From NCBI GenBank assembly GCA_031292385.1, contig JARLHE010000006.1:104376-168375 (forward strand): a DNA stretch of 64,000 nucleotides, written 5' to 3'. Each line of letters opens with the position of its first letter. Position 1 is the stretch's first letter. The notes beneath the pieces were generated by a model, which was given only the letters and a program-made list of their open reading frames with translations, had not been told where the DNA came from and did not search any database. A program made the translations under genes and the position numbers. This document shows, piece by piece, positions 1 to 64,000 of this stretch. The DNA is from Oligoflexia bacterium (GTDB lineage: Bacteria; Bdellovibrionota; UBA1018).

Positions 1-2711
1 GATTCATCGCCCGAGAACTGCTCGCGCTCGCCGCTCGCGCGCTCGGTCGTGCGATTGATTTCGTTCAGTCGTCGCTCACGGTCGCGAATCAAGGCGCGAC
101 CGGCCTCAAGCTCGCGAGCCAGGCTGGACGAACGCTCGCGCACCTGGGCTTCCGCCACTTTCAGGGCGCTCAGTTCCTCTTCAAGGGCGCGGAGCTCTTC
201 CAGCTTCATGCTCGAAGCTTTTTCGCCGGCTTCGATGCGCGCCTCGAGCTGCGCGCGCGCATGAGTGAACGAAGCAAGATCGTCTTCGATCGCCGAGCGT
301 TCCAGCGCCGCGCGCTCGGCTTCTTCGCGCAAACGCTCGAGTTCGCACCCGAACTCGCTCATTCTCCGCTCGTCTTCGCGAAAGGCGCGGTCCATCTGGT
401 GCACGTCCCGCTCAAGAGCCGCGCTTTCGACCTCGATCGTTTGAAGCTCGGCGCTCAGTGCCTGCAAAGCGGCGCGATGCGTTTCGATGCCGGTGCGAGC
501 CTCGACGACCACGGATTCGGTTTCGGCATGCTTCGATTCCGAAGTCGCGACCTGAGCGGCGATCTCGCTGATCATGTTCTTGCGGCGAACCAGGCTTGCG
601 CCGCCGTCGACGGCGACATTTCCGCCCCGGAGCGTTCCATCCGCGCCCAACGCGCTGCCGTCCATGCTGACGAGAGACCACTGGGCGATCCGGGATGCGC
701 CGTTATTGGCCAAAAAGCCCGAAAGCGGCGCGAGATCCTGAACCACGAGAACGCGCGAGATGGTTTCGGCCGCGCGCTTGCGCGCCCCGGCCTCGATCGA
801 GCCGTTGATCTTAACCAAGGACGAAAGCTCGCCCAAAACCTCAAAGCCGGCATCGCGCAACGCGCTCGTCACCGCTTGCGCGCTCAAAGGCGCCGCTTCA
901 TCGGAGCGGGAAATCGTGGCATCCAGGGCCTGAATCGCAACTCGGCCCTGGCGATCGGAGCGCACCTGGTTGATGGCTTGCAAAGCGGCATCACCCGTCA
1001 AGCTGATCAGGCTTTCGAGCCGGTTTTCCAACCAGCCTTCAAGCGCCGATTCGTAGCCAGGAGTCACTTCGAGCGCTTCAGCCAGCGAGAAAAACTCGCC
1101 CTGTTTGCCGTGCTCGCGTGCCCACTCGAGAGCGGCACGCGGGCCATCGCCGAAACCTTCGTGGGCGGCCGACAATTCCTCAAGGCTTTGCAGCCGGGAT
1201 TTCAGCTGCGTAAGGGCGCGCAGGGACTCATCCCGCTCGCGCTCGAGACGGCGCAAATTCTGCTCCTGCTCGCGAAGGGAGGTTTCGCGCGTCTTCTTTT
1301 CCGTCTTTAGCGTTTCGAGACGGATTTTCTTTTCTTCCATCGAGGATCTTGCAACGCTCAGCTCTTCGGTGGTCGAACGGATTTTTTCGTTTTGATCCTC
1401 AATCTGCTGCTCAACGCGCAAAATCTGCGCTTGCGCGCTTTCCGCGCGCCCCAAAAGCGATGCCGCGCGGGAATTCAAATTGGCGGAATTCTGGATTCCC
1501 GCCATCAGCTCGCGCTTGGCGGCATCGAGCTCGCGGCGAAGCGTCTCGGCCTCCGCACGCACCCCGTGCACGCGGTCATCCATCTCACAGGCTTGCGCGG
1601 CAGCCTGGGAATACACGGATTCCGATTCGGAGTTTTCCGTTTCGCGCTCGGCAAGGCGAGCGCGTTCGGTTTCGATCGAAACCAAAAGCTCGCTCTTCTC
1701 GGCATCAAGAGCTTCGAGCTGTTGATGAAGGTCGCTTCGGCGGCGGCGGGAAAGATCAAGCTCGCTCTTCTCGCGGGTCAACGAATCCGAAAGCACCTGC
1801 ACCTTGTTTTGCAGCTCCTCGGCGTCCTTCGCATCGGTCACTTGCTCGACGCGCTCGATCTCGATCGTGTTTTCAGCTACCTGAAGCTCGGCGCGCAGCC
1901 CGACCAGCTCCTGATCGAGCGCTTCTTTTTGTTTGCGAAGCGCTTCAAGCTTTTGCCGAAGAACCTGAATCTTACGGCGGCCCCAGGTCATCTCCTTGTC
2001 GAGCAACTCGTCTTTGTACTTTTTGTACTGACGGGCTTTCTGGGCCTGACGCTCGAGCGATCCGACATTGCGCTCGATTTCCTGGATGACGTCGGTCAAA
2101 CGAGCGAGATTGGCTTCAGTCGCCTCGACCTTGCGGAGCGATTCTTTTTTGCGGGCCTTGTATTTGGCGATACCGGCGGCTTCCTCGATCAGAAGGCGGC
2201 GCTCTTCCGGCTTCGCGTTCACGATCTTGCCGATCTGTCCCTGTTCGATGACCGAATAGCCCTTCGCACCGACACCGGTATCCATGAAGAGCTCTTGAAT
2301 GTCTTTGAGTCGCGCGGAGACGCCGTTGACGAAGTACTCGCCTTCGCCGCCGCGATAAAGCCGGCGGGTGACGGAAATTTCGCGCGTGCGAAGCGGAGCG
2401 GGAACATCCTGAACGGTCGCGCCGGCCGGTCCATCTTCCGTGTCCGGCACCTCGGTCTCGAGAACGAGAGTGGCCTCAGCCATTCCGAGCGGGGAATATC
2501 TCGAACTGCCGTTGAAAATCAGATCATCGGATCCGTTTCCACGCATGTGCTTGTAAGATTGCTCGCCCATGACCCAGAAAAAGGCATCAACGATGTTGGA
2601 TTTACCGCATCCATTGGGTCCGACGATCCCGGTAATTCCGTGATCAAAATGGATAATGGTTTTGTCTTTAAATGATTTGAAGCCTTGGATTTCTAGTCGT
2701 TTTACGCGCAT
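1..2711 (-). CDS. smc: Chromosome segregation ATPase SMC (C-terminus beyond window)
   Basis: This is the N-terminal ~903 residues of SMC, the ATPase of the condensin-like complex that compacts and segregates the chromosome with ScpA and ScpB. The start at 2711 gives MRVKRLEIQGFKSFKDK, the usual SMC start. A Walker A motif GPNGCGKSNIVDAF follows at about residues 32-45, with a FWVMGEQS stretch after it. Long charged coiled coil fills the middle. Around residues 670-715 lies the hinge end, with the pattern DGSALGADGTLRGGN followed by VRRKNMI. SMC proteins are about 1,150-1,200 residues, so the second coiled coil and the C-terminal ABC signature and Walker B lie left of position 1. The family call is secure; only the missing part is unknown. 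The antisense strand carries several long open frames, caused by the Arg/Glu/Ala-rich coiled coil. Confidence 0.95.
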   Translation of the reverse strand, partial: MRVKRLEIQGFKSFKDKTIIHFDHGITGIVGPNGCGKSNIVDAFFWVMGEQSYKHMRGNGSDDLIFNGSSRYSPLGMAEATLVLETEVPDTEDGPAGATVQDVPAPLRTREISVTRRLYRGGEGEYFVNGVSARLKDIQELFMDTGVGAKGYSVIEQGQIGKIVNAKPEERRLLIEEAAGIAKYKARKKESLRKVEATEANLARLTDVIQEIERNVGSLERQAQKARQYKKYKDELLDKEMTWGRRKIQVLRQKLEALRKQKEALDQELVGLRAELQVAENTIEIERVEQVTDAKDAEELQNKVQVLSDSLTREKSELDLSRRRRSDLHQQLEALDAEKSELLVSIETERARLAERETENSESESVYSQAAAQACEMDDRVHGVRAEAETLRRELDAAKRELMAGIQNSANLNSRAASLLGRAESAQAQILRVEQQIEDQNEKIRSTTEELSVARSSMEEKKIRLETLKTEKKTRETSLREQEQNLRRLERERDESLRALTQLKSRLQSLEELSAAHEGFGDGPRAALEWAREHGKQGEFFSLAEALEVTPGYESALEGWLENRLESLISLTGDAALQAINQVRSDRQGRVAIQALDATISRSDEAAPLSAQAVTSALRDAGFEVLGELSSLVKINGSIEAGARKRAAETISRVLVVQDLAPLSGFLANNGASRIAQWSLVSMDGSALGADGTLRGGNVAVDGGASLVRRKNMISEIAAQVATSESKHAETESVVVEARTGIETHRAALQALSAELQTIEVESAALERDVHQMDRAFREDERRMSEFGCELERLREEAERAALERSAIEDDLASFTHARAQLEARIEAGEKASSMKLEELRALEEELSALKVAEAQVRERSSSLARELEAGRALIRDRERRLNEINRTTERASGEREQFSGDE

Positions 2712-2748
2712 TGGGAAATCACTCTAACAAGGCGCTCCGAAAAGGCAA

Positions 2749-2797
2749 GGGCCCGAGATGGGGATCAGCCATCATCGGGCCCATTTCCTTTTCTTTC
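2749..2797 (+). terminator. Hairpin upstream of smc, terminator-like
   Basis: GGGCCCGA (2749-2756) pairs with TCGGGCCC (2775-2782). The stem is extended by GAT/ATC with one bulged A. A T-rich stretch (atttccttttctttc) follows on the + strand. No obvious + strand gene ends just before it. On the - strand it would lie between the small reading frame at 3055-3147 and smc, so it may end transcription coming from the right. Confidence 0.45.
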
Positions 2798-2954
2798 AAA
2801 GAAAACAACCACTTATGGTCGTTAGTCGTGCCCCTTCCAAGGCTTCGCCAGCTGATTGATTTCAGTCCTGGCGATTCAATCATGCCTCCCGACAAATTTG
2901 CCCTGTCCGGGGATATAGGAAACTATTTAATTTTGAGGAATTTGGCTGTCGCTG

Positions 2955-2975
2955 TTCCTGTTGGCCTAACAGGAA
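2955..2975. other. Perfect 8-bp hairpin in the smc/PP2C intergenic region
   Basis: TTCCTGTT (2955-2962) and AACAGGAA (2968-2975) form a perfect stem with loop GGCCT. It sits in the 530-bp stretch between smc and the PP2C gene. No conserved gene is seen there except the short frame at 3055-3147. Its function is unknown; it could be the 3' end of that short transcript. Confidence 0.35.
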
Positions 2976-3054
2976 TCCGGCAGTCCGTGAGCGCCGCAGA
3001 GCTCTTGCTACTCCTGGCCTTACGACCAGTTTCGACTACGCGGTTTTGCTCACG

Positions 3055-3147
3055 CTAAAGGTTGCGTGGAGGACCGGTCTCCAGCTGTTCAATGTGAAGC
3101 GCCAGACGAAGTGCGCGTCCTTTTGGGTATTTCGACGTTCTACTCAT
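3055..3147 (-). pseudogene. 30-residue reading frame, possible remnant of an HTH regulator
   Basis: ATG at 3147 is preceded by a strong GGAGG ribosome-binding site. The product begins MSRTSKYPKGRALRLALHIE and ends after ETGPPRNL at a TAG. The pattern 'RALRLALHIEQLETGPPRNL' resembles the first helix of WYL-type or DeoR-type helix-turn-helix regulators, which would continue with an HTH. Here it stops, and the downstream codons in frame do not look like an HTH. It is either a decayed regulator or a genuine small peptide. The resemblance is from memory and weak. Confidence 0.25.
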
Positions 3148-3242
3148 CTTACCTCCGATAAATTCATCCTATCGAAGTTGGTAACGCGCCGCAATATGCA
3201 ACATTTAGACAGACACTGAAGTCTCTCAACTAGCGAGATCTT

Positions 3243-4499
3243 TTAGAAAATCGAAACCATTCCGTAATTTTCTAAGACACGGCTTTCTTCGTCGGGCTCG
3301 GTTCGCTGACGAAGCCGATGAATTACCGCCTGAAGAACCCCAAGCTCGAATCGAGCGGCAAACCCAATGTTTTCCCTCATGAAAGAGAATAGTGCCTCTC
3401 TCGAAAACACCAGAACGATCGTGGGTTTGGTTGCCGTGACGGTTGCGGAAGGAAGCCCGCCATCAAACAAAGACATTTCACCCAAGATAGCGCCCTTGCC
3501 TTCCACCACGTAGGCGCCCTGGCCGACATCGACCGAAATCTCCCCGTTCACCACGATGTACATCTCCTCGATGAGCACGCCTTTACGAATCAGGATATCG
3601 CCTTCGGCGTAGTTACGGGTATCGCCAAAGCTCAAAAGACCGACGAGTTGATCGTCATCAAGATGCTGGAAAATGCGAAGCGCGCGAATGGCCCTCAACT
3701 TGACGAGCACATTGGGCGAGACGCGATTTTTTTCGGGGAGAACGGAATCGCCGTCAATATCGAGCAAAAGCGCGGTGACGTTGTCCCGCCCGCCGTGCGA
3801 AAGCGCGAACTCTTCAAGAAGCTTGGGGATGTCCTTTGACTTGGCGTTCGCGATCGGGGAAGTGATGACCCCTTCTCCGAAATAATCCGAAAGGCCGTCC
3901 GAGCAGATCAGCAGTCTTTCACCCGGCGCAAGCTCACGGACATATAGGGTCGCCTTCGTAACCGGTTGATGCCCGATCGCGGCGAACAAATTCGACGCGT
4001 AAGCGACTTTGCGCGCATCCGCGAAGGCTTTACCTTCGGCAAGCATCGAAGCGAGATAAGTATGGTCGCGGGTGAGCGGATGAAAAGCCCCTTCCCGCAC
4101 GCTGTAGACGCGAGCATCGCCCGCGTGAGCGATGAAAGCGAAACTGCGAGAGATCAAAACCACGGCGAGCGCCGCGAACACTCCGGCAGTATCGGATTCG
4201 TCTTTCGTTTTTTCGTAAACCACCGACGAAGTGTGCTCCAACGCTTGCCTGACCAGCCCCGCGAGCTCCTGCCGATGAGCCGCCGTTGTCGCCTGAGCGT
4301 GGCGATCGATCACGGCGCGATTCGTGCGCAAATATTTTTTCACTTCCTCACATGCCCATTCGGCGACTTGCCGGCCCCGAGGATGGGTCACGCCGTCCGC
4401 TACGGCATAAAGACCGAGTTCGGCATCTTCAAGATGAACATCCTCATTTTGCTGCCTGACCTTGCCTGGGTGGGTCGAGACGAAAAATTGAGTTTTCAT
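3243..4499 (-). CDS. PP2C-type Ser/Thr phosphatase fused to a cyclic-nucleotide-binding-like domain
   Basis: The protein is 418 residues. Residues ~1-250 are a PP2C phosphatase, a metal-dependent enzyme that removes phosphate from Ser/Thr or from anti-anti-sigma proteins. Visible motifs are RQQNEDVH, AVADGVTHPRG (the usual DGxGG is changed to DGVTH), ICSDGLSDYF and GGRDNVTALLLD. Residues ~275-400 are a CNB/CAP-like beta barrel with DILIRKG, YIVVNGEISV and the cassette GEMSLFDGGLPSATVTA. In cyclic-nucleotide binders this cassette normally has an Arg before the final ATV; here Ser occupies that place, so ligand binding is doubtful or altered. No membrane segment or signal peptide is seen, so it is probably cytoplasmic. 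It stands alone, upstream of and divergent from flagellin. The phosphatase call is firm; the ligand is open. Confidence 0.88.
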   Translation of the reverse strand: MKTQFFVSTHPGKVRQQNEDVHLEDAELGLYAVADGVTHPRGRQVAEWACEEVKKYLRTNRAVIDRHAQATTAAHRQELAGLVRQALEHTSSVVYEKTKDESDTAGVFAALAVVLISRSFAFIAHAGDARVYSVREGAFHPLTRDHTYLASMLAEGKAFADARKVAYASNLFAAIGHQPVTKATLYVRELAPGERLLICSDGLSDYFGEGVITSPIANAKSKDIPKLLEEFALSHGGRDNVTALLLDIDGDSVLPEKNRVSPNVLVKLRAIRALRIFQHLDDDQLVGLLSFGDTRNYAEGDILIRKGVLIEEMYIVVNGEISVDVGQGAYVVEGKGAILGEMSLFDGGLPSATVTATKPTIVLVFSREALFSFMRENIGFAARFELGVLQAVIHRLRQRTEPDEESRVLENYGMVSIF

Positions 4500-4659
4500 A
4501 ATTCAAGTATGGGTGAAGCTTCGATTTGAGCCAAAGATTTTCTCGCACGGTTTGGAAATTTATAATGCATCGCATTCATCTTTTTCTTTTTGGTTTTGAG
4601 GCCTTTTTTGAGCCACTTTTGCGTCAAAAATCAGACATTATTTCCTGACTAAAATAGTC

Positions 4660-4686
4660 TAAAGTTCTTTAGTACCCGACCGATCT
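4660..4686 (+). promoter_or_regulatory. Sigma-28 (FliA) promoter of flagellin
   Basis: TAAAGTTC (4660-4667) is followed after exactly 11 bp by ACCGATCT (4679-4686). The E. coli FliA consensus is TAAAGTTT-N11-GCCGATAA, so the match is 7/8 and 5/8 with the correct spacing. It lies 128 bp before the flagellin start, on the same strand. The expected start of transcription is near 4693, right before the structured leader. Confidence 0.85.
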
Positions 4687-4694
4687 GATCAGTG

Positions 4695-4776
4695 AATGAG
4701 TTGAACTACTGGAAGGGTTCCAGTAGCAGATAGATCGCAAGGGTGCAGTGTTCTGCGATCTATTACTTGACTCATT
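4695..4776 (+). promoter_or_regulatory. Structured 5' leader of flagellin mRNA: predicted three-way junction
   Basis: Three helices nest cleanly. An outer stem pairs 4695-4704 with 4767-4776 (10 pairs, two of them G-U). Inside it, hairpin 1 pairs 4706-4714 with 4718-4726 (9 perfect pairs, loop GGG). Hairpin 2 pairs 4729-4739 with 4754-4764 (11 pairs, one G-U), with a 14-nt loop. Only about eight bases at the junction remain unpaired. The element begins a few bases after the predicted sigma-28 start and ends ~28 nt before the AGGAGG of flagellin. Flagellin leaders elsewhere can control mRNA stability or CsrA-mediated translation; here the role is inferred only from position and shape. Confidence 0.7.
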
Positions 4777-4813
4777 GGGTCTATTATTTGGATTGGTGTA
4801 ACCAGGAGGAATT

Positions 4814-5647
4814 ATGGGTCTTCGTATCGCAACTAATACTCAGTCACTTGCTGCCCAGAGAAATTTGGGCATCAACAGCTTAGCTCAAAAGAATTCGCTC
4901 GAGAAGTTGGCTTCCGGCTCGCGCATTAACCGCGCTGCCGACGACGCCGCCGGTCTGGCGATTTCCGAAAAAATGAGAGCATCGATTCGCTCCGTCCGCC
5001 AGGACATCCGGAACGCGAACGACGGTATCTCGATGATTCAAACCGCTGAAGGGGCAATGAACGAAGTCGGAAATATCTTGATCCGCTTCCGCGAACTGTC
5101 GACCCAAGCGGCTTCCGACACGGTATCCAATACCGAACGCGGCTTCATCGACAAGGAAGTTCAACAGCTCAAGCAAGAAGTGGATCGTATCGCGAACTCA
5201 ACCGAGTTCAACGGCCACCATCTCTTGAACGGCGAAGGCGACGCCCTCGAAATCCAAGTCGGCTTGCACAACTCTCCGGAACTCGACCGTTTCAAATACG
5301 AAACGGCGAAGACGAACGTCACTCTCGACCATATGGGCCTGAGCGGCATTTCGACGAGCGACAAGGAAACCTCGCGCAGCAACCTGGACAAGGTCGACGA
5401 AGCGATTCGCGTTCTGTCCGGCAACCGCGCGGAACTCGGCGCTTTGCAGAACCGCTTTCAATCCAGCGTGAACAGCATGACGATCTATGACGAAAACATG
5501 TCAAGCGCTCGTAGCCGAATCTACGACGTCGACATGGCGTCCGAGACCGCCGAGCTGACCAAGAACAACATCCTCTCACAAGCGGGTGTTTCGGTTCTCA
5601 GTCAGGCGAATCAGAACAACATGATGGCCTTGAAGCTTCTCGGCTAA
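4814..5647 (+). CDS. fliC: Flagellin, filament protein
   Basis: The protein is 277 residues, a short flagellin, exported by the flagellar type III system to build the filament. The N-terminal D0/D1 part (1-140) has the classic start MGLRIATNTQSLAAQRNL, then SGSRINRAADDAAGLAISEKMR and STEFNGHHLLNG. The C-terminal D1/D0 part ends with SQAGVSVLSQANQNNMMALKLLG, the helix needed for export and polymerisation. The variable D2/D3 region is almost absent (about residues 145-180). A near-ideal AGGAGG ribosome-binding site lies 5-6 nt before ATG. Expression should depend on sigma-28 and on the structured leader upstream. It is monocistronic, with a strong hairpin after the stop. Confidence 0.97.
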   Translation: MGLRIATNTQSLAAQRNLGINSLAQKNSLEKLASGSRINRAADDAAGLAISEKMRASIRSVRQDIRNANDGISMIQTAEGAMNEVGNILIRFRELSTQAASDTVSNTERGFIDKEVQQLKQEVDRIANSTEFNGHHLLNGEGDALEIQVGLHNSPELDRFKYETAKTNVTLDHMGLSGISTSDKETSRSNLDKVDEAIRVLSGNRAELGALQNRFQSSVNSMTIYDENMSSARSRIYDVDMASETAELTKNNILSQAGVSVLSQANQNNMMALKLLG

Positions 5648-5679
5648 TCGACTCTGAACGCCAATCCGGAAAATAGATC

Positions 5680-5706
5680 GGGCTCCGCGACACCACCGCG
5701 GAGCCC
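5680..5706 (+). terminator. Terminator hairpin after flagellin
   Basis: GGGCTCCGCG (5680-5689) pairs perfectly with CGCGGAGCCC (5697-5706) around a 7-nt loop, 32 bp after the flagellin stop. No T-run follows, so it may work as a 3' stabiliser or a factor-dependent end. Confidence 0.7.
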
Positions 5707-5853
5707 ACCCCGGAGCGCGACCAAGACTGCACAGATAGAATACATTACAGGTGTCTAAGGATTGTTCGGTCGTAGCACCTGTGTCCGATTTGACAGTTCC
5801 ATTAATATCAAGCATACGCTTAGCTGGCCCTTTGGTTGCATTGAGTTTTGATC

Positions 5854-6732
5854 ATGAAACCAAACCACGGACCGACTCGCTTTATCTCTTCTTCTCTCAT
5901 TCTTGCCATGGTCACGGTAAGCATCCCGAAATTGGCCTATAGCCGTGGCGCTCCAGCTCCAGTCCCCATCAGTCCGAATTACGTGAATGAACAGGCCGCG
6001 GGAGACGCGGCACAGACAATCAGCTACGGAACGCCGGCACCCCAGATCAAGCCCGTCTATCAAGACGTTACCCCGCTCAGCGCGCCGTCGCCCGTGCGGT
6101 CGTTCAAAAGCCTGAACGCCCACGTGGATCCGCTCTGGACCATGGATCCCGAGAATTCCTGCCACGAATTCATCGAAAACGTTCAACACCACCCCCGCGG
6201 TTGGCTCGCGCGCTTAGCCAGCTATTTCGACGGCAATCCGCTCAAGCGGAAAAGACAGCAACTTGCGTTGGCCTTGGCCGCGAACAAAACCGCGCAGGTT
6301 TCGGAATACGACGGAGTCCTCGTTTCGCCGAACCCGGCCCACAATGAGCTCGTCGATGCCGGCATCGGCGGCGCGATTGGCCTGGTCGGCGGTCCGATCG
6401 GCGTGATTGTGGGAGCATTGATCGGCGATGAAGTCGGCCGGGCCGAAAACCACAACTACGAGAGCCCAGAAAAGCTCAAAGGCCACCGCTTGGAGCGGCA
6501 GCATCGGCTAGCTTGCATCGACAGCTACGAAGCCCAAAACCAATTCGTGCCCGTCAACAGCTCCATGGCGATGACCGACTCAAGCCAAAACCCCAAGATC
6601 TATGAAGGCAATGCCTACAGGCATCCGCAAGCGCCTGCAGCCAGCGCGACTTCGGATCAAAGCCGAGTCGACCAGGCCGGGAACAGCATGATGACGCCGG
6701 AAGAGGTCTCGAACCTGGTCTCGTCCGATTGA
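5854..6732 (+). CDS. Secreted glycine-zipper protein, function unknown
   Basis: The ATG at 5854 is used (a TTG two codons earlier is also open), giving 292 residues. An N-terminal signal peptide is visible (hydrophobic stretch SSSLILAMVTVSIPKLAYS), so the protein is probably periplasmic or outer-membrane. Around residues 170-195 lies a Gly-rich amphipathic stretch, GGAIGLVGGPIGVIVGALIG, typical of glycine-zipper segments that insert into or span membranes. The C-terminal ~90 residues are Ser/Ala/Gln-rich and low in complexity. The closest idea is an outer-membrane or spore-coat-like glycine-zipper protein; no enzymatic motif is seen. A strong terminator lies just after the stop, inside the end of the convergent ppdK. 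Confidence 0.7.
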   Translation: MKPNHGPTRFISSSLILAMVTVSIPKLAYSRGAPAPVPISPNYVNEQAAGDAAQTISYGTPAPQIKPVYQDVTPLSAPSPVRSFKSLNAHVDPLWTMDPENSCHEFIENVQHHPRGWLARLASYFDGNPLKRKRQQLALALAANKTAQVSEYDGVLVSPNPAHNELVDAGIGGAIGLVGGPIGVIVGALIGDEVGRAENHNYESPEKLKGHRLERQHRLACIDSYEAQNQFVPVNSSMAMTDSSQNPKIYEGNAYRHPQAPAASATSDQSRVDQAGNSMMTPEEVSNLVSSD

Positions 6733-9471
6733 TTATCTGCTAGCGCGCTTCGTCTTTTTCGCCGGGGATTTCTTCCCCGGCGATTTTTCTTTGCGCCCGC
6801 GGATCGCGGCTTGCGCCGCCGCGAGGCGGGCGATCGGGACCCGGTACGGAGAGCAGCTCACGTAATCGAGCCCGGCGCGATAGCAGAACTCAACCGACGA
6901 CGGATCGCCGCCGTGCTCGCCGCAGATTCCGACCTTCAAATCAGGACGCGTGGCGCGACCGTCTTGAATCGAGATCTGCATCAGGCGACCCACGCCAGTC
7001 TGGTCGAGCGAGGCGAACGGGTCGCGCTCGTAGATCTTGGCATCCATGTAATCCTTGAGGAACATGCCCGAATCATCGCGCGATAGACCGTACGCCGTCT
7101 GCGTGAGATCGTTCGTGCCGAAGCTGAAAAACTGCGCATAACGCGCGATTTCGTTCGAGGTCAGCGCGGCGCGCGGAAGCTCGATCATGGTTCCGATCAA
7201 ATAAGAGATCGACTTGACGTTGACCCCTTCTTTTTTGAAACGAGCCAATACCGCATCGGCCTCTTCAATGCAGTAATCGCCGACGAACTTCAGCTCGCGC
7301 CAATCGCCGACGAGCGGAATCATGATCTCCGGTACGATCTTGAATTTCTCGTCGCGGGCAAGCTCGCAAGCCGCTTCCATGATCGCGCGCACCTGCGTGC
7401 GATAGATCTCCGGATAGCTGACGCCAAGACGGCAACCGCGATGGCCGAGCATCGGATTCATTTCGTGCAGGCTTTCGGCCTTGCGCTTCAAGCGCTCGAA
7501 AGGAACGTCGATCTTCTTGGCCAGGGAATGTAGTTCGGCGTCCGAATGAGGGATGAACTCATGCAGCGGGGGATCGAGCAACCGAATGGTAACCGGCAAA
7601 CCCTTCATTTCGCGGAAAATACCCTTGAAATCGCCTTTTTGCATCGGAAGGATCTTGGCGAGCGCGCGGCTGCGGCCATCGGCCGTGTCGGCCAGGATCA
7701 TTTCACGGACCGCATCGATGCGGTCGGCCTCGAAGAACATGTGCTCGGTACGGCAAAGGCCGATGCCTTCGGCGCCGAAACCACGGGCGGTTTTCGCGTC
7801 GAGCGGGGTGTCGGCGTTCGTGCGGACTCCGATCGTTCGCGCGAGATCGACCCACTTCATCAGTTCGCGAAAATCCTTGTTCACCGTCGGGGTGATCGTG
7901 GGAATCTGGCCTTCGATCACCTCGCCGCTGCTGCCGTCGAGAGTTATGAAATCGCCTTCCTTGAAAATCCGGTTGCCGATGTGGAACTCGCGGCGCTCGT
8001 AACTGACCTTGATCGCGGCGCAGCCCGAAACACAGCACTTGCCCATTCCGCGCGCGACAACCGCCGCGTGGGAGGTCATGCCACCACGAGCGGTAAGAAT
8101 GCCCTGCGCGACCGCCATGCCGCCGATGTCTTCGGGCGAGGTTTCAAGACGGACCAGGATGACCTTGCGCTTGAACTCGTTTGCCCACTTTTCAGCGGTG
8201 TCCGGATCGAAAACGATCTGGCCGGTCGCCGCGCCCGGCGATGCCGGCAAGCCTTTCGCGATCACCGTCTTTTGCGCCGAAGGATCGAGCGTCGGATGGA
8301 GCAACTGGTCGAGCTGTTCCGGATTAATGCGAAGAATCGCTTCGTCCTTGGTGATGAGCTTTTCGCGGACCATGTCGACCGCGATACGAAGCGCGGCGGT
8401 AGCGGTACGCTTTCCGTTTCGGGTCTGCAGCATGTAAAGCTTGCCGCGTTCGATCGTGAATTCGATGTCCTGCATGTCACGGTAATGCTTTTCGAGCCTG
8501 CGATAAACGGCGACCAGCTGCTTATAGGCCTTGGGCATGACATGTTCGAGCGTCGGGAGCTCTTCAGCGCCCGGGTGCCGCGAGGCCTCGTTGATCGGCT
8601 GAGGCGTACGAATGCCGGCGACCACGTCTTCACCTTGGGCATTGATCAAGAATTCACCGAAAAACTTATTCTCGCCCGTCGAAGGATCGCGCGTGAAGGC
8701 GACACCCGTCGCGCAATCATCGCCCATGTTTCCGAAAACCATGGATTGAACATTGACCGCGGTGCCCCAGCTTTCGGGAATCGCGTTGAGCTTGCGGTAC
8801 GTGATCGCGCGCGGGCTCATCCAAGAACCGAAAACCGCGCCGACCGCCCCCCAGAGCTGCTCCCACGGATCTTCCGGAAACTGCTTGCCGTTGGCGCGCA
8901 CGATCTGCTTGAACGTTTTGACCAGTCCTTCGAGCTGCTCGGCCGTCAGTTCCGTATCGTTATGGACGCCGGCGACGTGTTTCAAGTCTTCGAGCGCGGC
9001 TTCGAAATGATTGGCGTGAATGCCCAAAACCACGTCGGAGTACATGGTGATGAAACGCCGATAGCTGTCATAGGCGAAACGCGCGTCTTTGGAACCGTCG
9101 ATCAGGCCCTGAATGGTTTCGTCGTTCAAACCGAGATTCAAAATCGTATCCATCATTCCGGGCATCGAGGCGCGCGCGCCCGAGCGGACCGAAACCAGAA
9201 GCGGATTTTTGCGGTTGCCGAATTTTCGACCCATCTGCTGTTCGACTCGCGCCAAGGCCTTGCGAACCTGGGCATCCAAGGCCTTGGGATAGGTGTTGCG
9301 ATTCGCGTAGAAGTGCGTGCAGATATCGGTCGAAATGGTGAAACCCGGAGGCACGGGAAGACCCAGCTTGGTCATGCCGTGGAGATTGGCGCCCTTTCCC
9401 CCCAGGAGATCGCGCTGCGTCTCCTGGCCATCCGCTACGCCGCCGCCGAAGCTGTAGACGAACTTAGACAC
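6733..9471 (-). CDS. ppdK: Pyruvate, phosphate dikinase
   Basis: The enzyme interconverts pyruvate + ATP + phosphate and phosphoenolpyruvate + AMP + PPi, feeding gluconeogenesis or running as a glycolytic step. The N-terminal nucleotide-binding domain starts [12 protein letters not shown], with [10 protein letters not shown] and [21 protein letters not shown]. The central phospho-His domain carries [16 protein letters not shown], with the catalytic His. The C-terminal PEP-binding barrel includes [16 protein letters not shown] and [13 protein letters not shown] at 9471 is chosen: it overlaps the stop of glyS, leaves 912 residues (normal for the family), and removes an upstream extension that is only glyS read in another frame. 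The tail after residue ~890 is Lys-rich and low in complexity. It is probably translationally coupled to glyS. Confidence 0.95.
6759..6792 (+). terminator. Intrinsic terminator embedded in the 3' coding end of ppdK
   Basis: TCGCCGGGGA (6759-6768) and TCCCCGGCGA (6774-6783) form a 10-bp stem with a 5-nt loop, followed by tttttcttt. It is placed correctly to end the rightward gene at 5854-6732. The same bases encode the Lys/Ser/Pro tail of the leftward ppdK. Confidence 0.8.
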
Positions 9472-10840
9472 GGTTCCAGTTTTTGAACTGGTCTTCGATG
9501 TAGCGAACGAGGTTTTCAACACTGATCCTTTCTTGGACCATGGTGTCGCGGTGGCGGATGGTGACGGTGTGGTTGGAGAGAGTGTCATAATCGATCGTGA
9601 CTCCGAAGGGTGTACCGATTTCGTCTTGTCGGCGGTAGCGTTTGCCGATAGATCCCGCGTCGTCGGTGGTCGCGCGGAATTTGGTTTTAACTTCGCCCAG
9701 AACCTTCTCTGTATACTCGACGAGTTCCGGCTTTTTCATCAATGGGAAAACGCCGACTTTGTACGGAGCGAACGACGGATGAAGCGCGAGCCAGGTGCGG
9801 TCGCCGTCGAAACGATAGGCGTCCGCCAAGGCGACCAGCAAAGTGCGATCGCAGCCCGCTGACGTTTCGACAATGTAAGGCAGATAGCGCTCTTTCGCCT
9901 GTTCATCGAAGTACTCGAGCTTTTTGCCGCTGAACTGCTGGTGGCGCGAGAGGTCGAAGTCCGTGCGGTTATGGATGCCCTCGAGCTCCTGCCATCCGAA
10001 CGGGAACTCATATTCGATATCGAATGCGGCCTTCGCGTAGTGCGCGAGCTCGCCGTCTTTATGCTGATGGAAGCGCAGCTTTTCTTTGCGGATCCCGTTG
10101 TCGAGATGCCACTGAATGCGCATTTCCTTCCATTTCTCGAACCACTCCATGTCGGTGCCGGGCTTGACGAAAAACTGCATTTCCATCTGCTCGAACTCAC
10201 GCGTGCGGAAAATGAAATTGCCGGGCGTGATTTCGTTACGGAACGCTTTGCCGATTTGCGCGATGCCGAACGGAACTTTCTGGCGGGCGGATTGCTGCAC
10301 GTTGTGGAAGTTGACGTAAATTCCTTGCGCGGTCTCCGGGCGAAGGTAAACGACGGCCGCCGAATCCTCGAGCGGGCCCATATGCGTTTTGAACATCAAA
10401 TTGAACTGGCGGGCTTCCGTGAGCTGGCAATCCGGGCCTTCGCCCGGTTTTTTGCTGGGCTTTTCCCCGCATTGAGCCAAGTCGAGCTTGTCGGCACGGA
10501 AGCGGCCTTTACATTTTTTGCAGTCGACCAGCGGATCGACGAAACCCGAAACGTGCCCCGACGCTTCCCAGACTTTCGGGTGCATCAAAATCGCGGCATC
10601 GAGTCCCTCGATGTCCTCGCGATCGGTCATGCTGCGCCACCAGCGCTCTTTCACGTTGCGCTTGAGCTCGATTCCCAAAGGACCGTAATCCCAGCAGGCG
10701 TTGATCCCGCCGTAAATCTCGCTGGAGGGAAAAACGAAGCCCCGTCGTTTACAAAGCGAAACGAGATCCGCCATGTCTTTCAGGTTCTGGACTGGAAGGT
10801 TCTGGGCCGGCCCCTTCGGGGTTTCAATCGAATCAGTCAT
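9464..10840 (-). CDS. glyQS: Glycyl-tRNA synthetase, homodimeric type
   Basis: The protein is 458 residues and charges tRNA-Gly. It is the single-chain alpha2 class II enzyme, not the GlyQ/GlyS two-subunit type. Visible features are [25 protein letters not shown] near the N-terminus, the class II motif 2 region [24 protein letters not shown], and the C-terminal anticodon-binding domain ([17 protein letters not shown]). A Cys pair (CKKCKG) near residue 115 is present in many homologues. The stop codon overlaps the GTG start of ppdK, so the two form an operon. Confidence 0.96.
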
Positions 10841-10921
10841 GACTCAAGGGGATAGCAAACCAGGACGCTCCAGGCAATCGGGTCGTGCGTTTGACGCGCC
10901 GAGTGTGTTATGATTTGGAGC

Positions 10922-12475
10922 ATGAAATTGTTGGTGGTCGGCGGTGCGGGATATGTCGGGGGTACCACTTGTGCCTGGCTTTTGGACCAAGGGCACGAGG
11001 TTTGGGTTCTGGACGACCTGTCGACCGGGCATCGGGAGGCCGTGCTGGGGTACGGATTTGTCCAAGCCCGGGCTGGCGACCACAAAGCGGTGCTCGAGCT
11101 GCTGAAACGGGAAAAATTCAACGGGGTGATGCATTTCGCGGCCAAATCCCTGGTCGCCGAAAGTGTCGCGAAACCGGATCTTTACCGCGAAAACAACGTC
11201 CAGCAGACCCGACAGCTCCTCGAAACGATGCTCGAGGCCGGAGTCAGGGATTTTATCTTTTCATCGACCGCCGCGATCTTCGGCGATCCCAGCGTGGACC
11301 GGATCACCGAGGATTTGCCCAAAAAACCCAAAAACCCTTATGGCGAAACCAAGCTTGAAGTCGAGAAAATGCTCGCCGAGATGGCCGCTCGCGGCCTGCG
11401 TTCGGTCGCTCTCCGCTACTTCAACGCCGCCGGCGCCGAACCCGGCCAACGGGTCGGAGAATGGCACGAGCCCGAAAGCCATTTGATCCCCCGCATCCTC
11501 AAAAGCGTGGCCGAAAACCGTCCCGCCGAGATCTTTGGAAGCGACTACCCGACGCCGGATGGCACCTGTGTTCGCGATTACATCCATGTTTGGGACCTGG
11601 CCGCGGCCCACGAGGCCGCCCTCAAACGAATCCTCGCCGCACGTGACGCCAATCCGGAGAAAGGCAGCTTCGAGGCCTTTAATTTGGGCAGTGAAAACGG
11701 CTTTTCGGTTCTCGAAGTCGTCGACCAATGCGAAAAGGTCGTCGAAAAAAAGATCGTCCGGCAAATGCGCGAACGCCGGCCCGGCGATCCGCCCAGGCTC
11801 GTCGCGGATTCTTCGCTCGCCCAAAAAACACTCGGATTCCGCCCTCAGTTCAGCAAACTTCCCGAAATCATCGGTTCTGCGTGGAAATGGGAGCAGAAGC
11901 GGGCACGAAGCAAAACCATGCGCCGCGCGGTCTTTCTCGACCGCGACGGCACGATCAACGAAGATCCGGGCTATCTTTCCGATCCCGAGCAGTTGCGGCT
12001 TTTTCCGGGAGTGGACAAGGCCCTGGGGAAACTTCACGCCGCGGGTTATTTGCTCGTCGTGGTTTCCAACCAAAGCGGAGTGGGCCGGGGCCTGATCCCC
12101 GAAGGAGCGCTCGCTCATATCCACGCCAAGCTCGATCGGATCCTGGAAACCCACGGCACCCGCATCGATCGCTACGAGCTCTGCCTCCATCACCCTGAGG
12201 ACGGCTGCGATTGCCGTAAGCCCCAACCCAAGCTGATTCTGAACGCGGCCGAAGCGCTCGACGTCGATTTGAAGAAGTCCTACATGATCGGCGATAAGAC
12301 GTCCGACATCCAAGCCGGAATCCGAGCCGGCTGCAAAGGCACCCTGCTGGTTCGCACGGGCGAGGGCATAAAATCACGCGAAACCGGGGCCGCCTTCGTC
12401 GCGGCGTCCCTGGTCGAAGCCGCGAACTGGATTTTGGAACAAGACACTAAAGCGCTAGAAATCGCAGGCTCTTAA
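10922..12475 (+). CDS. Fusion: UDP-glucose 4-epimerase (GalE) and heptose-bisphosphate phosphatase (GmhB)-like
   Basis: The protein is 517 residues in two enzyme parts. Residues 1-~325 are an extended-SDR epimerase: NAD site GGAGYVGG, VMHFAAKSLV, the YxxxK pair in NPYGETK, ALRYFNAAGA and the C-terminal TLGFRPQFS. It should interconvert UDP-glucose and UDP-galactose or a relative. Residues ~332-505 are a HAD phosphatase: FLDRDGTINEDPGYL, VVSNQSGVGRG, the zinc-loop pattern CLHHPEDGCDCRKP and GDKTSDIQAG. This matches GmhB, which removes the C7 phosphate from heptose bisphosphate in LPS core synthesis. The linker is short and holds an in-frame ATG at 11918 from which GmhB alone might also be made. 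The first ATG (10910) is four codons upstream; 10922 fits the family better. Confidence 0.9.
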   Translation: MKLLVVGGAGYVGGTTCAWLLDQGHEVWVLDDLSTGHREAVLGYGFVQARAGDHKAVLELLKREKFNGVMHFAAKSLVAESVAKPDLYRENNVQQTRQLLETMLEAGVRDFIFSSTAAIFGDPSVDRITEDLPKKPKNPYGETKLEVEKMLAEMAARGLRSVALRYFNAAGAEPGQRVGEWHEPESHLIPRILKSVAENRPAEIFGSDYPTPDGTCVRDYIHVWDLAAAHEAALKRILAARDANPEKGSFEAFNLGSENGFSVLEVVDQCEKVVEKKIVRQMRERRPGDPPRLVADSSLAQKTLGFRPQFSKLPEIIGSAWKWEQKRARSKTMRRAVFLDRDGTINEDPGYLSDPEQLRLFPGVDKALGKLHAAGYLLVVVSNQSGVGRGLIPEGALAHIHAKLDRILETHGTRIDRYELCLHHPEDGCDCRKPQPKLILNAAEALDVDLKKSYMIGDKTSDIQAGIRAGCKGTLLVRTGEGIKSRETGAAFVAASLVEAANWILEQDTKALEIAGS

Positions 12476-13256
12476 GCGTCGAGGGCTCAAAACTCGGCAA
12501 ATGATAGGCGAGAAGCCCTTGCAGGAAGCGAAAAAGCTCGATGTGCTCCTCTTTTGAAGCCCGTGCGAGCTGGGGCACCTGACGGATCGGCGTCCCGAGG
12601 CTCGTATAAAAATCGGCGATCACGAGCGCGCTGATCTTCAAAACGGAATGCTCGAAGCTCTGGCCCTGGCGCTCACGGACATGCCGGGTTCCTTGCGAAC
12701 GGCAATTCGGACAAATCCAGCCCGCATCGGCCACCATGCCGACCAGGGCCGCCTCGGGCGGGAGCTCTCCCAAGGGGCGCTGGCATTCCATGCACGAGGC
12801 GAGCAAGGGCTGGTTTCCGCTCCACTGCAAAATTTTTCCGATATAGCCGTTGAGCAGGGCGATTTCGATTCCGGTCCCCTCTTCAAGCCAGGCTAAAGCG
12901 TTCGAATGGACCCTGAACAGGTCACCGCTGTTCTCGATGCTGGGAGCGACCCGAAGAACGATCTCATTGAGGAGACTGGCGAGTGCAAGCCGGTCAAAAT
13001 TCCCCCGGAAGCCCTCGAAAGAACGGCGAATATGGGCTTGCTCCAGGCGCACCAGCTCGGCGTTCGGCTTTTGGACGAAATGCCATTCGCTCGCCGCGAA
13101 CGGCTCGAGCGCCCCGCCAAAGCGCCGGGACTGGACCGCATTTCGCGCCATGGCGGAAACAAGCCCATGGTGCTCGGTCAGCGCGGTGACGATCCGATGC
13201 CTCTCCTCGAAGGGAATCGATCGGAGAACGATGGCCAGATCCCGAACTTCTTGCAT
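12447..13256 (-). CDS. recO: DNA repair protein RecO
   Basis: The protein is 269 residues. RecO helps RecR load RecA on SSB-coated gaps. The N-terminal OB fold is seen in DLAIVLRSIPFEERHRIVTALTEHHGLVSAMARNA with GALEPF. The C-terminal helical part contains a zinc site, CMEC and, 37 residues after its first Cys, CPNC. Start 13256 (MQEVRDLAI) is chosen because longer versions would run through the tRNA-Ala gene. Its last 29 bp overlap the end of the convergent GalE-GmhB gene. No clear ribosome-binding site is seen. Confidence 0.88.
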   Translation of the reverse strand: MQEVRDLAIVLRSIPFEERHRIVTALTEHHGLVSAMARNAVQSRRFGGALEPFAASEWHFVQKPNAELVRLEQAHIRRSFEGFRGNFDRLALASLLNEIVLRVAPSIENSGDLFRVHSNALAWLEEGTGIEIALLNGYIGKILQWSGNQPLLASCMECQRPLGELPPEAALVGMVADAGWICPNCRSQGTRHVRERQGQSFEHSVLKISALVIADFYTSLGTPIRQVPQLARASKEEHIELFRFLQGLLAYHLPSFEPSTLKSLRFLAL

Positions 13257-13297
13257 ATCTTGTTTATTAGCATAGTTTGGATTAAACGGTATCTCAT

Positions 13298-13373
13298 GGG
13301 GCTGTAGCTCAGTTGGTAGAGCGTTGCGTTCGCAATGCAAAGGTCAGGGGTTCGACTCCCCTCAGCTCCACCA
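13298..13373 (+). tRNA. tRNA-Ala (anticodon CGC)
   Basis: A 76-nt cloverleaf with the CCA end encoded. The acceptor stem GGGGCTG pairs with CAGCTCC and includes the G3-U70 pair (13300/13367) that identifies alanine tRNAs. The D arm is GCTCAGTTGGTAGAGC. The anticodon CGC is at 13331-13333 in loop TTCGCAA. The T arm is AGGGGTTCGACTCCCCT. A terminator follows directly. Confidence 0.97.
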
Positions 13374-13391
13374 TTTTCAAATGCCAATAAT

Positions 13392-13432
13392 AAAAAAGAG
13401 TCGCTGACCGCAGGTTAGCGGCTCTTTTTTAT
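13392..13432. terminator. Intrinsic terminator after tRNA-Ala, bidirectional
   Basis: A 12-bp stem (gagtcgctgacc with ggttagcggctc, two G-U pairs) at 13398-13426 is flanked by A6 on the left and T6 on the right, so it can terminate transcription from either side. Confidence 0.9.
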
Positions 13433-13447
13433 TTGTATTTCAAATAG

Positions 13448-13550
13448 TGCAGCCGAGGGGAGTCGAACGAGAATTTCCGGCCGCGGCGGACGCGACCTTA
13501 AGGAGCGTCCGGCGAGGCAAATCAGGCAGGGAGGCCTGATTTAGGAAATT
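13448..13550 (-). repeat. Structured repeat with a tRNA-3'-end-like sequence
   Basis: On the - strand, 13468-13448 reads GTTCGACTCCCCTCGGCTGC+A, matching the T-arm/acceptor end of the tRNA-Ala (13350-13370) at 19 of 21 positions but inverted. Next to it are three nested stems: 13472-13478 with 13544-13550 (outer, 7 bp), 13487-13493 with 13505-13511 (7 bp), and 13519-13527 with 13534-13542 (9 bp, perfect). The rest of the 470-bp gap up to 13844 holds GC-rich sequence with no convincing gene; a 70-codon frame there is rejected. It may be a dispersed repeat or an old attachment site of a mobile element. Confidence 0.5.
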
Positions 13551-13844
13551 GTCCGGCCCGGAGACGACTGAGCGTGACGCGAAGGAGGCGGAGGGCGACT
13601 CCCCCAGTCGAGTCGAGCGGCCCTTTTCGTGCGTAGGGTTTATTTCCGACAATCGCGAGGTCTGAGGGCAACACCATCCAGCGGCGTGTCCTAAATCCGA
13701 CCCTGCTGCTAGGGCCGAATCCCTTCCTGCTCTCCAATGTCGGGCCTCAAACCCGACACGCTCAGGGGAGAGCCATCTGGATCTGATTCATCTTAAAGCA
13801 TGATCCCAAGAAATTTGATAAGCACCAGGACACGGAGATAGATC

Positions 13845-14951
13845 GTGAGCATCGAAGAATACCAAAACCACTTCTTCCCCCATCTCACTCAATTAAGGGA
13901 GCTCTTGGAAGAAAAGCTTCAGCGGCTTGTCGACGGCGAGGGAATCGTCATTCACTCGCTGAACGGCCGAGTGAAGACGCCGGCCAGCCTGGAAAAAAAG
14001 CTCGCAAGGCCGGATCGCAACTACCAGCACCTGCTCGACGTGACGGACCTGCTCGCCTTTCGTGTCATCACCTATTCCGAGGACCTGATTTCCAGCGTAG
14101 CCAGGCTGATTGAAAGCACCTTTGACGTGGATTACGCGAAGTCGGTCAACAAGCTTCATCACGAGGATCTTCAGAAGTTCGGCTATAGATCGCTTCATTA
14201 CGTCTGCTCTTTGCCCAAGGATATCCGGGAAAAAGTCCCACAGCTTGAAAGGCATGTGCGGTTTGAAGTGCAGATCAGGACGATATTGCAACACGCCTGG
14301 GCCGAGATCGAACATGACCTCGGCTACAAAGCGACGGAACAGCTTCCAAGCGAGTTCCGGAGGCGCTTCAGTCAGATCGCGAGCCTTTTGGAGGTTGCGG
14401 ATAGGGAGTTCGACTCGATCCGCGCCGATCTCAAGCATTACGAGTCCAGACTGAATCGCGCGGATCTCGCGGAAGAAAAGGTGGAACTCGACAGCCTTTC
14501 GCTGCTGTCGATTTTAGGAAGGGATGAAATCTCCAAACTTGATTTGGAAATTTCCGAATTTCTTAACGCCCCGCTCACTGAAAGCGCGTTTTACCCCGAT
14601 TACCTTCTGCGTGCCATCCGCGCCGCCGGACTGAAACGAATCGGTGACGTTTTGAAAAGCGCCGGCAGGCAGCGCGAATTCTTCGGCTCGTTTCTTCCCG
14701 TCTATTTCGACTTTTCCAAAAATCATTGGCGCTTTGACAAAAGCTCCGTTTCCCACGTGCAAAGAGGCTATGGCCTGCTTTTCCTCGCGCATCTTCATAT
14801 CCTGGAGACGGAGGAGCTTTTCATTAACAAGGTAAATCGCCTCACCCAATTTTACAGGGAAATTGATTATCCGGACGATCCCGACAGCGCGAAGAACGCC
14901 GCGCGGTCGTTGGTGGCGGCACTTAAGGCGAGCAAGCTGATTCTGGAATGA
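13845..14951 (+). CDS. Stand-alone RelA/SpoT-type nucleotide pyrophosphokinase
   Basis: The protein is 368 residues and starts at GTG (ggag 9 bases before). Residues ~20-195 are a RelA/SpoT synthetase domain: GRVKTPASLEKKL, DVTDLLAFRVI, FGYRSLHYVCSLP and EVQIRTILQHAWAEIEHDLGYK. There is no HD hydrolase domain and no TGS/ACT part, so it is a small alarmone synthetase rather than long Rel. Residues ~200-368 are an all-helical extension with no recognised domain. Known members make (p)ppGpp; some act as toxins or phage-defence proteins (toxSAS, CapRel) and pyrophosphorylate tRNA or nucleotides. It lies alone next to a tRNA and a repeat, consistent with acquired DNA. The activity type cannot be told from sequence alone. 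Confidence 0.8.
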   Translation: MSIEEYQNHFFPHLTQLRELLEEKLQRLVDGEGIVIHSLNGRVKTPASLEKKLARPDRNYQHLLDVTDLLAFRVITYSEDLISSVARLIESTFDVDYAKSVNKLHHEDLQKFGYRSLHYVCSLPKDIREKVPQLERHVRFEVQIRTILQHAWAEIEHDLGYKATEQLPSEFRRRFSQIASLLEVADREFDSIRADLKHYESRLNRADLAEEKVELDSLSLLSILGRDEISKLDLEISEFLNAPLTESAFYPDYLLRAIRAAGLKRIGDVLKSAGRQREFFGSFLPVYFDFSKNHWRFDKSSVSHVQRGYGLLFLAHLHILETEELFINKVNRLTQFYREIDYPDDPDSAKNAARSLVAALKASKLILE

Positions 14952-15636
14952 GGCGCGCCCGCACCTTGTGCCGAAGCGACTCGGCGAAGACCGCCGGATC
15001 GTCGATCTCGTCGTACCGATCCAACCAAGTGAGCGTCGCGGTCTTGTTCTTCACCTTGGACAAGCCGGACATCTGGACCAAGAGATTGTCGTCGTCAATA
15101 TAGGCTGACTCGCGCGTCGGATGATATTGGATATGGAAAAGCTGCACGGGGATTTTCGACGCCTTCGCGATTTCGAAAATCCCGCGTTTCCAGGGTTTCG
15201 ATTCGTCGAGCGTCGTCGTTCCGGAAGGAAAGACCACCACTTTGTCGCCGCCGGGTTGGCTTAAGCGCTCGGCGACCGCTTCGCGAGCGGCGGAACGATC
15301 CGCGCCGCTTTTCCGGCTGACGAAAATGGTACCGATTCCCTTCGCGCCCACGCCGATCAATGGCCATTTGAGCAAATCGTCCTTCGCGATGAAAACCGCC
15401 GCGGCTTCCGACGCCATGACCACCGGAATGTCGAGATAGCTTACGTGATTGCCCACCAGGATGCAGGCCCCGTCGAGCGGCGGGCTGCCGTTGACCGTCA
15501 GCTCGAAGCCCAGCGTTTTCAAAACATCGGCGGCCCACTTTGGCTTGTAGCGCGATATGAGCGCTTGATCTCTCGTGACCAGCAAGCTGGCGTAAAGCGC
15601 GGTTTTGAAAAATGCGGTAGCGGCTCGGGTGGACAC
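14923..15636 (-). CDS. 1-acyl-glycerol-phosphate/lyso-lipid acyltransferase (PlsC/OlsA type)
   Basis: The protein is 237 residues. It transfers an acyl chain to a lysolipid. The HX4D catalytic motif is in GNHVSYLDIP (~residues 57-66). The second block GIGTIFVSRKS and the FPSGTTT block (the FPEGTR equivalent) are present. It starts 5 bp after the OlsB-like gene, strongly suggesting a pair: OlsB makes lyso-ornithine lipid and OlsA acylates it. An ordinary PlsC role in phosphatidic-acid synthesis is the alternative. Its 3' end overlaps the convergent alarmone-synthetase gene by 29 bp. Confidence 0.82.
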   Translation of the reverse strand: MSTRAATAFFKTALYASLLVTRDQALISRYKPKWAADVLKTLGFELTVNGSPPLDGACILVGNHVSYLDIPVVMASEAAAVFIAKDDLLKWPLIGVGAKGIGTIFVSRKSGADRSAAREAVAERLSQPGGDKVVVFPSGTTTLDESKPWKRGIFEIAKASKIPVQLFHIQYHPTRESAYIDDDNLLVQMSGLSKVKNKTATLTWLDRYDEIDDPAVFAESLRHKVRARLIPESACSP

Positions 15637-15641
15637 GGTGT

Positions 15642-16487
15642 TCAGCCTCCAAACATCCTTCTGCGTAGTCTCGGATCCATCACTTTTGTTTCAAGAACGG
15701 TGAGGAAGTCAATGCATTTGAAGTCGCGATCGATCGCGGGCAAGCCGGCGGCATAGCATCCGATATCGAAATAACTTTTGCAAAGCGACGGAAGCAGCGC
15801 TTGCGCCATCAGCGTCTCTTCCGAGGTCAACACGGAGCCTTGATCGCGCGAAAGGAGGGTCTCAAACTCCCGGAAGCGGTATTCATCGGTCGGGCGAACC
15901 CCCTTATCGGTCCGCACCTTTCCTTCGCGCTCCAGGTATCGGTACAGGATGGAGGCTTCACGTGGATCTTGAGTTTGAACCGACCCGCAGCCGAACAAGA
16001 CCTCGCTACCCGTCTTTGACATGTACTCCGCGATAGCGCGCCAAAGAATGAGGATCACCGCGCTTTTCCGAAACTCGCGGCGGACGCAGACGCGGCCGAT
16101 CTCAAGCTTCGCTTCCGGCATGGCGATCAACGCTTGGCAATCGAACTCCTGTTCGGAGTAAAATTTCCGCGCGAAAAGCGAGGAATTCAGGCGGCAAGTC
16201 GCGATCATCGAGCCGGAGGCCTCGTTAAAAATCGCGATATGATCGGCATTCGCGTCGAACTGATCGAAGTCGAGGCCCGCGCCCGTGCCACTGCCGACAA
16301 CCTCGGCTTGAAAGACCTCGTATCGCAGCGCCAAGGCTTGAACGAGCTCGCTCACCTGATTGATCGTCTTGACGGTCAGACCGCCCACTTTCATTTCGAT
16401 TTGAACCTTGGCGCGGAAGCTCCGGTCCAGTTCGGGAAAAACTCGCTCTTGACCCAATGCATTCAATGTCTGATTCATTGAATCCAT
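15642..16487 (-). CDS. OlsB-like ornithine N-acyltransferase / GNAT-fold acyltransferase
   Basis: The protein is 281 residues of the hemolysin-like (acetyltransf_5) GNAT family, which includes OlsB and relatives of acyl-homoserine-lactone synthases. Features are ALALRYEVFQAEV near residue 50, FDANADHIAIFNEASGSMIATCRL, and LEIGRVCVRREFRKSAVILILWRAI, the acyl-CoA/ACP binding part. The final ~70 residues (LPSLCKSYFDIGCYAAGLPAIDRDFKCIDFLTVL) match the end of OlsB-like proteins. With the adjacent PlsC-type gene it suggests phosphate-free ornithine lipids in the membrane. The exact amino-acid substrate is not proven by sequence. Confidence 0.78.
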   Translation of the reverse strand: MDSMNQTLNALGQERVFPELDRSFRAKVQIEMKVGGLTVKTINQVSELVQALALRYEVFQAEVVGSGTGAGLDFDQFDANADHIAIFNEASGSMIATCRLNSSLFARKFYSEQEFDCQALIAMPEAKLEIGRVCVRREFRKSAVILILWRAIAEYMSKTGSEVLFGCGSVQTQDPREASILYRYLEREGKVRTDKGVRPTDEYRFREFETLLSRDQGSVLTSEETLMAQALLPSLCKSYFDIGCYAAGLPAIDRDFKCIDFLTVLETKVMDPRLRRRMFGG

Positions 16488-16552
16488 CCTAGGCGATGCA
16501 CGGAGATTTTCAAATCGGCGTCAGGGTTCTAACAAAAATAAAACAAAATCCG

Positions 16553-17026
16553 TCATTCGAGCCGTATTTTCTTGAATTCGACCCCGCCGCTGGCGCAATC
16601 CACGATGATTTGGCGGGCGGCATCGCCTTGCGTGTCGGCGGCCTTGATTTTAAGGCCAAGCCCATCGAGCATTTTCCTCGCGGCATCGACGTTTTGCAGG
16701 CCCACGTGGTGCGAGTTTCGGACGACCAGCTGCTTCATCATATTCCCGCCGCCGGCCAGATGAACCTCGAGCTGATCATAATCGGCGGGCGAAACCTTCA
16801 TCATGATCAGAAGCGATTGAATCGCCTGATCGACGTATTTCGCGCCGAGTTCCGTGCATTTTCCCGGGGCGCTGGGCAGCAGGCAGTGCGCGAGGCCGAA
16901 AAGACCTTTCTTCTTCCATGAAAACGCGATCCCGACACAGGAGCCGAGGGTCGCCTTCAGGAGCTCCGGGCTTCGACCGATCTTGATCTCGCCGATTTTG
17001 ACGTGGAGTTCAGGCCGCTCGGTCAC
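16553..17026 (-). CDS. cheD: Chemoreceptor glutamine deamidase CheD
   Basis: The protein is 157 residues. CheD deamidates glutamines on receptors and so tunes adaptation. The catalytic Cys lies in LGSCVGIAF and the His in GLAHCLLP. HLAGGGNMM and IVDCASGGVEF are also conserved. It overlaps the end of cheR by 17 bp and is last of the four-gene chemotaxis operon. Confidence 0.92.
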   Translation of the reverse strand: MTERPELHVKIGEIKIGRSPELLKATLGSCVGIAFSWKKKGLFGLAHCLLPSAPGKCTELGAKYVDQAIQSLLIMMKVSPADYDQLEVHLAGGGNMMKQLVVRNSHHVGLQNVDAARKMLDGLGLKIKAADTQGDAARQIIVDCASGGVEFKKIRLE

Positions 17027-17846
17027 TTTGAGTCACCCCGTCCCTCACATTCTCGTAAACGAGCGGCTCCTTGAACTTAAAAGGAGTTTTCAGGCTACCC
17101 AAAGATTCCGACTCACCGATCAGCAGAAGACCTTTATCCTTCGAAGCGCGGCTGACGAGGCGAATGACCTCCTCCTGGTCCTGCTTTTCAAAATAAATCA
17201 GCACGTTCCGGAGAAAGGTCACGTCGAAAAGATCATGCCTCGAAAAAGGCTTGAAAAGATTATGCGGCAAGAAGCTTACCTTCCTTCGCGCGAGATCGGC
17301 GACCCGGAATCCGTCGCCCTCGGGAAGAAAGTACTTTTCGAAAAGCGCCGGATTGCCCGCCCGAAGGGCATTGATGGAGCGGCCGCAATATCCGGCCTTT
17401 TCGGCGATCTTCAGCACTTCGGTGTCGATGTCGGTTCCGACGATCTCGTAGGTAAAGCCTGGTACGCTCTTCCGAAACTCTTCGCAGCTGATAGCGACGC
17501 TGTAAGCCTCTTCGCCGGAAGAAGCCGCGGCGGACCAAACGCGAAGGGTTTCCTGGGGATGCTCCTTCGCCCAGGCGGGGAGAAATTTTTTCGTGAAGTA
17601 ATCCCACACTCGCTGGGTGCGAAAGAAAGAAGTCTCGTTCGTGGTGACGAGATTGACGAAATTCTGCGTCTCGTCCGGGTTCCTCGCGAGATAATCGAGA
17701 TACTGGGGGTAGCAATCAAAGCCGAGCGCCTGGAGTCTTCGTCTCAGGCGGCCTTCCAGGAGCGTTTTCTTGCCTTTGTTCATCGTGATTCCGGTATGGC
17801 GATGAACCAGGGCAAGAATGATCTCCAGCGTTTCGTCGTCCATCAT
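17010..17846 (-). CDS. cheR: Chemoreceptor methyltransferase CheR
   Basis: The protein is 278 residues and methylates receptor glutamates using SAM. It has the N-terminal helical domain (GITMNKGKKTLLEGRLRRRL), then TTNETSFFRTQ, RVWSAAASSGEEAYSVAI (SAM site), GTDIDTEVLKIAEKAGY, and FLRNVLIYF. It is downstream of the triple-CheW gene (22 bp gap). No cheB or cheA is in the window, so the operon depends on a core kinase encoded elsewhere. Confidence 0.95.
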   Translation of the reverse strand: MMDDETLEIILALVHRHTGITMNKGKKTLLEGRLRRRLQALGFDCYPQYLDYLARNPDETQNFVNLVTTNETSFFRTQRVWDYFTKKFLPAWAKEHPQETLRVWSAAASSGEEAYSVAISCEEFRKSVPGFTYEIVGTDIDTEVLKIAEKAGYCGRSINALRAGNPALFEKYFLPEGDGFRVADLARRKVSFLPHNLFKPFSRHDLFDVTFLRNVLIYFEKQDQEEVIRLVSRASKDKGLLLIGESESLGSLKTPFKFKEPLVYENVRDGVTQSDRAA

Positions 17847-17868
17847 CGTCCCGCGACCCGCGACGCTA

Positions 17869-19392
17869 TCACGCGGCCTTCTCCTCTTTGATCCGGCCGA
17901 TCAGAGGCGCCACATCGAGCACGATCAAGGTACTGGCCCGGTCATCCGCCATTTTGATCTCGAGCACTTCACGGACGTCCTGCCGGACGGCTTGACCCAC
18001 GCCGTTCGTGAACACATCCGGAAGCTTCAATTTACTCTCCGCGCCGACGGAAACGATGCTCTCAACCGAATCGACGATCAAGCCGAACTGGTTTTCACCG
18101 TCTTGGAAAACAAGGATCTTCCGGTCCTGCGCGGAAACGTCCTCCGTCGCCTCGAGCTGATAAAGGCCCCTCGTGTCCACGACTGTGACCAGCTTGCCGC
18201 GCAAATTGATGACGCCTTTGACGAAACCGGGAACTCCCGGCATCGCCATGATCTCTGTGGAACAATCGATGATTTCCTTCACTTCCCGGATAGGAATGCC
18301 AAACAAATGCTTGAGTCGGAACACGAGATACGCGTCCCTGTTTCCGCCGCGACGAACGGCGGCCGAGTCGTTTTCGGCATCCTTGGTTTTGAACAGCTTG
18401 CCGTGTCCCCGCGTGATTTCGAGCACTTCTTCCCGGCTCAGCACTTCCTCATGATCGAGCAAGAAAACATCCCCTCTTTGCGGGATGGCCACGCAGCCCT
18501 TGAACATCCGAACCCGTTCCTTGGACAAAAGGGGAATCGCCATGATCGCATCGACTTCGTAGGAATCGATGCTCTCGACCGAATCGACCATCAAGCCGAA
18601 AAGCTTCTGCTCGACTTTCAATACTATGATGCGACGGTCCTGATCCTCGGATTTTTCGGGCGACGCCCCCCGAAAAAGCTTCGCGAAAGAGATGACCGGA
18701 ACGACCTGATCGCGGACATGGATCATCCCCAGGCAAAGCTCCGACGCCAGCGGCGAGTGCTGAAGCTCGGGAACCCGGACGATCTCGTGGATATCCTTGA
18801 TCTCGAAAGACATCTTCATGCCGCAAACGCAAAATGTGATGCATTTCTTACGGAGCGAATGCGAAGCGCTCAACCGCTCCTTCCGCCGGTCGACCTGCTC
18901 CCGGTACGCGGCCATTTGCGGGACGTTCTCGATTTTCACGAGCATTTCGGGATCGAGGATCTGGATCAACCTCTTTCCGCCACCCAGCTTGAGCATGCCT
19001 TTGACAACCTTGACCGATCGATCGTCGTATTGGAACTCGACCTTCTCCTCGTTTCGCGGCCGGAGAATCTCGCTCGTCGAATCGAAGATCAAGCCGACTC
19101 GCGAACCCTGGCTTTCGACGATCGCGATTTTCGCCGACTCCGAGCGCACCGGATTCTCGAACTTAAGCAGTCTCTTCAGGTCAATGACCGGAATGATCGC
19201 TCCCCGCAAATTGAAGACGCCCACGAGGAAGTCCGGAGCCAAAGGCATCGGGGTCAGAGCCCCCGGGAAATTGACCACCTCTTGCACGTGTCCGACATGG
19301 AGGGCAAACTCCGTCTTGTCCAGATAGAACGAGCCGAAAATATCGGCGTGCGATTCGGCCGATGCCTTTTTTACGACGTCATGATCGCTCAC
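17869..19392 (-). CDS. Three-domain CheW-like coupling protein
   Basis: The protein is 507 residues built of three CheW domains in tandem, about residues 8-150, 190-330 and 345-500. Each shows the CheW pattern of a beta strand, a glycine-arginine turn and V-P-VIDL: FLVGVFNLRGAIIPVIDLKRL, LGMIHVRDQVVPVISFAKLF and FVKGVINLRGKLVTVVDTRGL, with GLIFDST / GLMVDSVESI / GLIVDSVESI further on. CheW normally has one domain of ~150 residues and links receptors to CheA. A three-domain version could join several receptors and kinases in a cytoplasmic array. The second domain is least like the others. Confidence 0.92.
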   Translation of the reverse strand: MSDHDVVKKASAESHADIFGSFYLDKTEFALHVGHVQEVVNFPGALTPMPLAPDFLVGVFNLRGAIIPVIDLKRLLKFENPVRSESAKIAIVESQGSRVGLIFDSTSEILRPRNEEKVEFQYDDRSVKVVKGMLKLGGGKRLIQILDPEMLVKIENVPQMAAYREQVDRRKERLSASHSLRKKCITFCVCGMKMSFEIKDIHEIVRVPELQHSPLASELCLGMIHVRDQVVPVISFAKLFRGASPEKSEDQDRRIIVLKVEQKLFGLMVDSVESIDSYEVDAIMAIPLLSKERVRMFKGCVAIPQRGDVFLLDHEEVLSREEVLEITRGHGKLFKTKDAENDSAAVRRGGNRDAYLVFRLKHLFGIPIREVKEIIDCSTEIMAMPGVPGFVKGVINLRGKLVTVVDTRGLYQLEATEDVSAQDRKILVFQDGENQFGLIVDSVESIVSVGAESKLKLPDVFTNGVGQAVRQDVREVLEIKMADDRASTLIVLDVAPLIGRIKEEKAA

Positions 19393-19418
19393 GAAAAACC
19401 TCCTACCGAGCGACGAGC

Positions 19419-21086
19419 CTAGCTCTTCGTCTTGAACTTGACGTACGCGGCGTTCAGATCTTCCGCGCCCTGGTTAAGCCCCTTCGATGAGCTGGCGATC
19501 GTCTCCGACGCCGCCGCGGATTTCTCCGTCTGCTCGGCGACTTGTTGAATCGCGCTGCTGATCTCCTTGGCCGCTACGAGCTGCTCCTCGGCCGCGCAGG
19601 AAACCTCTGAGATCGCCTGCGTGGTCTTCTTGATGCCGTCCACGATCTTCTCGAAGGCCTCACCCGCTTCCTTGGAGATTTCGCTGCCCTGAGCGACGCG
19701 TTTGGCGGATTCGTTGATCAACTTCGAAATTTCCTTGGTCGCCTGAGACGAGCGCTCGGCGAGCTTTCTCACCTCGTCGGCCACGACCGAGAAACCCAAA
19801 CCATGCTCGCCGGCCCGGGCCGCTTCAATCGCGGCGTTGAAGGCCAGGAGGTTGGTCTGCCCCGCGATTTCGCTGATGACCTTGATGATCTCGCTGATAT
19901 CCTCGGACGACTTGCTGATCAATGCCATCGAATCGACCGCTTTGACGATCGCCTTCAAGCCGTGCTCGGCTTCCTGTTGGGTCGACTTGGCGACCGCATC
20001 CGTATTCTTCGAATTCTGCGCGATCGAATTGATGGAGGCGGTCAACTCCTCGATGGAAGCGTTCATCTCCTCGGTGGTCGCGCAAAGAGTCTGGGCTCCC
20101 GAAGCGACGCCCGCCGATTTTTCAGAAATCTCCTTGGACTGACTGGAGAACTGCCGCACGAGCGTACCGATGCTTTTTTCAAGTTCGGTATCGCGGTTTT
20201 TCTCTTCGGTGATGTCCTTCACCGACCCGGCCACGCGCAGGGGATTTCCCGCCTGATCGCGAAGCGTCGCACCCTGAGCGGCGAACCAGCGGTACTCGCC
20301 TGATTTCATCTGCAGCTGGTATTCGACTTTATAGGGGGTCTTGCCCGTCTTATCGGATAAGTGCGCGCCGAACGCGGCGAAGATGCGATCCTTGTCGTTG
20401 GGATGAAGGCGGGACGCCCAGCTGTTCATCACATTCGGAAAATCGTGCTCGTTGGCGAAACCGACCAGTTTACGGAACTGATCCGACCACCAGAACGGGG
20501 TTTCAGGTTTGATTTCGCCGTTGGCGGGATATTCCATGTCCCACAAGCCTTCACTCGAGCTTCGGCTCACGAGATCGAAACGAACCAAAGCCTGGTTCAG
20601 TTCCAAAGCCTTGCCCTTCTCTTCGGTGATGTCTTTCAGCGACCCGGCCACGCGCAAGGGATTTCCCGCCTGATCTCGAAGCGTCTCACCCTGAGCGGCG
20701 AACCAGCGGTACTCGCCTGATTTCATCTGCAGCTGGTATTCGACTTTATATGGGGTCTTTCCCGTCTTATCGGATAAGTGCGCGCCGAACGCGGCGAAGA
20801 TGCGATCTTTATCGTTGGCATGAAGGCGGGACGCCCAACTGTTCATCACATTCGGGAAATCCTGCTCATTGGTGAAGCCGAGCAGCTTACGGAACTCATC
20901 CGACCACCAGAAAGGGGTCTCGGGCTTGACTTCGCCGCTGGCGGGATACTCCATATCCCACAAGCCCACGCTTGAGCTCTTGCACACCAAATCGAAGCGT
21001 ATGCTCAAATCTTCGTGGTCCTTCTTATAGTCGACGGTGTTTTTGATTAAAGTCAGGTCGGAATTTAATTTTTCTGCGGCGCTCAA
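19419..21086 (-). CDS. Cytoplasmic methyl-accepting chemotaxis receptor with duplicated PAS domains
   Basis: The protein is 555 residues with no signal peptide, membrane segment or HAMP domain, so it is a soluble receptor. Two PAS/PAC domains (residues ~29-160 and ~168-300) are nearly identical, each with [24 protein letters not shown] and LRVAGS followed by KDITEEK. The remaining half is the receptor signalling hairpin, with its tip in [41 protein letters not shown]. The start is TTG at 21086, with GAGG 10 nt upstream; no other start lies nearby. The PAS domains may bind heme, flavin or a small ligand; no ligand residue is identifiable. It heads an operon with the triple CheW, CheR and CheD. 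Confidence 0.93.
20169..21002 (-). repeat. Tandem duplication of a 417-bp PAS-coding unit
   Basis: Two head-to-tail units of 417 bp (139 codons) lie at 20586-21002 and 20169-20585. The corresponding nucleotides are almost identical over most of the unit; for example the stretches starting at 20211 and 20628 differ at only a few bases. This points to a recent duplication. It may be unstable by recombination or collapsed in assemblies. Confidence 0.9.
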
Positions 21087-21149
21087 GAGTCGATACCTCG
21101 CACGGTGGCAATCAGTTGATAATGTCGGTCCAGTGGAAGGACCCTAAGA

Positions 21150-21177
21150 CTATCGACCGCCGCGCCAAGAAACTTGA
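21150..21177 (-). promoter_or_regulatory. Sigma-28-like promoter of the chemotaxis operon
   Basis: On the - strand TCAAGTTT (21177-21170) is followed after 12 bp by GTCGATAG (21157-21150). This resembles TAAAGTTT-N11-GCCGATAA (7/8 and 6/8), with one extra spacer base. It points at the receptor gene 64 bp downstream. The -35 box sits in the loop of a perfect 8-bp dyad (CCGCGCCA/TGGCGCGG, 21160-21167 with 21179-21186) that may also end the SNF2 transcript. Confidence 0.6.
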
Positions 21178-21235
21178 GTGGCGCGGAAGCACGCGTTTAT
21201 TATTAAATTTCGACTAAATAAGTGCTTTTGAGGAC

Positions 21236-23806
21236 TTAAAGCGGCGGCGGGGTGAGCAGCTCCAAAAGCTCTCTGCGGGAGAACGCCTTTAAGCCGACCG
21301 GTGACTCCTCGATCAGCGCGCCCGAAAGCTCGAGCTTGGATTCGATGATGCCCGCGATCCGGTCTTCGACCGTACCCGGGATCTGCAACTTGAAAACCTG
21401 AACGCCGCGGGTCTGGCCGATGCGATGAAGACGGTCGGTAGCCTGATTTTCCTTCGCGGGGTTCCACCAACGATCCAAATGAATGCATACGCTCGCGGCC
21501 GTGAGGTCGATTCCGAGACCTCCGGCAAGCAGGCTGCATACGAAGACTTTGCAGTCCGGATCATTCGCGAAGCGCTCGAGACGCGCGACGCGATCCTGCG
21601 AGTCGCCGCGCAGATCCTGATAGCCGATGCCGATCGTTTTCAAATGGTGGCCGATCAAATCGATCATGCCCAAGTACTGCGTGAAAATAACGACTTTCAG
21701 GCTCGATCCCACGGCCTCTTGAATGAGCTCGCTCACGGCCTCCCACTTGCCGCTTTCGGCTGGGTCGATGCTGCCGATCTTCTTCACCTTTCCGGAAGTG
21801 ATATCCGCAAGCCGCGGATGATCGCAGACCTGTTTCAGCCTCGTCAGCAAAGCGAGGATGTTCGCGTAATCGATCTTGCCGGCGCCCTCGAGATCCTCGC
21901 GCGCCTTGGCGGCCTCGGCCGAAGTGAGACAGAGACGGTAGGCCTTTTTCTGAGCCTGGGTCATTTCGCAAAGGATCATTTCCTCGGTCTTCTCCGGAAG
22001 CTCCTTCAGAACCTGGCTCTTGGTACGACGCAGAAGGAACGGAGAAACGAGCCGTTTCAAGGCTTGAGCTTTCTCGACCGACGGGGCATCGCGACCGGAT
22101 CCGTAAAGACGCTTGAAGCGCGGCAGCGAACCCAAATAGCCCGGAAGCAAAAACTCCATGATCGACCAAAGATCGGTCGATTGGTTTTCGATCGGCGTGC
22201 CGGTCATCGCGATCCGGAATTTGCTTTTCAGCATTCGCGTCGCGCGCGAGCTGATCGTGCTGGCGTTTTTGATCGCCTGCGCTTCATCGAGCGCGATCAC
22301 ATGCCAATCCAAATCACGAAGCGCGGCCTCGCGCTGAAGAATTCCGTAAGTGGTCAGCACCAAATGAAGCTCGCCTTTGGGCAGGGTTCGGGCGTTTCCG
22401 TGAAAAATTGTCCACTTCAATCCCGTGTCGTATTTACGGAGCTTTTGCCCCCAAGCCGCCAAAACGGACGTGGGCGCGATCACGAGCGAAGGGTGCTTCG
22501 GCCGCGAGCGGACTCCGCAGTAAATGGTGCTGAAGAACGCCAGCACCTGATGGGTTTTGCCCAAACCCATGTCATCGGCCAGGAGCGCCGCCAAACCTCG
22601 GTGATAGAGGCTCCACATCCAGGTCAGGCCGTTGACCTGGTAATCGCGGAGTTCGAACCCGTAATTGGCGTCCGGCATCGCGGGGGAGCGCTTTTTCTCG
22701 AAATTGCGCTTCCACTCGTGAAACGCCTCCCAATCGCTGTCGACCTGGAAATCGTCCACGCCCAACTCGAGACTCAAACGATACGCCGCGAGCGGATGAA
22801 GCGGATGCGATTCGTCGTCGTGAAGATAACCGAAGCCGTCGGGCGCGAACGCGGTGGTGACCGGCTTTCCGGGACGGGAAGTCGCGCCCTCCGGCGCCGC
22901 GATGCCGCTGCGGTTCACATACTGGGAAATCAGCGAAAGGGGCGTATAAAAACGGTAAATGACTCCGTCTTTCCAGACGTGGGTATTGCTGAGTCGACCC
23001 GCCAGCGACAGGTCATGAAGCTCGGCCGAGCTGATCCGGCAGGTGGAATTGCGGAACTCGTAAGTCAAAACCCGGCTTTTGTCGCTCTTCGCCCCGATTC
23101 TCAAAGTCGCGAGCTTCAACGGATCGGAATCGGTCCTGGCCTGGACCGATTCGTGAAGCACGATTTGCTTTTTATTCTCCATTTCGAGAATTCGCGCGAG
23201 CCCTTCGAGCGCCGTCTGGCCGGAATAAACCAGCTTGGCCGCGTCGACCGTTGTGAGAAGAGGGATGAAATCGCTCGCGAGCTGAAGCGTGAGCCCCTGG
23301 GCGGTTCTCCATGCGCGAAACTCGGGCGCCTTCACCAGCCGATTGAGCGTGATGACCGGCCGCTCTCCGGAATCGGGTTCGTAATAACGGATCGCGGGCT
23401 CAACCGTCACCGCCGACAATGCGCCGTCCTGAAAGATGCCGCGGACATAGGCGACGCCTTCGGCTTGGCGCGAACGCTCAGGCCCCGGCTCGGCGACCGA
23501 GGCCCCTAGTGTCGTGGTAACCACACGGGAACGAAGCAAACTGCCTCGTTCGACGATCCAGATGCAAAGCGCCGCGATGTGCTCGCACTTCAGGCGAGCG
23601 CGGCCCGCGTTCGGATCACAGCCGCAGCTCGCGCCGCCGATCGTGCCACGAACCATCTCGATGCGGACATCGCACTCCGAGACGAGCGCGTTGACCTTGC
23701 TGCCGTCCAACTTGACGTCTTGAACGCGGTCTTCGCGAAAAAGCGTCTGTCCGCGCTTCCACGTCGAGGTGTTGAATTCCCGCTTGAGTTGCGAGTAAAA
23801 GAGCAT
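21236..23806 (-). CDS. SWIM-domain SNF2/RapA-like helicase
   Basis: The protein is 856 residues. Residues ~40-90 hold a SWIM zinc site, CGCDP then CEHIAAL. The SNF2 ATPase starts near residue 385: ADDMGLGKTHQVLAFF (motif I), VIAPTSVLAAW, DEAQAIKN (motif II), AMTGTPIENQSTDLWS (III), LRRTKSQVL, then VFVCSLLAGGLGIDLTAA and DRWWNPAKENQATDRLHRIGQ (V and VI). Such proteins are dsDNA translocases that remodel protein-DNA complexes; bacterial substrates are mostly unknown. The C-terminus is short. It is last in a leftward run of genes, 12 bp after the preceding gene. Confidence 0.93.
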   Translation of the reverse strand: MLFYSQLKREFNTSTWKRGQTLFREDRVQDVKLDGSKVNALVSECDVRIEMVRGTIGGASCGCDPNAGRARLKCEHIAALCIWIVERGSLLRSRVVTTTLGASVAEPGPERSRQAEGVAYVRGIFQDGALSAVTVEPAIRYYEPDSGERPVITLNRLVKAPEFRAWRTAQGLTLQLASDFIPLLTTVDAAKLVYSGQTALEGLARILEMENKKQIVLHESVQARTDSDPLKLATLRIGAKSDKSRVLTYEFRNSTCRISSAELHDLSLAGRLSNTHVWKDGVIYRFYTPLSLISQYVNRSGIAAPEGATSRPGKPVTTAFAPDGFGYLHDDESHPLHPLAAYRLSLELGVDDFQVDSDWEAFHEWKRNFEKKRSPAMPDANYGFELRDYQVNGLTWMWSLYHRGLAALLADDMGLGKTHQVLAFFSTIYCGVRSRPKHPSLVIAPTSVLAAWGQKLRKYDTGLKWTIFHGNARTLPKGELHLVLTTYGILQREAALRDLDWHVIALDEAQAIKNASTISSRATRMLKSKFRIAMTGTPIENQSTDLWSIMEFLLPGYLGSLPRFKRLYGSGRDAPSVEKAQALKRLVSPFLLRRTKSQVLKELPEKTEEMILCEMTQAQKKAYRLCLTSAEAAKAREDLEGAGKIDYANILALLTRLKQVCDHPRLADITSGKVKKIGSIDPAESGKWEAVSELIQEAVGSSLKVVIFTQYLGMIDLIGHHLKTIGIGYQDLRGDSQDRVARLERFANDPDCKVFVCSLLAGGLGIDLTAASVCIHLDRWWNPAKENQATDRLHRIGQTRGVQVFKLQIPGTVEDRIAGIIESKLELSGALIEESPVGLKAFSRRELLELLTPPPL

Positions 23807-23818
23807 CCTTATACCGTC

Positions 23819-24763
23819 CTAAAGCCCAAAAGCGCCGAACCAGCGTTCGGCGAAAAGATAATATTCCCGATTATCCAGTGGATTGTCCGGCAGCCGCAAG
23901 CCTGGATTTCCTTTTTTACAAAGAGCCTCGGCGACCGCCGGCAGATGCTTCCTCTGCCATGTCGGGTTGGTCTTCCAGATGAAGGCCAGATCGAGGTTGC
24001 CCCCCCGACCGGCGGCCCGAACGGAATATTCGCCCAAGCCCGGAAACAGCGCGGCTAGGGCGCGGCCGACCTGCTTGGGATCGTAGAGCTCGAGATTCAG
24101 GTAAACGGCGAACGCGGCCGCATGGAGATAATTCTTGTACGCGCGGCGTGAGCCAATCTCCTGACGGACGGTCGAGCCCGGGTCGTACGTCGTGCCTGTG
24201 AGATAGAAAAGATTGGCGATCCGCGGGCCCAGCTCGTCGCCCAAGGCCATATCGAGCGCGATCACCAGGCTTTCCGCGAAATTGAGATAGCGCTTCAGAT
24301 CCTTCGGCTCGCGCGGCGCGGGCGGCATCACGCTCCACAAGGTGCGGTGGTTCTGTTCATGAAAAAGCGAGGTAACGAAAGCTCTCACGCCCAAAACGTG
24401 CCGAGAATTCCGCTTTTCGATCGGATCCAGCACGGACCAAAAATATTCGCTTTCAACTGGGCTGTAATCGACCCGGGCTTCCAGTAACGTCGGCGAGCCC
24501 AAGCTGCGGGGAGAGGAAACCATCGACGGCCGAAAAGATCCCCCCGACTCGAAAAACAACGAACGCGCCCTCGCGTACAGAGCGCTGAGCGAAAGCAGGT
24601 GCGCGTCGAAAGGCTGCTCTTCGACCCGCAAGCCGGCGATCTTGGGGCCGAGCTTCGGTTCTCCCGCCCGAGCGAGCAAGGCGATCCCCTGGCGGAGCGC
24701 TTGATTTTGCCGGGACGGAGCCGGCACCCGCCAATTTTTCTGGAGAAAAGTTCGAAGTCTCAT
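23819..24763 (-). CDS. Uncharacterised protein with an HExxH motif
   Basis: ATG at 24763 is used, giving 314 residues; a GTG 14 codons upstream (24805) is also possible. No family is recognised. The one clear feature is SLFHEQNHRTLW near the middle: HEQNH fits HExxH, the zinc-binding motif of metallopeptidases. A possible third ligand is in the acidic helix FAESLVIALDMALGDELG 35-50 residues later. There is no signal peptide or membrane segment, but Arg/Ala-rich N-terminal helices. It sits between the permease and the SNF2 gene, probably in one operon. Peptidase activity is an inference from one short motif. Confidence 0.6.
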   Translation of the reverse strand: MRLRTFLQKNWRVPAPSRQNQALRQGIALLARAGEPKLGPKIAGLRVEEQPFDAHLLSLSALYARARSLFFESGGSFRPSMVSSPRSLGSPTLLEARVDYSPVESEYFWSVLDPIEKRNSRHVLGVRAFVTSLFHEQNHRTLWSVMPPAPREPKDLKRYLNFAESLVIALDMALGDELGPRIANLFYLTGTTYDPGSTVRQEIGSRRAYKNYLHAAAFAVYLNLELYDPKQVGRALAALFPGLGEYSVRAAGRGGNLDLAFIWKTNPTWQRKHLPAVAEALCKKGNPGLRLPDNPLDNREYYLFAERWFGAFGL

Positions 24764-24845
24764 CAAAAGAACCCGTATTTTAAACCCAATTGACCATTCG
24801 CGCACTATGAAACTGCGATTAGTCGCCCGATACGGCGATTTTAAC

Positions 24846-27407
24846 CTAAGCCGACTCTTGAAGAAGCCGGATGGGTTTCTCGCGAAGCACCCGTCGGGTC
24901 GCGATCGTCGCGGTAACGACCGATAGCGCGGTCACCCCCAGAAGAGCCAGGAACGGGATCCGCCACGTGAAAATCCAGATCCCCTCGAAAAGCACCCGCG
25001 AGAGAATGAAGCTCACCAGATAACTGAGGGCGGTTCCGGTCATCGCGGCTCCGAAACCAAGAAGACCGAATTCGAGCTGGACGGCCGAACGGATCTCGAA
25101 AAATTTCGCGCCCAAAACCTTAAGCAGGTTGGTTTCCTGGCTGCGCATGCTTGCCTGATGATTGGCGATCGAGAAGAGAACGACAAATCCGGAAAACAGG
25201 GAGAGATAAGCCATGATCTGAATAGCCCAGGCCATCTGCCGGAAGATCTCGAGGATTTTCACGACCAGATCGCCGACATCGACCATCGAGATGTTCGGCA
25301 GGCGCGAAACCAGCGCGTCTTGAACGGCGAGCTTCTTGGCCATATCCAGGCGCGGAATCGTCGCAAGGTAGGTTTTAGGAGCATCTTCCAAGACCCCGGG
25401 CTGGAACAAAACAAAGAAATTCGGCTGAAACGCCGCCCAACGAACCTTCCTCAAATTCACGATCCGCCCGCGCGCCCGAAGGCCCTGGACGTCGAATTCA
25501 AGCACGTCGCCGATGTGGACGCCGATCCGTTTCGCGTACTGGCGCTCGACGGAAATTTCGGCCGGCTCGCCGCCGATCACGCTCCCGTTGAATTTTCCGG
25601 AAAACGGGCGCCCTTCGACGATCGATTCGGACTCCGAAAGCTGATCCCGCCAAGAGAGATTAAATCCCCGGTTTCTGGATCGGCTCTCGCGTTCCTCTTC
25701 GCGCGTTCCAAACCGGGGGGCCGACACATCCTTCACGAAGGGCTGGTCGTTGATCGCCGTCAGCCTGGCCCGGACCATGGGGGCGAGACCGGTGATCGTG
25801 AGCCCGCGATCCTTCAGAAATTCCTGAAGCGGCCCGACCTGATTTTCCTGAATATCGAACAAAAACAAACTGGGCGGATCGATGCCGCCAGGCTGAGTGA
25901 GCTCGGAGTTCAAGTTCACCTGGATCTGGGGAATCAAATTCAAAAGCAGCGATCCTAGGCCGATCGCCACGAAGCAGGAGATCGAGCTCAGCCGACTGCG
26001 CCGAAGGCTTCGCAGGGAAGCGCGAACCCAGAAGCGCTGCTCGGACTCTCCCGGATTGACGAGCGCAAGCCCCGCCGAGGCGATGAACGCCAGGAGGACG
26101 GCCGAGGCGAGGAAAATCCCGACGAATAACGAGCCCGTCAAAACCGAATGCGACTGCCACACCGACAGGGTCCAGTAGGCCAATATGATCGGAAAGAAAC
26201 CCGCGAAATTCGCGAACGAAACCCGGATGCTCGGATCAGCGCTTTCTTGAAAGAGCAGGGCCGGATTCATTCGAAGCACGGGCTTAAGCAGCCGGTAACC
26301 CACGAGCAAGCTGCCGACCGTGCTCATCAAGAGCGTCAGAAAAACCGTCCGGCCGGTGAGTTTAAGCTCGAGCGGAGTTTGCAAAAAATTCGTGACCACC
26401 CAACCCACCGTCGGAAGAACCGCCTGGCTTACGACCAGGGTCACCGCGCCCGCAAGAATGCCCAGGATCCCGATCTGAAAAAGATAGATCGCCCGCGTAC
26501 CGCGAGGCGTAACCCCCAAGCTCGATAAAATCGCGATTTCCTTGAGCCTGCGCGAAAGAAAGCTTCTGAAAAGGTAGCTCGATCCGATGTTGGCCAGAAA
26601 GAGCGCGACCAACGCGACAAGCCCCAGATAGTCGTTCAGATAACCGAGAAGGCGCCCCACCTCTTCACTCGCTTTGCGATGGGTCCTGACTTGAACCGCC
26701 GGATCCGTCAAAGCAAGATTCAGCCGCGAGCCGATGAGCTCCGCATCGTAGATCTGCGGCAAACGATAGAGCCGGTAAAAATACGCCGTGCTCCCCTTTT
26801 GGACCAGATGGGTATCGTCGAGATATTTCAAGCTGAGATAAAGGCGAGAAGCGAGGGAAAAGCCGCGCCACGCGGTTCCGCTGTCGCTCAGGATCGTATC
26901 GCCGACCCTGAAATAGGTATCGCCGATCTTAACCGATTGGCCGACCTTGACCCCAAGCTGAAGGCTCAGCTCGGGATCGATCCACGCCGTCGGGTAAGCA
27001 TCGAGAGTCCGCGGCGAACCGCCGATGATCTTGCCGCCCGATTTAAGCTCGATTTCTCCGTAAAACGGGTAAGTATCGTCGATCGCGGCGACTTCAACCA
27101 GGCGTGACGTCCGCTCGGAAGCCGCCATCGAATACATCTCGACCATCCGCCCTTCGAGGGTTCCCGGCGGCATGACCGCGGCAACCGCGCGCTCCTCTTC
27201 GGGCGTGAGCTGACGACGAGCCGAGATGCTCAAGTCCGCGGACAATAAATTGCGCGAGCGATCATCCAAGCTCTTATCGAACGCAACCTTAAAGGAATCC
27301 AAAATCACGAACCCGAGCAACCCCAGGGTCAGATTAAAGACGAAAAAAAGCGCGAATCGCTTGTTGTTGATGATTTCGCGCCACGCGAGTTTGATCCAGG
27401 TATCCAT
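24846..27407 (-). CDS. FtsX-family ABC transporter permease (YbbP-like)
   Basis: The protein is 853 residues with a signal-anchor helix (FALFFVFNLTLGLLGFVILDSF). It has two FtsX permease modules: membrane clusters at ~260-370 and ~720-845, plus a central helix pair at ~400-450, with large periplasmic parts between. This is the layout of YbbP and LolC-type mechanotransmission permeases. The partner ATPase starts 10 bp upstream, followed in the opposite direction of reading by a TesA-like esterase, as in the E. coli tesA-ybbA-ybbP neighbourhood. It probably moves a lipid or hydrophobic compound at the inner membrane or does work on periplasmic proteins; the substrate is unknown. Confidence 0.9.
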   Translation of the reverse strand: MDTWIKLAWREIINNKRFALFFVFNLTLGLLGFVILDSFKVAFDKSLDDRSRNLLSADLSISARRQLTPEEERAVAAVMPPGTLEGRMVEMYSMAASERTSRLVEVAAIDDTYPFYGEIELKSGGKIIGGSPRTLDAYPTAWIDPELSLQLGVKVGQSVKIGDTYFRVGDTILSDSGTAWRGFSLASRLYLSLKYLDDTHLVQKGSTAYFYRLYRLPQIYDAELIGSRLNLALTDPAVQVRTHRKASEEVGRLLGYLNDYLGLVALVALFLANIGSSYLFRSFLSRRLKEIAILSSLGVTPRGTRAIYLFQIGILGILAGAVTLVVSQAVLPTVGWVVTNFLQTPLELKLTGRTVFLTLLMSTVGSLLVGYRLLKPVLRMNPALLFQESADPSIRVSFANFAGFFPIILAYWTLSVWQSHSVLTGSLFVGIFLASAVLLAFIASAGLALVNPGESEQRFWVRASLRSLRRSRLSSISCFVAIGLGSLLLNLIPQIQVNLNSELTQPGGIDPPSLFLFDIQENQVGPLQEFLKDRGLTITGLAPMVRARLTAINDQPFVKDVSAPRFGTREEERESRSRNRGFNLSWRDQLSESESIVEGRPFSGKFNGSVIGGEPAEISVERQYAKRIGVHIGDVLEFDVQGLRARGRIVNLRKVRWAAFQPNFFVLFQPGVLEDAPKTYLATIPRLDMAKKLAVQDALVSRLPNISMVDVGDLVVKILEIFRQMAWAIQIMAYLSLFSGFVVLFSIANHQASMRSQETNLLKVLGAKFFEIRSAVQLEFGLLGFGAAMTGTALSYLVSFILSRVLFEGIWIFTWRIPFLALLGVTALSVVTATIATRRVLREKPIRLLQESA

Positions 27408-27416
27408 GGTTCGCGC

Positions 27417-28094
27417 TCAATCCGGAATTTGATAGGGGAAAAGTTTTCCGTCCCGCATCAGAAGGGCGCGCGAGCACAGCCGCACGAGGGCGTCGTTATG
27501 GGTCACGAGCAGCATCGTCGTGCCGCTTTCCTTGACGAGACCAAACAAGAGCTTCATCACCTGATCACCGGTTTTCGCATCCAAGCTGCCGCTGGGCTCG
27601 TCGGCGAGCAAAAGCTTGGGATTGATCACCAACGCCCTGGCGATGGCGACCCGTTGCTTCTCCCCGCCCGAAAGCTGGTAGGGGAAATGGGTTTTTCGAT
27701 GCCCCAGCCCCACTCTCTCCAGCGCGATCGCGGCCTTGGTGTACGCTTCGGGCGTCCTCATGATCTCGAGCGGCAGGCTCACGTTTTCGATCGCGGTCAG
27801 ATTCGACATCAAATGAAACTGCTGAAAGATAATGCCGACATTTCGCGAGCGGAAAATCGCGAGCTCCTCTTCCGTCATCGCGCCGAGTTCTTGGCCGGCG
27901 ACCTCGACAGTCCCCTTGGTTGGAGAATCCAGTCCCGCAAGCAAGGACAAGAGCGTCGACTTGCCGTTGCCGGACTGGCCGACGATCGCGACCGTTTCGC
28001 CGCTCTCCAACTGAAGGTCGAGCCCGCTCAGGACTTCAACCGGATACCCTCCCTGCATGAAGGTTTTATAAAGCTGTTTTGCTTCCACAATCAT
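27417..28094 (-). CDS. ABC transporter ATPase (YbbA/LolD-like)
   Basis: The protein is 225 residues. It has Walker [16 protein letters not shown]-loop [10 protein letters not shown], signature [15 protein letters not shown], Walker [13 protein letters not shown] and H-loop LLVTHND. This is the MacB/LolD-type subfamily that pairs with FtsX permeases. It overlaps the esterase gene by 4 bp and precedes the permease by 10 bp, so the three are co-translated. Confidence 0.95.
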
Positions 28095-28720
28095 AAAAGC
28101 GGCTCCAGGTACCTGAAAACATTCCGTGCCACGATGCTCGCCCCCTGCTCATTCGGGTGAATTCCGTCCTCTTGATTCAGCCGGGGTTCGCCCGCTACTT
28201 TTTCCAGCAGAAACGGCATCAAGGCAACCTTCTCTTCGCGCGCCAGCGCGGGGAATACGCCGTCAAAATCGCGATCATACGTTTTTCCGTAATTCGGCGG
28301 CGCTTTCATGCCTACCAACAAAACCCCCATTGCGTTTTCTTTGGCAAGACGGATTACGGCTCTCAAATTCGTTTTCATCTCGGCCGGGCTTAGGCCGCGC
28401 AGGCCATCGTTCGCTCCGAGCTCGAGGACCAGGACCTCCGAGACTCCCGCCTTGGGCCGTCCCTTAAGATACCACCTAAGGCGGCCCGGACCGCTCGCCG
28501 AAGTGGAACCCGAAATCCCCGCATCAATCACTTCGACGCCCGTGTAACCCCGCTCTTGCAAAATATTCTGCAAAACGGAAGGAAACGAGGCCTGTTTTGA
28601 AATTCCATAACCCTCGCTGATCGAATCGCCCAAAATCAAGACCCGCTTTTTCGCGCCGGCGTAACCGACCGCGCTCAATGCCAAACCGCAAAGCAGCGCC
28701 AAGGAAAGAAACTTCCGCAA
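28091..28720 (-). CDS. tesA: TesA-like SGNH lysophospholipase/thioesterase
   Basis: TTG at 28720 (AGGG just upstream) gives 209 residues with a signal peptide MRKFLSLALLCGLALSAVGYA; a TTG at 28738 would add six residues. It has SGNH blocks: GDSISEGYG with the catalytic Ser, LELGANDGLRG, and DGIHPNEQGA with the catalytic Asp and His. E. coli TesA is a periplasmic thioesterase, protease I and lysophospholipase. The neighbouring YbbA/YbbP-like transporter supports the same conserved trio. Confidence 0.9.
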   Translation of the reverse strand: MRKFLSLALLCGLALSAVGYAGAKKRVLILGDSISEGYGISKQASFPSVLQNILQERGYTGVEVIDAGISGSTSASGPGRLRWYLKGRPKAGVSEVLVLELGANDGLRGLSPAEMKTNLRAVIRLAKENAMGVLLVGMKAPPNYGKTYDRDFDGVFPALAREEKVALMPFLLEKVAGEPRLNQEDGIHPNEQGASIVARNVFRYLEPLL

Positions 28721-28727
28721 ATTGCCC

Positions 28728-29306
28728 TCAACGACCAAGCATTCCGTCTTTCAGCTCGGAGTTAGGAGGATTCCCGAGCCAGGTTGAAAGCACGATCCGC
28801 TCAAAAGGCGCGCCGGCGACCTTGCCGACGAGCCGATCTCGGATAAAAACGTTGACGTAATCGGGACGGAAAACAAAGGTCATCGTATCGCCGTCTTTCA
28901 TCGCCGTCATCAGTCCGACCAGCTGATCGACCGAAGGCTTTGTCGATTCACAAAGGCTCCCGCAATTCCTTTCAAGCCCCTCTCGCCAGGCGTTTCGAAT
29001 CTGGTTCAAGCTCACATCGCGGAGAAACAAAAGCTCGACCTGCTTCATCTGGCTGGAGCTCAGGATTTCTTCCGCATCGGCTGATTTCTTCTCGAGATAG
29101 AGAGCAGCCCGGTAAACCTTGACCTTGAAAATGGTCGCCATGCGGGTGCCCACTCCGTTGAGAGATAAGGCCTTGTTTTCAACCTGAATCGCTTGAGGAA
29201 AAGACCTTTCGGCCGCGACGGCCCCAGCCGTTAAGCCCAGCGTCATAACAGCAAATAGGACAACAAATGGGGCGGCAACTGCGATCAGTGGCGTTCGAGC
29301 GTCCAT
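28728..29306 (-). CDS. Periplasmic chalcone-isomerase-like protein
   Basis: The protein is 192 residues with a signal peptide (LIAVAAPFVVLFAVMTLGLTAGAVAA). The core matches the bacterial chalcone-isomerase-like family: LSLNGVGTRMATIFKVKVYRAALYL, VELLFLRDVSLNQIRNAWREGLERNCG, and FVFRPDYVNVFIRDRLVGKV. Plant chalcone isomerase makes flavanones, but the bacterial periplasmic forms have no proven substrate. It overlaps the esterase reading frame slightly and heads the leftward operon. Its start region is 49 bp from the divergent cystathionine synthase gene. Confidence 0.8.
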   Translation of the reverse strand: MDARTPLIAVAAPFVVLFAVMTLGLTAGAVAAERSFPQAIQVENKALSLNGVGTRMATIFKVKVYRAALYLEKKSADAEEILSSSQMKQVELLFLRDVSLNQIRNAWREGLERNCGSLCESTKPSVDQLVGLMTAMKDGDTMTFVFRPDYVNVFIRDRLVGKVAGAPFERIVLSTWLGNPPNSELKDGMLGR

Positions 29307-29355
29307 TGGGTGGATATTACCATTTTTTCTCCGGTTAGTGTATTCGTTAACAGAT

Positions 29356-30753
29356 ATGAAAGAAAATCAATCGCGCCCTGCGCTTCCCGAAGTTGTTGAC
29401 TCCGTTTTATCGCTCATCGGCAACACGCCGATGATTCGCATCCGCGCCATCGACACAGGGCCGTGCGAGCTCTACGTAAAGCTGGAGAATCAAAATCCTG
29501 GCGGCTCCATCAAAGATCGAATGGCGCTCGCCATGATCGAAGCCGCCGAACGTGAAGGCAAACTGAAACCAGGCGGAACCATTGTCGAGGCCACGGCAGG
29601 AAATACCGGCCTCGGGCTCGCATTAGTCGCGTCCCAAAAGGGCTATCAGCTGATCCTGGTCATTCCCGACAAGATGAGCCAGGAAAAGATTTTTCACCTT
29701 CGCGCCATGGGCGCCCAAGTTATCCTGACGCGCTCGGACGTCAACAAAGGCCATCCGGAATATTACATGGACCTTGCGCGCACCATCGCCGAACAGCGCG
29801 GTGCCCTTTACGTCAACCAGTTCGAAAATCCCGCGAACCCCATCGCGCACGAACAGTCCACCGCGCCTGAAATTTGGGAACAGATGCATCATCGCCTCGA
29901 TGCGGTGGTCGCGGGCGTCGGTTCGGGCGGTACCCTCGCGGGCATCGCCCATTTTTTCAAAAAGACCGCTCCGAACGTCGAGGTGATCCTGGCCGATCCG
30001 GCCGGATCCGGCATCGCGGATATCGCGCATGGCAAGGCCCCAGGCTGCGGCGGAACGTATCTCGTGGAAGGCATCGGCGGTGGATTTCTTCCCCCGGTCG
30101 GCGATCTGAGCGGTGTGAAGACGACTTACACGATTCCCGACGCCGAAACGTTCGAAACCGCCCGAGAGCTTCTGCGCAAAGAAGGGATCCTCGCGGGATC
30201 CTCCGCGGGAACCCTGGTCGCCGCGGCTTTGCGCTACTGCCGCGCCCAAAAGCAACCCAAACGCGTCGTGACCCTGATCTGCGACAGCGGAAACAAGTAT
30301 CTATCCAAAATGTACAATGACTATTGGATGATCGATCAAGGCTTCATTCAGCGCGAGACCTTCGGGGATCTGCGCGATCTGATTTCGCGACGCCACTGGG
30401 AGGGCGCGACGGTGACGATCGGGCCCGACGACATGATTCAGGCCGCCTACCGGCGCATGAGGCTGTACGACATCTCGCAGCTCCCCGTGATCGAAAGCGG
30501 AAAAGTGGTGGGCATCCTCGATGAATCCGACATCCTCGCCGCGCTGACCGAGAACAAAGACGCCTTCGGGGGCCCGGTTCGCGCGACGATGACCAGTCAC
30601 GTGCAGACCGTGAGCTCCAAATCCGAGGTCGAAAGCCTGATCCCGATCTTCAAACAAGGGCGGGTCGCGGTTGTCGTCGATCCGCAAGGCGCCTTTTTGG
30701 GGCTGATCACGCAGATCGACCTGATCCACTTCATGCGCGCCAAACAGCGCTGA
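29356..30753 (+). CDS. Cystathionine beta-synthase with C-terminal CBS pair
   Basis: ATG at 29356 gives 465 residues; GTG at 29338 is a possible longer start. It condenses serine (or O-acetylserine) and homocysteine (or sulfide) using PLP. The PLP Lys is in GGSIKDRMAL, followed by EATAGNTG, VAGVGSGGTLAGIAH, and GSSAGTLVAAALRY. The last ~120 residues are two CBS domains (QAAYRRMRLYDISQLPVIESGKVVGILDESD and PIFKQGRVAVVVDPQGAFLGLITQID), which in homologues bind adenosyl compounds. The 3' end overlaps the convergent GHKL gene by 23 bp. Confidence 0.92.
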   Translation: MKENQSRPALPEVVDSVLSLIGNTPMIRIRAIDTGPCELYVKLENQNPGGSIKDRMALAMIEAAEREGKLKPGGTIVEATAGNTGLGLALVASQKGYQLILVIPDKMSQEKIFHLRAMGAQVILTRSDVNKGHPEYYMDLARTIAEQRGALYVNQFENPANPIAHEQSTAPEIWEQMHHRLDAVVAGVGSGGTLAGIAHFFKKTAPNVEVILADPAGSGIADIAHGKAPGCGGTYLVEGIGGGFLPPVGDLSGVKTTYTIPDAETFETARELLRKEGILAGSSAGTLVAAALRYCRAQKQPKRVVTLICDSGNKYLSKMYNDYWMIDQGFIQRETFGDLRDLISRRHWEGATVTIGPDDMIQAAYRRMRLYDISQLPVIESGKVVGILDESDILAALTENKDAFGGPVRATMTSHVQTVSSKSEVESLIPIFKQGRVAVVVDPQGAFLGLITQIDLIHFMRAKQR

Positions 30754-31711
30754 GAAAGCGAAAACTCTTTTTGAATTCCGCGTGCGTCTTCGTACGCGGA
30801 AAAAAGAGCATCGCCTCGGTCCATTCACCCGCGCTCGCCGCGAGAAAAAGGCTGAAGCCGGCGTCCAGCGCCTTATTGAGACCCAACCCGGAGGCGTGAT
30901 CCATCGCGGGATCGTACCCGTCCGTGCCGTAACTGCGATAGAGGCTCGGAATCAGCCGCTCCAGGTCGAGGCTGCCGAACTGATCCTTGACGCAAATTCC
31001 GAAGAAATGTTCGTTCGACATCATGGAAAGTTTGATTTCCTCGATGTCGTCGAACTCGAAGGCTTCAATTCGGTCTTGCTGCTTTCGATATCGTTTTCCG
31101 CCCGGCCCGACGGGGGCGTTATAGATCGCGTTCAACAGAAGCTCATCGCACGCCTGCGCGACCTGATTGGCGAGCCGCGGAGCGACTCCCTGGCGCTGCA
31201 GCAGGTTTTTCAAGGCATCGATCGACAAAGCTCGATGGCTCGACTCCGTTAGCCTGACTTCCTGCTTTTTCTTGGCGCCCTTGCCAAAAAAGAACTCGAT
31301 CCCCATCGGTCGATTCGAAAGAACGCTTTCCACCAGCCGACTATAGATATCGACCGCGACGGCGTTGTCCTTCCGCAGGACGTTGTGAACGAAAACCTGA
31401 TGCTCATCATTGGTCACTTGCTCGATTTTGCTGGCCAGCTTATCGCTGATAGCGAAAACCCGTTGCGGGCCAACCAATTCAGACAGAAGCTTTCCGACCT
31501 TCCCGATGAAAAGGGGGTCTAAAGGGCTGTGGGCCCCCGGATGATCGACATCCCAAAGAATGACCGCATTGGGGAAGTCGAGAATCAGTTTTCGCAGATC
31601 TCCACCGGCTTCATATACGCGATGATAGCCGCACTTGATGCTCCGGCTGATATCAAGACCGAATTGCGCGTCGAGATCGCGGGGGGAGATCACAATAAGG
31701 TGGCTCTGCAT
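30731..31711 (-). CDS. GHKL-ATPase domain protein with receiver-like N-terminus, paralogue 1
   Basis: The start at 31711 gives 326 residues and aligns with the paralogue at 40558-41514. Residues ~1-150 look like a degenerate response-regulator fold (LIVISPRDLD, AVILWDVDHPG, RVFAISDKLAS) without a clear phosphoacceptor. Residues ~175-326 match the RsbW-type GHKL ATPase: N box ACDELLLNAIYNAP, then GICVKDQFGSLD (D-x-x-G box) and ASGLGLNKALDAG (GxGL). Shared with the paralogue: DELL-NA-Y-AP, D-FGSL and the FP--K---EF--SF-F end. Such domains phosphorylate or bind partner proteins; here no partner is adjacent. The function is unknown. Confidence 0.7.
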   Translation of the reverse strand: MQSHLIVISPRDLDAQFGLDISRSIKCGYHRVYEAGGDLRKLILDFPNAVILWDVDHPGAHSPLDPLFIGKVGKLLSELVGPQRVFAISDKLASKIEQVTNDEHQVFVHNVLRKDNAVAVDIYSRLVESVLSNRPMGIEFFFGKGAKKKQEVRLTESSHRALSIDALKNLLQRQGVAPRLANQVAQACDELLLNAIYNAPVGPGGKRYRKQQDRIEAFEFDDIEEIKLSMMSNEHFFGICVKDQFGSLDLERLIPSLYRSYGTDGYDPAMDHASGLGLNKALDAGFSLFLAASAGEWTEAMLFFPRTKTHAEFKKSFRFLSAVWRA

Positions 31712-31878
31712 TCCAAAAATTATGAGCCAAAAGCGACCCTGGAACAATTCCGGATTTTATATAATGACCATATAGAAATCATGATTCGGGCAAAGTCCGG
31801 TTATCTTTCAACAAAAACAACGTGTGGACAATTCCGGTCGCCCATGTTACCAGGTGCGTTAGAAAAGGGGACGACTTG

Positions 31879-32274
31879 ATGAAAACAAACTACGGGATTT
31901 CTCTGTCATCGTTGTGTGTGGGTTTAACGGTTTTTGCGGGCGCATCCGCCTTTGCGGCCAACTCTGGTTCGAGCATGGCCTGCTCGGCAAATGCCCCAAC
32001 CGCGATTCGCTTTGAAATCGCATCTTTAGCTATCATTCGGGCCGGCGGGCCCGGCCTCGGCCAGGAGTTCAGCTCTGGCGCGAATGTCGATGATATTGAA
32101 GAGAAACTTTGTGCCGATGCCTCCGGCTATTCGCTTCGGGCTTCGAGAACCCGCTCAGGGTATACGGACGTCACCGTAAATTTCTCGAAAGAAGATTGCG
32201 GACAGACCCTTCTCATTACCAGCGAAGGCAAAATCGCCGACTCCGCCGGCGAAATCACCTGCAAGGCAAAATAA
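31879..32274 (+). CDS. Small secreted protein, unknown
   Basis: ATG at 31879 has an AGGGGA ribosome-binding site and gives 131 residues. A clear signal peptide, LSSLCVGLTVFAGASAFAA, precedes a small mature part with three or four Cys (MACSAN, EKLCADA, KEDCGQT, ITCKAK), which may form disulfides in the periplasm. No family is recognised. It lies alone between a divergent GHKL gene and a convergent nrdB, with a strong hairpin after its stop. Confidence 0.65.
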   Translation: MKTNYGISLSSLCVGLTVFAGASAFAANSGSSMACSANAPTAIRFEIASLAIIRAGGPGLGQEFSSGANVDDIEEKLCADASGYSLRASRTRSGYTDVTVNFSKEDCGQTLLITSEGKIADSAGEITCKAK

Positions 32275-32294
32275 CTCGGATTTAATCGGATTGA

Positions 32295-32320
32295 GGTCTC
32301 CGCCCTTCGGGGCGGAGGCC
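32295..32320. terminator. UUCG-capped terminator hairpin between a small secreted protein gene and nrdB
   Basis: An 11-pair stem (CTCCGCCC 32298-32305 with GGGCGGAG 32310-32317, plus three outer pairs) is closed by the very stable TTCG tetraloop. It lies between two convergent genes and has no T-run. Confidence 0.75.
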
Positions 32321-32337
32321 CGTCCATCTCAAGCGTC

Positions 32338-33375
32338 TTAGAACGACTCGTCAAAAACCACCGCGCTGCGGCTGGTCTCAAAGCCTTTCTTATATTCGGT
32401 CACGCGCTTTTCGAAGAAATTCGTCAATGGCTGCACATCCTGCAGAACCATGAACGCAAATGGGTTCTTCGACAGGTATTTACGCTTATAGCCCAGCTGC
32501 AAAAGGCGCTGATCGGCGACGTGCTCCAGGTATTGGCGCATGAGCTCGGGGGACATTCCGGTGACCCCGGACGATAGGGCATCCGTACAGAAAGCCATCT
32601 CCACTTCGATCGCTTCGGCCAACATTTCTTGGACGCGGTTTTCGAGCGACGCATCGAAAAGATGCGGGTACTCCTTGCGGATCGCGGCGATCGCCATATT
32701 GGCGCCGTCGATGTGCAGGCTTTCGTCGCGGAACACCCAGTTCGTCGCCGTAGCGAGGCCCGGAAGCAGACCCTTGCTGCGCAAGAAGAACACGTACGCG
32801 AAGGAACCGAAAAAGAAGAGCCCTTCCACGCAAGAGGCGAAGCAAATCAGGTTCTCGATGAACTGACGGCGCTTCGTATCGTTGTCGAGCTTATCGATCG
32901 ACTCGATGGAATCCATGTACTTGAAGCAGAAATCGGCCTTGAGCTTCACCGACGGCGTCGTCATATAGGCGTCGAAAGCCGCGCGACGCTCTTCCGGATC
33001 GGCAATGTAGTTGTCGACCAAAAGCAGGTACGTCTCGACATGAAGCATTTCGTCGAAAAGCTGCTTGCCCAGGAACATGCGATATTCGGGCGAATTGACG
33101 TGCTTGTAGAAATTAAGGACGAGATTATGCGCGACGATATTGTCGGCCGTGGCGAAAAACGCCACTAGGCGCTTCACCAGATGCGCCTCTGGCGGCGTCA
33201 GCTTATCGCGCAGATGCTCGTGATCGATCGAAAAATCGATTTCATCCGTCGTCCAGATGTTCTTGATCGAATTGCGATAGAGCTCGAAAAACTCCGGATA
33301 CTTCATCGGACGCAAAGTCAGATTGAGATCCGGGTTTAAAAGCATTTTTTTCTCGTCATTCAGACTCGCGCTCAT
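32338..33375 (-). CDS. nrdB: Ribonucleotide reductase class Ia beta subunit
   Basis: The protein is 345 residues. It holds the di-iron centre and tyrosyl radical that drives NrdA. Metal ligands and the radical Tyr are present: FFATADNIVAHN (Asp), FDEMLHVETY (Glu, His and the Tyr four residues after His), CVEGLFFFGSF (Glu) and FRDESLHIDG (Glu, His). So it is a normal tyrosyl-radical enzyme. It overlaps nrdA by 4 bp. The C-terminal tail ends FEKRVTEYKKGFETSRSAVVFDESF, the part that docks on NrdA. Confidence 0.96.
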   Translation of the reverse strand: MSASLNDEKKMLLNPDLNLTLRPMKYPEFFELYRNSIKNIWTTDEIDFSIDHEHLRDKLTPPEAHLVKRLVAFFATADNIVAHNLVLNFYKHVNSPEYRMFLGKQLFDEMLHVETYLLLVDNYIADPEERRAAFDAYMTTPSVKLKADFCFKYMDSIESIDKLDNDTKRRQFIENLICFASCVEGLFFFGSFAYVFFLRSKGLLPGLATATNWVFRDESLHIDGANMAIAAIRKEYPHLFDASLENRVQEMLAEAIEVEMAFCTDALSSGVTGMSPELMRQYLEHVADQRLLQLGYKRKYLSKNPFAFMVLQDVQPLTNFFEKRVTEYKKGFETSRSAVVFDESF

Positions 33376-35693
33376 TGGCAGGCCTCACAGCTTCCTGGAT
33401 TTTCAAGCGAACACGCGACCGCGGCCTCGGGCTGGATCGTCTCCTCCGGGGCGGTCGTTTTCTTGATGGAAGTCTTCGCGCGCGAACGCAGATAATACGT
33501 CGTTTTCACGCCCTGCTTCCAAGCATACATATACATCGACGAAAGCTTGCCGACGCTCGGGTCTTCCATGAACAAGTTCAGCGACTGCGACTGGCAAATG
33601 AACGCGGAGCGCTCCACGGCCATGTCGATCAGATCCTTTTGCTGGATTTCCCACGCCGTTTTATAAAGATCGCGCAGCGATTGCGGGATCTGCTCGATCT
33701 TCTGGATCGAACCGTCGTTTTCGATGATCTTCGCGCGGATGTCCGCCTTCCAAAGATTGACGCGTTTCAGCTCGGAAATCAGATAGCGATTCACCTGCAG
33801 GAACTCGCCGCTCAGGGTCTCGCGCTTGAAGATGTTCGAAATCTGGGGCTCGATGCTCTCGTAGCTTCCCACGATCGAAGCGATCGTTGCCGTCGGCGCG
33901 ATCGCGATCAACAGGCTGTTGCGAATGCCGTTACGGGCGACCGCTTGCGCCAATTGGTCCCAATCAAAATGGGTTTCGGCGAAAGCCTTCTGATATTTCT
34001 TCGCCAACTGCACCTGCAATTCGGCCTCGGCATAGCGCGAATCCTTGAAATTAGCGAAAGGACCGAACTCCTTGGCAAGCTCCACGCTGCGGCTGACCGC
34101 GTGATAGTAAATCGTTTCTTGAATACGCGAAGACGTGCGACGCGCTTCGTCCGAGGAGAACGGGAGCCCCATTTTGAAAAAGACATCCTGAAGCCCCATG
34201 ATGCCCAAACCCACCGGGCGCCATTCGTGGTTCGAGTTCTCGGCTTCTTTCGTCGGATAGAAATTCCGATCGACAACGCGGTCCAAATAAGTCACCGCCG
34301 TGCGAGTGACTTTACCGAGACGTTCGTAATCAAAAGTTCCGTCCTTCTGAACGAAGGTAGGAAGATTGACGCTGCCAAGGTTGCAAACCGCGGTTTGCGA
34401 GGCCGAAGTCACTTCCAAGATCTCGGTACAGAGATTGGAGCTGTGAATGACATTGCCTTCCTTGCTGGTCTGAGCCGAGCGAAGATTCGAGCTGTCCTTG
34501 AAGCACATCCAGCCGTTGCCGGTTTCCGCCAAGGTCTGGGTCATGCGAGCGTAAATCGCGCGCGCGGAAACCTGCTTCAGCGCTTTTCCTTCACGCTCGT
34601 ACTTTTCGTAAAACTCCTCGAACCGGGGACCGTAAGAAGCCAGAAGCTCGGGAACGTCGTTTGGAGAAAAGAGGCTCCACATCGCATCTTGTTCCACGCG
34701 CTTCATGAAAAGATCCGGAATCCAGAGGGCCAGATTCAAATTATGAGTGCGGCGGCTTTCGGCGCCGGTATTGTTCCGGAGTTCCAAGAACGACTCAATG
34801 TCCGCATGCCACGGCTCGAGATAAACGGCGGCCGCGCCCTTGCGCTTGCCCCCCTGATTGACAGCGTGAACCGACGAATCGAAAACCTTGAGGAACGGGA
34901 TAATGCCGTTGCTGAGGCCGTTGGTGCCCTTGATCAAAGCGCCCGAAGCGCGAACCGGGGTCCAGTCGATGCCGATGCCGCCCGAGAATTTCGAAAGGCG
35001 CGCGCAATCGGTGATGGATTTATAGATCCCATCCAAGCTGTCCTCGCCGATCGTGAGCAGGTAGCAGCTGCTCATCTGCGGATGACGGGTGCCGGAGTTG
35101 AAAAGCGTCGGCGTCGCCGGCATGTAAAGGAATTGGCTGACGATGTCGTAAAGCTCGAGCGCTTCCGGGATCGTATCCGCGAGTCCCAGCGAGACGCGCA
35201 TGAACATCCACTGCGGGCGCTCGAGAAGTTTGCGGGTTTTTGGGTGACGCAACAGGTAACGATCAGCTACGGTCTTCAGGCCGAAGTACTCGAATAAGTC
35301 GTCGCGATCATGGCGAATGGCGTATTCGATGGTCTTGAAATCTTGTCCAGCGAGCTCGAAAACTTGAGAGCTGAGCAAACCTGCTTCAGCCGCGGCATGG
35401 ATATAGTCACGGAAGGCCATATCGCGCCCTACTTCTTTCAGAATATTTTCCGAAAGCATGCGGGCGGCGACTTTGGAGTAATTCGGCTCCTCAGCCATCA
35501 ACATGACGGCGGTCGAGATCGACAGGTCATCGAGCTCCTGGGTGGTGCTGCCTTCGTGCAGCCCGCTGATCGTCCTTTTTGCAATCTCCAGAGGCTCTAC
35601 TCCGTCGAGGCCTCGGCATGCGCGGTTGACTGCATGAAGGATTTTTTCGATCCGGACTTCTTCCTGGGTCCCATCTCTTTTAATCACCCGCAT
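33372..35693 (-). CDS. nrdA: Ribonucleotide reductase class Ia alpha subunit
   Basis: The protein is 773 residues and reduces ribonucleoside diphosphates. The N-terminal ATP-cone (VIKRDGTQEEVRIEKILHAVNRAC) should give dATP feedback control. Active-site residues are seen in SSNLCTEILE (Asn, Cys, Glu) and AVCNLGSVNLPTF, with the first Cys in SSCYLLTIGEDSLDG. The C-terminal CEAC pair, last four residues but one, passes electrons from thioredoxin or glutaredoxin. GAGGAG before the ATG is a good ribosome-binding site. No palindromic NrdR box could be made out upstream. Confidence 0.97.
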   Translation of the reverse strand: MRVIKRDGTQEEVRIEKILHAVNRACRGLDGVEPLEIAKRTISGLHEGSTTQELDDLSISTAVMLMAEEPNYSKVAARMLSENILKEVGRDMAFRDYIHAAAEAGLLSSQVFELAGQDFKTIEYAIRHDRDDLFEYFGLKTVADRYLLRHPKTRKLLERPQWMFMRVSLGLADTIPEALELYDIVSQFLYMPATPTLFNSGTRHPQMSSCYLLTIGEDSLDGIYKSITDCARLSKFSGGIGIDWTPVRASGALIKGTNGLSNGIIPFLKVFDSSVHAVNQGGKRKGAAAVYLEPWHADIESFLELRNNTGAESRRTHNLNLALWIPDLFMKRVEQDAMWSLFSPNDVPELLASYGPRFEEFYEKYEREGKALKQVSARAIYARMTQTLAETGNGWMCFKDSSNLRSAQTSKEGNVIHSSNLCTEILEVTSASQTAVCNLGSVNLPTFVQKDGTFDYERLGKVTRTAVTYLDRVVDRNFYPTKEAENSNHEWRPVGLGIMGLQDVFFKMGLPFSSDEARRTSSRIQETIYYHAVSRSVELAKEFGPFANFKDSRYAEAELQVQLAKKYQKAFAETHFDWDQLAQAVARNGIRNSLLIAIAPTATIASIVGSYESIEPQISNIFKRETLSGEFLQVNRYLISELKRVNLWKADIRAKIIENDGSIQKIEQIPQSLRDLYKTAWEIQQKDLIDMAVERSAFICQSQSLNLFMEDPSVGKLSSMYMYAWKQGVKTTYYLRSRAKTSIKKTTAPEETIQPEAAVACSLENPGSCEACQ

Positions 35694-36022
35694 GGGGACA
35701 GCTCCTCAAAAAATTTGTAATACAAAACCCTGGCGTGAGGCCCTTGGCAAAAACTCGCCTAGGCTTCGCACCTGGTTTGCTACCGGTTTTAGGGAAAAAA
35801 GAAGCTACTTATGCCGTAAAACTTCTCTTAGTTTTTTGAGTTTAGTCAAAATTCAAACAGCTGGTCAATCTTTGGTTAGGCAAAAAATTACTATCGAATT
35901 TCGCCCGTCAATTTTCGAAATGGAGTCGCGCCGTTATCGAAGTGAGTGTGTATAATACGTCGCGGTAATCGCTACCGTCACGGGCATCTTGATGCGCATC
36001 ATCAATTCCGGTATCCTGCAAA
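35694..36022. other. AT-rich divergent intergenic region of nrdA and a GIY-YIG gene
   Basis: No gene is seen in this 329-bp stretch. On the + strand TATAAT at 35951-35956 is a good -10 for the GIY-YIG gene, without a clear -35. The leader after it holds the small hairpin GGTA-atcgc-TACC and a gatgcgcatc palindrome. On the - strand the nrdA leader contains several runs of T/A but no confident promoter. Confidence 0.4.
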
Positions 36023-36928
36023 ATGGAACGTCCGATGTTGAATTCCGCAGTACCCTACACCAACCCGCTGCCCGCCCGATTGGGCGCTGATTTTCTTGGA
36101 AATATTCCCCATGTTCCGGGGGTTTACTTCTTTTTGGACCAGCACGAGCGCCCCCTCTACGTTGGAAAGGCGGTCGATCTCCAAAAGAGGCTCCGAAGCT
36201 ATTGGAAGTTACGCCCCGGATCAGAGCGCGATCATCTGCTCGAAATGATCGAATCCACGCATAAGCTCACCTGGAACGTCTGTGCGAACGAAACCGCCGC
36301 GATCCAACTGGAGTCCGAACTCATCCGCGACCTGCTCCCGCCCTACAACATCGCGGGCACATGGGAAACGCGCGACTTCTTCATCTCCTTGAGCTCCGAC
36401 AATTCTCCGGAATCCGCCCGCGCGCTTCGTTTCGAGCTCAAATTCGATGACGATGAGTTTTCAGAAAATATAGAAATTTACGGATGCTTCAAAAATGACG
36501 GATTCGCCAAGCGAGGATACCCCGCGCTTCTTCGTCTGCTGCACCTACTGGGAACGAAGGGCAGATGGTATCACCACCCGGCTGCCATCAGCCGGGCCTA
36601 CTTGCCGACCCGGCACGACATCTGGCTTCCAAAGGAGATGGCAAGCTCGTTGCGGAATTATATGCAGGGAAAAAACCTTACGCTTTTGCGCGAAATCTCG
36701 GTTCGGCTCATTGAAAACGAATCGGTCCCGCCTTTTCTGGCCAGCTCGATTCAACAGGATTTACTCATGGCTTCCGCATTTTTTCGCCGCACCTTAAAGG
36801 TCACGCGAAGAATCAAAAAGGAGGCGGGGATCCCACCGAGCCGCCCCCTTCCGATCGCGAAACTCCATGATCTCAATCAAAGGCGAAGCCTTAAAAAGCT
36901 CCGAAGTGTCCTGGGCCCCGTCCGGTGA
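36023..36928 (+). CDS. UvrC-type GIY-YIG nuclease protein, paralogue 1
   Basis: The protein is 301 residues. Residues ~28-115 are a GIY-YIG endonuclease domain of UvrC type: PGVYFFLDQHERPLYVGKA, QKRLRSYW (Arg) and QLESELIRDLLPPYN (Glu). The rest (~190 residues) is not the UvrC UVR/RNase H/HhH set and has no recognised fold, but corresponds region by region to the second copy at 37851-38708 (IYGCFKNDG..., LLRLLHLLG). It resembles Cho-type single-incision nucleases in plan. The role is probably in DNA repair; partner and site of incision are unknown. Confidence 0.75.
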   Translation: MERPMLNSAVPYTNPLPARLGADFLGNIPHVPGVYFFLDQHERPLYVGKAVDLQKRLRSYWKLRPGSERDHLLEMIESTHKLTWNVCANETAAIQLESELIRDLLPPYNIAGTWETRDFFISLSSDNSPESARALRFELKFDDDEFSENIEIYGCFKNDGFAKRGYPALLRLLHLLGTKGRWYHHPAAISRAYLPTRHDIWLPKEMASSLRNYMQGKNLTLLREISVRLIENESVPPFLASSIQQDLLMASAFFRRTLKVTRRIKKEAGIPPSRPLPIAKLHDLNQRRSLKKLRSVLGPVR

Positions 36929-36931
36929 ATA

Positions 36932-37306
36932 CTACTGGACGATCGACGCCTTGAATTCGTCGCCGGCGGAAGTGATCGCGGTGACAAGCGCCGCGGGTGT
37001 CGTCGAGCCCTTCGCGTAAGTGACCTCGACGATGTTCTTCTTTTTATCCCAAGTGACGTTCGTGACGCCGTTCACTTTCTTCAGATTGGCGTTGATTGAT
37101 TTTTCGCAGCTCGAACAGTGCAAGCCTTCGATGTGGATCCGGGCCTTTTGACCGTCGGCGGTCGCGGCCGTATCCGCGTGGGCGGAGCTAACCGGCAACG
37201 AATCGACGCTCGCGCTATGAGCGGAGTGATCTTTATCGCAAGTGAAAGCGATAGCGGGAACAAACGACGCAACGGCAATAACAGAGGCTAAAATTTTAGT
37301 TTTCAT
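36932..37306 (-). CDS. Exported heavy-metal-associated (HMA) domain protein
   Basis: The ATG at 37306 gives 124 residues (TTG two codons earlier also open). A signal peptide, KILASVIAVASFVPAIAF, is followed by a His/Ser/Ala-rich linker (CDKDHSAHSASV) and an HMA fold: IHIEGLHCSSCEKSINANLKKVNGV with the CxxC that binds Cu+ or Zn2+. It resembles periplasmic MerP or CopP-like metallochaperones. It stands apart between two + strand genes and recX. Confidence 0.85.
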   Translation of the reverse strand: MKTKILASVIAVASFVPAIAFTCDKDHSAHSASVDSLPVSSAHADTAATADGQKARIHIEGLHCSSCEKSINANLKKVNGVTNVTWDKKKNIVEVTYAKGSTTPAALVTAITSAGDEFKASIVQ

Positions 37307-37332
37307 ATTCAATACAGTATCAGAGGCGCATT

Positions 37333-37794
37333 CTATTCTTCAAATATCTTCGCGATAACGGCGTGCGAAAATCCGCGGCGAGCCAAGGCCGCGATCGCTT
37401 TTGATTTTTGCTTTCGATCGCAATTCTTGCCGAGAGCGCTCGGGTACCGCTTTTCAGCCACTCTTCTTGCCAGCTCGAGTTCCGAGGCGACCGCTTCCGG
37501 TAAAACTTCCTGGAAAATTTCGGCCATAGTTCCGCGCCCGATATCCACGCCCTTTTGCCGAAGCTTCATCATCACGTAAGCGGGCCCTTTGTCCCGATGA
37601 GCCTGATGGCGGGCGATCACGCGGGCGTAACGCTCGTCGCTGATCATGCCTCGCTCGAGCAGATCGCTCACGATGCGCCTCGATTCGTCCGCTGATGCGC
37701 CTTTTTTCCGTAGATAAGCCCGCATTTCACCCGACCCGTACTCCCGCACGGAAAGCCGATGAAGCGCGAGGGCCGCAAAGTCAATCTCGCTCAT
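37333..37794 (-). CDS. recX: Regulatory protein RecX
   Basis: ATG at 37794 gives 153 residues; a longer frame to 37845 would overlap the neighbour's start. RecX caps RecA filaments and limits recombination. Features: ALHRLSVREYGSGEMRAYLRKKG, ERGMISDERYARVIARHQAHRDKGPAYVMMKLRQKGVD and the repeat of three-helix units. recA is not in the window. Confidence 0.88.
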   Translation of the reverse strand: MSEIDFAALALHRLSVREYGSGEMRAYLRKKGASADESRRIVSDLLERGMISDERYARVIARHQAHRDKGPAYVMMKLRQKGVDIGRGTMAEIFQEVLPEAVASELELARRVAEKRYPSALGKNCDRKQKSKAIAALARRGFSHAVIAKIFEE

Positions 37795-37850
37795 GACAAA
37801 AGACAGTATCAATGAGAAGCTTGAAAAACCATGGCTCGAGAGCAATTTTC

Positions 37851-38708
37851 ATGAAAGCCTTCGATAGGAAATTCGGAGCCGATTTCATTTCAGCTCTTCC
37901 GACCACGCCAGGCGTGTATTTCATCCACAGCGGAGACGGTCAGCTGATTTACATCGGCAAAGCCAAAAACCTGCGGCGGCGGCTCTCCCAATACCGAAAC
38001 GCCAAGCGCCGAAAAAAACACGCCAAAATGAAATCCATCATCGCCGACGCCGCGCGTATCGAGTTTCAGCTCTGTGAAAGCGATCTCGCCGCGTCCCTTC
38101 TGGAAACCGAGCTCATTCAAAAGCACCGGCCACGATGGAACGTCGAGGGCGCGTTTTTCTTTTTGTATCCTATGCTGGGCGTTCGACGGCAAAACGAAAT
38201 CACCTCGTTTTGCTACACGACCGAGCCAAACCGCTTTCCCGAGTTTCAATTTCACGGCGCGTACCGGTCGAGATTCCTCACGCGTGAGGCGTTTTTCGCG
38301 CTGATCGAGCTTCTGAGTTTTGTCGGGCATCGCATGCCCAAGCGAAAGAGGCCGACGGGACCGGCGCTCCCGAAATTTTCCTATCTCTACGAATTTCGAA
38401 GAATCGAGGCCGACTGGCTCGAGAAATGGTCCCGCCTACTTGCCGGCGAATCGATCGAAGCGGCGGAAGCCCTGGTGCTCGCGCTTGTCGAGAACGCGGG
38501 GGCTCGACGGTCTCCAGGCAAAATCCAAGAGCATTTGAACTCGATCCGAAGGTTTTGGCGACACGAGGCCTTGCCGCTTCGGCGGGCGATCGAAGCCACG
38601 AATTGCACGGAATTCCCAGTTCCCCAGACCTCCCGGGACAGCCTTTTCATTAAATCGCGCTGGCAAAGAAAGCTCACCGTCAATGAACGGATGGCGGCCT
38701 CGCGATGA
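37851..38708 (+). CDS. UvrC-type GIY-YIG nuclease protein, paralogue 2
   Basis: The ATG at 37851 gives 285 residues; an ATG at 37812 is upstream but overlaps recX. The GIY-YIG domain is TTPGVYFIHSGDGQLIYIGKAKNLRRRLSQY with Glu in SLLETELIQKHRPRWNVEG. The C-terminal ~185 residues parallel paralogue 1 (FQFHGAYRSRF, FFALIELLSFVG) but are diverged. It overlaps dtd by 4 bp, so it is translated with it. A repair-type incision role is likely. Confidence 0.75.
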   Translation: MKAFDRKFGADFISALPTTPGVYFIHSGDGQLIYIGKAKNLRRRLSQYRNAKRRKKHAKMKSIIADAARIEFQLCESDLAASLLETELIQKHRPRWNVEGAFFFLYPMLGVRRQNEITSFCYTTEPNRFPEFQFHGAYRSRFLTREAFFALIELLSFVGHRMPKRKRPTGPALPKFSYLYEFRRIEADWLEKWSRLLAGESIEAAEALVLALVENAGARRSPGKIQEHLNSIRRFWRHEALPLRRAIEATNCTEFPVPQTSRDSLFIKSRWQRKLTVNERMAASR

Positions 38709-39142
38709 GAGCGGTGATCCAGCGCGTGAACCAAGCCGAAGTCCATGTAAGCGGGCAACTAGTATCCTCGATCGGGCCCGGGATCGTGACCCTTTTGGGA
38801 GTCGCCCGCGGCGACACCGAAGCGAGCGCCCAGAAGCTGATCCGAAAAATCCTCGAGCTGCGGATTTTCGAGGACGAGCACGGCAAAATGAATCGCTCCT
38901 TACTGGACATCAATGGACAACATTTAATTATTTCCCAGTTCACGCTCTGCGCCGAAACTTCCTCGGGAAGACGGCCGTCCTTCATGAACGCCGAAAGCCC
39001 GGAGCTTGCAAAAAAACTATGGGAATACTCGATAAAAACCAGCCAGCTCGCGAAGGTAATGACAGTCGGAGGAATTTTTCAGGCTGACATGCAAGTCAAT
39101 TTGATCAACAATGGACCAGTAACCTTCGTATTAGAATCTTGA
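38705..39142 (+). CDS. dtd: D-aminoacyl-tRNA deacylase
   Basis: The protein is 145 residues and removes D-amino acids or glycine from tRNAs. Diagnostic motifs are ISQFTLCAETSSGRRPSF (the SQFT motif) and NNGPVTFVLES (the GP cis-proline motif). Start MRAVIQRVNQAEV is standard. It is coupled to the upstream GIY-YIG gene by a 4-bp overlap. Confidence 0.96.
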   Translation: MRAVIQRVNQAEVHVSGQLVSSIGPGIVTLLGVARGDTEASAQKLIRKILELRIFEDEHGKMNRSLLDINGQHLIISQFTLCAETSSGRRPSFMNAESPELAKKLWEYSIKTSQLAKVMTVGGIFQADMQVNLINNGPVTFVLES

Positions 39143-39158
39143 TAAATGGAGAATTAGA

Positions 39159-39569
39159 ATGCCAGCGCTCAGCGAGTTACGCTTCTTGGTTGTCGACGAC
39201 ATGTTAACGATGCGAAAAATCATTTCGCAATCGCTGCGCGGTTTGGGCGTTACGCAGATCCAGGAGGCCAACGACGGCACGACGGCCTGGGCCATTCTCG
39301 AAAAGGGGCTCGACTCCCCGACTGCCCCGAATTTCATCGTGAGCGACTGGAATATGCCCCAGATGACCGGTCTGGAGCTGCTCAAAAAATGCCGCGCGCA
39401 TGAAAAGCTCAAATCCATCGCTTTTCTGCTGGTTACCGCCGAAGCCGAGGCCGCCCAGGTCAAGGAAGCCATCCTGGCCGGGGTCGATAACTACGTGGTA
39501 AAACCCTTTACCCCCGCGGCCCTTCAAGAAAAGCTGAACGCGGTTATGGCTAAGCGCTTCCCAAAATAG
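39159..39569 (+). CDS. CheY-like single-domain response regulator
   Basis: The protein is 136 residues, only a receiver domain: LVVDDMLTMRKIISQSLRGLG (acidic pair), FIVSDWNMPQMTGLELL (phosphoacceptor Asp), LVTAEAEAAQVKEAILAGVDNYVVKPFTPAAL (Thr and Lys). No output domain is attached. The sequence around the Asp (SDWNMPQMTGLELL) is close to CheY, so flagellar-motor control is likely, but other phosphorelays are possible. GGAG precedes the start by 8 bp. Confidence 0.9.
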   Translation: MPALSELRFLVVDDMLTMRKIISQSLRGLGVTQIQEANDGTTAWAILEKGLDSPTAPNFIVSDWNMPQMTGLELLKKCRAHEKLKSIAFLLVTAEAEAAQVKEAILAGVDNYVVKPFTPAALQEKLNAVMAKRFPK

Positions 39570-39598
39570 CCGAGGCTGTGTTAGGAAGACCGTAATCC

Positions 39599-39639
39599 GG
39601 CGGATTTCAATCCGCCACCGAGTTCGAAAACACTCGGTG
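39599..39639 (+). other. Two adjacent hairpins before tRNA-Leu
   Basis: GGCGGAT (39599-39605) with ATCCGCC (39610-39616), and CACCGAGT (39616-39623) with ACTCGGTG (39632-39639), form two back-to-back perfect stems. They may end the response-regulator transcript or guide trimming of the tRNA 5' leader. Confidence 0.5.
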
Positions 39640-39646
39640 CTGAAGT

Positions 39647-39730
39647 GCCCAGGTGGTGGAATTGGTAGACACACTCGTTTCAGGGGCGAGCGCCAAAAGC
39701 ATGCTGGTTCGAGTCCAGTCCTGGGCACCA
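39647..39730 (+). tRNA. tRNA-Leu (anticodon CAG)
   Basis: An 84-nt class II tRNA with CCA encoded. The acceptor stem GCCCAGG pairs with CCTGGGC. The anticodon CAG is at 39681-39683 in stem CTCGT/GCGAG. A long variable arm follows, then the T arm with GGTTCGAGTCC. Confidence 0.96.
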
Positions 39731-39754
39731 AATTTTCACGTGAAGTGAAAATTT
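39730..39754 (+). terminator. Inverted repeat directly after tRNA-Leu
   Basis: AAATTTTCAC (39730-39739) and GTGAAAATTT (39745-39754) form a perfect 10-bp stem with a 5-nt loop, starting at the last base of the tRNA. It is likely the 3' end signal, or an integration footprint. Confidence 0.6.
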
Positions 39755-40512
39755 CCGAAGCGGCTCGGTCGCGGCGACGATCGGCGGTACAGTGAGCGGA
39801 AGCACCTCCAGCGGGACCATGGCGAAATTCGCCCCACGCGGTTCGTTCGACTCGATTCTGGAATTCCTCAGCCCGGATGCGTACGCATCGACCGCTTGCC
39901 CCACCTACAGCGCATCGCTTTTGGGCGCGGGAGAGCAAACTTACAATAACTGCAGCTTCTCCGGCTCGGAGGCGACGTGGAACGGCGGGCGTAACCGTCA
40001 ATCGCCTCGTCGCCAATGGCACAACCCGGACCGCGGCGTCCGGAGTCGTCGTGACCATCAATACCTCTGGATCTCCCTTGACCCCGTTCAACAGCAATAG
40101 CGCCCCCTCGGGCGGAAGCACCTGGACTCCCACAAGCCTAGCCATCAATGGGGTGAATCTCGCCGCCGCGACCTCCGATGGAACGGCGATCTTTAATCAC
40201 GTGATCACTACCAACTCGAATGATGGCGGCTTCGATCTGACGCTCTCGGGAAATACGGCGACCGGAAGGGTCATCGTTTACCATCAGCTCGCCCACGTCA
40301 AAGCGACCTCGACGATCAATGTAACTTTCAGCTCGGGATGCTGCTTGCCCACGAGCGGATTGATCACCACCCAATTCGACACCAGTGATGCGAGAGCACT
40401 CGCTAAATATAACGGCGCAACCGAAAACCTGTCTTTCACGGGTTGCGGAACCGCGACTTACACAGGCCCTGAAGGAAACACCGGCAACGTGACCCTCAGC
40501 CACTGCATTTGA
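39744..40512 (+). pseudogene. Broken gene for a Thr/Ser-rich secreted beta protein
   Basis: Two successive frames join into one product. Up to ~39985 the frame with SGTMAKFAPRGSFDSILEFL and TYNNCSFSGSEATWNGG is open; then the +1-shifted frame continues VTVNRLVANGTTRTAASGVVVTI, ... NDGGFDLTLSG, ..., SFTGCGTATYTGPEGNTG to the stop. A single lost or gained base near 39985-39995 (in ggcgggcg) breaks it. No start codon, ribosome site or signal peptide is found at the 5' end, which begins right behind tRNA-Leu. The content (Asn/Thr/Gly-rich, paired Cys) suggests a surface or secreted protein. A sequencing error could explain the shift but not the missing 5' end. Confidence 0.65.
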
Positions 40513-40557
40513 AACCCACCCCGAACAAGCGGTGCCGGGCCCGCCCCTGGCACCGCC

Positions 40558-41514
40558 CTATTTCTCGAAAATAAAGCTGAAAAAATGAAAAGAGCCCTGG
40601 AACTCCTTATAGCTCTTCGACCAGGGAGCAAAAATCCAGGCCTGGGTTTTTTTGGCGGCCCGAACCAGAAAGAGCACGCTAAGCCCTCCCTGGAAGGTCT
40701 GAAAAATTCCGAGACCGTGCTTCATCGAATACTCGGCGTTCTGATAATCGCGCGTGAAATGATATTGAACGTCCTTTCTCGAAAGCGATCCGAAATGGTC
40801 GCAAACCGAGATCGCGAAAAAATCAGGATGATTGATGAACTCGAGTTCCACCGACTCCTGGCCAACCAGAGCATGATCTTCGTTCTCGAGCGTCGAGGCA
40901 TCCGCCCGATAAGCGCGACCCGATGAGTCGCGGGGAGCGCGGTAAAGGGCGTTCATCAGGAGCTCGTCGGTCCCTTTCGCCACCTTCTTGCAGATTCGGT
41001 CCGGAACCTCTTTTTTTTCCAGAATGTTCTCAATCGCCTGAATGGCGGCCTTTCTCTGGTTCGTGCTCTTCAGCTCGATCTTCTTAACGCTCGCGCCATC
41101 CGCAAGGGCAGCATAAATTTCCGCGATCTTCGTATTGTAACAGGCGAATATCAGGCGGGCGATCGTCCGGGGGAAATTCTCGTCCTCGGTCCTAAGAAAA
41201 AAATGGCCGAAGACGTTCGAGCCCACCAACGCGGAACCCGTCACGATCTGCTTTGAACTGAACAGGAAAACCTGCTCTGGCGCGAGATATTGCGCGATCA
41301 ATCTCGTCTGAGTGGAAGCTTCATCCTGCCCCTGGCCATCGATGCTCCAAAGAAGAACCGTTTGAAGGCTGGAGGCGAAAAGATTGGTCAGCTCCTTCAA
41401 GCTCGCGCAGCTCGCAACCTCGACCCGGGCCTTCGCGGAGCAAATCTCCGCGACCTTTTTCCCCAGTTCGTGATCACCGGGTTGATCCGAAAATACGACA
41501 AGTCTCAACGGCAT
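40558..41514 (-). CDS. GHKL-ATPase domain protein with receiver-like N-terminus, paralogue 2
   Basis: The protein is 318 residues. It has the same plan as 30731-31711: a receiver-like N-terminal half (LRLVVFSDQPGDHELGKK, TVLLWSIDGQG, QVFLFSSKQIV) and a C-terminal GHKL ATPase with N box GTDELLMNALYRAP, then ISVCDHFGSLSRKD and KHGLGIFQTFQGG. The ATP-box Gly residues are present in reduced form. It is last in a leftward group after sdhCAB and a membrane protein (14-bp gap). Its function is unknown; two copies within 10 kb point to a lineage-specific regulatory family. Confidence 0.7.
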   Translation of the reverse strand: MPLRLVVFSDQPGDHELGKKVAEICSAKARVEVASCASLKELTNLFASSLQTVLLWSIDGQGQDEASTQTRLIAQYLAPEQVFLFSSKQIVTGSALVGSNVFGHFFLRTEDENFPRTIARLIFACYNTKIAEIYAALADGASVKKIELKSTNQRKAAIQAIENILEKKEVPDRICKKVAKGTDELLMNALYRAPRDSSGRAYRADASTLENEDHALVGQESVELEFINHPDFFAISVCDHFGSLSRKDVQYHFTRDYQNAEYSMKHGLGIFQTFQGGLSVLFLVRAAKKTQAWIFAPWSKSYKEFQGSFHFFSFIFEK

Positions 41515-41528
41515 TCATTGAGTTTGAA

Positions 41529-42146
41529 TTAAATCGTACTGCCGGTCAACGCACGAGTCTGGATGCGGATCTCGAGTTCCAGAAAGCCGACGGTATCGCG
41601 ATCGGCATAAAGGCTTTCCCAGAAGCGGACATCATCCGCTCCCAATTTGCCTTGAGCTCGCATCGCGAAAAGGCATTGATCCACGGCAAAAAAGGAAAGC
41701 CGCCGGGACACCGCCGACCAGGGAAGCGAAGAAAGCTCGGCCCGCAGCGCTCCCAAATTCTGGATGAGCTGTTGGCGCTGTTCGTCGGTCACGTCCTGCC
41801 GAAACTCTGACCGAAGCGTCTCGGAATTGAGGCTATCGGCTAGTTCCCGGTCTGACCGGTCAACCCACTGGTTTATCGAATCGATCGACGACACAAGCGA
41901 GACGCCCAGGAACACCAAGGAAGCGACCGCGATCACCCGGGACGCCCGGCTCTTGGGATGCCGCAAGAAATAAGCAGCCGACGCCAATGGCCCGGTGATC
42001 ACGATCGCGATGATCCAGATCGCGCGAAGGATCGATGGCAAAGGCTTGTTTTTCGCGCAGCTATAAATCGCCGCGATCGGATAGATCAGAAGAAAATACA
42101 GGGACCCAACGAGCGCGATAAGGCCCAAGCCCCAGCTTAATGCCAC
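41529..42146 (-). CDS. Uncharacterised membrane protein
   Basis: The protein is 205 residues with three predicted membrane helices (WGLGLIALVGSLYFLLIYPIA, ILRAIWIIAIVITGPLASAAYF, VIAVASLVFLGVSLVSSI), then a ~110-residue soluble helical C-terminal part with no recognised domain. Its start is 3 bp after the sdhB stop, so it is almost certainly translated with the sdh genes. A role in the complex or an unrelated regulator cannot be decided. Confidence 0.6.
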   Translation of the reverse strand: MALSWGLGLIALVGSLYFLLIYPIAAIYSCAKNKPLPSILRAIWIIAIVITGPLASAAYFLRHPKSRASRVIAVASLVFLGVSLVSSIDSINQWVDRSDRELADSLNSETLRSEFRQDVTDEQRQQLIQNLGALRAELSSLPWSAVSRRLSFFAVDQCLFAMRAQGKLGADDVRFWESLYADRDTVGFLELEIRIQTRALTGSTI

Positions 42147-42149
42147 GAT

Positions 42150-42905
42150 TTAGGACTCGTCTCCGCGCAAAAGAGCGGCTGCGTATTCACGCTTCATCGT
42201 CGCGATATTGTCGATCGAGATTTCCTTAGGGCATGCGGCGCGACATTCGCCGATGTTCGTGCAGTTGCCGAACCCTTCGGCATCCATTTGACGAACCATG
42301 CGGAAAACGCGACGACCGCGCTCGACCTGGCCCTGCGGCAGAACGGCGAGCTGGGAAATTTTAGCGGCCGTGAAGAGCGATGCCGATGCGTTCGGGCAAG
42401 CCGCGACGCAAGCGCCGCAACCGATACAGGTCGCCGATTCCATCGCGCTGTCGGCGACCGGCTTGGAAATCAAAATGGCGTTGCCGTCGGGATGCGGGCC
42501 CGACTTAGCCGAGGTATAGCCCCCCGCCGCAATGATTCGGTCAAACGCCGTGCGATCCACGCAAAGATCGCGAAGCACCGGAAAAGCCTTAGCTCTCCAA
42601 GGCTCGATCACGATCGTATCGCCGTCCTGGAAATGGCGCATGTAAAGCTCGCAGGTCGTAGTCGCCATTTCTTTGCCATGCGCCTGGCCATTGATGACCA
42701 GCCCGCACGAGCCGCAAATCCCTTCGCGACAGTCGCTGTCGAATTCTACGGGAGCCTCGCCTTTTTTGATGAGTTGTTCGTTCAAGAGATCGAGCATTTC
42801 CAGGAACGACATGTCCGGAGTGATTCCCGAAAGCTGATAAGTCGCGAAACGACCCGAGTCTTGAGAGTTCTTTTGCCGCCAGATTTCCAGGTTGAGCGTC
42901 ATCAT
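42150..42905 (-). CDS. sdhB: Succinate dehydrogenase/fumarate reductase iron-sulfur subunit
   Basis: Start at 42905 gives 251 residues; a longer frame in the upstream gene is not coding. It carries the electrons from SdhA to the quinone through three clusters: the 2Fe-2S motif [10 protein letters not shown] with its later Cys (ATTTCELY), [12 protein letters not shown] and [12 protein letters not shown]. It is the third gene of a type-B sdhCAB operon, 16 bp after sdhA. Confidence 0.95.
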
Positions 42906-42921
42906 AATCTTTTCTCTGTCC

Positions 42922-44844
42922 TCACTTGTAGCTGCGCTGAGCCAGATGAATGTTTTCGAAGGCCAGGGGCTCGACGTGACGGACCTCCTCCTGGTTCTCG
43001 CCCTTCCACTCCCAAGCCGCGACATGGCAGAACTTGTCGTCGTTTCTAAGCGCCTCGCCTTCCGGCGTCTGATACTCTTCGCGGAAGTGGCCACCGCAGG
43101 ACTCTTCGCGAATGAGCGCGTCTTTTGCCATGAGCTCGCCCAGCTGGAGGAAGTCCTCCACGCGGCCGGCGACTTCTAGATTTTTATTGATGCCATCGGT
43201 ATCGGCCGGAATTCGGAGATTTTCCTTAAATTCCTCGCGAAGCTTACGAATCATGTCGACCGCCGACTTCAGCCCTTTTTCATTGCGGGCCATTCCGACA
43301 TGCTCCCACATGACGTGTCCCAGCTCCCGATAGATTTCGAGCGCGGTTTTCTGGCCCTTTTTGCCCGTGGCGACGAGCCGATCGATCGATGCGCGCACGC
43401 CCGCCTCGGCTTCCGCGAAGGCCGGGTGCTGCGTATCGACCTTAGACAGAGTGGTCGAAGCGATATAATGACCGAGCGTGTACGGAATCACGAAATAACC
43501 GTCGCACAACCCCTGCATCAACGCCGAGGCGCCGAGACGATTCGCTCCGTGATCCGAGAAATTGGCTTCACCCAGGACGTGCAAGCCCGGAATGTTCGAC
43601 ATCAAGTTGTAATCGACCCAAAGCCCGCCCATCGTGTAGTGGACGGCCGGAAAGATGCGCATCGGGACCTTCCAGGGGCTTTCGTCGGTGATCTTTTCGT
43701 ACATATCGAAAAGATTTCCGTACTTGTCGCTGATGACCTTGTGGCCGTCGCGGGTGATCGCGTCTTTGAAGTCGAGATAAACAGCGAGTCCGCTCGCGCC
43801 GACCCCCAAGCCCTTATCGCAGGCTTCCTTGGCGTTTCTCGAAGCGACGTCACGTGGAACGAGGTTGCCGAAGCTCGGATACTTGCGCTCCAAGAAGTAG
43901 TCGCGCTTGTCGTCCGGAATAGTGCTCGGATCCTTTTTGCGATCCACCGGATCCTTGGGCACCCAGACGCGACCGTCGTTTCGCAAGCTTTCGGACATCA
44001 ACGTCAGCTTGGATTGGTGGTCGCCCGAAACCGGGATACAAGTCGGATGAATCTGCGTGAAGCAAGGGTTCGCGAATGCCGCGCCCTTCTTGTGCGCACG
44101 CCAGATCGCGGTCGCATTCGAGTTGAATGCGTTGGTCGAAAGAAAAAACACGCGTCCGTAACCGCCGGTCGCGAGCAAAACGGAATCGCCCGCGTAGCGC
44201 TCGATAGCGCCCGTGGTTAAGTTGCGGCAGATAATTCCCCGGGCCTTGCCGTCGACCAGAACGAGATCAAGCATTTCGCGACGGTCGAATACCTGAACCT
44301 TGCCCGCGTCGACTTGCCGCATGAGCGCTTGATACGCTCCGAGCAAGAGCTGTTGACCGGTTTGGCCGCGGGCGTAAAACGTGCGTGAAACCTGCGTACC
44401 GCCGAAGGAGCGGTTCGCGAGCTCGCCGCTGTACTCGCGAGCGAACGGAACCCCTTGGGCCACACATTGATCGATAATGTTCGGGCTCATCTGCGCGAGA
44501 CGATAAACATTGGCCTCGCGGGAGCGGAAATCGCCGCCTTTTACGGTGTCGTAAAATAGGCGATAAACGCTGTCGCCGTCGTTAGGGTAATTTTTGGCGG
44601 CATTGATTCCGCCCTGAGCGGCGATGCTATGCGCCCGGCGGGGAGAATCCTGAATGCAGAAAACCTGGACCTTATAGCCGAGCTCGGCAAGGGATGCGGC
44701 GGCGGAGGCGCCCGCAAGACCGGTGCCTACGACCAAAACCGTGTGCTTTCTTTTGTTGGTGGGATTCACCAACTTGATATCGCCCTTATGCTTGGACCAT
44801 TTTTCTTCCAACGGACCCGAAGGAATTTTCGCATCAAGATTCAT
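42922..44844 (-). CDS. sdhA: Succinate dehydrogenase flavoprotein subunit
   Basis: The protein is 640 residues. It oxidises succinate to fumarate with covalently bound FAD. The FAD-binding [17 protein letters not shown] and the flavin His in [12 protein letters not shown] are clear; [23 protein letters not shown] and [45 protein letters not shown] are active-site and C-terminal blocks. The long size and the sdhC type fit the B-type (Bacteroidetes, delta/epsilonproteobacteria) complex. Confidence 0.97.
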
Positions 44845-44856
44845 TGTAGTCGCTCC

Positions 44857-45522
44857 TCAGAAGGCGAAATAAATATAAACCGGAATAAAAAGGAAACCCA
44901 CGGTCAGGGCCGCCGCGAGCAAGCCCCCGAAAATCCGCAGCTTCACTGTGGTATTGTGGCGCGTCAGGCCCGCCGATTGGAACGCGCTCCAAAAGCCATG
45001 ACGCAGGTGCAGTCCCAGAAAAAGCATCGCGGCGACATAGACCGCGACCCAAGCCGGATTCTTGAAAGTTTCAACGATCAGGCGATGAAGATCCCGCGCC
45101 TGCTCGCCGTGCATAGTCGTGACATAGCCCGCCTCGATCGCGGGGCCGAACCGAAACTGCCAGACATGCAAAAGCACGAAAGCAAGCAAGATTGATCCCG
45201 AAATCGCCATATTGCGCGACGAGATATTGCTCGGCGTCTCGCCGCCTTTGGAGCGCCAAACGCGGTATCCCTTGGGACGGGCGCTCAAGCTCGTTTTTTT
45301 AGCCGTCAAACCATAGACAATATGGGTCAAAAAAATCGCGACCAGGCCGACTTCCGCGACCAGAAGCAGCGATCCAAAGCTGTGCAGCTTGAAGGCATAC
45401 GCATTGAAAGGTTCGTCTGTATGGCTATAGAGAGTCAAATTTCCCAACAAATGAGTAATGACAAAACCTACAAGCGCCAAACCGGACAGCGCCATAATGA
45501 ATTTCTTTGCAACGGTAGTCAT
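44857..45522 (-). CDS. sdhC: Succinate dehydrogenase cytochrome b558 subunit
   Basis: ATG at 45522 gives 221 residues; a GTG five codons earlier is also open. It has five membrane helices and the conserved heme-ligand His residues in GFVITHLLGNL, FKLHSFGSLLL, FLTHIVYGL, LLHVWQFRFG and GLHLRHGFWSAFQ. This single-subunit di-heme anchor is typical of type-B complexes. It heads the sdhCAB operon. Confidence 0.93.
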   Translation of the reverse strand: MTTVAKKFIMALSGLALVGFVITHLLGNLTLYSHTDEPFNAYAFKLHSFGSLLLVAEVGLVAIFLTHIVYGLTAKKTSLSARPKGYRVWRSKGGETPSNISSRNMAISGSILLAFVLLHVWQFRFGPAIEAGYVTTMHGEQARDLHRLIVETFKNPAWVAVYVAAMLFLGLHLRHGFWSAFQSAGLTRHNTTVKLRIFGGLLAAALTVGFLFIPVYIYFAF

Positions 45523-45633
45523 GAGTCGAAGGTCCACCTCTTGAGTTCGCTTATGCTAGTTCGCTTGTACTCGCGCTTTCGCGAAATCAGATCTATATTA
45601 AGTTTCAGTCAACATACCAGAAGGAGCCCTTTT

Positions 45634-46188
45634 ATGCTACGTCGTCGAATTTTATTCATCGCAACCGCATCGATTTCAGCCTGCATCGCCATTGGCGCAA
45701 CGTCTTGCACGAAGTCTGAGACGCCCCAAGCCCCAACGACGTCTCCGGCTCAACCCGCCGCTCAAACCTCAGTCGCTCAAACAGCCGCTGCCGCACAGCA
45801 TGCCGCACCCGGAAAGGTGGAGCAGGAAATCACGATCAGCCCGGATGGAGATAACCTCTACTGGGCAACCAAGAAATTGGAAGTCAAAGCCGGCTCAACC
45901 GTGAAGCTCACGCTGAAGAACACGGCCTCGACCACGGCTGGCATGCCGCACAATTGGGTTTTGACGAAGCCCGGAACCGACCAACAGGTCGCCACAGACG
46001 GAATGCAGGCCGGCGAAGACCATAACTGGGTCGCTGAAGGACCGAACGTCATCGCCCATACCGCCCTGGCTAAACCCGGAACCGAAGCATCCGTCACTTT
46101 CGTAGCGCCCCCGGCAGGTGAGTACACCTACATCTGCACCTATCCGGGCCATGCAACGACGATGAACGGCAAACTCATCTCGAAGTAA
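45634..46188 (+). CDS. Cupredoxin (azurin-like) electron carrier, exported
   Basis: ATG at 45634 has AAGGAG upstream and gives 184 residues. A signal sequence with a lipobox-like end (IGATSC) and an Ala/Gln/Pro/Thr-rich linker (~residues 28-60) precede a plastocyanin-like fold. Copper ligands are seen: His in GMPHNWVL, then Cys, His and Met in CTYPGHATTM. It should carry electrons in the periplasm. Next to heme A synthase it may supply a cytochrome oxidase. Confidence 0.87.
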   Translation: MLRRRILFIATASISACIAIGATSCTKSETPQAPTTSPAQPAAQTSVAQTAAAAQHAAPGKVEQEITISPDGDNLYWATKKLEVKAGSTVKLTLKNTASTTAGMPHNWVLTKPGTDQQVATDGMQAGEDHNWVAEGPNVIAHTALAKPGTEASVTFVAPPAGEYTYICTYPGHATTMNGKLISK

Positions 46189-46237
46189 CTTGATCTTCTT
46201 GATTGGCGCCGGTCAATCCAGTATAGAATTGGAACAT

Positions 46238-46471
46238 ATGCTTACTCCAAAACGCCTTATTCCTGTTGCGATTGTTGGACTGTTCGTTCTTGCTGGAGCC
46301 GGCGCCGTCGTTGGCAACTGGGTCGAAGGCATCTGGGATAGCTCAGTTCGCGTTGAAGGCCAGTACGCAGACAAACTCAAAACACCGGTCGCACGGACCT
46401 ATCTGCCTAAAGATAGCTACATTTGCGATCCAAAGCAGCAGAAGCCGTGGCTCGGCTGCAGCATTCGTTAA
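46238..46471 (+). CDS. Small membrane-anchored protein, unknown
   Basis: ATG at 46238 gives 77 residues with one N-terminal helix (LIPVAIVGLFVLAGAGAVVGNWVEGIW) and a short soluble tail with two Cys (YICDP, LGCSIR). It overlaps the next gene's start. No family is recognised; its position between a cupredoxin and heme A synthase suggests respiratory assembly. Confidence 0.55.
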   Translation: MLTPKRLIPVAIVGLFVLAGAGAVVGNWVEGIWDSSVRVEGQYADKLKTPVARTYLPKDSYICDPKQQKPWLGCSIR

Positions 46472-47418
46472 ATCCAAGCTCAAACGAGCGTTATCTCAAC
46501 TTCCATCAGTTCGCAGCCGCGGGTCTGATCCTTAATCTTTTTGTCATTCTCTGGGGCGCCTATGTCCGCGCCAGCGGTTCGGGCGCGGGCTGCGGCCAAC
46601 ATTGGCCTCTTTGCAACGGCCAAATTCTTCCGCAATCACCCCAGCTTCACACGATTATCGAGTTCATTCATCGTCTGAGCTCGGGAATGTGCCTGGTTTT
46701 CGCCGTCATACTTTACGGCTGGAGCCGCCGCAGGTTTCCCAAGGGCCACCTGGCCCGCAACGCCTCGGGGGCAACACTGGCATTTACGTTGAGCGAAGCC
46801 ATCGTCGGCGCAGGCCTTGTGCTTTTCGCGCTCGTCGCGCACGACCAATCCGCCGCGCGCGCCTTTTCGATCTCGATTCATCTCGTCAACACGCTCATTC
46901 TGCTGGCATGCCTCACGCTTGCGTATCGATGGTCCCACATAAAGCCCGATGATCGAAACACACGTCTCTCAATGCCGGCAAAACTAGGACCCTGGCTAAT
47001 CGGTTCACTTGTCTCGCTGACTTTGCTTGGCATCACGGGCGCGCTGACGGCGCTTGGCGACACGCTTTTCAAATCCAAGTCGCTCTCCGCCGGGATGGCT
47101 CAAGACTTCGCGAAGGGAAGCCACTTTCTCATTAAGCTCCGGATCCTGCACCCGGCGCTTGCCGTAGTGACGGCGGCCCTTCTCCTTCTCTTGCCCGAAA
47201 TCTGCGAACGAACCCAACCCGGCCTCACGCGGCTTCATCGGCCGGCAAAAATTCTTCAGGCTCTCGTGCTCGTGCAATTGGCGTTCGGCGCGCTGAACTT
47301 GACCTTCCTGGCGCCGACGTGGATGCAGCTCACGCACCTTCTGCTGGCCGATACGGTGTGGATTTGCCTCGTTTTGCTCGCGGCCAGCGCCTTCGAGACC
47401 ACCGCTGAAACCGCATAA
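46447..47418 (+). CDS. ctaA: Heme A synthase (COX15/CtaA family)
   Basis: GTG at 46447 is the favoured start (323 residues), since no ATG is available before the first helix; TTG at 46423 is the alternative. The enzyme oxidises the heme O methyl group to heme A for aa3 oxidases. Eight membrane helices and the paired His motifs IEFIHRLSSG, SISIHLVNT, RILHPALAV and QLTHLLLADT are visible. A CxxxxxxC loop (GAGCGQHWPLCNG) matches the CtaA subgroup with extracytoplasmic cysteines. Confidence 0.88.
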   Translation: MARLQHSLNPSSNERYLNFHQFAAAGLILNLFVILWGAYVRASGSGAGCGQHWPLCNGQILPQSPQLHTIIEFIHRLSSGMCLVFAVILYGWSRRRFPKGHLARNASGATLAFTLSEAIVGAGLVLFALVAHDQSAARAFSISIHLVNTLILLACLTLAYRWSHIKPDDRNTRLSMPAKLGPWLIGSLVSLTLLGITGALTALGDTLFKSKSLSAGMAQDFAKGSHFLIKLRILHPALAVVTAALLLLLPEICERTQPGLTRLHRPAKILQALVLVQLAFGALNLTFLAPTWMQLTHLLLADTVWICLVLLAASAFETTAETA

Positions 47419-47450
47419 ATTTTGCATCGTTTCTACCCGGGTGGACATAA

Positions 47451-47888
47451 ATGCCCGGAAGAAAAAAGATAAACAAGAAAGCGCTTTTGACTTTAAGCGC
47501 GGTCGGTGCGCTGGCTGTGGTCGCCACACCGTCGCCAAACCCGATTGAGCGTTATAAAACGCATTTGCCGCCTCCCTTTTCCAGCTCGAACTCTGGCTTG
47601 ATGAACGAGCAGCAGCCGGGCCAAGCCCCTTCGGAGAGGGAGAAAGAACTCAACCCACTGCTTTCGCCCCAAATGCAAATGCAGCAGGAAAACGAGAACC
47701 GCAACCGTTCGGTCGCCAAGCCGAACCAAGGAATCGCGGGTTGGGCTGATACGAGCAAGTGGAGCGCGCCGGCTAACTCGGAGCCGGGCAGCCCCAGTAA
47801 CGCCCCGGGATCAAGCAACACCTCGCCCGAAAGTCGCGATCGCGATTTCGAAACTTTCGGACGAGCAATACCGTTTACTGGATCTTAG
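47451..47888 (+). CDS. Small Pro/Ser/Asn-rich exported protein, unknown
   Basis: The protein is 145 residues. An N-terminal positively charged hydrophobic segment (KALLTLSAVGALAVVATPS) is followed by a low-complexity, Gln/Asn/Pro-rich mature part. No family is recognised. Its end overlaps the convergent lipoprotein gene by 14 bp. Confidence 0.5.
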   Translation: MPGRKKINKKALLTLSAVGALAVVATPSPNPIERYKTHLPPPFSSSNSGLMNEQQPGQAPSEREKELNPLLSPQMQMQQENENRNRSVAKPNQGIAGWADTSKWSAPANSEPGSPSNAPGSSNTSPESRDRDFETFGRAIPFTGS

Positions 47889-48417
47889 AAAAGGTACCGG
47901 TCAAATAAACCGGGACGTAGTCCGTCCAGCAATTTTGAATCGGAACCCCGCCCGGGTAGCCACCGGCCGCCGAGCATTGCGGGACCGGCTCATAGGTCTG
48001 CAACAGGCGAGCATGCACGACCCCGTTGCTTTGAAAGAAGAGTTCAAGCGAACGTCCGCTGAAGGAGACACAATCGTTCGGATCGAAATCGAAAGCAGCG
48101 CTAGTGATATGCGGATTCTGCTGGCCGTCTTTGGTTACGCCCACGGTCTTCAAACTGCCGATATGGGACTGGCAGCGTGGATCGAGCAGGTCCTGCTGGG
48201 CAGTCAGGCTTACGTAATTGCCCGAAAGTTGAGCCGTCAATACGTTCGAGTTATCGTCGAATATACCGGAATAGCTTCCCATCACGGCTTGAGCTTCCGG
48301 CAGGTACTGGGCGGGAATTTTCCCGTCGATGATTTGGATTTCCTTTTCACAGGCCGACGCCCCGAACACGGCCAGCATTAGGACTAAATACTTTACTGAT
48401 TTCTTGACTGATTTCAT
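47875..48417 (-). CDS. Predicted lipoprotein, unknown
   Basis: ATG at 48417 is chosen because AAGGAGAAGCGC lies just before it, giving 180 residues. It has a lipoprotein signal (YLVLMLAVFGASAC) with the modified Cys at residue 23. The mature part has four more Cys (PRCQSH, NDCVSF, PQCSAA, QNCWTDY). A GSYSG...LTAQLSGNYVSLTA stretch is beta-rich. No family is recognised. Confidence 0.65.
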   Translation of the reverse strand: MKSVKKSVKYLVLMLAVFGASACEKEIQIIDGKIPAQYLPEAQAVMGSYSGIFDDNSNVLTAQLSGNYVSLTAQQDLLDPRCQSHIGSLKTVGVTKDGQQNPHITSAAFDFDPNDCVSFSGRSLELFFQSNGVVHARLLQTYEPVPQCSAAGGYPGGVPIQNCWTDYVPVYLTGTFSKIQ

Positions 48418-48519
48418 GCGCTTCTCCTTTTTCATTCCAATCTGTTTTTTATCGGAAACAGAGAAGTATAGCAAGCCGGCTGCTTGAAAAGCGAACTAAG
48501 TTCGTTTATGCTCTGAGGC

Positions 48520-49182
48520 ATGCCGCAGTACCAAAAAGAAGAAGTTCGCGACGCGATTTTAAGCACGGCCAAGCAGGAATTTTTGCGCAAAGGATTCCGC
48601 GACGCCAATCTGCGCGAAATCTCGCGGAAAGCAAAAGTCCCGGTCGGCAATCTATACAATTATTTCGACGATAAGAACCAACTCTTCGAGGAAGTGCTGC
48701 GCCCGCAGATAGAGGCCATTAAAAAAGCGCTTCAAGCGGGAAAGGCCCATGGCGCCGAGTCATCCGATGCGCCGACACATAGCTCAGCATGGCCTCTTGC
48801 CGAAGATGTCAGCCACGGCGTCAGCTACGTTATCGCCCACCGCGCGGAACTCGACCTCCTGATCAATCAGGCGCGCGGATCCTCGCTCGAAGACTTCCTG
48901 GAACAAATCGCTACCGACTATCAAAGAATCTGCATCGAATACTTTGAAGGCCTCGCGCGGAGCAATCCGCAGCGGCGCATTCAGCGGCCGTCGGAATTTT
49001 TTCTTCATTCGCTTTCCCACTTTTACATCAAAGCCGTGGCCGAGATGCTCGATCACGAGCTGAGCGATTCAGAGTTACGCGAGCAGGTAGAGGAGCTTCT
49101 GAACTTCAGTTGGAACGGGCTTGCCGCGCTGCTGGAGCCCCCAAAATCCAAAGACGTGCCCGCGAAAGGCGGAAAATCATGA
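48520..49182 (+). CDS. TetR-family transcriptional regulator
   Basis: The protein is 220 residues. The N-terminal HTH is clear: AILSTAKQEFLRKGFRDANLREISRKAKVPVGNLYNYFDDKNQLFEEVL. The C-terminal ligand-binding part is unassigned. Its stop overlaps the feoA start (TCATGA), so it is co-transcribed with feoAB and may regulate them. This is notable because Fur or FeoC usually do this. Confidence 0.9.
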   Translation: MPQYQKEEVRDAILSTAKQEFLRKGFRDANLREISRKAKVPVGNLYNYFDDKNQLFEEVLRPQIEAIKKALQAGKAHGAESSDAPTHSSAWPLAEDVSHGVSYVIAHRAELDLLINQARGSSLEDFLEQIATDYQRICIEYFEGLARSNPQRRIQRPSEFFLHSLSHFYIKAVAEMLDHELSDSELREQVEELLNFSWNGLAALLEPPKSKDVPAKGGKS

Positions 49183-49409
49183 CCATTTCGACTTTGGGAA
49201 AATTGCGGCGCGGACAATCCGGCATGATCGTTTCCGTCAAAACCCTCGAGACGCGCCTGCTCGAGATCGGTTTTCTCGAAGGCTCCCATGTCGAGATCGT
49301 GCACGAAGCCCCCTGGGGCAAAGACCCGATCGTGGTTCGGGTACGAGGCGCCCTGATCGCGTTGCGAAGACAGGAAGCGGATTTGGTCGAAGTGGAGATC
49401 CAGTCATGA
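49179..49409 (+). CDS. feoA: Ferrous iron transport protein A
   Basis: The protein is 76 residues, an SH3-like small protein that works with FeoB. Motif: LRRGQSGMIVSVKT..., LLEIGFLEGSHVEIVHEAPWGKDPIVVRVRG. Its end overlaps feoB by 4 bp. Confidence 0.9.
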   Translation: MTISTLGKLRRGQSGMIVSVKTLETRLLEIGFLEGSHVEIVHEAPWGKDPIVVRVRGALIALRRQEADLVEVEIQS

Positions 49410-51295
49410 CGACGATCGCGCTTGCCGGAAATCCCAACTGCGGCAAAACGGTACTTTTCAATATGCTGACGGGAAGCCGGCAAAAAGTCGGCAACTATCC
49501 GGGCGTCACGGTCGAAAAAAAGGAAGGTCCCGCGAAATGCCCTTCCGGGCGCACGGTCAACATTCTTGACCTGCCCGGAACCTGCAGCCTGAACGCCCGA
49601 ACACCGGACGAGGAAATCACCCGCAAAGTCCTGCTGGGCCAGCAAAAAGACGTGCCGATTCCCGACGCGCTGATCGCGGTCGTCGATGCGACCAACCTCG
49701 AACGCAATCTGGGTCTGGTTCTCGAACTGCGCGAGCTGGGCCTACCGATGGTCCTGGCCGTGAACATGATGGATCTGGCCGATCGACGCGGGCTCGAGCT
49801 CGACCTGAAGGAGTTATCGCGGAAACTCGGAGTGCCGGTGGTTCCCTCCGTCGCTGTGAAGAAAAAAGGCATCTCCGAGATTTTAGCGAAAATCGAGGAA
49901 CTGCTCGCGAGCGAAAAACAATGCCGGCCCGCCGCGCTTGCCGAGCCGACTGCTGAGAAGGTTCGGGCGCGCTTCGCGGAGGTCGACGCCATCCTCAGGG
50001 CGGCCACCCATAAGCGATCACGGCCCACCGAATGGACCGACCGTATCGATCGAATTGTTTTGCACCCGGTATGGGGCACGCTTTTGCTGATCGTCGTGCT
50101 GTCCCTGATGTTCCAAGCAATCTTCAGCTGGGCAAACATGCCTCAGGATTGGATCAAGGCCGGAATAAGCCGGCTAGCGGCGGCCGTCGGCCAGCTTCTC
50201 GGCGAAGGCCCCCTGAAAAGCCTCATCACGAACGGGGTGATCGCCGGCGTGGGCGCGGTATTGGTATTCCTGCCGCAGATCCTCCTATTGTTCCTTTTCA
50301 TTCTTTTTCTCGAAGACTCCGGCTATATGGCGCGCGCCGCGTTTCTCATGGACAAACTGATGGGAAAAGTAGGCCTGCACGGACGCGCGTTTATTCCGCT
50401 TCTCTCGTCCCATGCCTGCGCGATTCCGGGAATCATGGCCACGCGCACGATCGAGAACCGGCGTGATCGCCTCACCACGATCCTGGTCGCGCCGCTCACG
50501 ACCTGCTCGGCGCGATTGCCGGTCTATACGCTTTTGATCTCGGCATTCATACCGAACCGCGTCCTTTTCGGGCCGATCCGCCTTCAAGGCATCGTGATGT
50601 TCGGCCTTTACGCCGCGGGACTGATTTCCGCGCTTATCATGGCGATGGTATTCCGGGCGACCTTGCTGAAGGGAAAGAAGCCCCCGCTGCTGCTCGAGCT
50701 TCCGACCTATAAATGGCCGAGCTTTCGCAGCATTTTGCTGGGATTATGGGAAAGATGCTCACTTTTCCTGCATCGAGCGGGCACGGTCATTCTCACTTTG
50801 TCGGTGATTCTGTGGTTTCTGGTTTCTTATCCCAAACCGCCCGCCAATCTTCCAACGGATCCCGCGCATCCGCCTATTTCCTACAGTTTCGCAGGAAAGA
50901 TCGGGCAGACGCTCGAGCCCCTGGTTCGTCCCCTGGGTTTCGACTGGAGAATCGCGGTTGCGCTGATTCCGGGCTTCGCCGCGCGCGAAGTCATGATCAG
51001 CGCGCTGGGCACCGTGTACGCCGTCGAGGGCGATCATTCTCAAACGAATGCGAATGAAGAAGGCGCCACAGAGGCACTGGCCTACAAGTTGGCCAAGAGC
51101 TGGTCCCTGGCCACCGCGCTCAGTCTTCTGGTCTGGTACATTCTCGCCTGCCAATGCCTCTCGACTCTCGCCGTGACAAGAAGAGAGACCAATTCCTGGC
51201 GCTGGCCCGCCCTCATGCTGGGCTATATGACCGCGCTTGCGTATGCCGGATCTTTTTTAACATTCCATTTCGCCAGCTGGCTCGGCTGGGGATAA
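49406..51295 (+). CDS. feoB: Ferrous iron transporter FeoB
   Basis: The protein is 629 residues, an inner-membrane Fe2+ permease with an N-terminal G-protein domain. G1 is GNPNCGKTVLFNMLTG, G2 is YPGVTVEKKEG, G3 is DLPGTCSL and G4 is VNMMDLAD. The C-terminal half has about ten helices, with the Cys in LLSSHACAIPG and LTTCSARLPVY, conserved in the gate repeats. It is coupled to feoA. The C-terminal end is short, without the cytoplasmic FeoC-binding extension. Confidence 0.96.
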   Translation: MTTIALAGNPNCGKTVLFNMLTGSRQKVGNYPGVTVEKKEGPAKCPSGRTVNILDLPGTCSLNARTPDEEITRKVLLGQQKDVPIPDALIAVVDATNLERNLGLVLELRELGLPMVLAVNMMDLADRRGLELDLKELSRKLGVPVVPSVAVKKKGISEILAKIEELLASEKQCRPAALAEPTAEKVRARFAEVDAILRAATHKRSRPTEWTDRIDRIVLHPVWGTLLLIVVLSLMFQAIFSWANMPQDWIKAGISRLAAAVGQLLGEGPLKSLITNGVIAGVGAVLVFLPQILLLFLFILFLEDSGYMARAAFLMDKLMGKVGLHGRAFIPLLSSHACAIPGIMATRTIENRRDRLTTILVAPLTTCSARLPVYTLLISAFIPNRVLFGPIRLQGIVMFGLYAAGLISALIMAMVFRATLLKGKKPPLLLELPTYKWPSFRSILLGLWERCSLFLHRAGTVILTLSVILWFLVSYPKPPANLPTDPAHPPISYSFAGKIGQTLEPLVRPLGFDWRIAVALIPGFAAREVMISALGTVYAVEGDHSQTNANEEGATEALAYKLAKSWSLATALSLLVWYILACQCLSTLAVTRRETNSWRWPALMLGYMTALAYAGSFLTFHFASWLGWG

Positions 51296-51308
51296 ACTGA
51301 GAATAACC

Positions 51309-51506
51309 GTGCTTTCCGTCGAGACCCAGAACAACGTCGTTTTTTTGGTAGCGGCCTTCGTCGTGGGCCTTCTGCTGCGGCGATTCTTCAAGAAGCAACT
51401 GGCTCCGGCGCTCTCCCGCTATTTTTTGAAGCGAGGCCGCGTCCGATGGGCTATGTGGTTCCGTTCGAAAAGCACCCATCATCCAGGCTGTAGGAACTGT
51501 CCATGA
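51309..51506 (+). CDS. FeoB-associated Cys-rich small membrane protein-like
   Basis: The protein is 65 residues starting at GTG. One membrane helix (NVVFLVAAFVVGLLLRRFF) is followed by a basic segment and a C-terminal GCRNCP. This plan resembles the small FeoB-associated Cys-rich proteins that often follow feoB; position 13 bp after feoB supports it. It overlaps the next start by 4 bp. Confidence 0.6.
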   Translation: MLSVETQNNVVFLVAAFVVGLLLRRFFKKQLAPALSRYFLKRGRVRWAMWFRSKSTHHPGCRNCP

Positions 51507-53536
51507 ACCTTCTAAAATCGTTACGACTATCTAAAGTCACCCTCGGGCATGAAATGCTCTTTTTCGCAGGGCTCGTGGGGCTGGCCTCTGGCTTCGCCGC
51601 GATCGGCTTTTACTGGCTGCTCGATTATTCGACCCACGCGTTTCTGATCGCACGCCCGCAAGGCGTCAGTGTTTTAAGCGGCACCGCGATCGTGCTCTTC
51701 CCCGCGCTTGGTGGGTTGCTTTGCGGCCTGCTCCTTTTTTATTTCGCGCCCGACGCGAGCGGCGGCGTTCCGGAGGTCATTGATGCCTTCCACAATCGCG
51801 AAGGCGTGATCCGTAAACGCGTCTGGGTCATGAAATCGATCGCCTCTTCTTTGTGCGTCGGCTCGGGCGGTTCCGCCGGGCGCGAAGGCCCCGTCGTGCA
51901 AATCGGGGCATCGGTCGGCAGCACGCTCGCGAGGATTTTCATGATTCCCCAAAGCCGGGCACGTCTTCTGACCGCCTGCGGGGCGGCGGGCGGCATTTCG
52001 GCGGTTTTCAACGCGCCCATCGCGGGCGTTTTTTTCGCGGCTGAAATCGTCATGGGCGAATTCGAGATGAGCGACATGACTCTTCTATTCACCTCATCGG
52101 CGATGGCTTGCGCCATCTCCCGCACTTTCCTAAAAAACAACGCGGCATTCGATGTACCCACCTATGAGCTGCACTCCGGTTGGGAGCTAGGCCTTCAGAT
52201 CCTTCTGGGTGTTCTTTGCGCGGTCGTCGGAAAGGCTTTCATCGCATCCCTGCACAAATCCGAAATGACCTTCGCGCGGCTTAAAATCCACCCGGTACTC
52301 AAGCCGGCCCTGGGCGGATTGCTGGTCGGCATCATCGGATTGCTGGTGCCTGAGGTCTTCGGGACCAGCAGTGAAGTCTTGGAGAATATTTTTAACTCAC
52401 CCGCGATACCCGTCTGGCTTCTCACCTGGATGGCGGCAAAAATCATCGCGACCAGTTTGACCTTGGGCTCCGGCGGCTCCGGGGGAGATCTCATGCCCTC
52501 ACTCTTCATCGGAGGAGCGTTGGGTGCCACGCTCGGAAGCTTTGTTCACAGCGCTTTTCCCGCGTTGACGATGGCACCCGGTGCGTACGGGCTCATCGGC
52601 GCCGCCGCGCTTTTCTCGGCGATAGCGCAAGCGCCGATGACCTCCATCATTTTGGGCTTCGAAATGGGCAATAACTACGAGCTGATTTTACCGCTCATGG
52701 TCGCCTGTTCGATCAGCGCCGTGATTTCGAGACATATCCACGAGGGCTCGATTTATACGATCAAGCTGAAAGAGCGCGGCATCGATATCGCCCAGTTCCG
52801 CCATGTCAGCGCCCGCCGCGTGACCGCGGTCTTGCTGATCGTGATCGGCTCGTCGTTCATCTCACGACCGCTGCTTTCCGCCGAGGTGGAAACCAACGCG
52901 ATCGTGACTTCGAACGCGCCGGCGTGGGCGGATGCCGCCCGCTTCGAGAAAGTGACCGCGAAGATTCAGCGCGCGCTCGAATGGGATATCCGGCGCGTGC
53001 ACGTTTTCTGGTACACCGATCAGGCCGTCTTCGAGAAATCCCACGGCTACGGGCCGAGCGTGCTCGCCTACTCCTCGCATAAGGACAATTCGGTTCACAT
53101 CGGGCCCAAAGTCACCGCCGGTAATTTCGACGGAGTTTTTGGCCACGAATTGGTCCACGTCATTATCTTCCAAAAGTACAAGGACGCGATCCCCAAGTGG
53201 CTCGAGGAGGGCCTTGCCAACTATGTCGCCGGCTTCGACACGGTCGATTACTCCTGGCTGAAAACCAGAGTGGCGCAGGAAGGCGACGTAAGAGCGCTCA
53301 TCCATCCTTTTAAGGGCGTCGCTCAACTGGGGGGACCGGAACACGCGCGCTACCACTACATGGCCTCAAAAGCGCTGGTCGAGATGATCGTCGCCAATTG
53401 CAGCCTCAACGACCTGCTGCAATTATCCGTGGGAAAAAAACTTGAAACTTACTTGGACACCTTTTGCGGGATCCCGGACGTGAACTCATCCTTTAAGGCA
53501 TGGGTCGAATCGAAAGGCCGAGCGATTAAGCCTTAG
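51503..53536 (+). CDS. ClC chloride channel/transporter fused to a gluzincin-type metallopeptidase domain
   Basis: The protein is 677 residues in one frame. Residues ~1-425 are a ClC transporter: GSGGSAGREGPVVQIGASVGS, GAAGGISAVFNAPIAGVFFAAEI and GSGGSGGDLMPSLFIGGALGA, the three anion-path loops. The usual C-terminal CBS pair is absent. From ~440 comes a hydrophobic segment with an export-like end (VLLIVIGSSFISRPLLSAE), then a ~210-residue soluble domain with FGHELVHVIIFQ (HExxH) and PKWLEEGLANYV (Glu ligand), the gluzincin (peptidase_MA-like) signature. The extra helix would place it in the periplasm. A GTG at 52820 could instead start a separate secreted peptidase. Confidence 0.85.
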   Translation: MNLLKSLRLSKVTLGHEMLFFAGLVGLASGFAAIGFYWLLDYSTHAFLIARPQGVSVLSGTAIVLFPALGGLLCGLLLFYFAPDASGGVPEVIDAFHNREGVIRKRVWVMKSIASSLCVGSGGSAGREGPVVQIGASVGSTLARIFMIPQSRARLLTACGAAGGISAVFNAPIAGVFFAAEIVMGEFEMSDMTLLFTSSAMACAISRTFLKNNAAFDVPTYELHSGWELGLQILLGVLCAVVGKAFIASLHKSEMTFARLKIHPVLKPALGGLLVGIIGLLVPEVFGTSSEVLENIFNSPAIPVWLLTWMAAKIIATSLTLGSGGSGGDLMPSLFIGGALGATLGSFVHSAFPALTMAPGAYGLIGAAALFSAIAQAPMTSIILGFEMGNNYELILPLMVACSISAVISRHIHEGSIYTIKLKERGIDIAQFRHVSARRVTAVLLIVIGSSFISRPLLSAEVETNAIVTSNAPAWADAARFEKVTAKIQRALEWDIRRVHVFWYTDQAVFEKSHGYGPSVLAYSSHKDNSVHIGPKVTAGNFDGVFGHELVHVIIFQKYKDAIPKWLEEGLANYVAGFDTVDYSWLKTRVAQEGDVRALIHPFKGVAQLGGPEHARYHYMASKALVEMIVANCSLNDLLQLSVGKKLETYLDTFCGIPDVNSSFKAWVESKGRAIKP

Positions 53537-54146
53537 GTGCGGCCGCTGAAGCAGGCGCCGGCGATGTCGGCGGCGGTGTCGCCAAGAACTCCTGGATCTT
53601 CGCCTCCAAATTCCGGATTTTCGCCAGGTAAACCGCCTCGTTCGGCGGCGCTCGGCGCGCGATGGTCGTTCTCACCACTTGTTCCTCGAGCAATTTGTTC
53701 CGACGCTCAAGCTCAGCCACCCGCTCTCGCAGGTTCGAAAAATCGGCTTGCAGCTTGAGCTCCGACTCGGCCGGTTTCGACTCTTCGGGCCCGACCTCTG
53801 GCTTCGGCGGAGCGGTCAAGAACTCGATGGCCTGCGCTCGCGTCTCGAAGCAAAGAATCGTGGGCGGTTGGGCGAAGGCGTCGATCCTGGTCCTCAGTCC
53901 CGGCGTGATTCCAGCAAGCACGATTCGTCCCGAGAGCTCACGGGCGATCAAGTCGATGCTTGCGATCGTCCTCAAAACCTCGGCGGGCACGCTCTCGCTT
54001 TGCACGAGCTCCAAAACTATCTTATTTTTTCCCGTCTTCAGGATTTTTTGAATGCCCGCGCGCAGGACATTGACGTCGTGGGCGACGATCGGCCCAGTGA
54101 CGCTGAGGATCTCCGCGTTTTTTTCGGACGAAAGAGCGAGTTTCAC
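53526..54146 (-). CDS. STAS-like domain protein with C-terminal coiled coil
   Basis: GTG at 54146 overlaps the TGA of the CBS gene, giving 206 residues and removing a spurious Arg/His-rich upstream part. Residues ~1-105 have the alternating strand-helix pattern of STAS anti-anti-sigma domains: EILSVTGPIVAHDVNVLRAGIQKIL, NKIVLELVQSE, IVLAGITPGLRTRIDAF. Residues ~125-190 are a coiled coil (LQADFSNLRERVAELERRNKLLEEQV). The end is Pro/Ala-rich. No phosphorylatable Ser in the standard DxSG position is obvious. Its 3' end overlaps the ClC gene by 11 bp. Confidence 0.65.
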   Translation of the reverse strand: MKLALSSEKNAEILSVTGPIVAHDVNVLRAGIQKILKTGKNKIVLELVQSESVPAEVLRTIASIDLIARELSGRIVLAGITPGLRTRIDAFAQPPTILCFETRAQAIEFLTAPPKPEVGPEESKPAESELKLQADFSNLRERVAELERRNKLLEEQVVRTTIARRAPPNEAVYLAKIRNLEAKIQEFLATPPPTSPAPASAAAPKA

Positions 54147-54547
54147 GTCAGCCGCGCTCGGTAATAATACATACGGATGATGTCGCGTCGGGTGATGATG
54201 CCGACGAGTTTGTTTTGCTCGTCCACCACCGGCAACCGGCGAAACTTCTGATCCAGCATCTGGTGCACGACCTCGTCCAAATCCGTGCCCGTCGAGATCG
54301 TCCGCGCGCCCTTGGTGTATTCGAAAGGCGCGCTCAGATCGACCTTGTTCGCGGAGTCGACCTTGGCGATCTGGGCCATTAAATCGTATTCGGACACCAC
54401 GCCGACCATTTCCCGTTTCGCGTTTACGACCGGAATTCCGGTAATCCGGTGATTGATCAGCAGTTTGAGCACATCCTCGACCGGAGCGCCTTCCTGAATC
54501 GTGAGAACTTCCGTAGACATGATTTCTTGTGCGGTGGTCTTCATCAT
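54143..54547 (-). CDS. CBS-domain pair protein
   Basis: ATG at 54547 gives 134 residues, two CBS domains: EIMSTEVLTIQEGAPVEDVLKLLINHRITGIPVVNAKREMVGVVSEYDLM and ARTISTGTDLDEVVHQMLDQKFRRLPVVDEQNKLVGIITRRDIIR. Stand-alone CBS pairs sense adenosyl nucleotides and modulate partners. It is translated with the STAS-like protein. Confidence 0.9.
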   Translation of the reverse strand: MMKTTAQEIMSTEVLTIQEGAPVEDVLKLLINHRITGIPVVNAKREMVGVVSEYDLMAQIAKVDSANKVDLSAPFEYTKGARTISTGTDLDEVVHQMLDQKFRRLPVVDEQNKLVGIITRRDIIRMYYYRARLT

Positions 54548-54575
54548 GTTTAAATATAAAGTGCGATTGGAACAA

Positions 54576-55658
54576 ATGGAAGCAGACTCGCTTACCACGC
54601 CCTTCCCTAGGCTTTTGGATGAATTCTTGAGGCCGGCGGCTCCGGACACGGTCCTGTTGCGCGTTCTCGCCGCCGCCGGCGACGAAACCGTGCGGGCAAG
54701 CGAGCTTCGCCCCTTAATCGACTCGGACACCGGCTATCGAAACTACCTCTTTGCTCAGGCATTCCTTTCGACCCGGATATCCGATTGGTTTGAAGAGAAC
54801 GCCAACAGCGCCGAGCGCGATAGAATCGCGCTGGAGCGCACGCTGGGGCTTTTGGGCAAGGCCCCCATTCGGAATATCCTGGCCTGCGCCAGGATCGAAC
54901 GAATCCTGGGTACCTCAACCGACCGCGACCTTCATGATGATCCCGAGCTGAAAATCAGCACACAGCCATCGACCCTGATACCGTATGCGCTCGAGGCGGA
55001 GAAAACCTGCCAAGACCGGCTTTGGCTCTCTCCTGAAACGGCGTTTTCCGCCGGCATCCACTACGACTGGATTGCCGCGGCCATCAAAAAGCGAGCGGGA
55101 TCGGCGGAGGAGAAATCGGCGGTTGCGAACGCATTCACAGAAGGCATCCTCACCGCCAAGATGGCCTACGCGCTCGGGGAGCGAACCAAGGAAATCAAAA
55201 CCGGAAAGTATCTATTCGCGACGGGACTGCTTCTTCCGATCGGAAAAGCCCTGATGATCTGTCTTTACCCCAAGGGCAAGGCCGCGGCTTCCTGGGCGGA
55301 ATTTCTTGCCGACGCCGACCGGGCGGCCGATCGCCGTTTTGACTACCTCCGTTTTCTCGAGCCCAAGAAATTTCCAGCCACTCATGCCGAGCTGAGCAGC
55401 CTCTTCGTGAATTTCGGCGGTGTTTTGAGCTCGCTCGAAAAGTCGCTTTGCTTTTATCAGGACCCGGAAGTTCTAAACAAGGTCAACCCGGACGATTATG
55501 ATCTTGCCGTTCTGCTTTCGTTGGCGACCCGGATGGCCGCGACCAAAAGCGGCGGCTTCAAAATCGAGCCCTTTCAAGATCGCTGGATGAAGGCCAACCA
55601 AATCACGGCCGGCGCGCTTCAGGCGGCCGCGGCCGATGCGTTAAGCGCAAAAAAATAG
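54576..55658 (+). CDS. HDOD-like helical signalling protein, unconfirmed
   Basis: ATG at 54576 gives 360 residues; ATG 54546 is ten codons upstream. It is mostly alpha-helical without a signal peptide. The first ~120 residues (LLRVLAAAGDETVRASELRPLIDSD... YRNYLFAQAFLSTRI) and the NILACARIERIL segment have the look of the HDOD domain of two-component and chemotaxis outputs, but no HD pair is convincing. It is divergent from the CBS gene. Treat the domain name as a guess. Confidence 0.5.
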   Translation: MEADSLTTPFPRLLDEFLRPAAPDTVLLRVLAAAGDETVRASELRPLIDSDTGYRNYLFAQAFLSTRISDWFEENANSAERDRIALERTLGLLGKAPIRNILACARIERILGTSTDRDLHDDPELKISTQPSTLIPYALEAEKTCQDRLWLSPETAFSAGIHYDWIAAAIKKRAGSAEEKSAVANAFTEGILTAKMAYALGERTKEIKTGKYLFATGLLLPIGKALMICLYPKGKAAASWAEFLADADRAADRRFDYLRFLEPKKFPATHAELSSLFVNFGGVLSSLEKSLCFYQDPEVLNKVNPDDYDLAVLLSLATRMAATKSGGFKIEPFQDRWMKANQITAGALQAAAADALSAKK

Positions 55659-55665
55659 CGCCCGC

Positions 55666-56019
55666 CTAATCCTTCCAGCGGCATTCGTCGCCCTGGAACA
55701 TCACGGAAAAGATGCGGCCGTCCCGGATATCAAAATACGTGGCGCATTTGATGTATTCCGGCTTGTTGCCTTGCACGCTCGCCAGCGCGCGCGGCGTTTC
55801 GCCGGAGCTGTACGGCTCATGCTTAAGTCGGGCGTAAACCAGAATCTGATCACCGCTACTCATCCGCTCCGTCGAGTCCGGCGCGCCCCATGCCTGAATC
55901 AGCTGCTCGGACCTTTGGCCTTGCCACGAGGTCACGCGTCTCTGATAGTTTCCGCCGGTCGCGCAGCCGGTTGCCGCCACCAACGCCAAAAGGACCGCCA
56001 TTTTTTCAATAGGCTTCAT
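55666..56019 (-). CDS. Predicted lipoprotein with WGxPD motif
   Basis: ATG at 56019 gives 117 residues. A lipobox (LALVAATGC) with Cys at residue 19 precedes a compact domain with LIQAWGAPDSTERM and a C-terminal Cys pair (YIKCATYF, GDECRW). It resembles small outer-membrane lipoproteins of the SmpA/OmlA or DUF-type 'WG-P' family. The function is not known. Confidence 0.65.
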   Translation of the reverse strand: MKPIEKMAVLLALVAATGCATGGNYQRRVTSWQGQRSEQLIQAWGAPDSTERMSSGDQILVYARLKHEPYSSGETPRALASVQGNKPEYIKCATYFDIRDGRIFSVMFQGDECRWKD

Positions 56020-56199
56020 ATATACAGCATAATGAAAAACTTGGCCGAACTCCAGGGCACCGAGGGCGTAAAATTTTTGGCGGCAACCGCTCCCCCGCCA
56101 TAGCAGATTCGTCTTTAAATACAACATATTAACTTTGCCGCTCGAATTCGTGATACCCTTATAGAAGCAGCTGAGTTTCGCAACAAAAGGGATTGCACA

Positions 56200-56826
56200 A
56201 TGAAAAGGATTTTCTCTGCTTTCTTGATCGTTACCGCCTCAATTTCAGGATCCGTCGACTCCCGCGCTGACGGCGTCTCAGCCGACTGGAACGCCCTGGT
56301 CTCGAAAGCCCAATACAACGTGAGCCAGCTGCGAGCGTACGCATTGGAAGGAGATCACAGCTGCGATCAGGTGGATTGCAATGCCGTCGGAGAAGGCATG
56401 GTGGAAATCGGAATCGTTCCGGGAACTATCGGGCTTGCCTCCGCCAGGAGCGGGAGCTCGCTCATGTCCATATCCGGCCTCATGGCCGGAGGATCCATGG
56501 TGCTATGGGGAACCATTCTGATGACTTTTTATCCCGATCGCGCGGACGCAGAGACGCCGGCGCAATACTATGAAACCAAAACCGGGTTCGCCAAGTTCCT
56601 TGCGATGCCGGCGACCGAGCAAAACGACTTCATCGCTCACCACCTCGATTTCGCGAACTGGATCAATTCGCAGCATTTTGAATTATTGCCGAAGGTGAGA
56701 TCCAATGTCGCCGCTTCGGCCGATCCGCGGATTTCAGAGCGTAAGACCCCCGGCGAAGACGTTGCCTCCCTGAGCTCAAGCGCCGTGAACGCGCCGGAAC
56801 AATCCAATGGAAAATCGGCGCAATAA
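56200..56826 (+). CDS. Exported protein of unknown function
   Basis: The protein is 208 residues with a signal peptide (IFSAFLIVTASISGSVDSRA). A DHSCDQVDCNAVGEG segment with two Cys and a hydrophobic/Gly-rich stretch (SLMSISGLMAGGSMVLWGTILMTFY) suggest a membrane-associated periplasmic protein. The C-terminus is Ser-rich. The last 20 bp overlap the start of the next gene, so the pair is likely co-translated. Confidence 0.55.
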   Translation: MKRIFSAFLIVTASISGSVDSRADGVSADWNALVSKAQYNVSQLRAYALEGDHSCDQVDCNAVGEGMVEIGIVPGTIGLASARSGSSLMSISGLMAGGSMVLWGTILMTFYPDRADAETPAQYYETKTGFAKFLAMPATEQNDFIAHHLDFANWINSQHFELLPKVRSNVAASADPRISERKTPGEDVASLSSSAVNAPEQSNGKSAQ

Positions 56827-57934
56827 GAGTGTTCGCCGATACCTCTATGTTTTTTTGAGCCTGTGCGCGTCGATTACGCTGCCCAAGCCCGCTCTTGCCG
56901 AAGTTACCGGACTATTGATGTGGACGCCCGACCCGAAGGGCATCACATACCTATTCCCGAAGATCAAAGGCAAGGATGCCGTCCAAGTGGCGGCGGATTA
57001 TCTTCGCCGCTTGAAATCAAGTCCCGTCTACGGCCCCATGGAAGACACCCAAGAGATCCGGCTGCAAGCGCCGCCACAATCCTTCCGCAATTTGCCCGAG
57101 GCAAGCTTCGATCATCCGCGAGTCGCGGTCCTGATCAACCGCCCCAAACAGATGACCGCTAAAAGCGCCTACATGAAGCTGGTTTTTAGTGCGTTCCAGC
57201 GCCGAGGCTCGCGCCTTTTCACGATACCGCTCGGGCTCGAAACGGTTCTTAGCCCTAAGGAAATGAAACAGGTCGAAGATTTGGTCGCGCGGGATTTCAA
57301 CGGGTTTCTGGGTGTCGGCGGAGACGACGTGCATCCCGCGCTCTACAACCAGTCGGACACCCGGCTTGCGACAGGCGATATCAGCTTGGAGAGAGACAGC
57401 CTGCAGCTTTCCATGATCAAAAATTATCTCAGTAAATCCAAAGGACGTCTTTTTCTGATCTGTCGATCCACTCAGCTCGGTGCCGTGGCGACTGGACGGA
57501 CCTTATACCCCGACATTCACGCGGCCGGCCTGACCCAGGTTCCGCAACGCATGGATCAGGCGAAAACGTCCGTCGTCTTGCGCGAAGTCGTGACGGACCC
57601 CAACAGCGAGCTCGCTCAAGCCGCCGGTTCAAGCCACTTCATTACCTCGAACTCCCACCACGCAGCGGTGAATCCGAACCGATCCCTGGTCACTTCGCCG
57701 AGTTCCAGTATTTCGGCTTACAACATCGAAGCCGATGGGACCCGCGGAAAGGTCGTCAAAGCGATCGATCTCCCGGCAAACGCAGGCATGGGAGTTCAGT
57801 TCCATCCCGAATTCGAGAACAGCCCTGAAGAAAGCCGGATTCTCGATTACGTGACGCAGGGATGGAAACTCGGGCGCGTCTCCCCGAAGCAGATCGTAAA
57901 CTGCCTCGTAAAGAGCATGGCAAAAGCCCGGTAA
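56807..57934 (+). CDS. Exported class I glutamine-amidotransferase-like (peptidase C26) protein
   Basis: The protein is 375 residues with a signal peptide (YLYVFLSLCASITLPKPALA). The rest matches the gamma-glutamyl hydrolase/PuuD fold: GFLGVGGDDVHPALY, LFLICRSTQLGAVATGRTLYPDI (nucleophile Cys) and GMGVQFHPEFE (His and Glu of the triad). Members cut gamma-glutamyl bonds. Being exported is unusual, since PuuD is cytoplasmic; a role on gamma-glutamyl peptides in the periplasm is possible. It is translated with the preceding exported protein. Confidence 0.82.
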   Translation: MENRRNKSVRRYLYVFLSLCASITLPKPALAEVTGLLMWTPDPKGITYLFPKIKGKDAVQVAADYLRRLKSSPVYGPMEDTQEIRLQAPPQSFRNLPEASFDHPRVAVLINRPKQMTAKSAYMKLVFSAFQRRGSRLFTIPLGLETVLSPKEMKQVEDLVARDFNGFLGVGGDDVHPALYNQSDTRLATGDISLERDSLQLSMIKNYLSKSKGRLFLICRSTQLGAVATGRTLYPDIHAAGLTQVPQRMDQAKTSVVLREVVTDPNSELAQAAGSSHFITSNSHHAAVNPNRSLVTSPSSSISAYNIEADGTRGKVVKAIDLPANAGMGVQFHPEFENSPEESRILDYVTQGWKLGRVSPKQIVNCLVKSMAKAR

Positions 57935-57990
57935 CTGCTGCAAAAGCGCTGCTGCAAAAGCGCTGCTGCAAAAGCGCTACTGCAAAAGCG
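57935..57990. repeat. Four tandem 14-bp repeats
   Basis: Unit CTGCTGCAAAAGCG at 57935, 57949 and 57963, then CTACTGCAAAAGCG at 57977. The fourth copy carries the stop of the convergent CAP gene. It may expand or contract by slippage. Confidence 0.85.
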
Positions 57991-58528
57991 TATCGACCGT
58001 CGACCCGAAGTCCGTCGTCCAATACCAACCGTAAGTGGAAGATGCGCTGTACGCGCGCCCCACCCCGATCACCGCGTAGCCCGAATCGAGCATGTTCGCA
58101 TTATGCGCGGCGGAGTTTTTCCACTGAGTGAAAGTGCTTTGCGCGTCCGCGTTTCCGGCCGCGACGTTCTCCCCTGCGGCGCTGTAATTTCCGTAACCGA
58201 ACGCCGCCATGCGGGTGAAAGGATCGCGCCCCAGGCTGTCGGTGTGGCCTAGATAATTGTTCGCGGCCATGTCCTGGCTCATCCACTTGCTGGATATCGT
58301 CAGATCCAACGAGACCTGCAGCTCCGCCAACCCCTGCGACACGCGGTACTGATTGATCAACACGACGAATGCCGCCTCTTCCGAGTCGAGGCTCACTGAT
58401 CCGGAAACCGTCGGCGAGCCGCTCGCTACCGGGCTTGCGGTGGCCGCGCCCTGGGACTGACACCCCGTTTGTGTAATTACAATGTAAGCAACAACCACGA
58501 TCAAGATCGCTCTTTGGATTTTATTCAC
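57977..58528 (-). CDS. CAP-domain (SCP/Pry-like) lipoprotein
   Basis: The protein is 183 residues. A lipobox (VVAYIVITQTGC) at Cys 23 is followed by a Ser/Ala linker and a CAP domain: SKWMSQDMAANNYLGHTD (His), AAGENVAAG (GEN box), QWKNSAAHNANML (second His), and YGWYWTTDFG. Bacterial CAP proteins have largely unknown extracytoplasmic roles. The stop lies in a tandem repeat. Confidence 0.88.
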   Translation of the reverse strand: MNKIQRAILIVVVAYIVITQTGCQSQGAATASPVASGSPTVSGSVSLDSEEAAFVVLINQYRVSQGLAELQVSLDLTISSKWMSQDMAANNYLGHTDSLGRDPFTRMAAFGYGNYSAAGENVAAGNADAQSTFTQWKNSAAHNANMLDSGYAVIGVGRAYSASSTYGWYWTTDFGSTVDTLLQ

Positions 58529-58613
58529 TCGTTGTTGTACGAAGCCAGCGATGAAAAAGTCGCGCTGAAAACAAAATTTGCCCTACTCCGATTTTTGAAC
58601 TTATACTTCACTC

Positions 58614-59135
58614 ATGGTTGAGAAAGTTTTTTTGAAACTCTACCCTTCGCTCTACAAAAAATACCAGAAGCCGATCGCTCAGTACGTGCAATCGAAAGTG
58701 GACAATCCGGAAACCGCGGCTGAAATCACGCAAGAAGTTTTCCTGAAATTTTTCCGGTTCCGATCCAGCTATCAAGAAAAGTATGCGTTTTCGACCTGGC
58801 TTTGGACAATCGCGAAGAACACCGTCTCCGATCACCTGCGGTCGCAGTCGCGCAGCGCCCGATCCAGCGAGCTGATGAACCCAGAAGAACTGGCGTCAAA
58901 GGAGAAGTCCCCGGAGACTCTCACCTTAAGACGCGACCAGATTCGCAAATTTCTGGGCGCCATCCGGCATCTCACGCGGCTCCAGCGTCGCGTGCTCTGG
59001 ATGAGAGTCATTCGGCAGCTATCTTATGAAGAGATCGCCAAGAAACTCGGAATGAGCTTGAGCGCGGCTAAGAATCTCGCCTATCGCGCACGCCTCAATT
59101 TGGACATGAACGGATTAACTATCGCCGCCTGGTAA
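58614..59135 (+). CDS. ECF-type sigma factor
   Basis: The protein is 173 residues with region 2 (AAEITQEVFLKFFRFRSSYQEKYAFSTWLWTIAKNTVSDHLR) and region 4 (LTRLQRRVLWMRVIRQLSYEEIAKKLGMSLSAAKNLAYRARLNL). There is no usual membrane anti-sigma gene beside it; instead a 55-residue zinc-ribbon protein follows 51 bp downstream. Confidence 0.92.
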   Translation: MVEKVFLKLYPSLYKKYQKPIAQYVQSKVDNPETAAEITQEVFLKFFRFRSSYQEKYAFSTWLWTIAKNTVSDHLRSQSRSARSSELMNPEELASKEKSPETLTLRRDQIRKFLGAIRHLTRLQRRVLWMRVIRQLSYEEIAKKLGMSLSAAKNLAYRARLNLDMNGLTIAAW

Positions 59136-59186
59136 GACCTTTCCATTACTCGTTCGTATAACTCTTTGACTGAAAGGAGTCTGCAA

Positions 59187-59354
59187 ATGAGAATCAAGAA
59201 AGAATCGAACAATCGGGCGCACATGGGTCGAATTCGCATTCGATGCAATTTGTGCGGTAAACCGTTTCGCTGCAATTCACGGCATATGAGGTTCTGCAGA
59301 ACCTGCCGCACGGAAGACGAGATCTTCCTGTTCTCCGAGTGGATGGTCGGCTAA
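59187..59354 (+). CDS. Small zinc-ribbon protein after the sigma factor
   Basis: ATG at 59187 with AAGGAG upstream gives 55 residues: IRIRCNLCGKPFRCNSRHMRFCRTCRTEDEIF. Two CxxC pairs (CNLC, CRTC) form a zinc ribbon. It could regulate the sigma factor, as the small zinc-binding anti-sigma factors do, but no such family could be named from sequence. Confidence 0.6.
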   Translation: MRIKKESNNRAHMGRIRIRCNLCGKPFRCNSRHMRFCRTCRTEDEIFLFSEWMVG

Positions 59355-59377
59355 GCACCAAGTCCGTGAAAGGGGTA

Positions 59378-59398
59378 TCGAGGGCCTTGTGCCCTCGA
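59378..59398 (+). terminator. Terminator hairpin after the sigma/zinc-ribbon pair
   Basis: TCGAGGGC (59378-59385) with GCCCTCGA (59391-59398), loop CTTGT, 8 perfect pairs. It sits between the zinc-ribbon stop and the channel gene, without a T-run. Confidence 0.65.
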
Positions 59399-59491
59399 CC
59401 CTCCCTCCGAGAGCCTAAAAACCATCATCTCAGTGACGATCCAGTGGAAAGCGCGCAGTGGGAACTTTATAGTTACTCCAGGAGACATCCC

Positions 59492-59995
59492 ATGCGATCA
59501 AGCCGAAAAGGAACGCCGCGAACCGCGTTTACGCCGAATCAGTTAACGAAGCGCTTGGCGACTCTGTTAAGACAACCGTTTTTCTGGTTTATCACGTTCT
59601 GGGGTCACGCGTGTATTCTGGCCGGAACCGCAGCGATTCATTATTTTGAGCACGCCTCCAACCCAAAGCTCGCTTCCTGGCTCGACACTTTGTTTTGGTC
59701 GATCGCAACGGTAACGACCGTGGGATACGGCGACGCCTCCCCGGTCACCACGGGCGGAAAAATCATCGGGATTTTCATGATGATCTCGGGCTCTCTCTTT
59801 CTCGTTTCCTATACCGCGCTGCTTGCCGGCGCTCTGATCACCCCAGAGCTGCAAGCGGTCGAAAGCGAGGTCACGGAGCTCGAAAGGGAATTCCAAAGCA
59901 CGGACCTCCAGACGCATCTGGATAAGAAGTCCGTCGATCTTTTACGAGAGGAAATCCAGTCGCTTAAGGCTATGATTCGCGAAAGTCGCGTTTAA
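59492..59995 (+). CDS. Two-helix potassium channel
   Basis: ATG at 59492 with AGGAGA upstream gives 167 residues. Two membrane helices flank the pore loop WSIATVTTVGYGDASPVT; TVGYGD is the K+ selectivity filter. The C-terminal 45 residues are a coiled coil (EVTELEREFQS...LLREEIQSLKAM), probably for tetramer assembly. No RCK or cNMP domain is attached. Confidence 0.92.
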   Translation: MRSSRKGTPRTAFTPNQLTKRLATLLRQPFFWFITFWGHACILAGTAAIHYFEHASNPKLASWLDTLFWSIATVTTVGYGDASPVTTGGKIIGIFMMISGSLFLVSYTALLAGALITPELQAVESEVTELEREFQSTDLQTHLDKKSVDLLREEIQSLKAMIRESRV

Positions 59996-60052
59996 CGCCG
60001 AAACGCATGTTTTCTCGGTGTTGACCCCTGTGGAAACCTAGTTTCGCGGCTC

Positions 60053-61291
60053 CTACTGAAGCAGTGATTCAAGCTTAGGCTTGTTTATTTTGTAGACCAA
60101 TTTTTTACCGCTCTTCGATTCTTCAACCAGGGCGGCGTCTGTCAGGGCCTTGAGTTCCTGGCGGGCCACCTCTCGAGACATGCCGATCTGTTTTGCATAT
60201 TCTTCGATGCTGACGGTTCTAAAGCGATGCAAAGCCATTCGCTGAAGAAGGCCGATTTGATTCGCAGACAGCGTGATTTTATTCCTGAGCGCATTAATTC
60301 GAAGCAGGTAATCAACTTTCTTAGATACCGCCGTCAGTGCCGAGTGAATTGAGTCTAAACAGAAGTCGATAAAATACGTTACGTCGTAGTCATTCGTCAC
60401 CACTTTCTCGAATGACTTCTCATACTGTTTTCCGTGCTCTTTCAGATATGCGGAAACCGACAGAAGCTGAATGTAGTCCAGGTTATTTTTCATCGCCTTG
60501 AAATAAAACAGGGCCCTCGCGGTTCGGCCATTTCCGTCGAAGAACGGGTGGATATAGGCGATGAAATAATGAACCAAGATCCCTCGAATCAGCGGGTGGA
60601 TATACCTGGGATTCGCCGTTATCAGTCCAATTGTTTCGGCAATCGCCTCTCGGATCGACGCATGTGAAATCCCTTCATGCGGGCCAATAAAAACTTTGCC
60701 ATTACGAAATTTTCCCGAAAAATTCGCATCATCCCCGTCCATCGTATTTTCTGTCACGATCCGATGTAGCTGCAATATAAGATTCTCGGAAACAGGCTCG
60801 GCTCGGTGCTCTTGAACCCAGTTCATCGCTTTGAAGTTATTGAGCAGCATCCACTCGTCTTTGTTTTTTGGCTTCACTCCTGACGCAATCAACTGTTGCG
60901 CTTGTGCACGAGTGCTGTGCGCGCCTTCGTAGATCGCGGAAGTGATCGCTTCTTCGACCGTCGAATTTAGAAAGAAGGCTTCGCGAAAAAGCGCCTGCTG
61001 ATTAATCCGGTTGTAAAGGTCCAAACCAAGACGCTCAATATCGTTGAGCTTGCGGGTTAGACTATCCGAAGGAAAAAACCAGAATTTCTTATCTATGCAG
61101 GGCATGAAAAGCGGTATGGAACCCACTTTTCTATTGATCACTATTTTCCGGGCAATCTCCGTCCAGTCGGACGGAAGCCAGTCTTGCTGCTGAATTCGAT
61201 ATTTTGTCTCGTCGGGAGAGAGATACCGTTCTTGTGTGTACTTCAGCCATGTCGCTGAGTTTAGAAACTCGAACTCGTCTTTCACCCGCAT
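60053..61291 (-). CDS. Fic-domain protein (predicted AMP-transferase)
   Basis: The protein is 412 residues. The Fic core HPFFDGNGRTAR (catalytic His) at about residues 248-259 transfers AMP from ATP to target hydroxyls. The N-terminal inhibitory helix has SAIYEG, the (S/T)xxxE(G/N) motif, at about residues 118-123, so it is self-inhibited (class II). The C-terminus has a winged helix (RTVSIEEYAKQIGMSREVARQELKAL), probably DNA-binding. Neither a toxin nor an antitoxin partner is beside it. Codon and base use are visibly AT-richer than the genes to the left. Confidence 0.92.
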   Translation of the reverse strand: MRVKDEFEFLNSATWLKYTQERYLSPDETKYRIQQQDWLPSDWTEIARKIVINRKVGSIPLFMPCIDKKFWFFPSDSLTRKLNDIERLGLDLYNRINQQALFREAFFLNSTVEEAITSAIYEGAHSTRAQAQQLIASGVKPKNKDEWMLLNNFKAMNWVQEHRAEPVSENLILQLHRIVTENTMDGDDANFSGKFRNGKVFIGPHEGISHASIREAIAETIGLITANPRYIHPLIRGILVHYFIAYIHPFFDGNGRTARALFYFKAMKNNLDYIQLLSVSAYLKEHGKQYEKSFEKVVTNDYDVTYFIDFCLDSIHSALTAVSKKVDYLLRINALRNKITLSANQIGLLQRMALHRFRTVSIEEYAKQIGMSREVARQELKALTDAALVEESKSGKKLVYKINKPKLESLLQ

Positions 61292-61671
61292 ATTACAAAT
61301 TAATCTGCCATATTTGCAGCAATTATTGTGATTATTTTTGTAGTAAAATGTGGTCGCTATAATAATTGCTTTATTTCCAATGGGTTACAACTATGAGAAA
61401 TTGACTCAGAGCAGGTCGCCAGCTTGCTACAGAAATATAGAAGAAAATTGTAGAAACTAGGCGAGAAGATACTTAACTCAATATTTATAGATACTTACAT
61501 CTGCAGCGAGCTTGTAGATAATAGCAGCTAGCGGCAACCTGCCCCAACCCGCGATTCGCGACGACAGCCCAATGAGACGCAATAAATCACAGCAGAACCA
61601 ATGGCTCTGCGGAAAGAGGTTTTCCCACTACGCTCGCGCGCACCAATAAGGCCGCGCCGCCGCCCACATGT
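61292..61671. other. AT-rich intergenic stretch, no gene seen
   Basis: 380 bp without a convincing coding frame or RNA gene. It holds the upstream region of the Fic gene on the right side of its start. Its base composition marks the left part of the accessory region. Confidence 0.4.
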
Positions 61672-62184
61672 TCAATTCTTTATACCCGCGTTCTGCTTCA
61701 CATTCGATTCGGAAGCAAGTCCACGAACTTTCGAATCAAGATCATACTCGCGCTCGAATTCCTTTAGGCTCGCGTTATCAATCTCTCTTTTAGCTGCCCG
61801 GTAGTCGGTTTCGGCTATTTTGCCACGATCGCGCATGTCCTCAAGCTTGCCTAAGGCCATCTTTCTGTTTTTCTCAAGGTCCTCGACATAAAAGCTGGAA
61901 GCCTCCCAATTCTTCACCTTTGCTCCCTGATAGCCGGCGGAGGTGTCCCAGCAAATCGAAAGCGGCCACGTCAAGAGGTCGACGACACCCAACCCGATCT
62001 GTCCCGTATAAAATGACCCCACGCCGGGCAGAATCCCGAGCAAAGCGCCGGTCGTCGGATCCTTGGCATGTACCGCTATGCCTTCCCGCTCCCACTTATC
62101 CAAATCACGCTCCTGGATGCTATTGAGCGATGCACAACCAGAGAACACCGCCAGTAACACCGCCACAGCCAACACCTTTTTCAT
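61672..62184 (-). CDS. Predicted lipoprotein, unknown
   Basis: ATG at 62184 with a strong GGAGG upstream gives 170 residues. Lipobox LLAVFSGC at Cys 17. A GALLGILPGVGSFYTGQIGLGVVDLLTWPLSI stretch looks like a glycine-rich membrane-interacting hairpin, and the C-terminal half is a charged coiled coil. No family is recognised. Confidence 0.65.
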   Translation of the reverse strand: MKKVLAVAVLLAVFSGCASLNSIQERDLDKWEREGIAVHAKDPTTGALLGILPGVGSFYTGQIGLGVVDLLTWPLSICWDTSAGYQGAKVKNWEASSFYVEDLEKNRKMALGKLEDMRDRGKIAETDYRAAKREIDNASLKEFEREYDLDSKVRGLASESNVKQNAGIKN

Positions 62185-62189
62185 TACGT

Positions 62190-62756
62190 CCTCCAGGGGG
62201 CGCGAATAACAAGAGCCTGGACGCACAACTTAAGAAGGAGGGGATCGAATACTTTGGCTATCTCCTTCTGGAAAGTCAGCCCATTAACGGCGTTGAACTC
62301 CGGAACAAAGACGGAATTGTTGAAAGAAAGCCCCTCAAGGGCAAAAGAGTCATTTCTTCACAAAATAGCCGGACGATCCCTATTCTCGACAAGGAGTGCT
62401 TCAACATCCTCGCGGAGCTTTGGCTTCAGAAAAAGGAACTGTTGAACAAGCGCGTCTATGGCACTGACCCGAAGAATTACCTGCTCTTCGAGGGTCTGAA
62501 TAAGTTCACCTTCGGAAATCTTCTCAGATCGGTTTGTCGTCGTCATAAAATCGGCCCGTATACGCCACATTGTTGCCGTCATACGTTTGCTACAGAATTT
62601 ACGGGAATGGTCATGGGGAATATTTTCTTGTGCCAGCTCGTGCTAGGTCATGCGGATACGAGCACTACGAGAAAATACATCCATCTTTGGGAGCAGGTTC
62701 AAAAGGATCTGAAGAGCGAGGCGCAGTTGAGAGAAGGGATCTCACTGATTGAGTGA
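62190..62756 (+). pseudogene. 5'-truncated tyrosine recombinase (integrase) fragment
   Basis: The open frame encodes about 190 residues that match only the C-terminal catalytic half of phage-type integrases: NSRTIPI, then KIGPYTPHCCRHTFATEF (HxxR), LVLGHADTSTTRKYIHLW (H...Y nucleophile). The first catalytic Arg segment, normally ~60 residues before NSRTIPI, is missing. Upstream codons in frame belong to the antisense of the lipoprotein gene. No start or ribosome site exists at the junction. It is a remnant of an integrated element. Confidence 0.8.
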
Positions 62757-62814
62757 TCATTTTCAATCTGGGTTTTCCTTTACTAAAAATACAATCACCC
62801 AATAAGCTTCAACC

Positions 62815-63327
62815 ATGACGTGCAATCGAAGTGACATTCTTAGAATTCTAAATAACTCTAGGGCTCTTCTAGAGGAGGCTCAGCACCTTTTCGATCATGG
62901 GTTTGAGCGCCGAGCGGGCTTTCTAGCTCTCGCGTCTCTCGAAGAGCTTTTAAAAGCCATGTCTATCGAGCAATCCCAAGGCGATCATCTTTTAACCTCT
63001 CACAAACACAAGCTGCGGCTAATGAATGATGGAATGGCTTCGGTGTTTTCTGAGTTACTTAAAACCAAATTCACTGAATTGGCCTCAGCGAACAACGAAG
63101 AGACTTTATTTTCCCCTGAACAGGCTCAAATTATCGACGAATATTGGCACAAGCTGATGACAGATCTCAGTAAGATCTTCCAATTTGATAAGCTAAGACA
63201 GCACTTCTTGTATGAAGATCTTTCACCACCTAAAGAGGTCATTCAATTCAGAGACTCTATCAATAGCAGCCTAGCGAAGTTCGTTCTCCAAGCGGCTCAT
63301 GTACTTCACAAAGCAGCGGAAGAATGA
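62815..63327 (+). CDS. AbiV-like HEPN-family protein
   Basis: The protein is 170 residues, all-helical. The pattern SRALLEEAQHLFDHGFERRAGFLALASLEELLKAMSI and later HLLTSHKHKLRLM resembles AbiV-type abortive-infection proteins of the HEPN superfamily. Its base composition is AT-rich. It lies between the integrase remnant and the predicted retron RNA. It could be the effector of that retron or an independent defence gene; the RNase motif R-x4-6-H of active HEPN toxins is not clear. Confidence 0.6.
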   Translation: MTCNRSDILRILNNSRALLEEAQHLFDHGFERRAGFLALASLEELLKAMSIEQSQGDHLLTSHKHKLRLMNDGMASVFSELLKTKFTELASANNEETLFSPEQAQIIDEYWHKLMTDLSKIFQFDKLRQHFLYEDLSPPKEVIQFRDSINSSLAKFVLQAAHVLHKAAEE

Positions 63328-63445
63328 GTTTGCCCTGTTAAACAATTACAGAAAAGCGCCCCGTCAATCACGCGCTCGATGCCATAGCCAAAATTGACGT
63401 TATTACAAATGGCAAAGATCAAACCTGATTTAGCGCTCTGTGAAA

Positions 63446-63474
63446 TTGCAAACTTCACCGTCATGCGCTATTTT
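63446..63474 (+). promoter_or_regulatory. Sigma-70-like promoter of the predicted retron RNA
   Basis: TTGCAA (63446-63451), 17 bp, then TATTTT (63469-63474): 4/6 and 4/6 to the consensus at ideal spacing. Transcription would start near 63481, at the first inverted repeat of the ncRNA. Confidence 0.5.
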
Positions 63475-63477
63475 GAC

Positions 63478-63644
63478 TTGGGGCTTGTTTCAAAATAATT
63501 TATTCTTGCTGTTGAAACTGCGGCACTTGAAGACGCTGGTAGGGGGCTTTTTACCTTACAGTAACACCTTACATCCTTTCGGCTATTGGCGATTTGGATG
63601 TCCTCGGCTTCGGGTAGGATAGAATTGAACGGAACAAGCCCCAA
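63478..63644 (+). ncRNA. Predicted retron msr-msd RNA
   Basis: TTGGGGCTTGTT (63478-63489) and its exact complement AACAAGCCCCAA (63633-63644) are the a1/a2 repeats that fold the ends of a retron RNA together. They enclose ~140 nt with several hairpins: GTTTCAA/TTGAAAC (63487-63493 with a partner ~20 nt later), GGTA/TACC, and ACATCC (63571-63576) with GGATGT (63596-63601). The reverse transcriptase starts 4 bp after a2, as in known retrons. The branch G cannot be assigned with certainty; G63487 is the best candidate. The 150 bp between the AbiV-like stop and this RNA hold only the promoter. Confidence 0.65.
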
Positions 63645-63647
63645 CCT

Positions 63648-64000
63648 ATGCCAAGCGAGAAACCTTTCAGAACAAACTACATGCAACAAAAGCTCAGCGA
63701 CTTGGAAGACCTGAGCGACATTGCCAAACTGCTCTCAACAACACCTCAAAAAATTGGGTTCATTTTATATCGCAGCCCCAATATTCGTGAAAGCCAATAC
63801 ACGGAATATACAATTCCAAAGAAGACGGGCGGTCAAAGAACAATAGCTGCTCCAGATAAGGCACTACTAATTTTACAGAGCCGCCTAAATCGAATTCTTC
63901 AGAAAGCCTACATTTCCCGCCCGTCAGCGCACGCCTTTGTTGAAGACAGGTCCATAAAGACCAACGCTCTTGTTCACCAACGGAGAAGGTTCGTCCTAAA
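63648..64000 (+). CDS. Retron-type reverse transcriptase (C-terminus beyond window)
   Basis: The N-terminal 117 residues are visible. They contain the RT0-RT1 blocks of retron and defence reverse transcriptases: QYTEYTIPKKTGGQRTIAAP, ILQSRLNRIL, then SAHAFVEDRSIKTNALVHQRR before the strand leading to motif A. The catalytic xxDD motif and the VTG or Y-motif lie beyond 64000. The ATG at 63648 is directly after the a2 repeat, a hallmark of retrons. A non-retron defence RT is the alternative. Confidence 0.8.
   Translation, partial: MPSEKPFRTNYMQQKLSDLEDLSDIAKLLSTTPQKIGFILYRSPNIRESQYTEYTIPKKTGGQRTIAAPDKALLILQSRLNRILQKAYISRPSAHAFVEDRSIKTNALVHQRRRFVL

Follow-up and report, generated by a model that had tools for sequence, protein, structure and literature searches.

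A probable divergent RT-TOPRIM fusion retron split over two contigs of an Oligoflexia genome, and its AbiV-family neighbour

The 64,000-nt window analysed here, from an Oligoflexia bacterium, stops at the exact end of contig C27 (G000:C27:104376-168375; last base 168375). Its right end carries on the plus strand, from left to right, a tyrosine-recombinase remnant, an AbiV-family gene, a gap of 150 bp, a stretch of 167 nt, 3 nt and the open frame of a reverse transcriptase (RT). The remnant (62130..62756, + strand), taken as one island edge, corresponds to the C-terminal catalytic half of the enzyme, with a PF00589 match (1.5e-8) that covers only positions 63-168 of 172. A SoFic-like Fic protein is encoded on the minus strand (60053..61291; PF02661 4.8e-14; PADLOC SoFic 140 bits) and is a probable neighbour in the same island. 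Both genes had been named in a preliminary description of this DNA and are borne out by these profile matches; its coordinates and its description of the features are right, apart from a promoter discussed below.

The RT frame is cut by the contig end, and a second contig of this genome, C60, has its probable continuation at one end. Outside the window, this contig carries a tRNA-Asn (L011:11911-11985), a DUF2971 protein with a weak PDC-S31 match (L011:12452-13318) and a protein kinase (Pkinase; L011:13503-14675; best PADLOC models mad6 and Stk2) convergent with the RT gene. The kinase and DUF2971 genes, located between the retron and the tRNA-Asn, are likely additional island genes. Both contigs show a decrease of the GC content from about 0.56 to 0.40-0.48 toward their ends, so disposed that the low-GC region extends from near the tRNA-Asn across the retron to the AbiV gene. 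A search for att repeats shared by the tRNA-Asn and the integrase side gave short matches at chance level only. Considering this fall in GC, the kinase and DUF2971 genes on the C60 side and the integrase remnant and Fic gene on the window side, the low-GC setting from the integrase remnant to the tRNA-Asn is consistent with a tRNA-linked defence island, in support of the setting proposed by the preliminary description.

The stretch directly 5' of the RT corresponds to a putative retron ncRNA gene (msr-msd) of 167 nt from a1 to a2 (63478..63644, + strand), recognised by an inverted repeat, by its fold and by equivalent stems at homologous loci. The a1 (63478..63491) and a2 (63631..63644) arms, read on the plus strand, form 14 pairs including one G·U, built on the 12-bp repeat noticed earlier, which is indeed perfect (63478-63489 / 63633-63644, 12/12 complementary), and the ATG of the RT stands at 63648, 3 nt past the a2 arm. 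Of 628 length-matched control stretches from the RT loci, 7 had a stem of at least 13 Watson-Crick pairs with a span of 90-260 nt. Stems of at least 12 such pairs were found just 5' of the RT in 57 of 86 rows versus 15/628 controls, the 86 rows including the window, L085 twice and close relatives, and leaving aside five loci with insufficient upstream sequence (L074, L075, L088, L111 and L113). At L085, the retron RT is split into two frames, 3' of an inverted repeat of 23 pairs, which could reflect a frameshift or decay.

The 171-nt RNA is predicted to fold at -60.5 kcal/mol, while shuffled sequences give -43.1 (sd 3.96; z -4.39; 0/200 shuffles as good). It comprises a hairpin with an apical GT-N7-GCG (63506..63526, + strand), assigned to the msr and common to the two nearest RT relatives, from Herpetosiphon (L014) and Picosynechococcus (L015), in which the paired bases of the lower stem are different; the hairpin is additionally present in L053, L054, L076 and L080. 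Its descriptor, drawn partly from sequences that it later matched, retrieved 7 of the 86 rows, window included, for 1.6 expected by chance. The nearest relatives belong to other phyla and possess both this msr hairpin and stems formed by a1 and a2, so that the stretch upstream of the RT looks like a genuine msr-msd. The RT, the a1/a2 repeats and the hairpin common to relatives thus sustain the retron call of the preliminary description. The first base past the 14-pair stem is an A, and G63487, which lies inside a1, is a candidate for the branching G of the ncRNA, to which the msDNA of a retron is joined 2',5'. Rfam gave no match up to an E-value of 5 in 63330-63720. The matching promoter that had been claimed is not confirmed, as 0 sigma-70-like sites were found in 62700-63700, where 1.5 were expected by chance.

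The window contains the 5' part of the RT gene (63648..64000, + strand), 117 codons (residues 1-117) that remain open to the contig end, for which the best NCBIfam model is retron_Ec67_fus and the best PADLOC models are RT-Protease_XI, RT-TIR_XII and RT-Toprim_I-C. An RVT_1 search of the same genome returned one match over the cut-off, at the very end of contig C60, and no second one elsewhere. This match is a frame of 452 aa on the minus strand (L011:16159-14801), which begins with DLEDFFPS and runs to a stop. In all of the eight homologues aligned end to end (L006, L007, L009, L010, L014, L015, L019 and L020), exactly two residues separate the position of residue 117 from that of the first C60 residue; in a ninth homologue, L008, the match to the window half stops at residue 110. 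The last two bases of the window (AA) are compatible with the N of N-x-D-L-E-D-F-F. From this constant two-residue spacing, we infer that C27 and C60 carry a single gene of about 571 codons, interrupted by about 4 missing bases. The joined protein would have the YxDD and the N-x-D-L-x-D-F-F region of retron-clade RTs, the N-x pair falling in the assembly gap.

The C60 half could instead come from a different RT gene, in which case the window RT would belong to another retron type with a C-terminus not known. No sequence covers the junction, and the window half taken alone scores best with RT-Protease_XI models, as this alternative would have it. It is nevertheless extremely unlikely in view of the exact fit in 8/8 homologues, of a genome that holds no other RT half and of the drop in GC content toward both contig ends.

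The C60 half contains a YADD motif followed by a TOPRIM domain with TEGKTD, FDRD and VELL, so that the xxDD motif and the C-terminal part which the preliminary description had proposed to look for beyond the contig end are both present, the latter as a fused domain. Over residues 1-451 of this half, the PADLOC RT-Toprim_I-C model PDLC02968 scores 377.6 bits, the RT-TIR_XII models coming third with 344.6 bits. Six residues of Eco2 that were mutated according to PMC12405507 (E374, D378, D460, D462, S513 and E515) correspond here to E363, D367, D429, D431, S468 and E470. The Eco2 numbering was transferred by means of a stand-in, the 586-aa relative L062, which has the letters of that paper at all six places; K562 of the same source has no placement, as L062 has a D there. 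In the PDB, chains of retron Ec67 give the best sequence matches, confined to the RT part. For the relative L051, an AlphaFold2 model (16 sequences, mean pLDDT 75.3) matches Eco2 9lm3_A over the whole length (Z 28.3, 444 aligned) with an rmsd of 8.9, better evidence for the order of the domains than for their precise geometry, and among the structure-search rows for this model only the Eco2 matches cover the TOPRIM part.

With its missing half bearing YADD and the catalytic residues of a fused TOPRIM, the window RT would therefore belong to an RT-TOPRIM retron, with the effector in the same protein. Conditional on the adjacency of C27 and C60, the C-terminal TOPRIM fused to the RT agrees with type I-C; the RT does not group with the Ec67 clade, and the best PADLOC models for this subgroup (PDLC02965/02968) are still named I-C. 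The type label is soft, unlike the architecture, because PADLOC places RT-TIR_XII first for L051 (580.4) and L019 (441.0), both of which bear a TOPRIM, while L014 is filed under I-C. The best match of L051:4662-6386 and L019:4851-6677 to RT-TIR_XII despite their TOPRIM residues suggests that proteins with two kinds of effector may go under this one label.

The RT was placed in a phylogeny, as the preliminary description had advised, using the 61 RT domain rows that remained of 89 after thinning at 80% identity; the joined window RT was kept, and the broken RT of L085 and the window fragment were omitted. The nearest rows are Picosynechococcus L015 (47% identity) and Herpetosiphon L014, and the window RT lies outside a clade of 32 Ec67-like rows (100/100 support). 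The FDRD motif of the TOPRIM is shared by the window, L014, L019 and L051, in place of DND. A clade uniting the window, L014, L015, L051 and L019, named after the tree had been seen, is absent from it yet not rejected (p-AU 0.425). The gene is absent from 57/57 other relatives, and the RT-TOPRIM model matches 3 of the 368 genomes of the phylum, this one included. Other homologous RTs, L006-L010, found in Mitsuaria/Roseateles-type and Bacteroidota contigs, are extended at the N-terminus by at least about 125 residues and are preceded by two large genes in a similar layout; the L006 RT scores 584.5 bits with PADLOC RT_XIII.

The gene upstream of the ncRNA (62815..63327, + strand) is intact and encodes an AbiV-family HEPN protein of 170 aa, as the preliminary description had recognised, with scores above the cut-offs of PF18728 HEPN_AbiV (38.5 bits for 27.1) and TIGR04498 (38.2 bits for 27). 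Its R128, in LR..xLY, is invariant in the 6 rows of the AbiV alignment, and H63, in (S/F)H..K, is by reading conserved in the window, L021, L023, L024, L025 and L030. PMC3710099 describes for AbiV in general an alternative H that replaces the canonical one. A single-sequence structure model of the protein is all-helical, with a mean pLDDT of 53.0, too poor for fold comparison. The closest homologue (41% identity) is found in a genome of the same family, next to genes which, from reading their sequences, encode a heavy-metal ATPase and a sigma factor. Searches for AbiV homologues gave no tblastn match in plasmids and none confirmed in viral contigs.

The preliminary description had proposed this locus as possibly a new retron type with the AbiV-like protein as effector, and had expected RT homologues to share both the a1/a2 repeats and the AbiV-like neighbour. 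The repeats are indeed found at homologues, but the neighbour is not: AbiV is beside none of the 83 homologous RT loci (out of 89) that extend 1 kb or more upstream, nor beside any of the 44 RTs with TOPRIM motifs (of 47) having the same upstream coverage. A profile of six AbiV proteins, by which each of the six was recovered in a leave-one-out test (E 4e-9 to 3e-26), matched only the window's own gene among 3288 ORFs, drawn from 93 RT loci and from the right end of the window; these 93 loci comprise unrelated RTs (L047-L050) besides the 89 homologues. Conversely, AbiV occurs in 10/368 genomes of the phylum, own genome included, and a homologous RT was found at 0/9 of the other AbiV loci within up to 1.5 kb on each side. 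An RVT_1 search of these nine whole genomes located an RT on the contig of AbiV once only, 14 kb away. This RT (G253:C59; L047:8174-9232) is of YMDD type, does not count as a retron homologue at E 1e-8 and is separated from AbiV by a transposase-like gene. The proposal of a new retron type with an AbiV effector is thus rejected by these neighbourhood tests and by the fused TOPRIM on C60.

AbiV could still be a working part of the retron, as a second HEPN RNase effector restrained by the RT-msDNA complex in the manner of the HEPN of type IX Kva2. PMC13405049 describes the type IX operon as a HEPN protein, a winged-helix protein, the ncRNA and the RT, the HEPN having a sequence-distant active site with H64 and R122, an arrangement which H63 and R128 resemble in the light of what PMC3710099 reports for AbiV generally. 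Here AbiV is on the same strand as the ncRNA, 150 bp from it, and no plus-strand terminator-like site was found in between, so that their co-transcription is possible. The same interval holds no winged-helix gene, the fit to the type IX model is far worse (RT_IX 107.5 versus RT-Toprim_I-C 377.6 bits), the AbiV profile matches no type IX HEPN chain in PDB at E <=10, AbiV homologues exist without an RT and the RT already bears its own effector. Together with the vacant RT loci, these observations make a functional part for AbiV improbable. We likewise give little credence, and slightly less, to a two-RNase retron of the RT-TOPRIM kind that would have recruited an AbiV-type HEPN RNase, co-transcribed with the ncRNA and neutralised by the same msDNA complex, as a second effector or back-up killer; it is kept in consideration for the common strand, the missing terminator, the type IX precedent and H63/R128, and if true it would parallel the type IX HEPN, whose active site, like that of AbiV, is a non-canonical H + R. 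The literature consulted in part that mentions both retrons and AbiV reports no retron-AbiV pair. AbiV is most likely an independent neighbour gene sharing the island with the retron; both genes look to have been acquired separately, and we read their adjacency as due to chance.

Altogether, an RT-TOPRIM fusion retron (PADLOC type I-C, Eco2/Ec67-like, outside the Ec67 clade), split by the assembly over two contigs and separate from AbiV, is very probably what lies at this locus. Two gene halves, YADD and TOPRIM catalytic residues, and, directly 5' of the RT, a putative ncRNA gene bounded by a1/a2 and containing an msr hairpin can be read from the DNA itself. The adjoining integrase remnant would suit an old island whose retron has decayed and lost its function. 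Such decay is very improbable considering that neither gene half carries a stop or frameshift and that YADD, the TOPRIM catalytic residues, the msr hairpin and the pairing of a1 with a2 are all retained. By analogy with Eco2, as presented in PMC12405507, the RT would use the branching G of the ncRNA as its primer to produce msDNA, which by homology would form with the RT-TOPRIM protein a self-inhibited, inactive complex. A phage product damaging or binding the msDNA would then free the TOPRIM RNase, whose cleavage of RNA could halt the growth of the infected cell and abort the infection. The AbiV-like HEPN would most likely be a separate abortive-infection gene of the same island.

To the RT-TOPRIM retrons of the FDRD subgroup this locus adds a divergent example, whose msr hairpin is conserved between bacterial phyla. 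It helps define the ncRNA of this subgroup, of which no solved structure occurs among the PDB chains matched. It also illustrates that an assembly break can mask a fused effector and make a neighbour gene pass for a new one.

Compared with the AbiV family (PF18728/TIGR04498; structures 9bj5 and 9bj7), the window's member has a profile score over the cut-off, the EE.xK and LR..xLY motifs and the alternative conserved H, but it adjoins a retron and is divergent, with 38 bits only. The type IX retron Kva2 likewise has a HEPN gene with a non-canonical H + R active site, according to PMC13405049, but it differs by another RT type, a winged-helix gene, a separate effector and a HEPN without detectable sequence relation to AbiV. 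Closer is the RT-TOPRIM of Herpetosiphon aurantiacus pHAU01 (Haur_5150, L014), with 41-42% identity over the whole protein, FDRD and the same class of msr hairpin, whereas it has no AbiV and lies next to a gene for a TPR protein and others annotated as hypothetical. Retron Eco2 (Ec67; PDB 9i2f/9lm3/9s1f) shares the single RT-TOPRIM protein, the a1/a2-bounded ncRNA directly 5' and the catalytic E/D/DxD/S/E residues. The present system differs from it by FDRD instead of DND, an RT outside the Ec67-like clade with 33% identity to the Eco2-like L062, a 167-nt ncRNA, another msr hairpin and the AbiV gene upstream. A retron with an RNase TOPRIM fused to its RT is thus a known system, and what is new here is most likely a divergent FDRD example of it rather than a new retron type.
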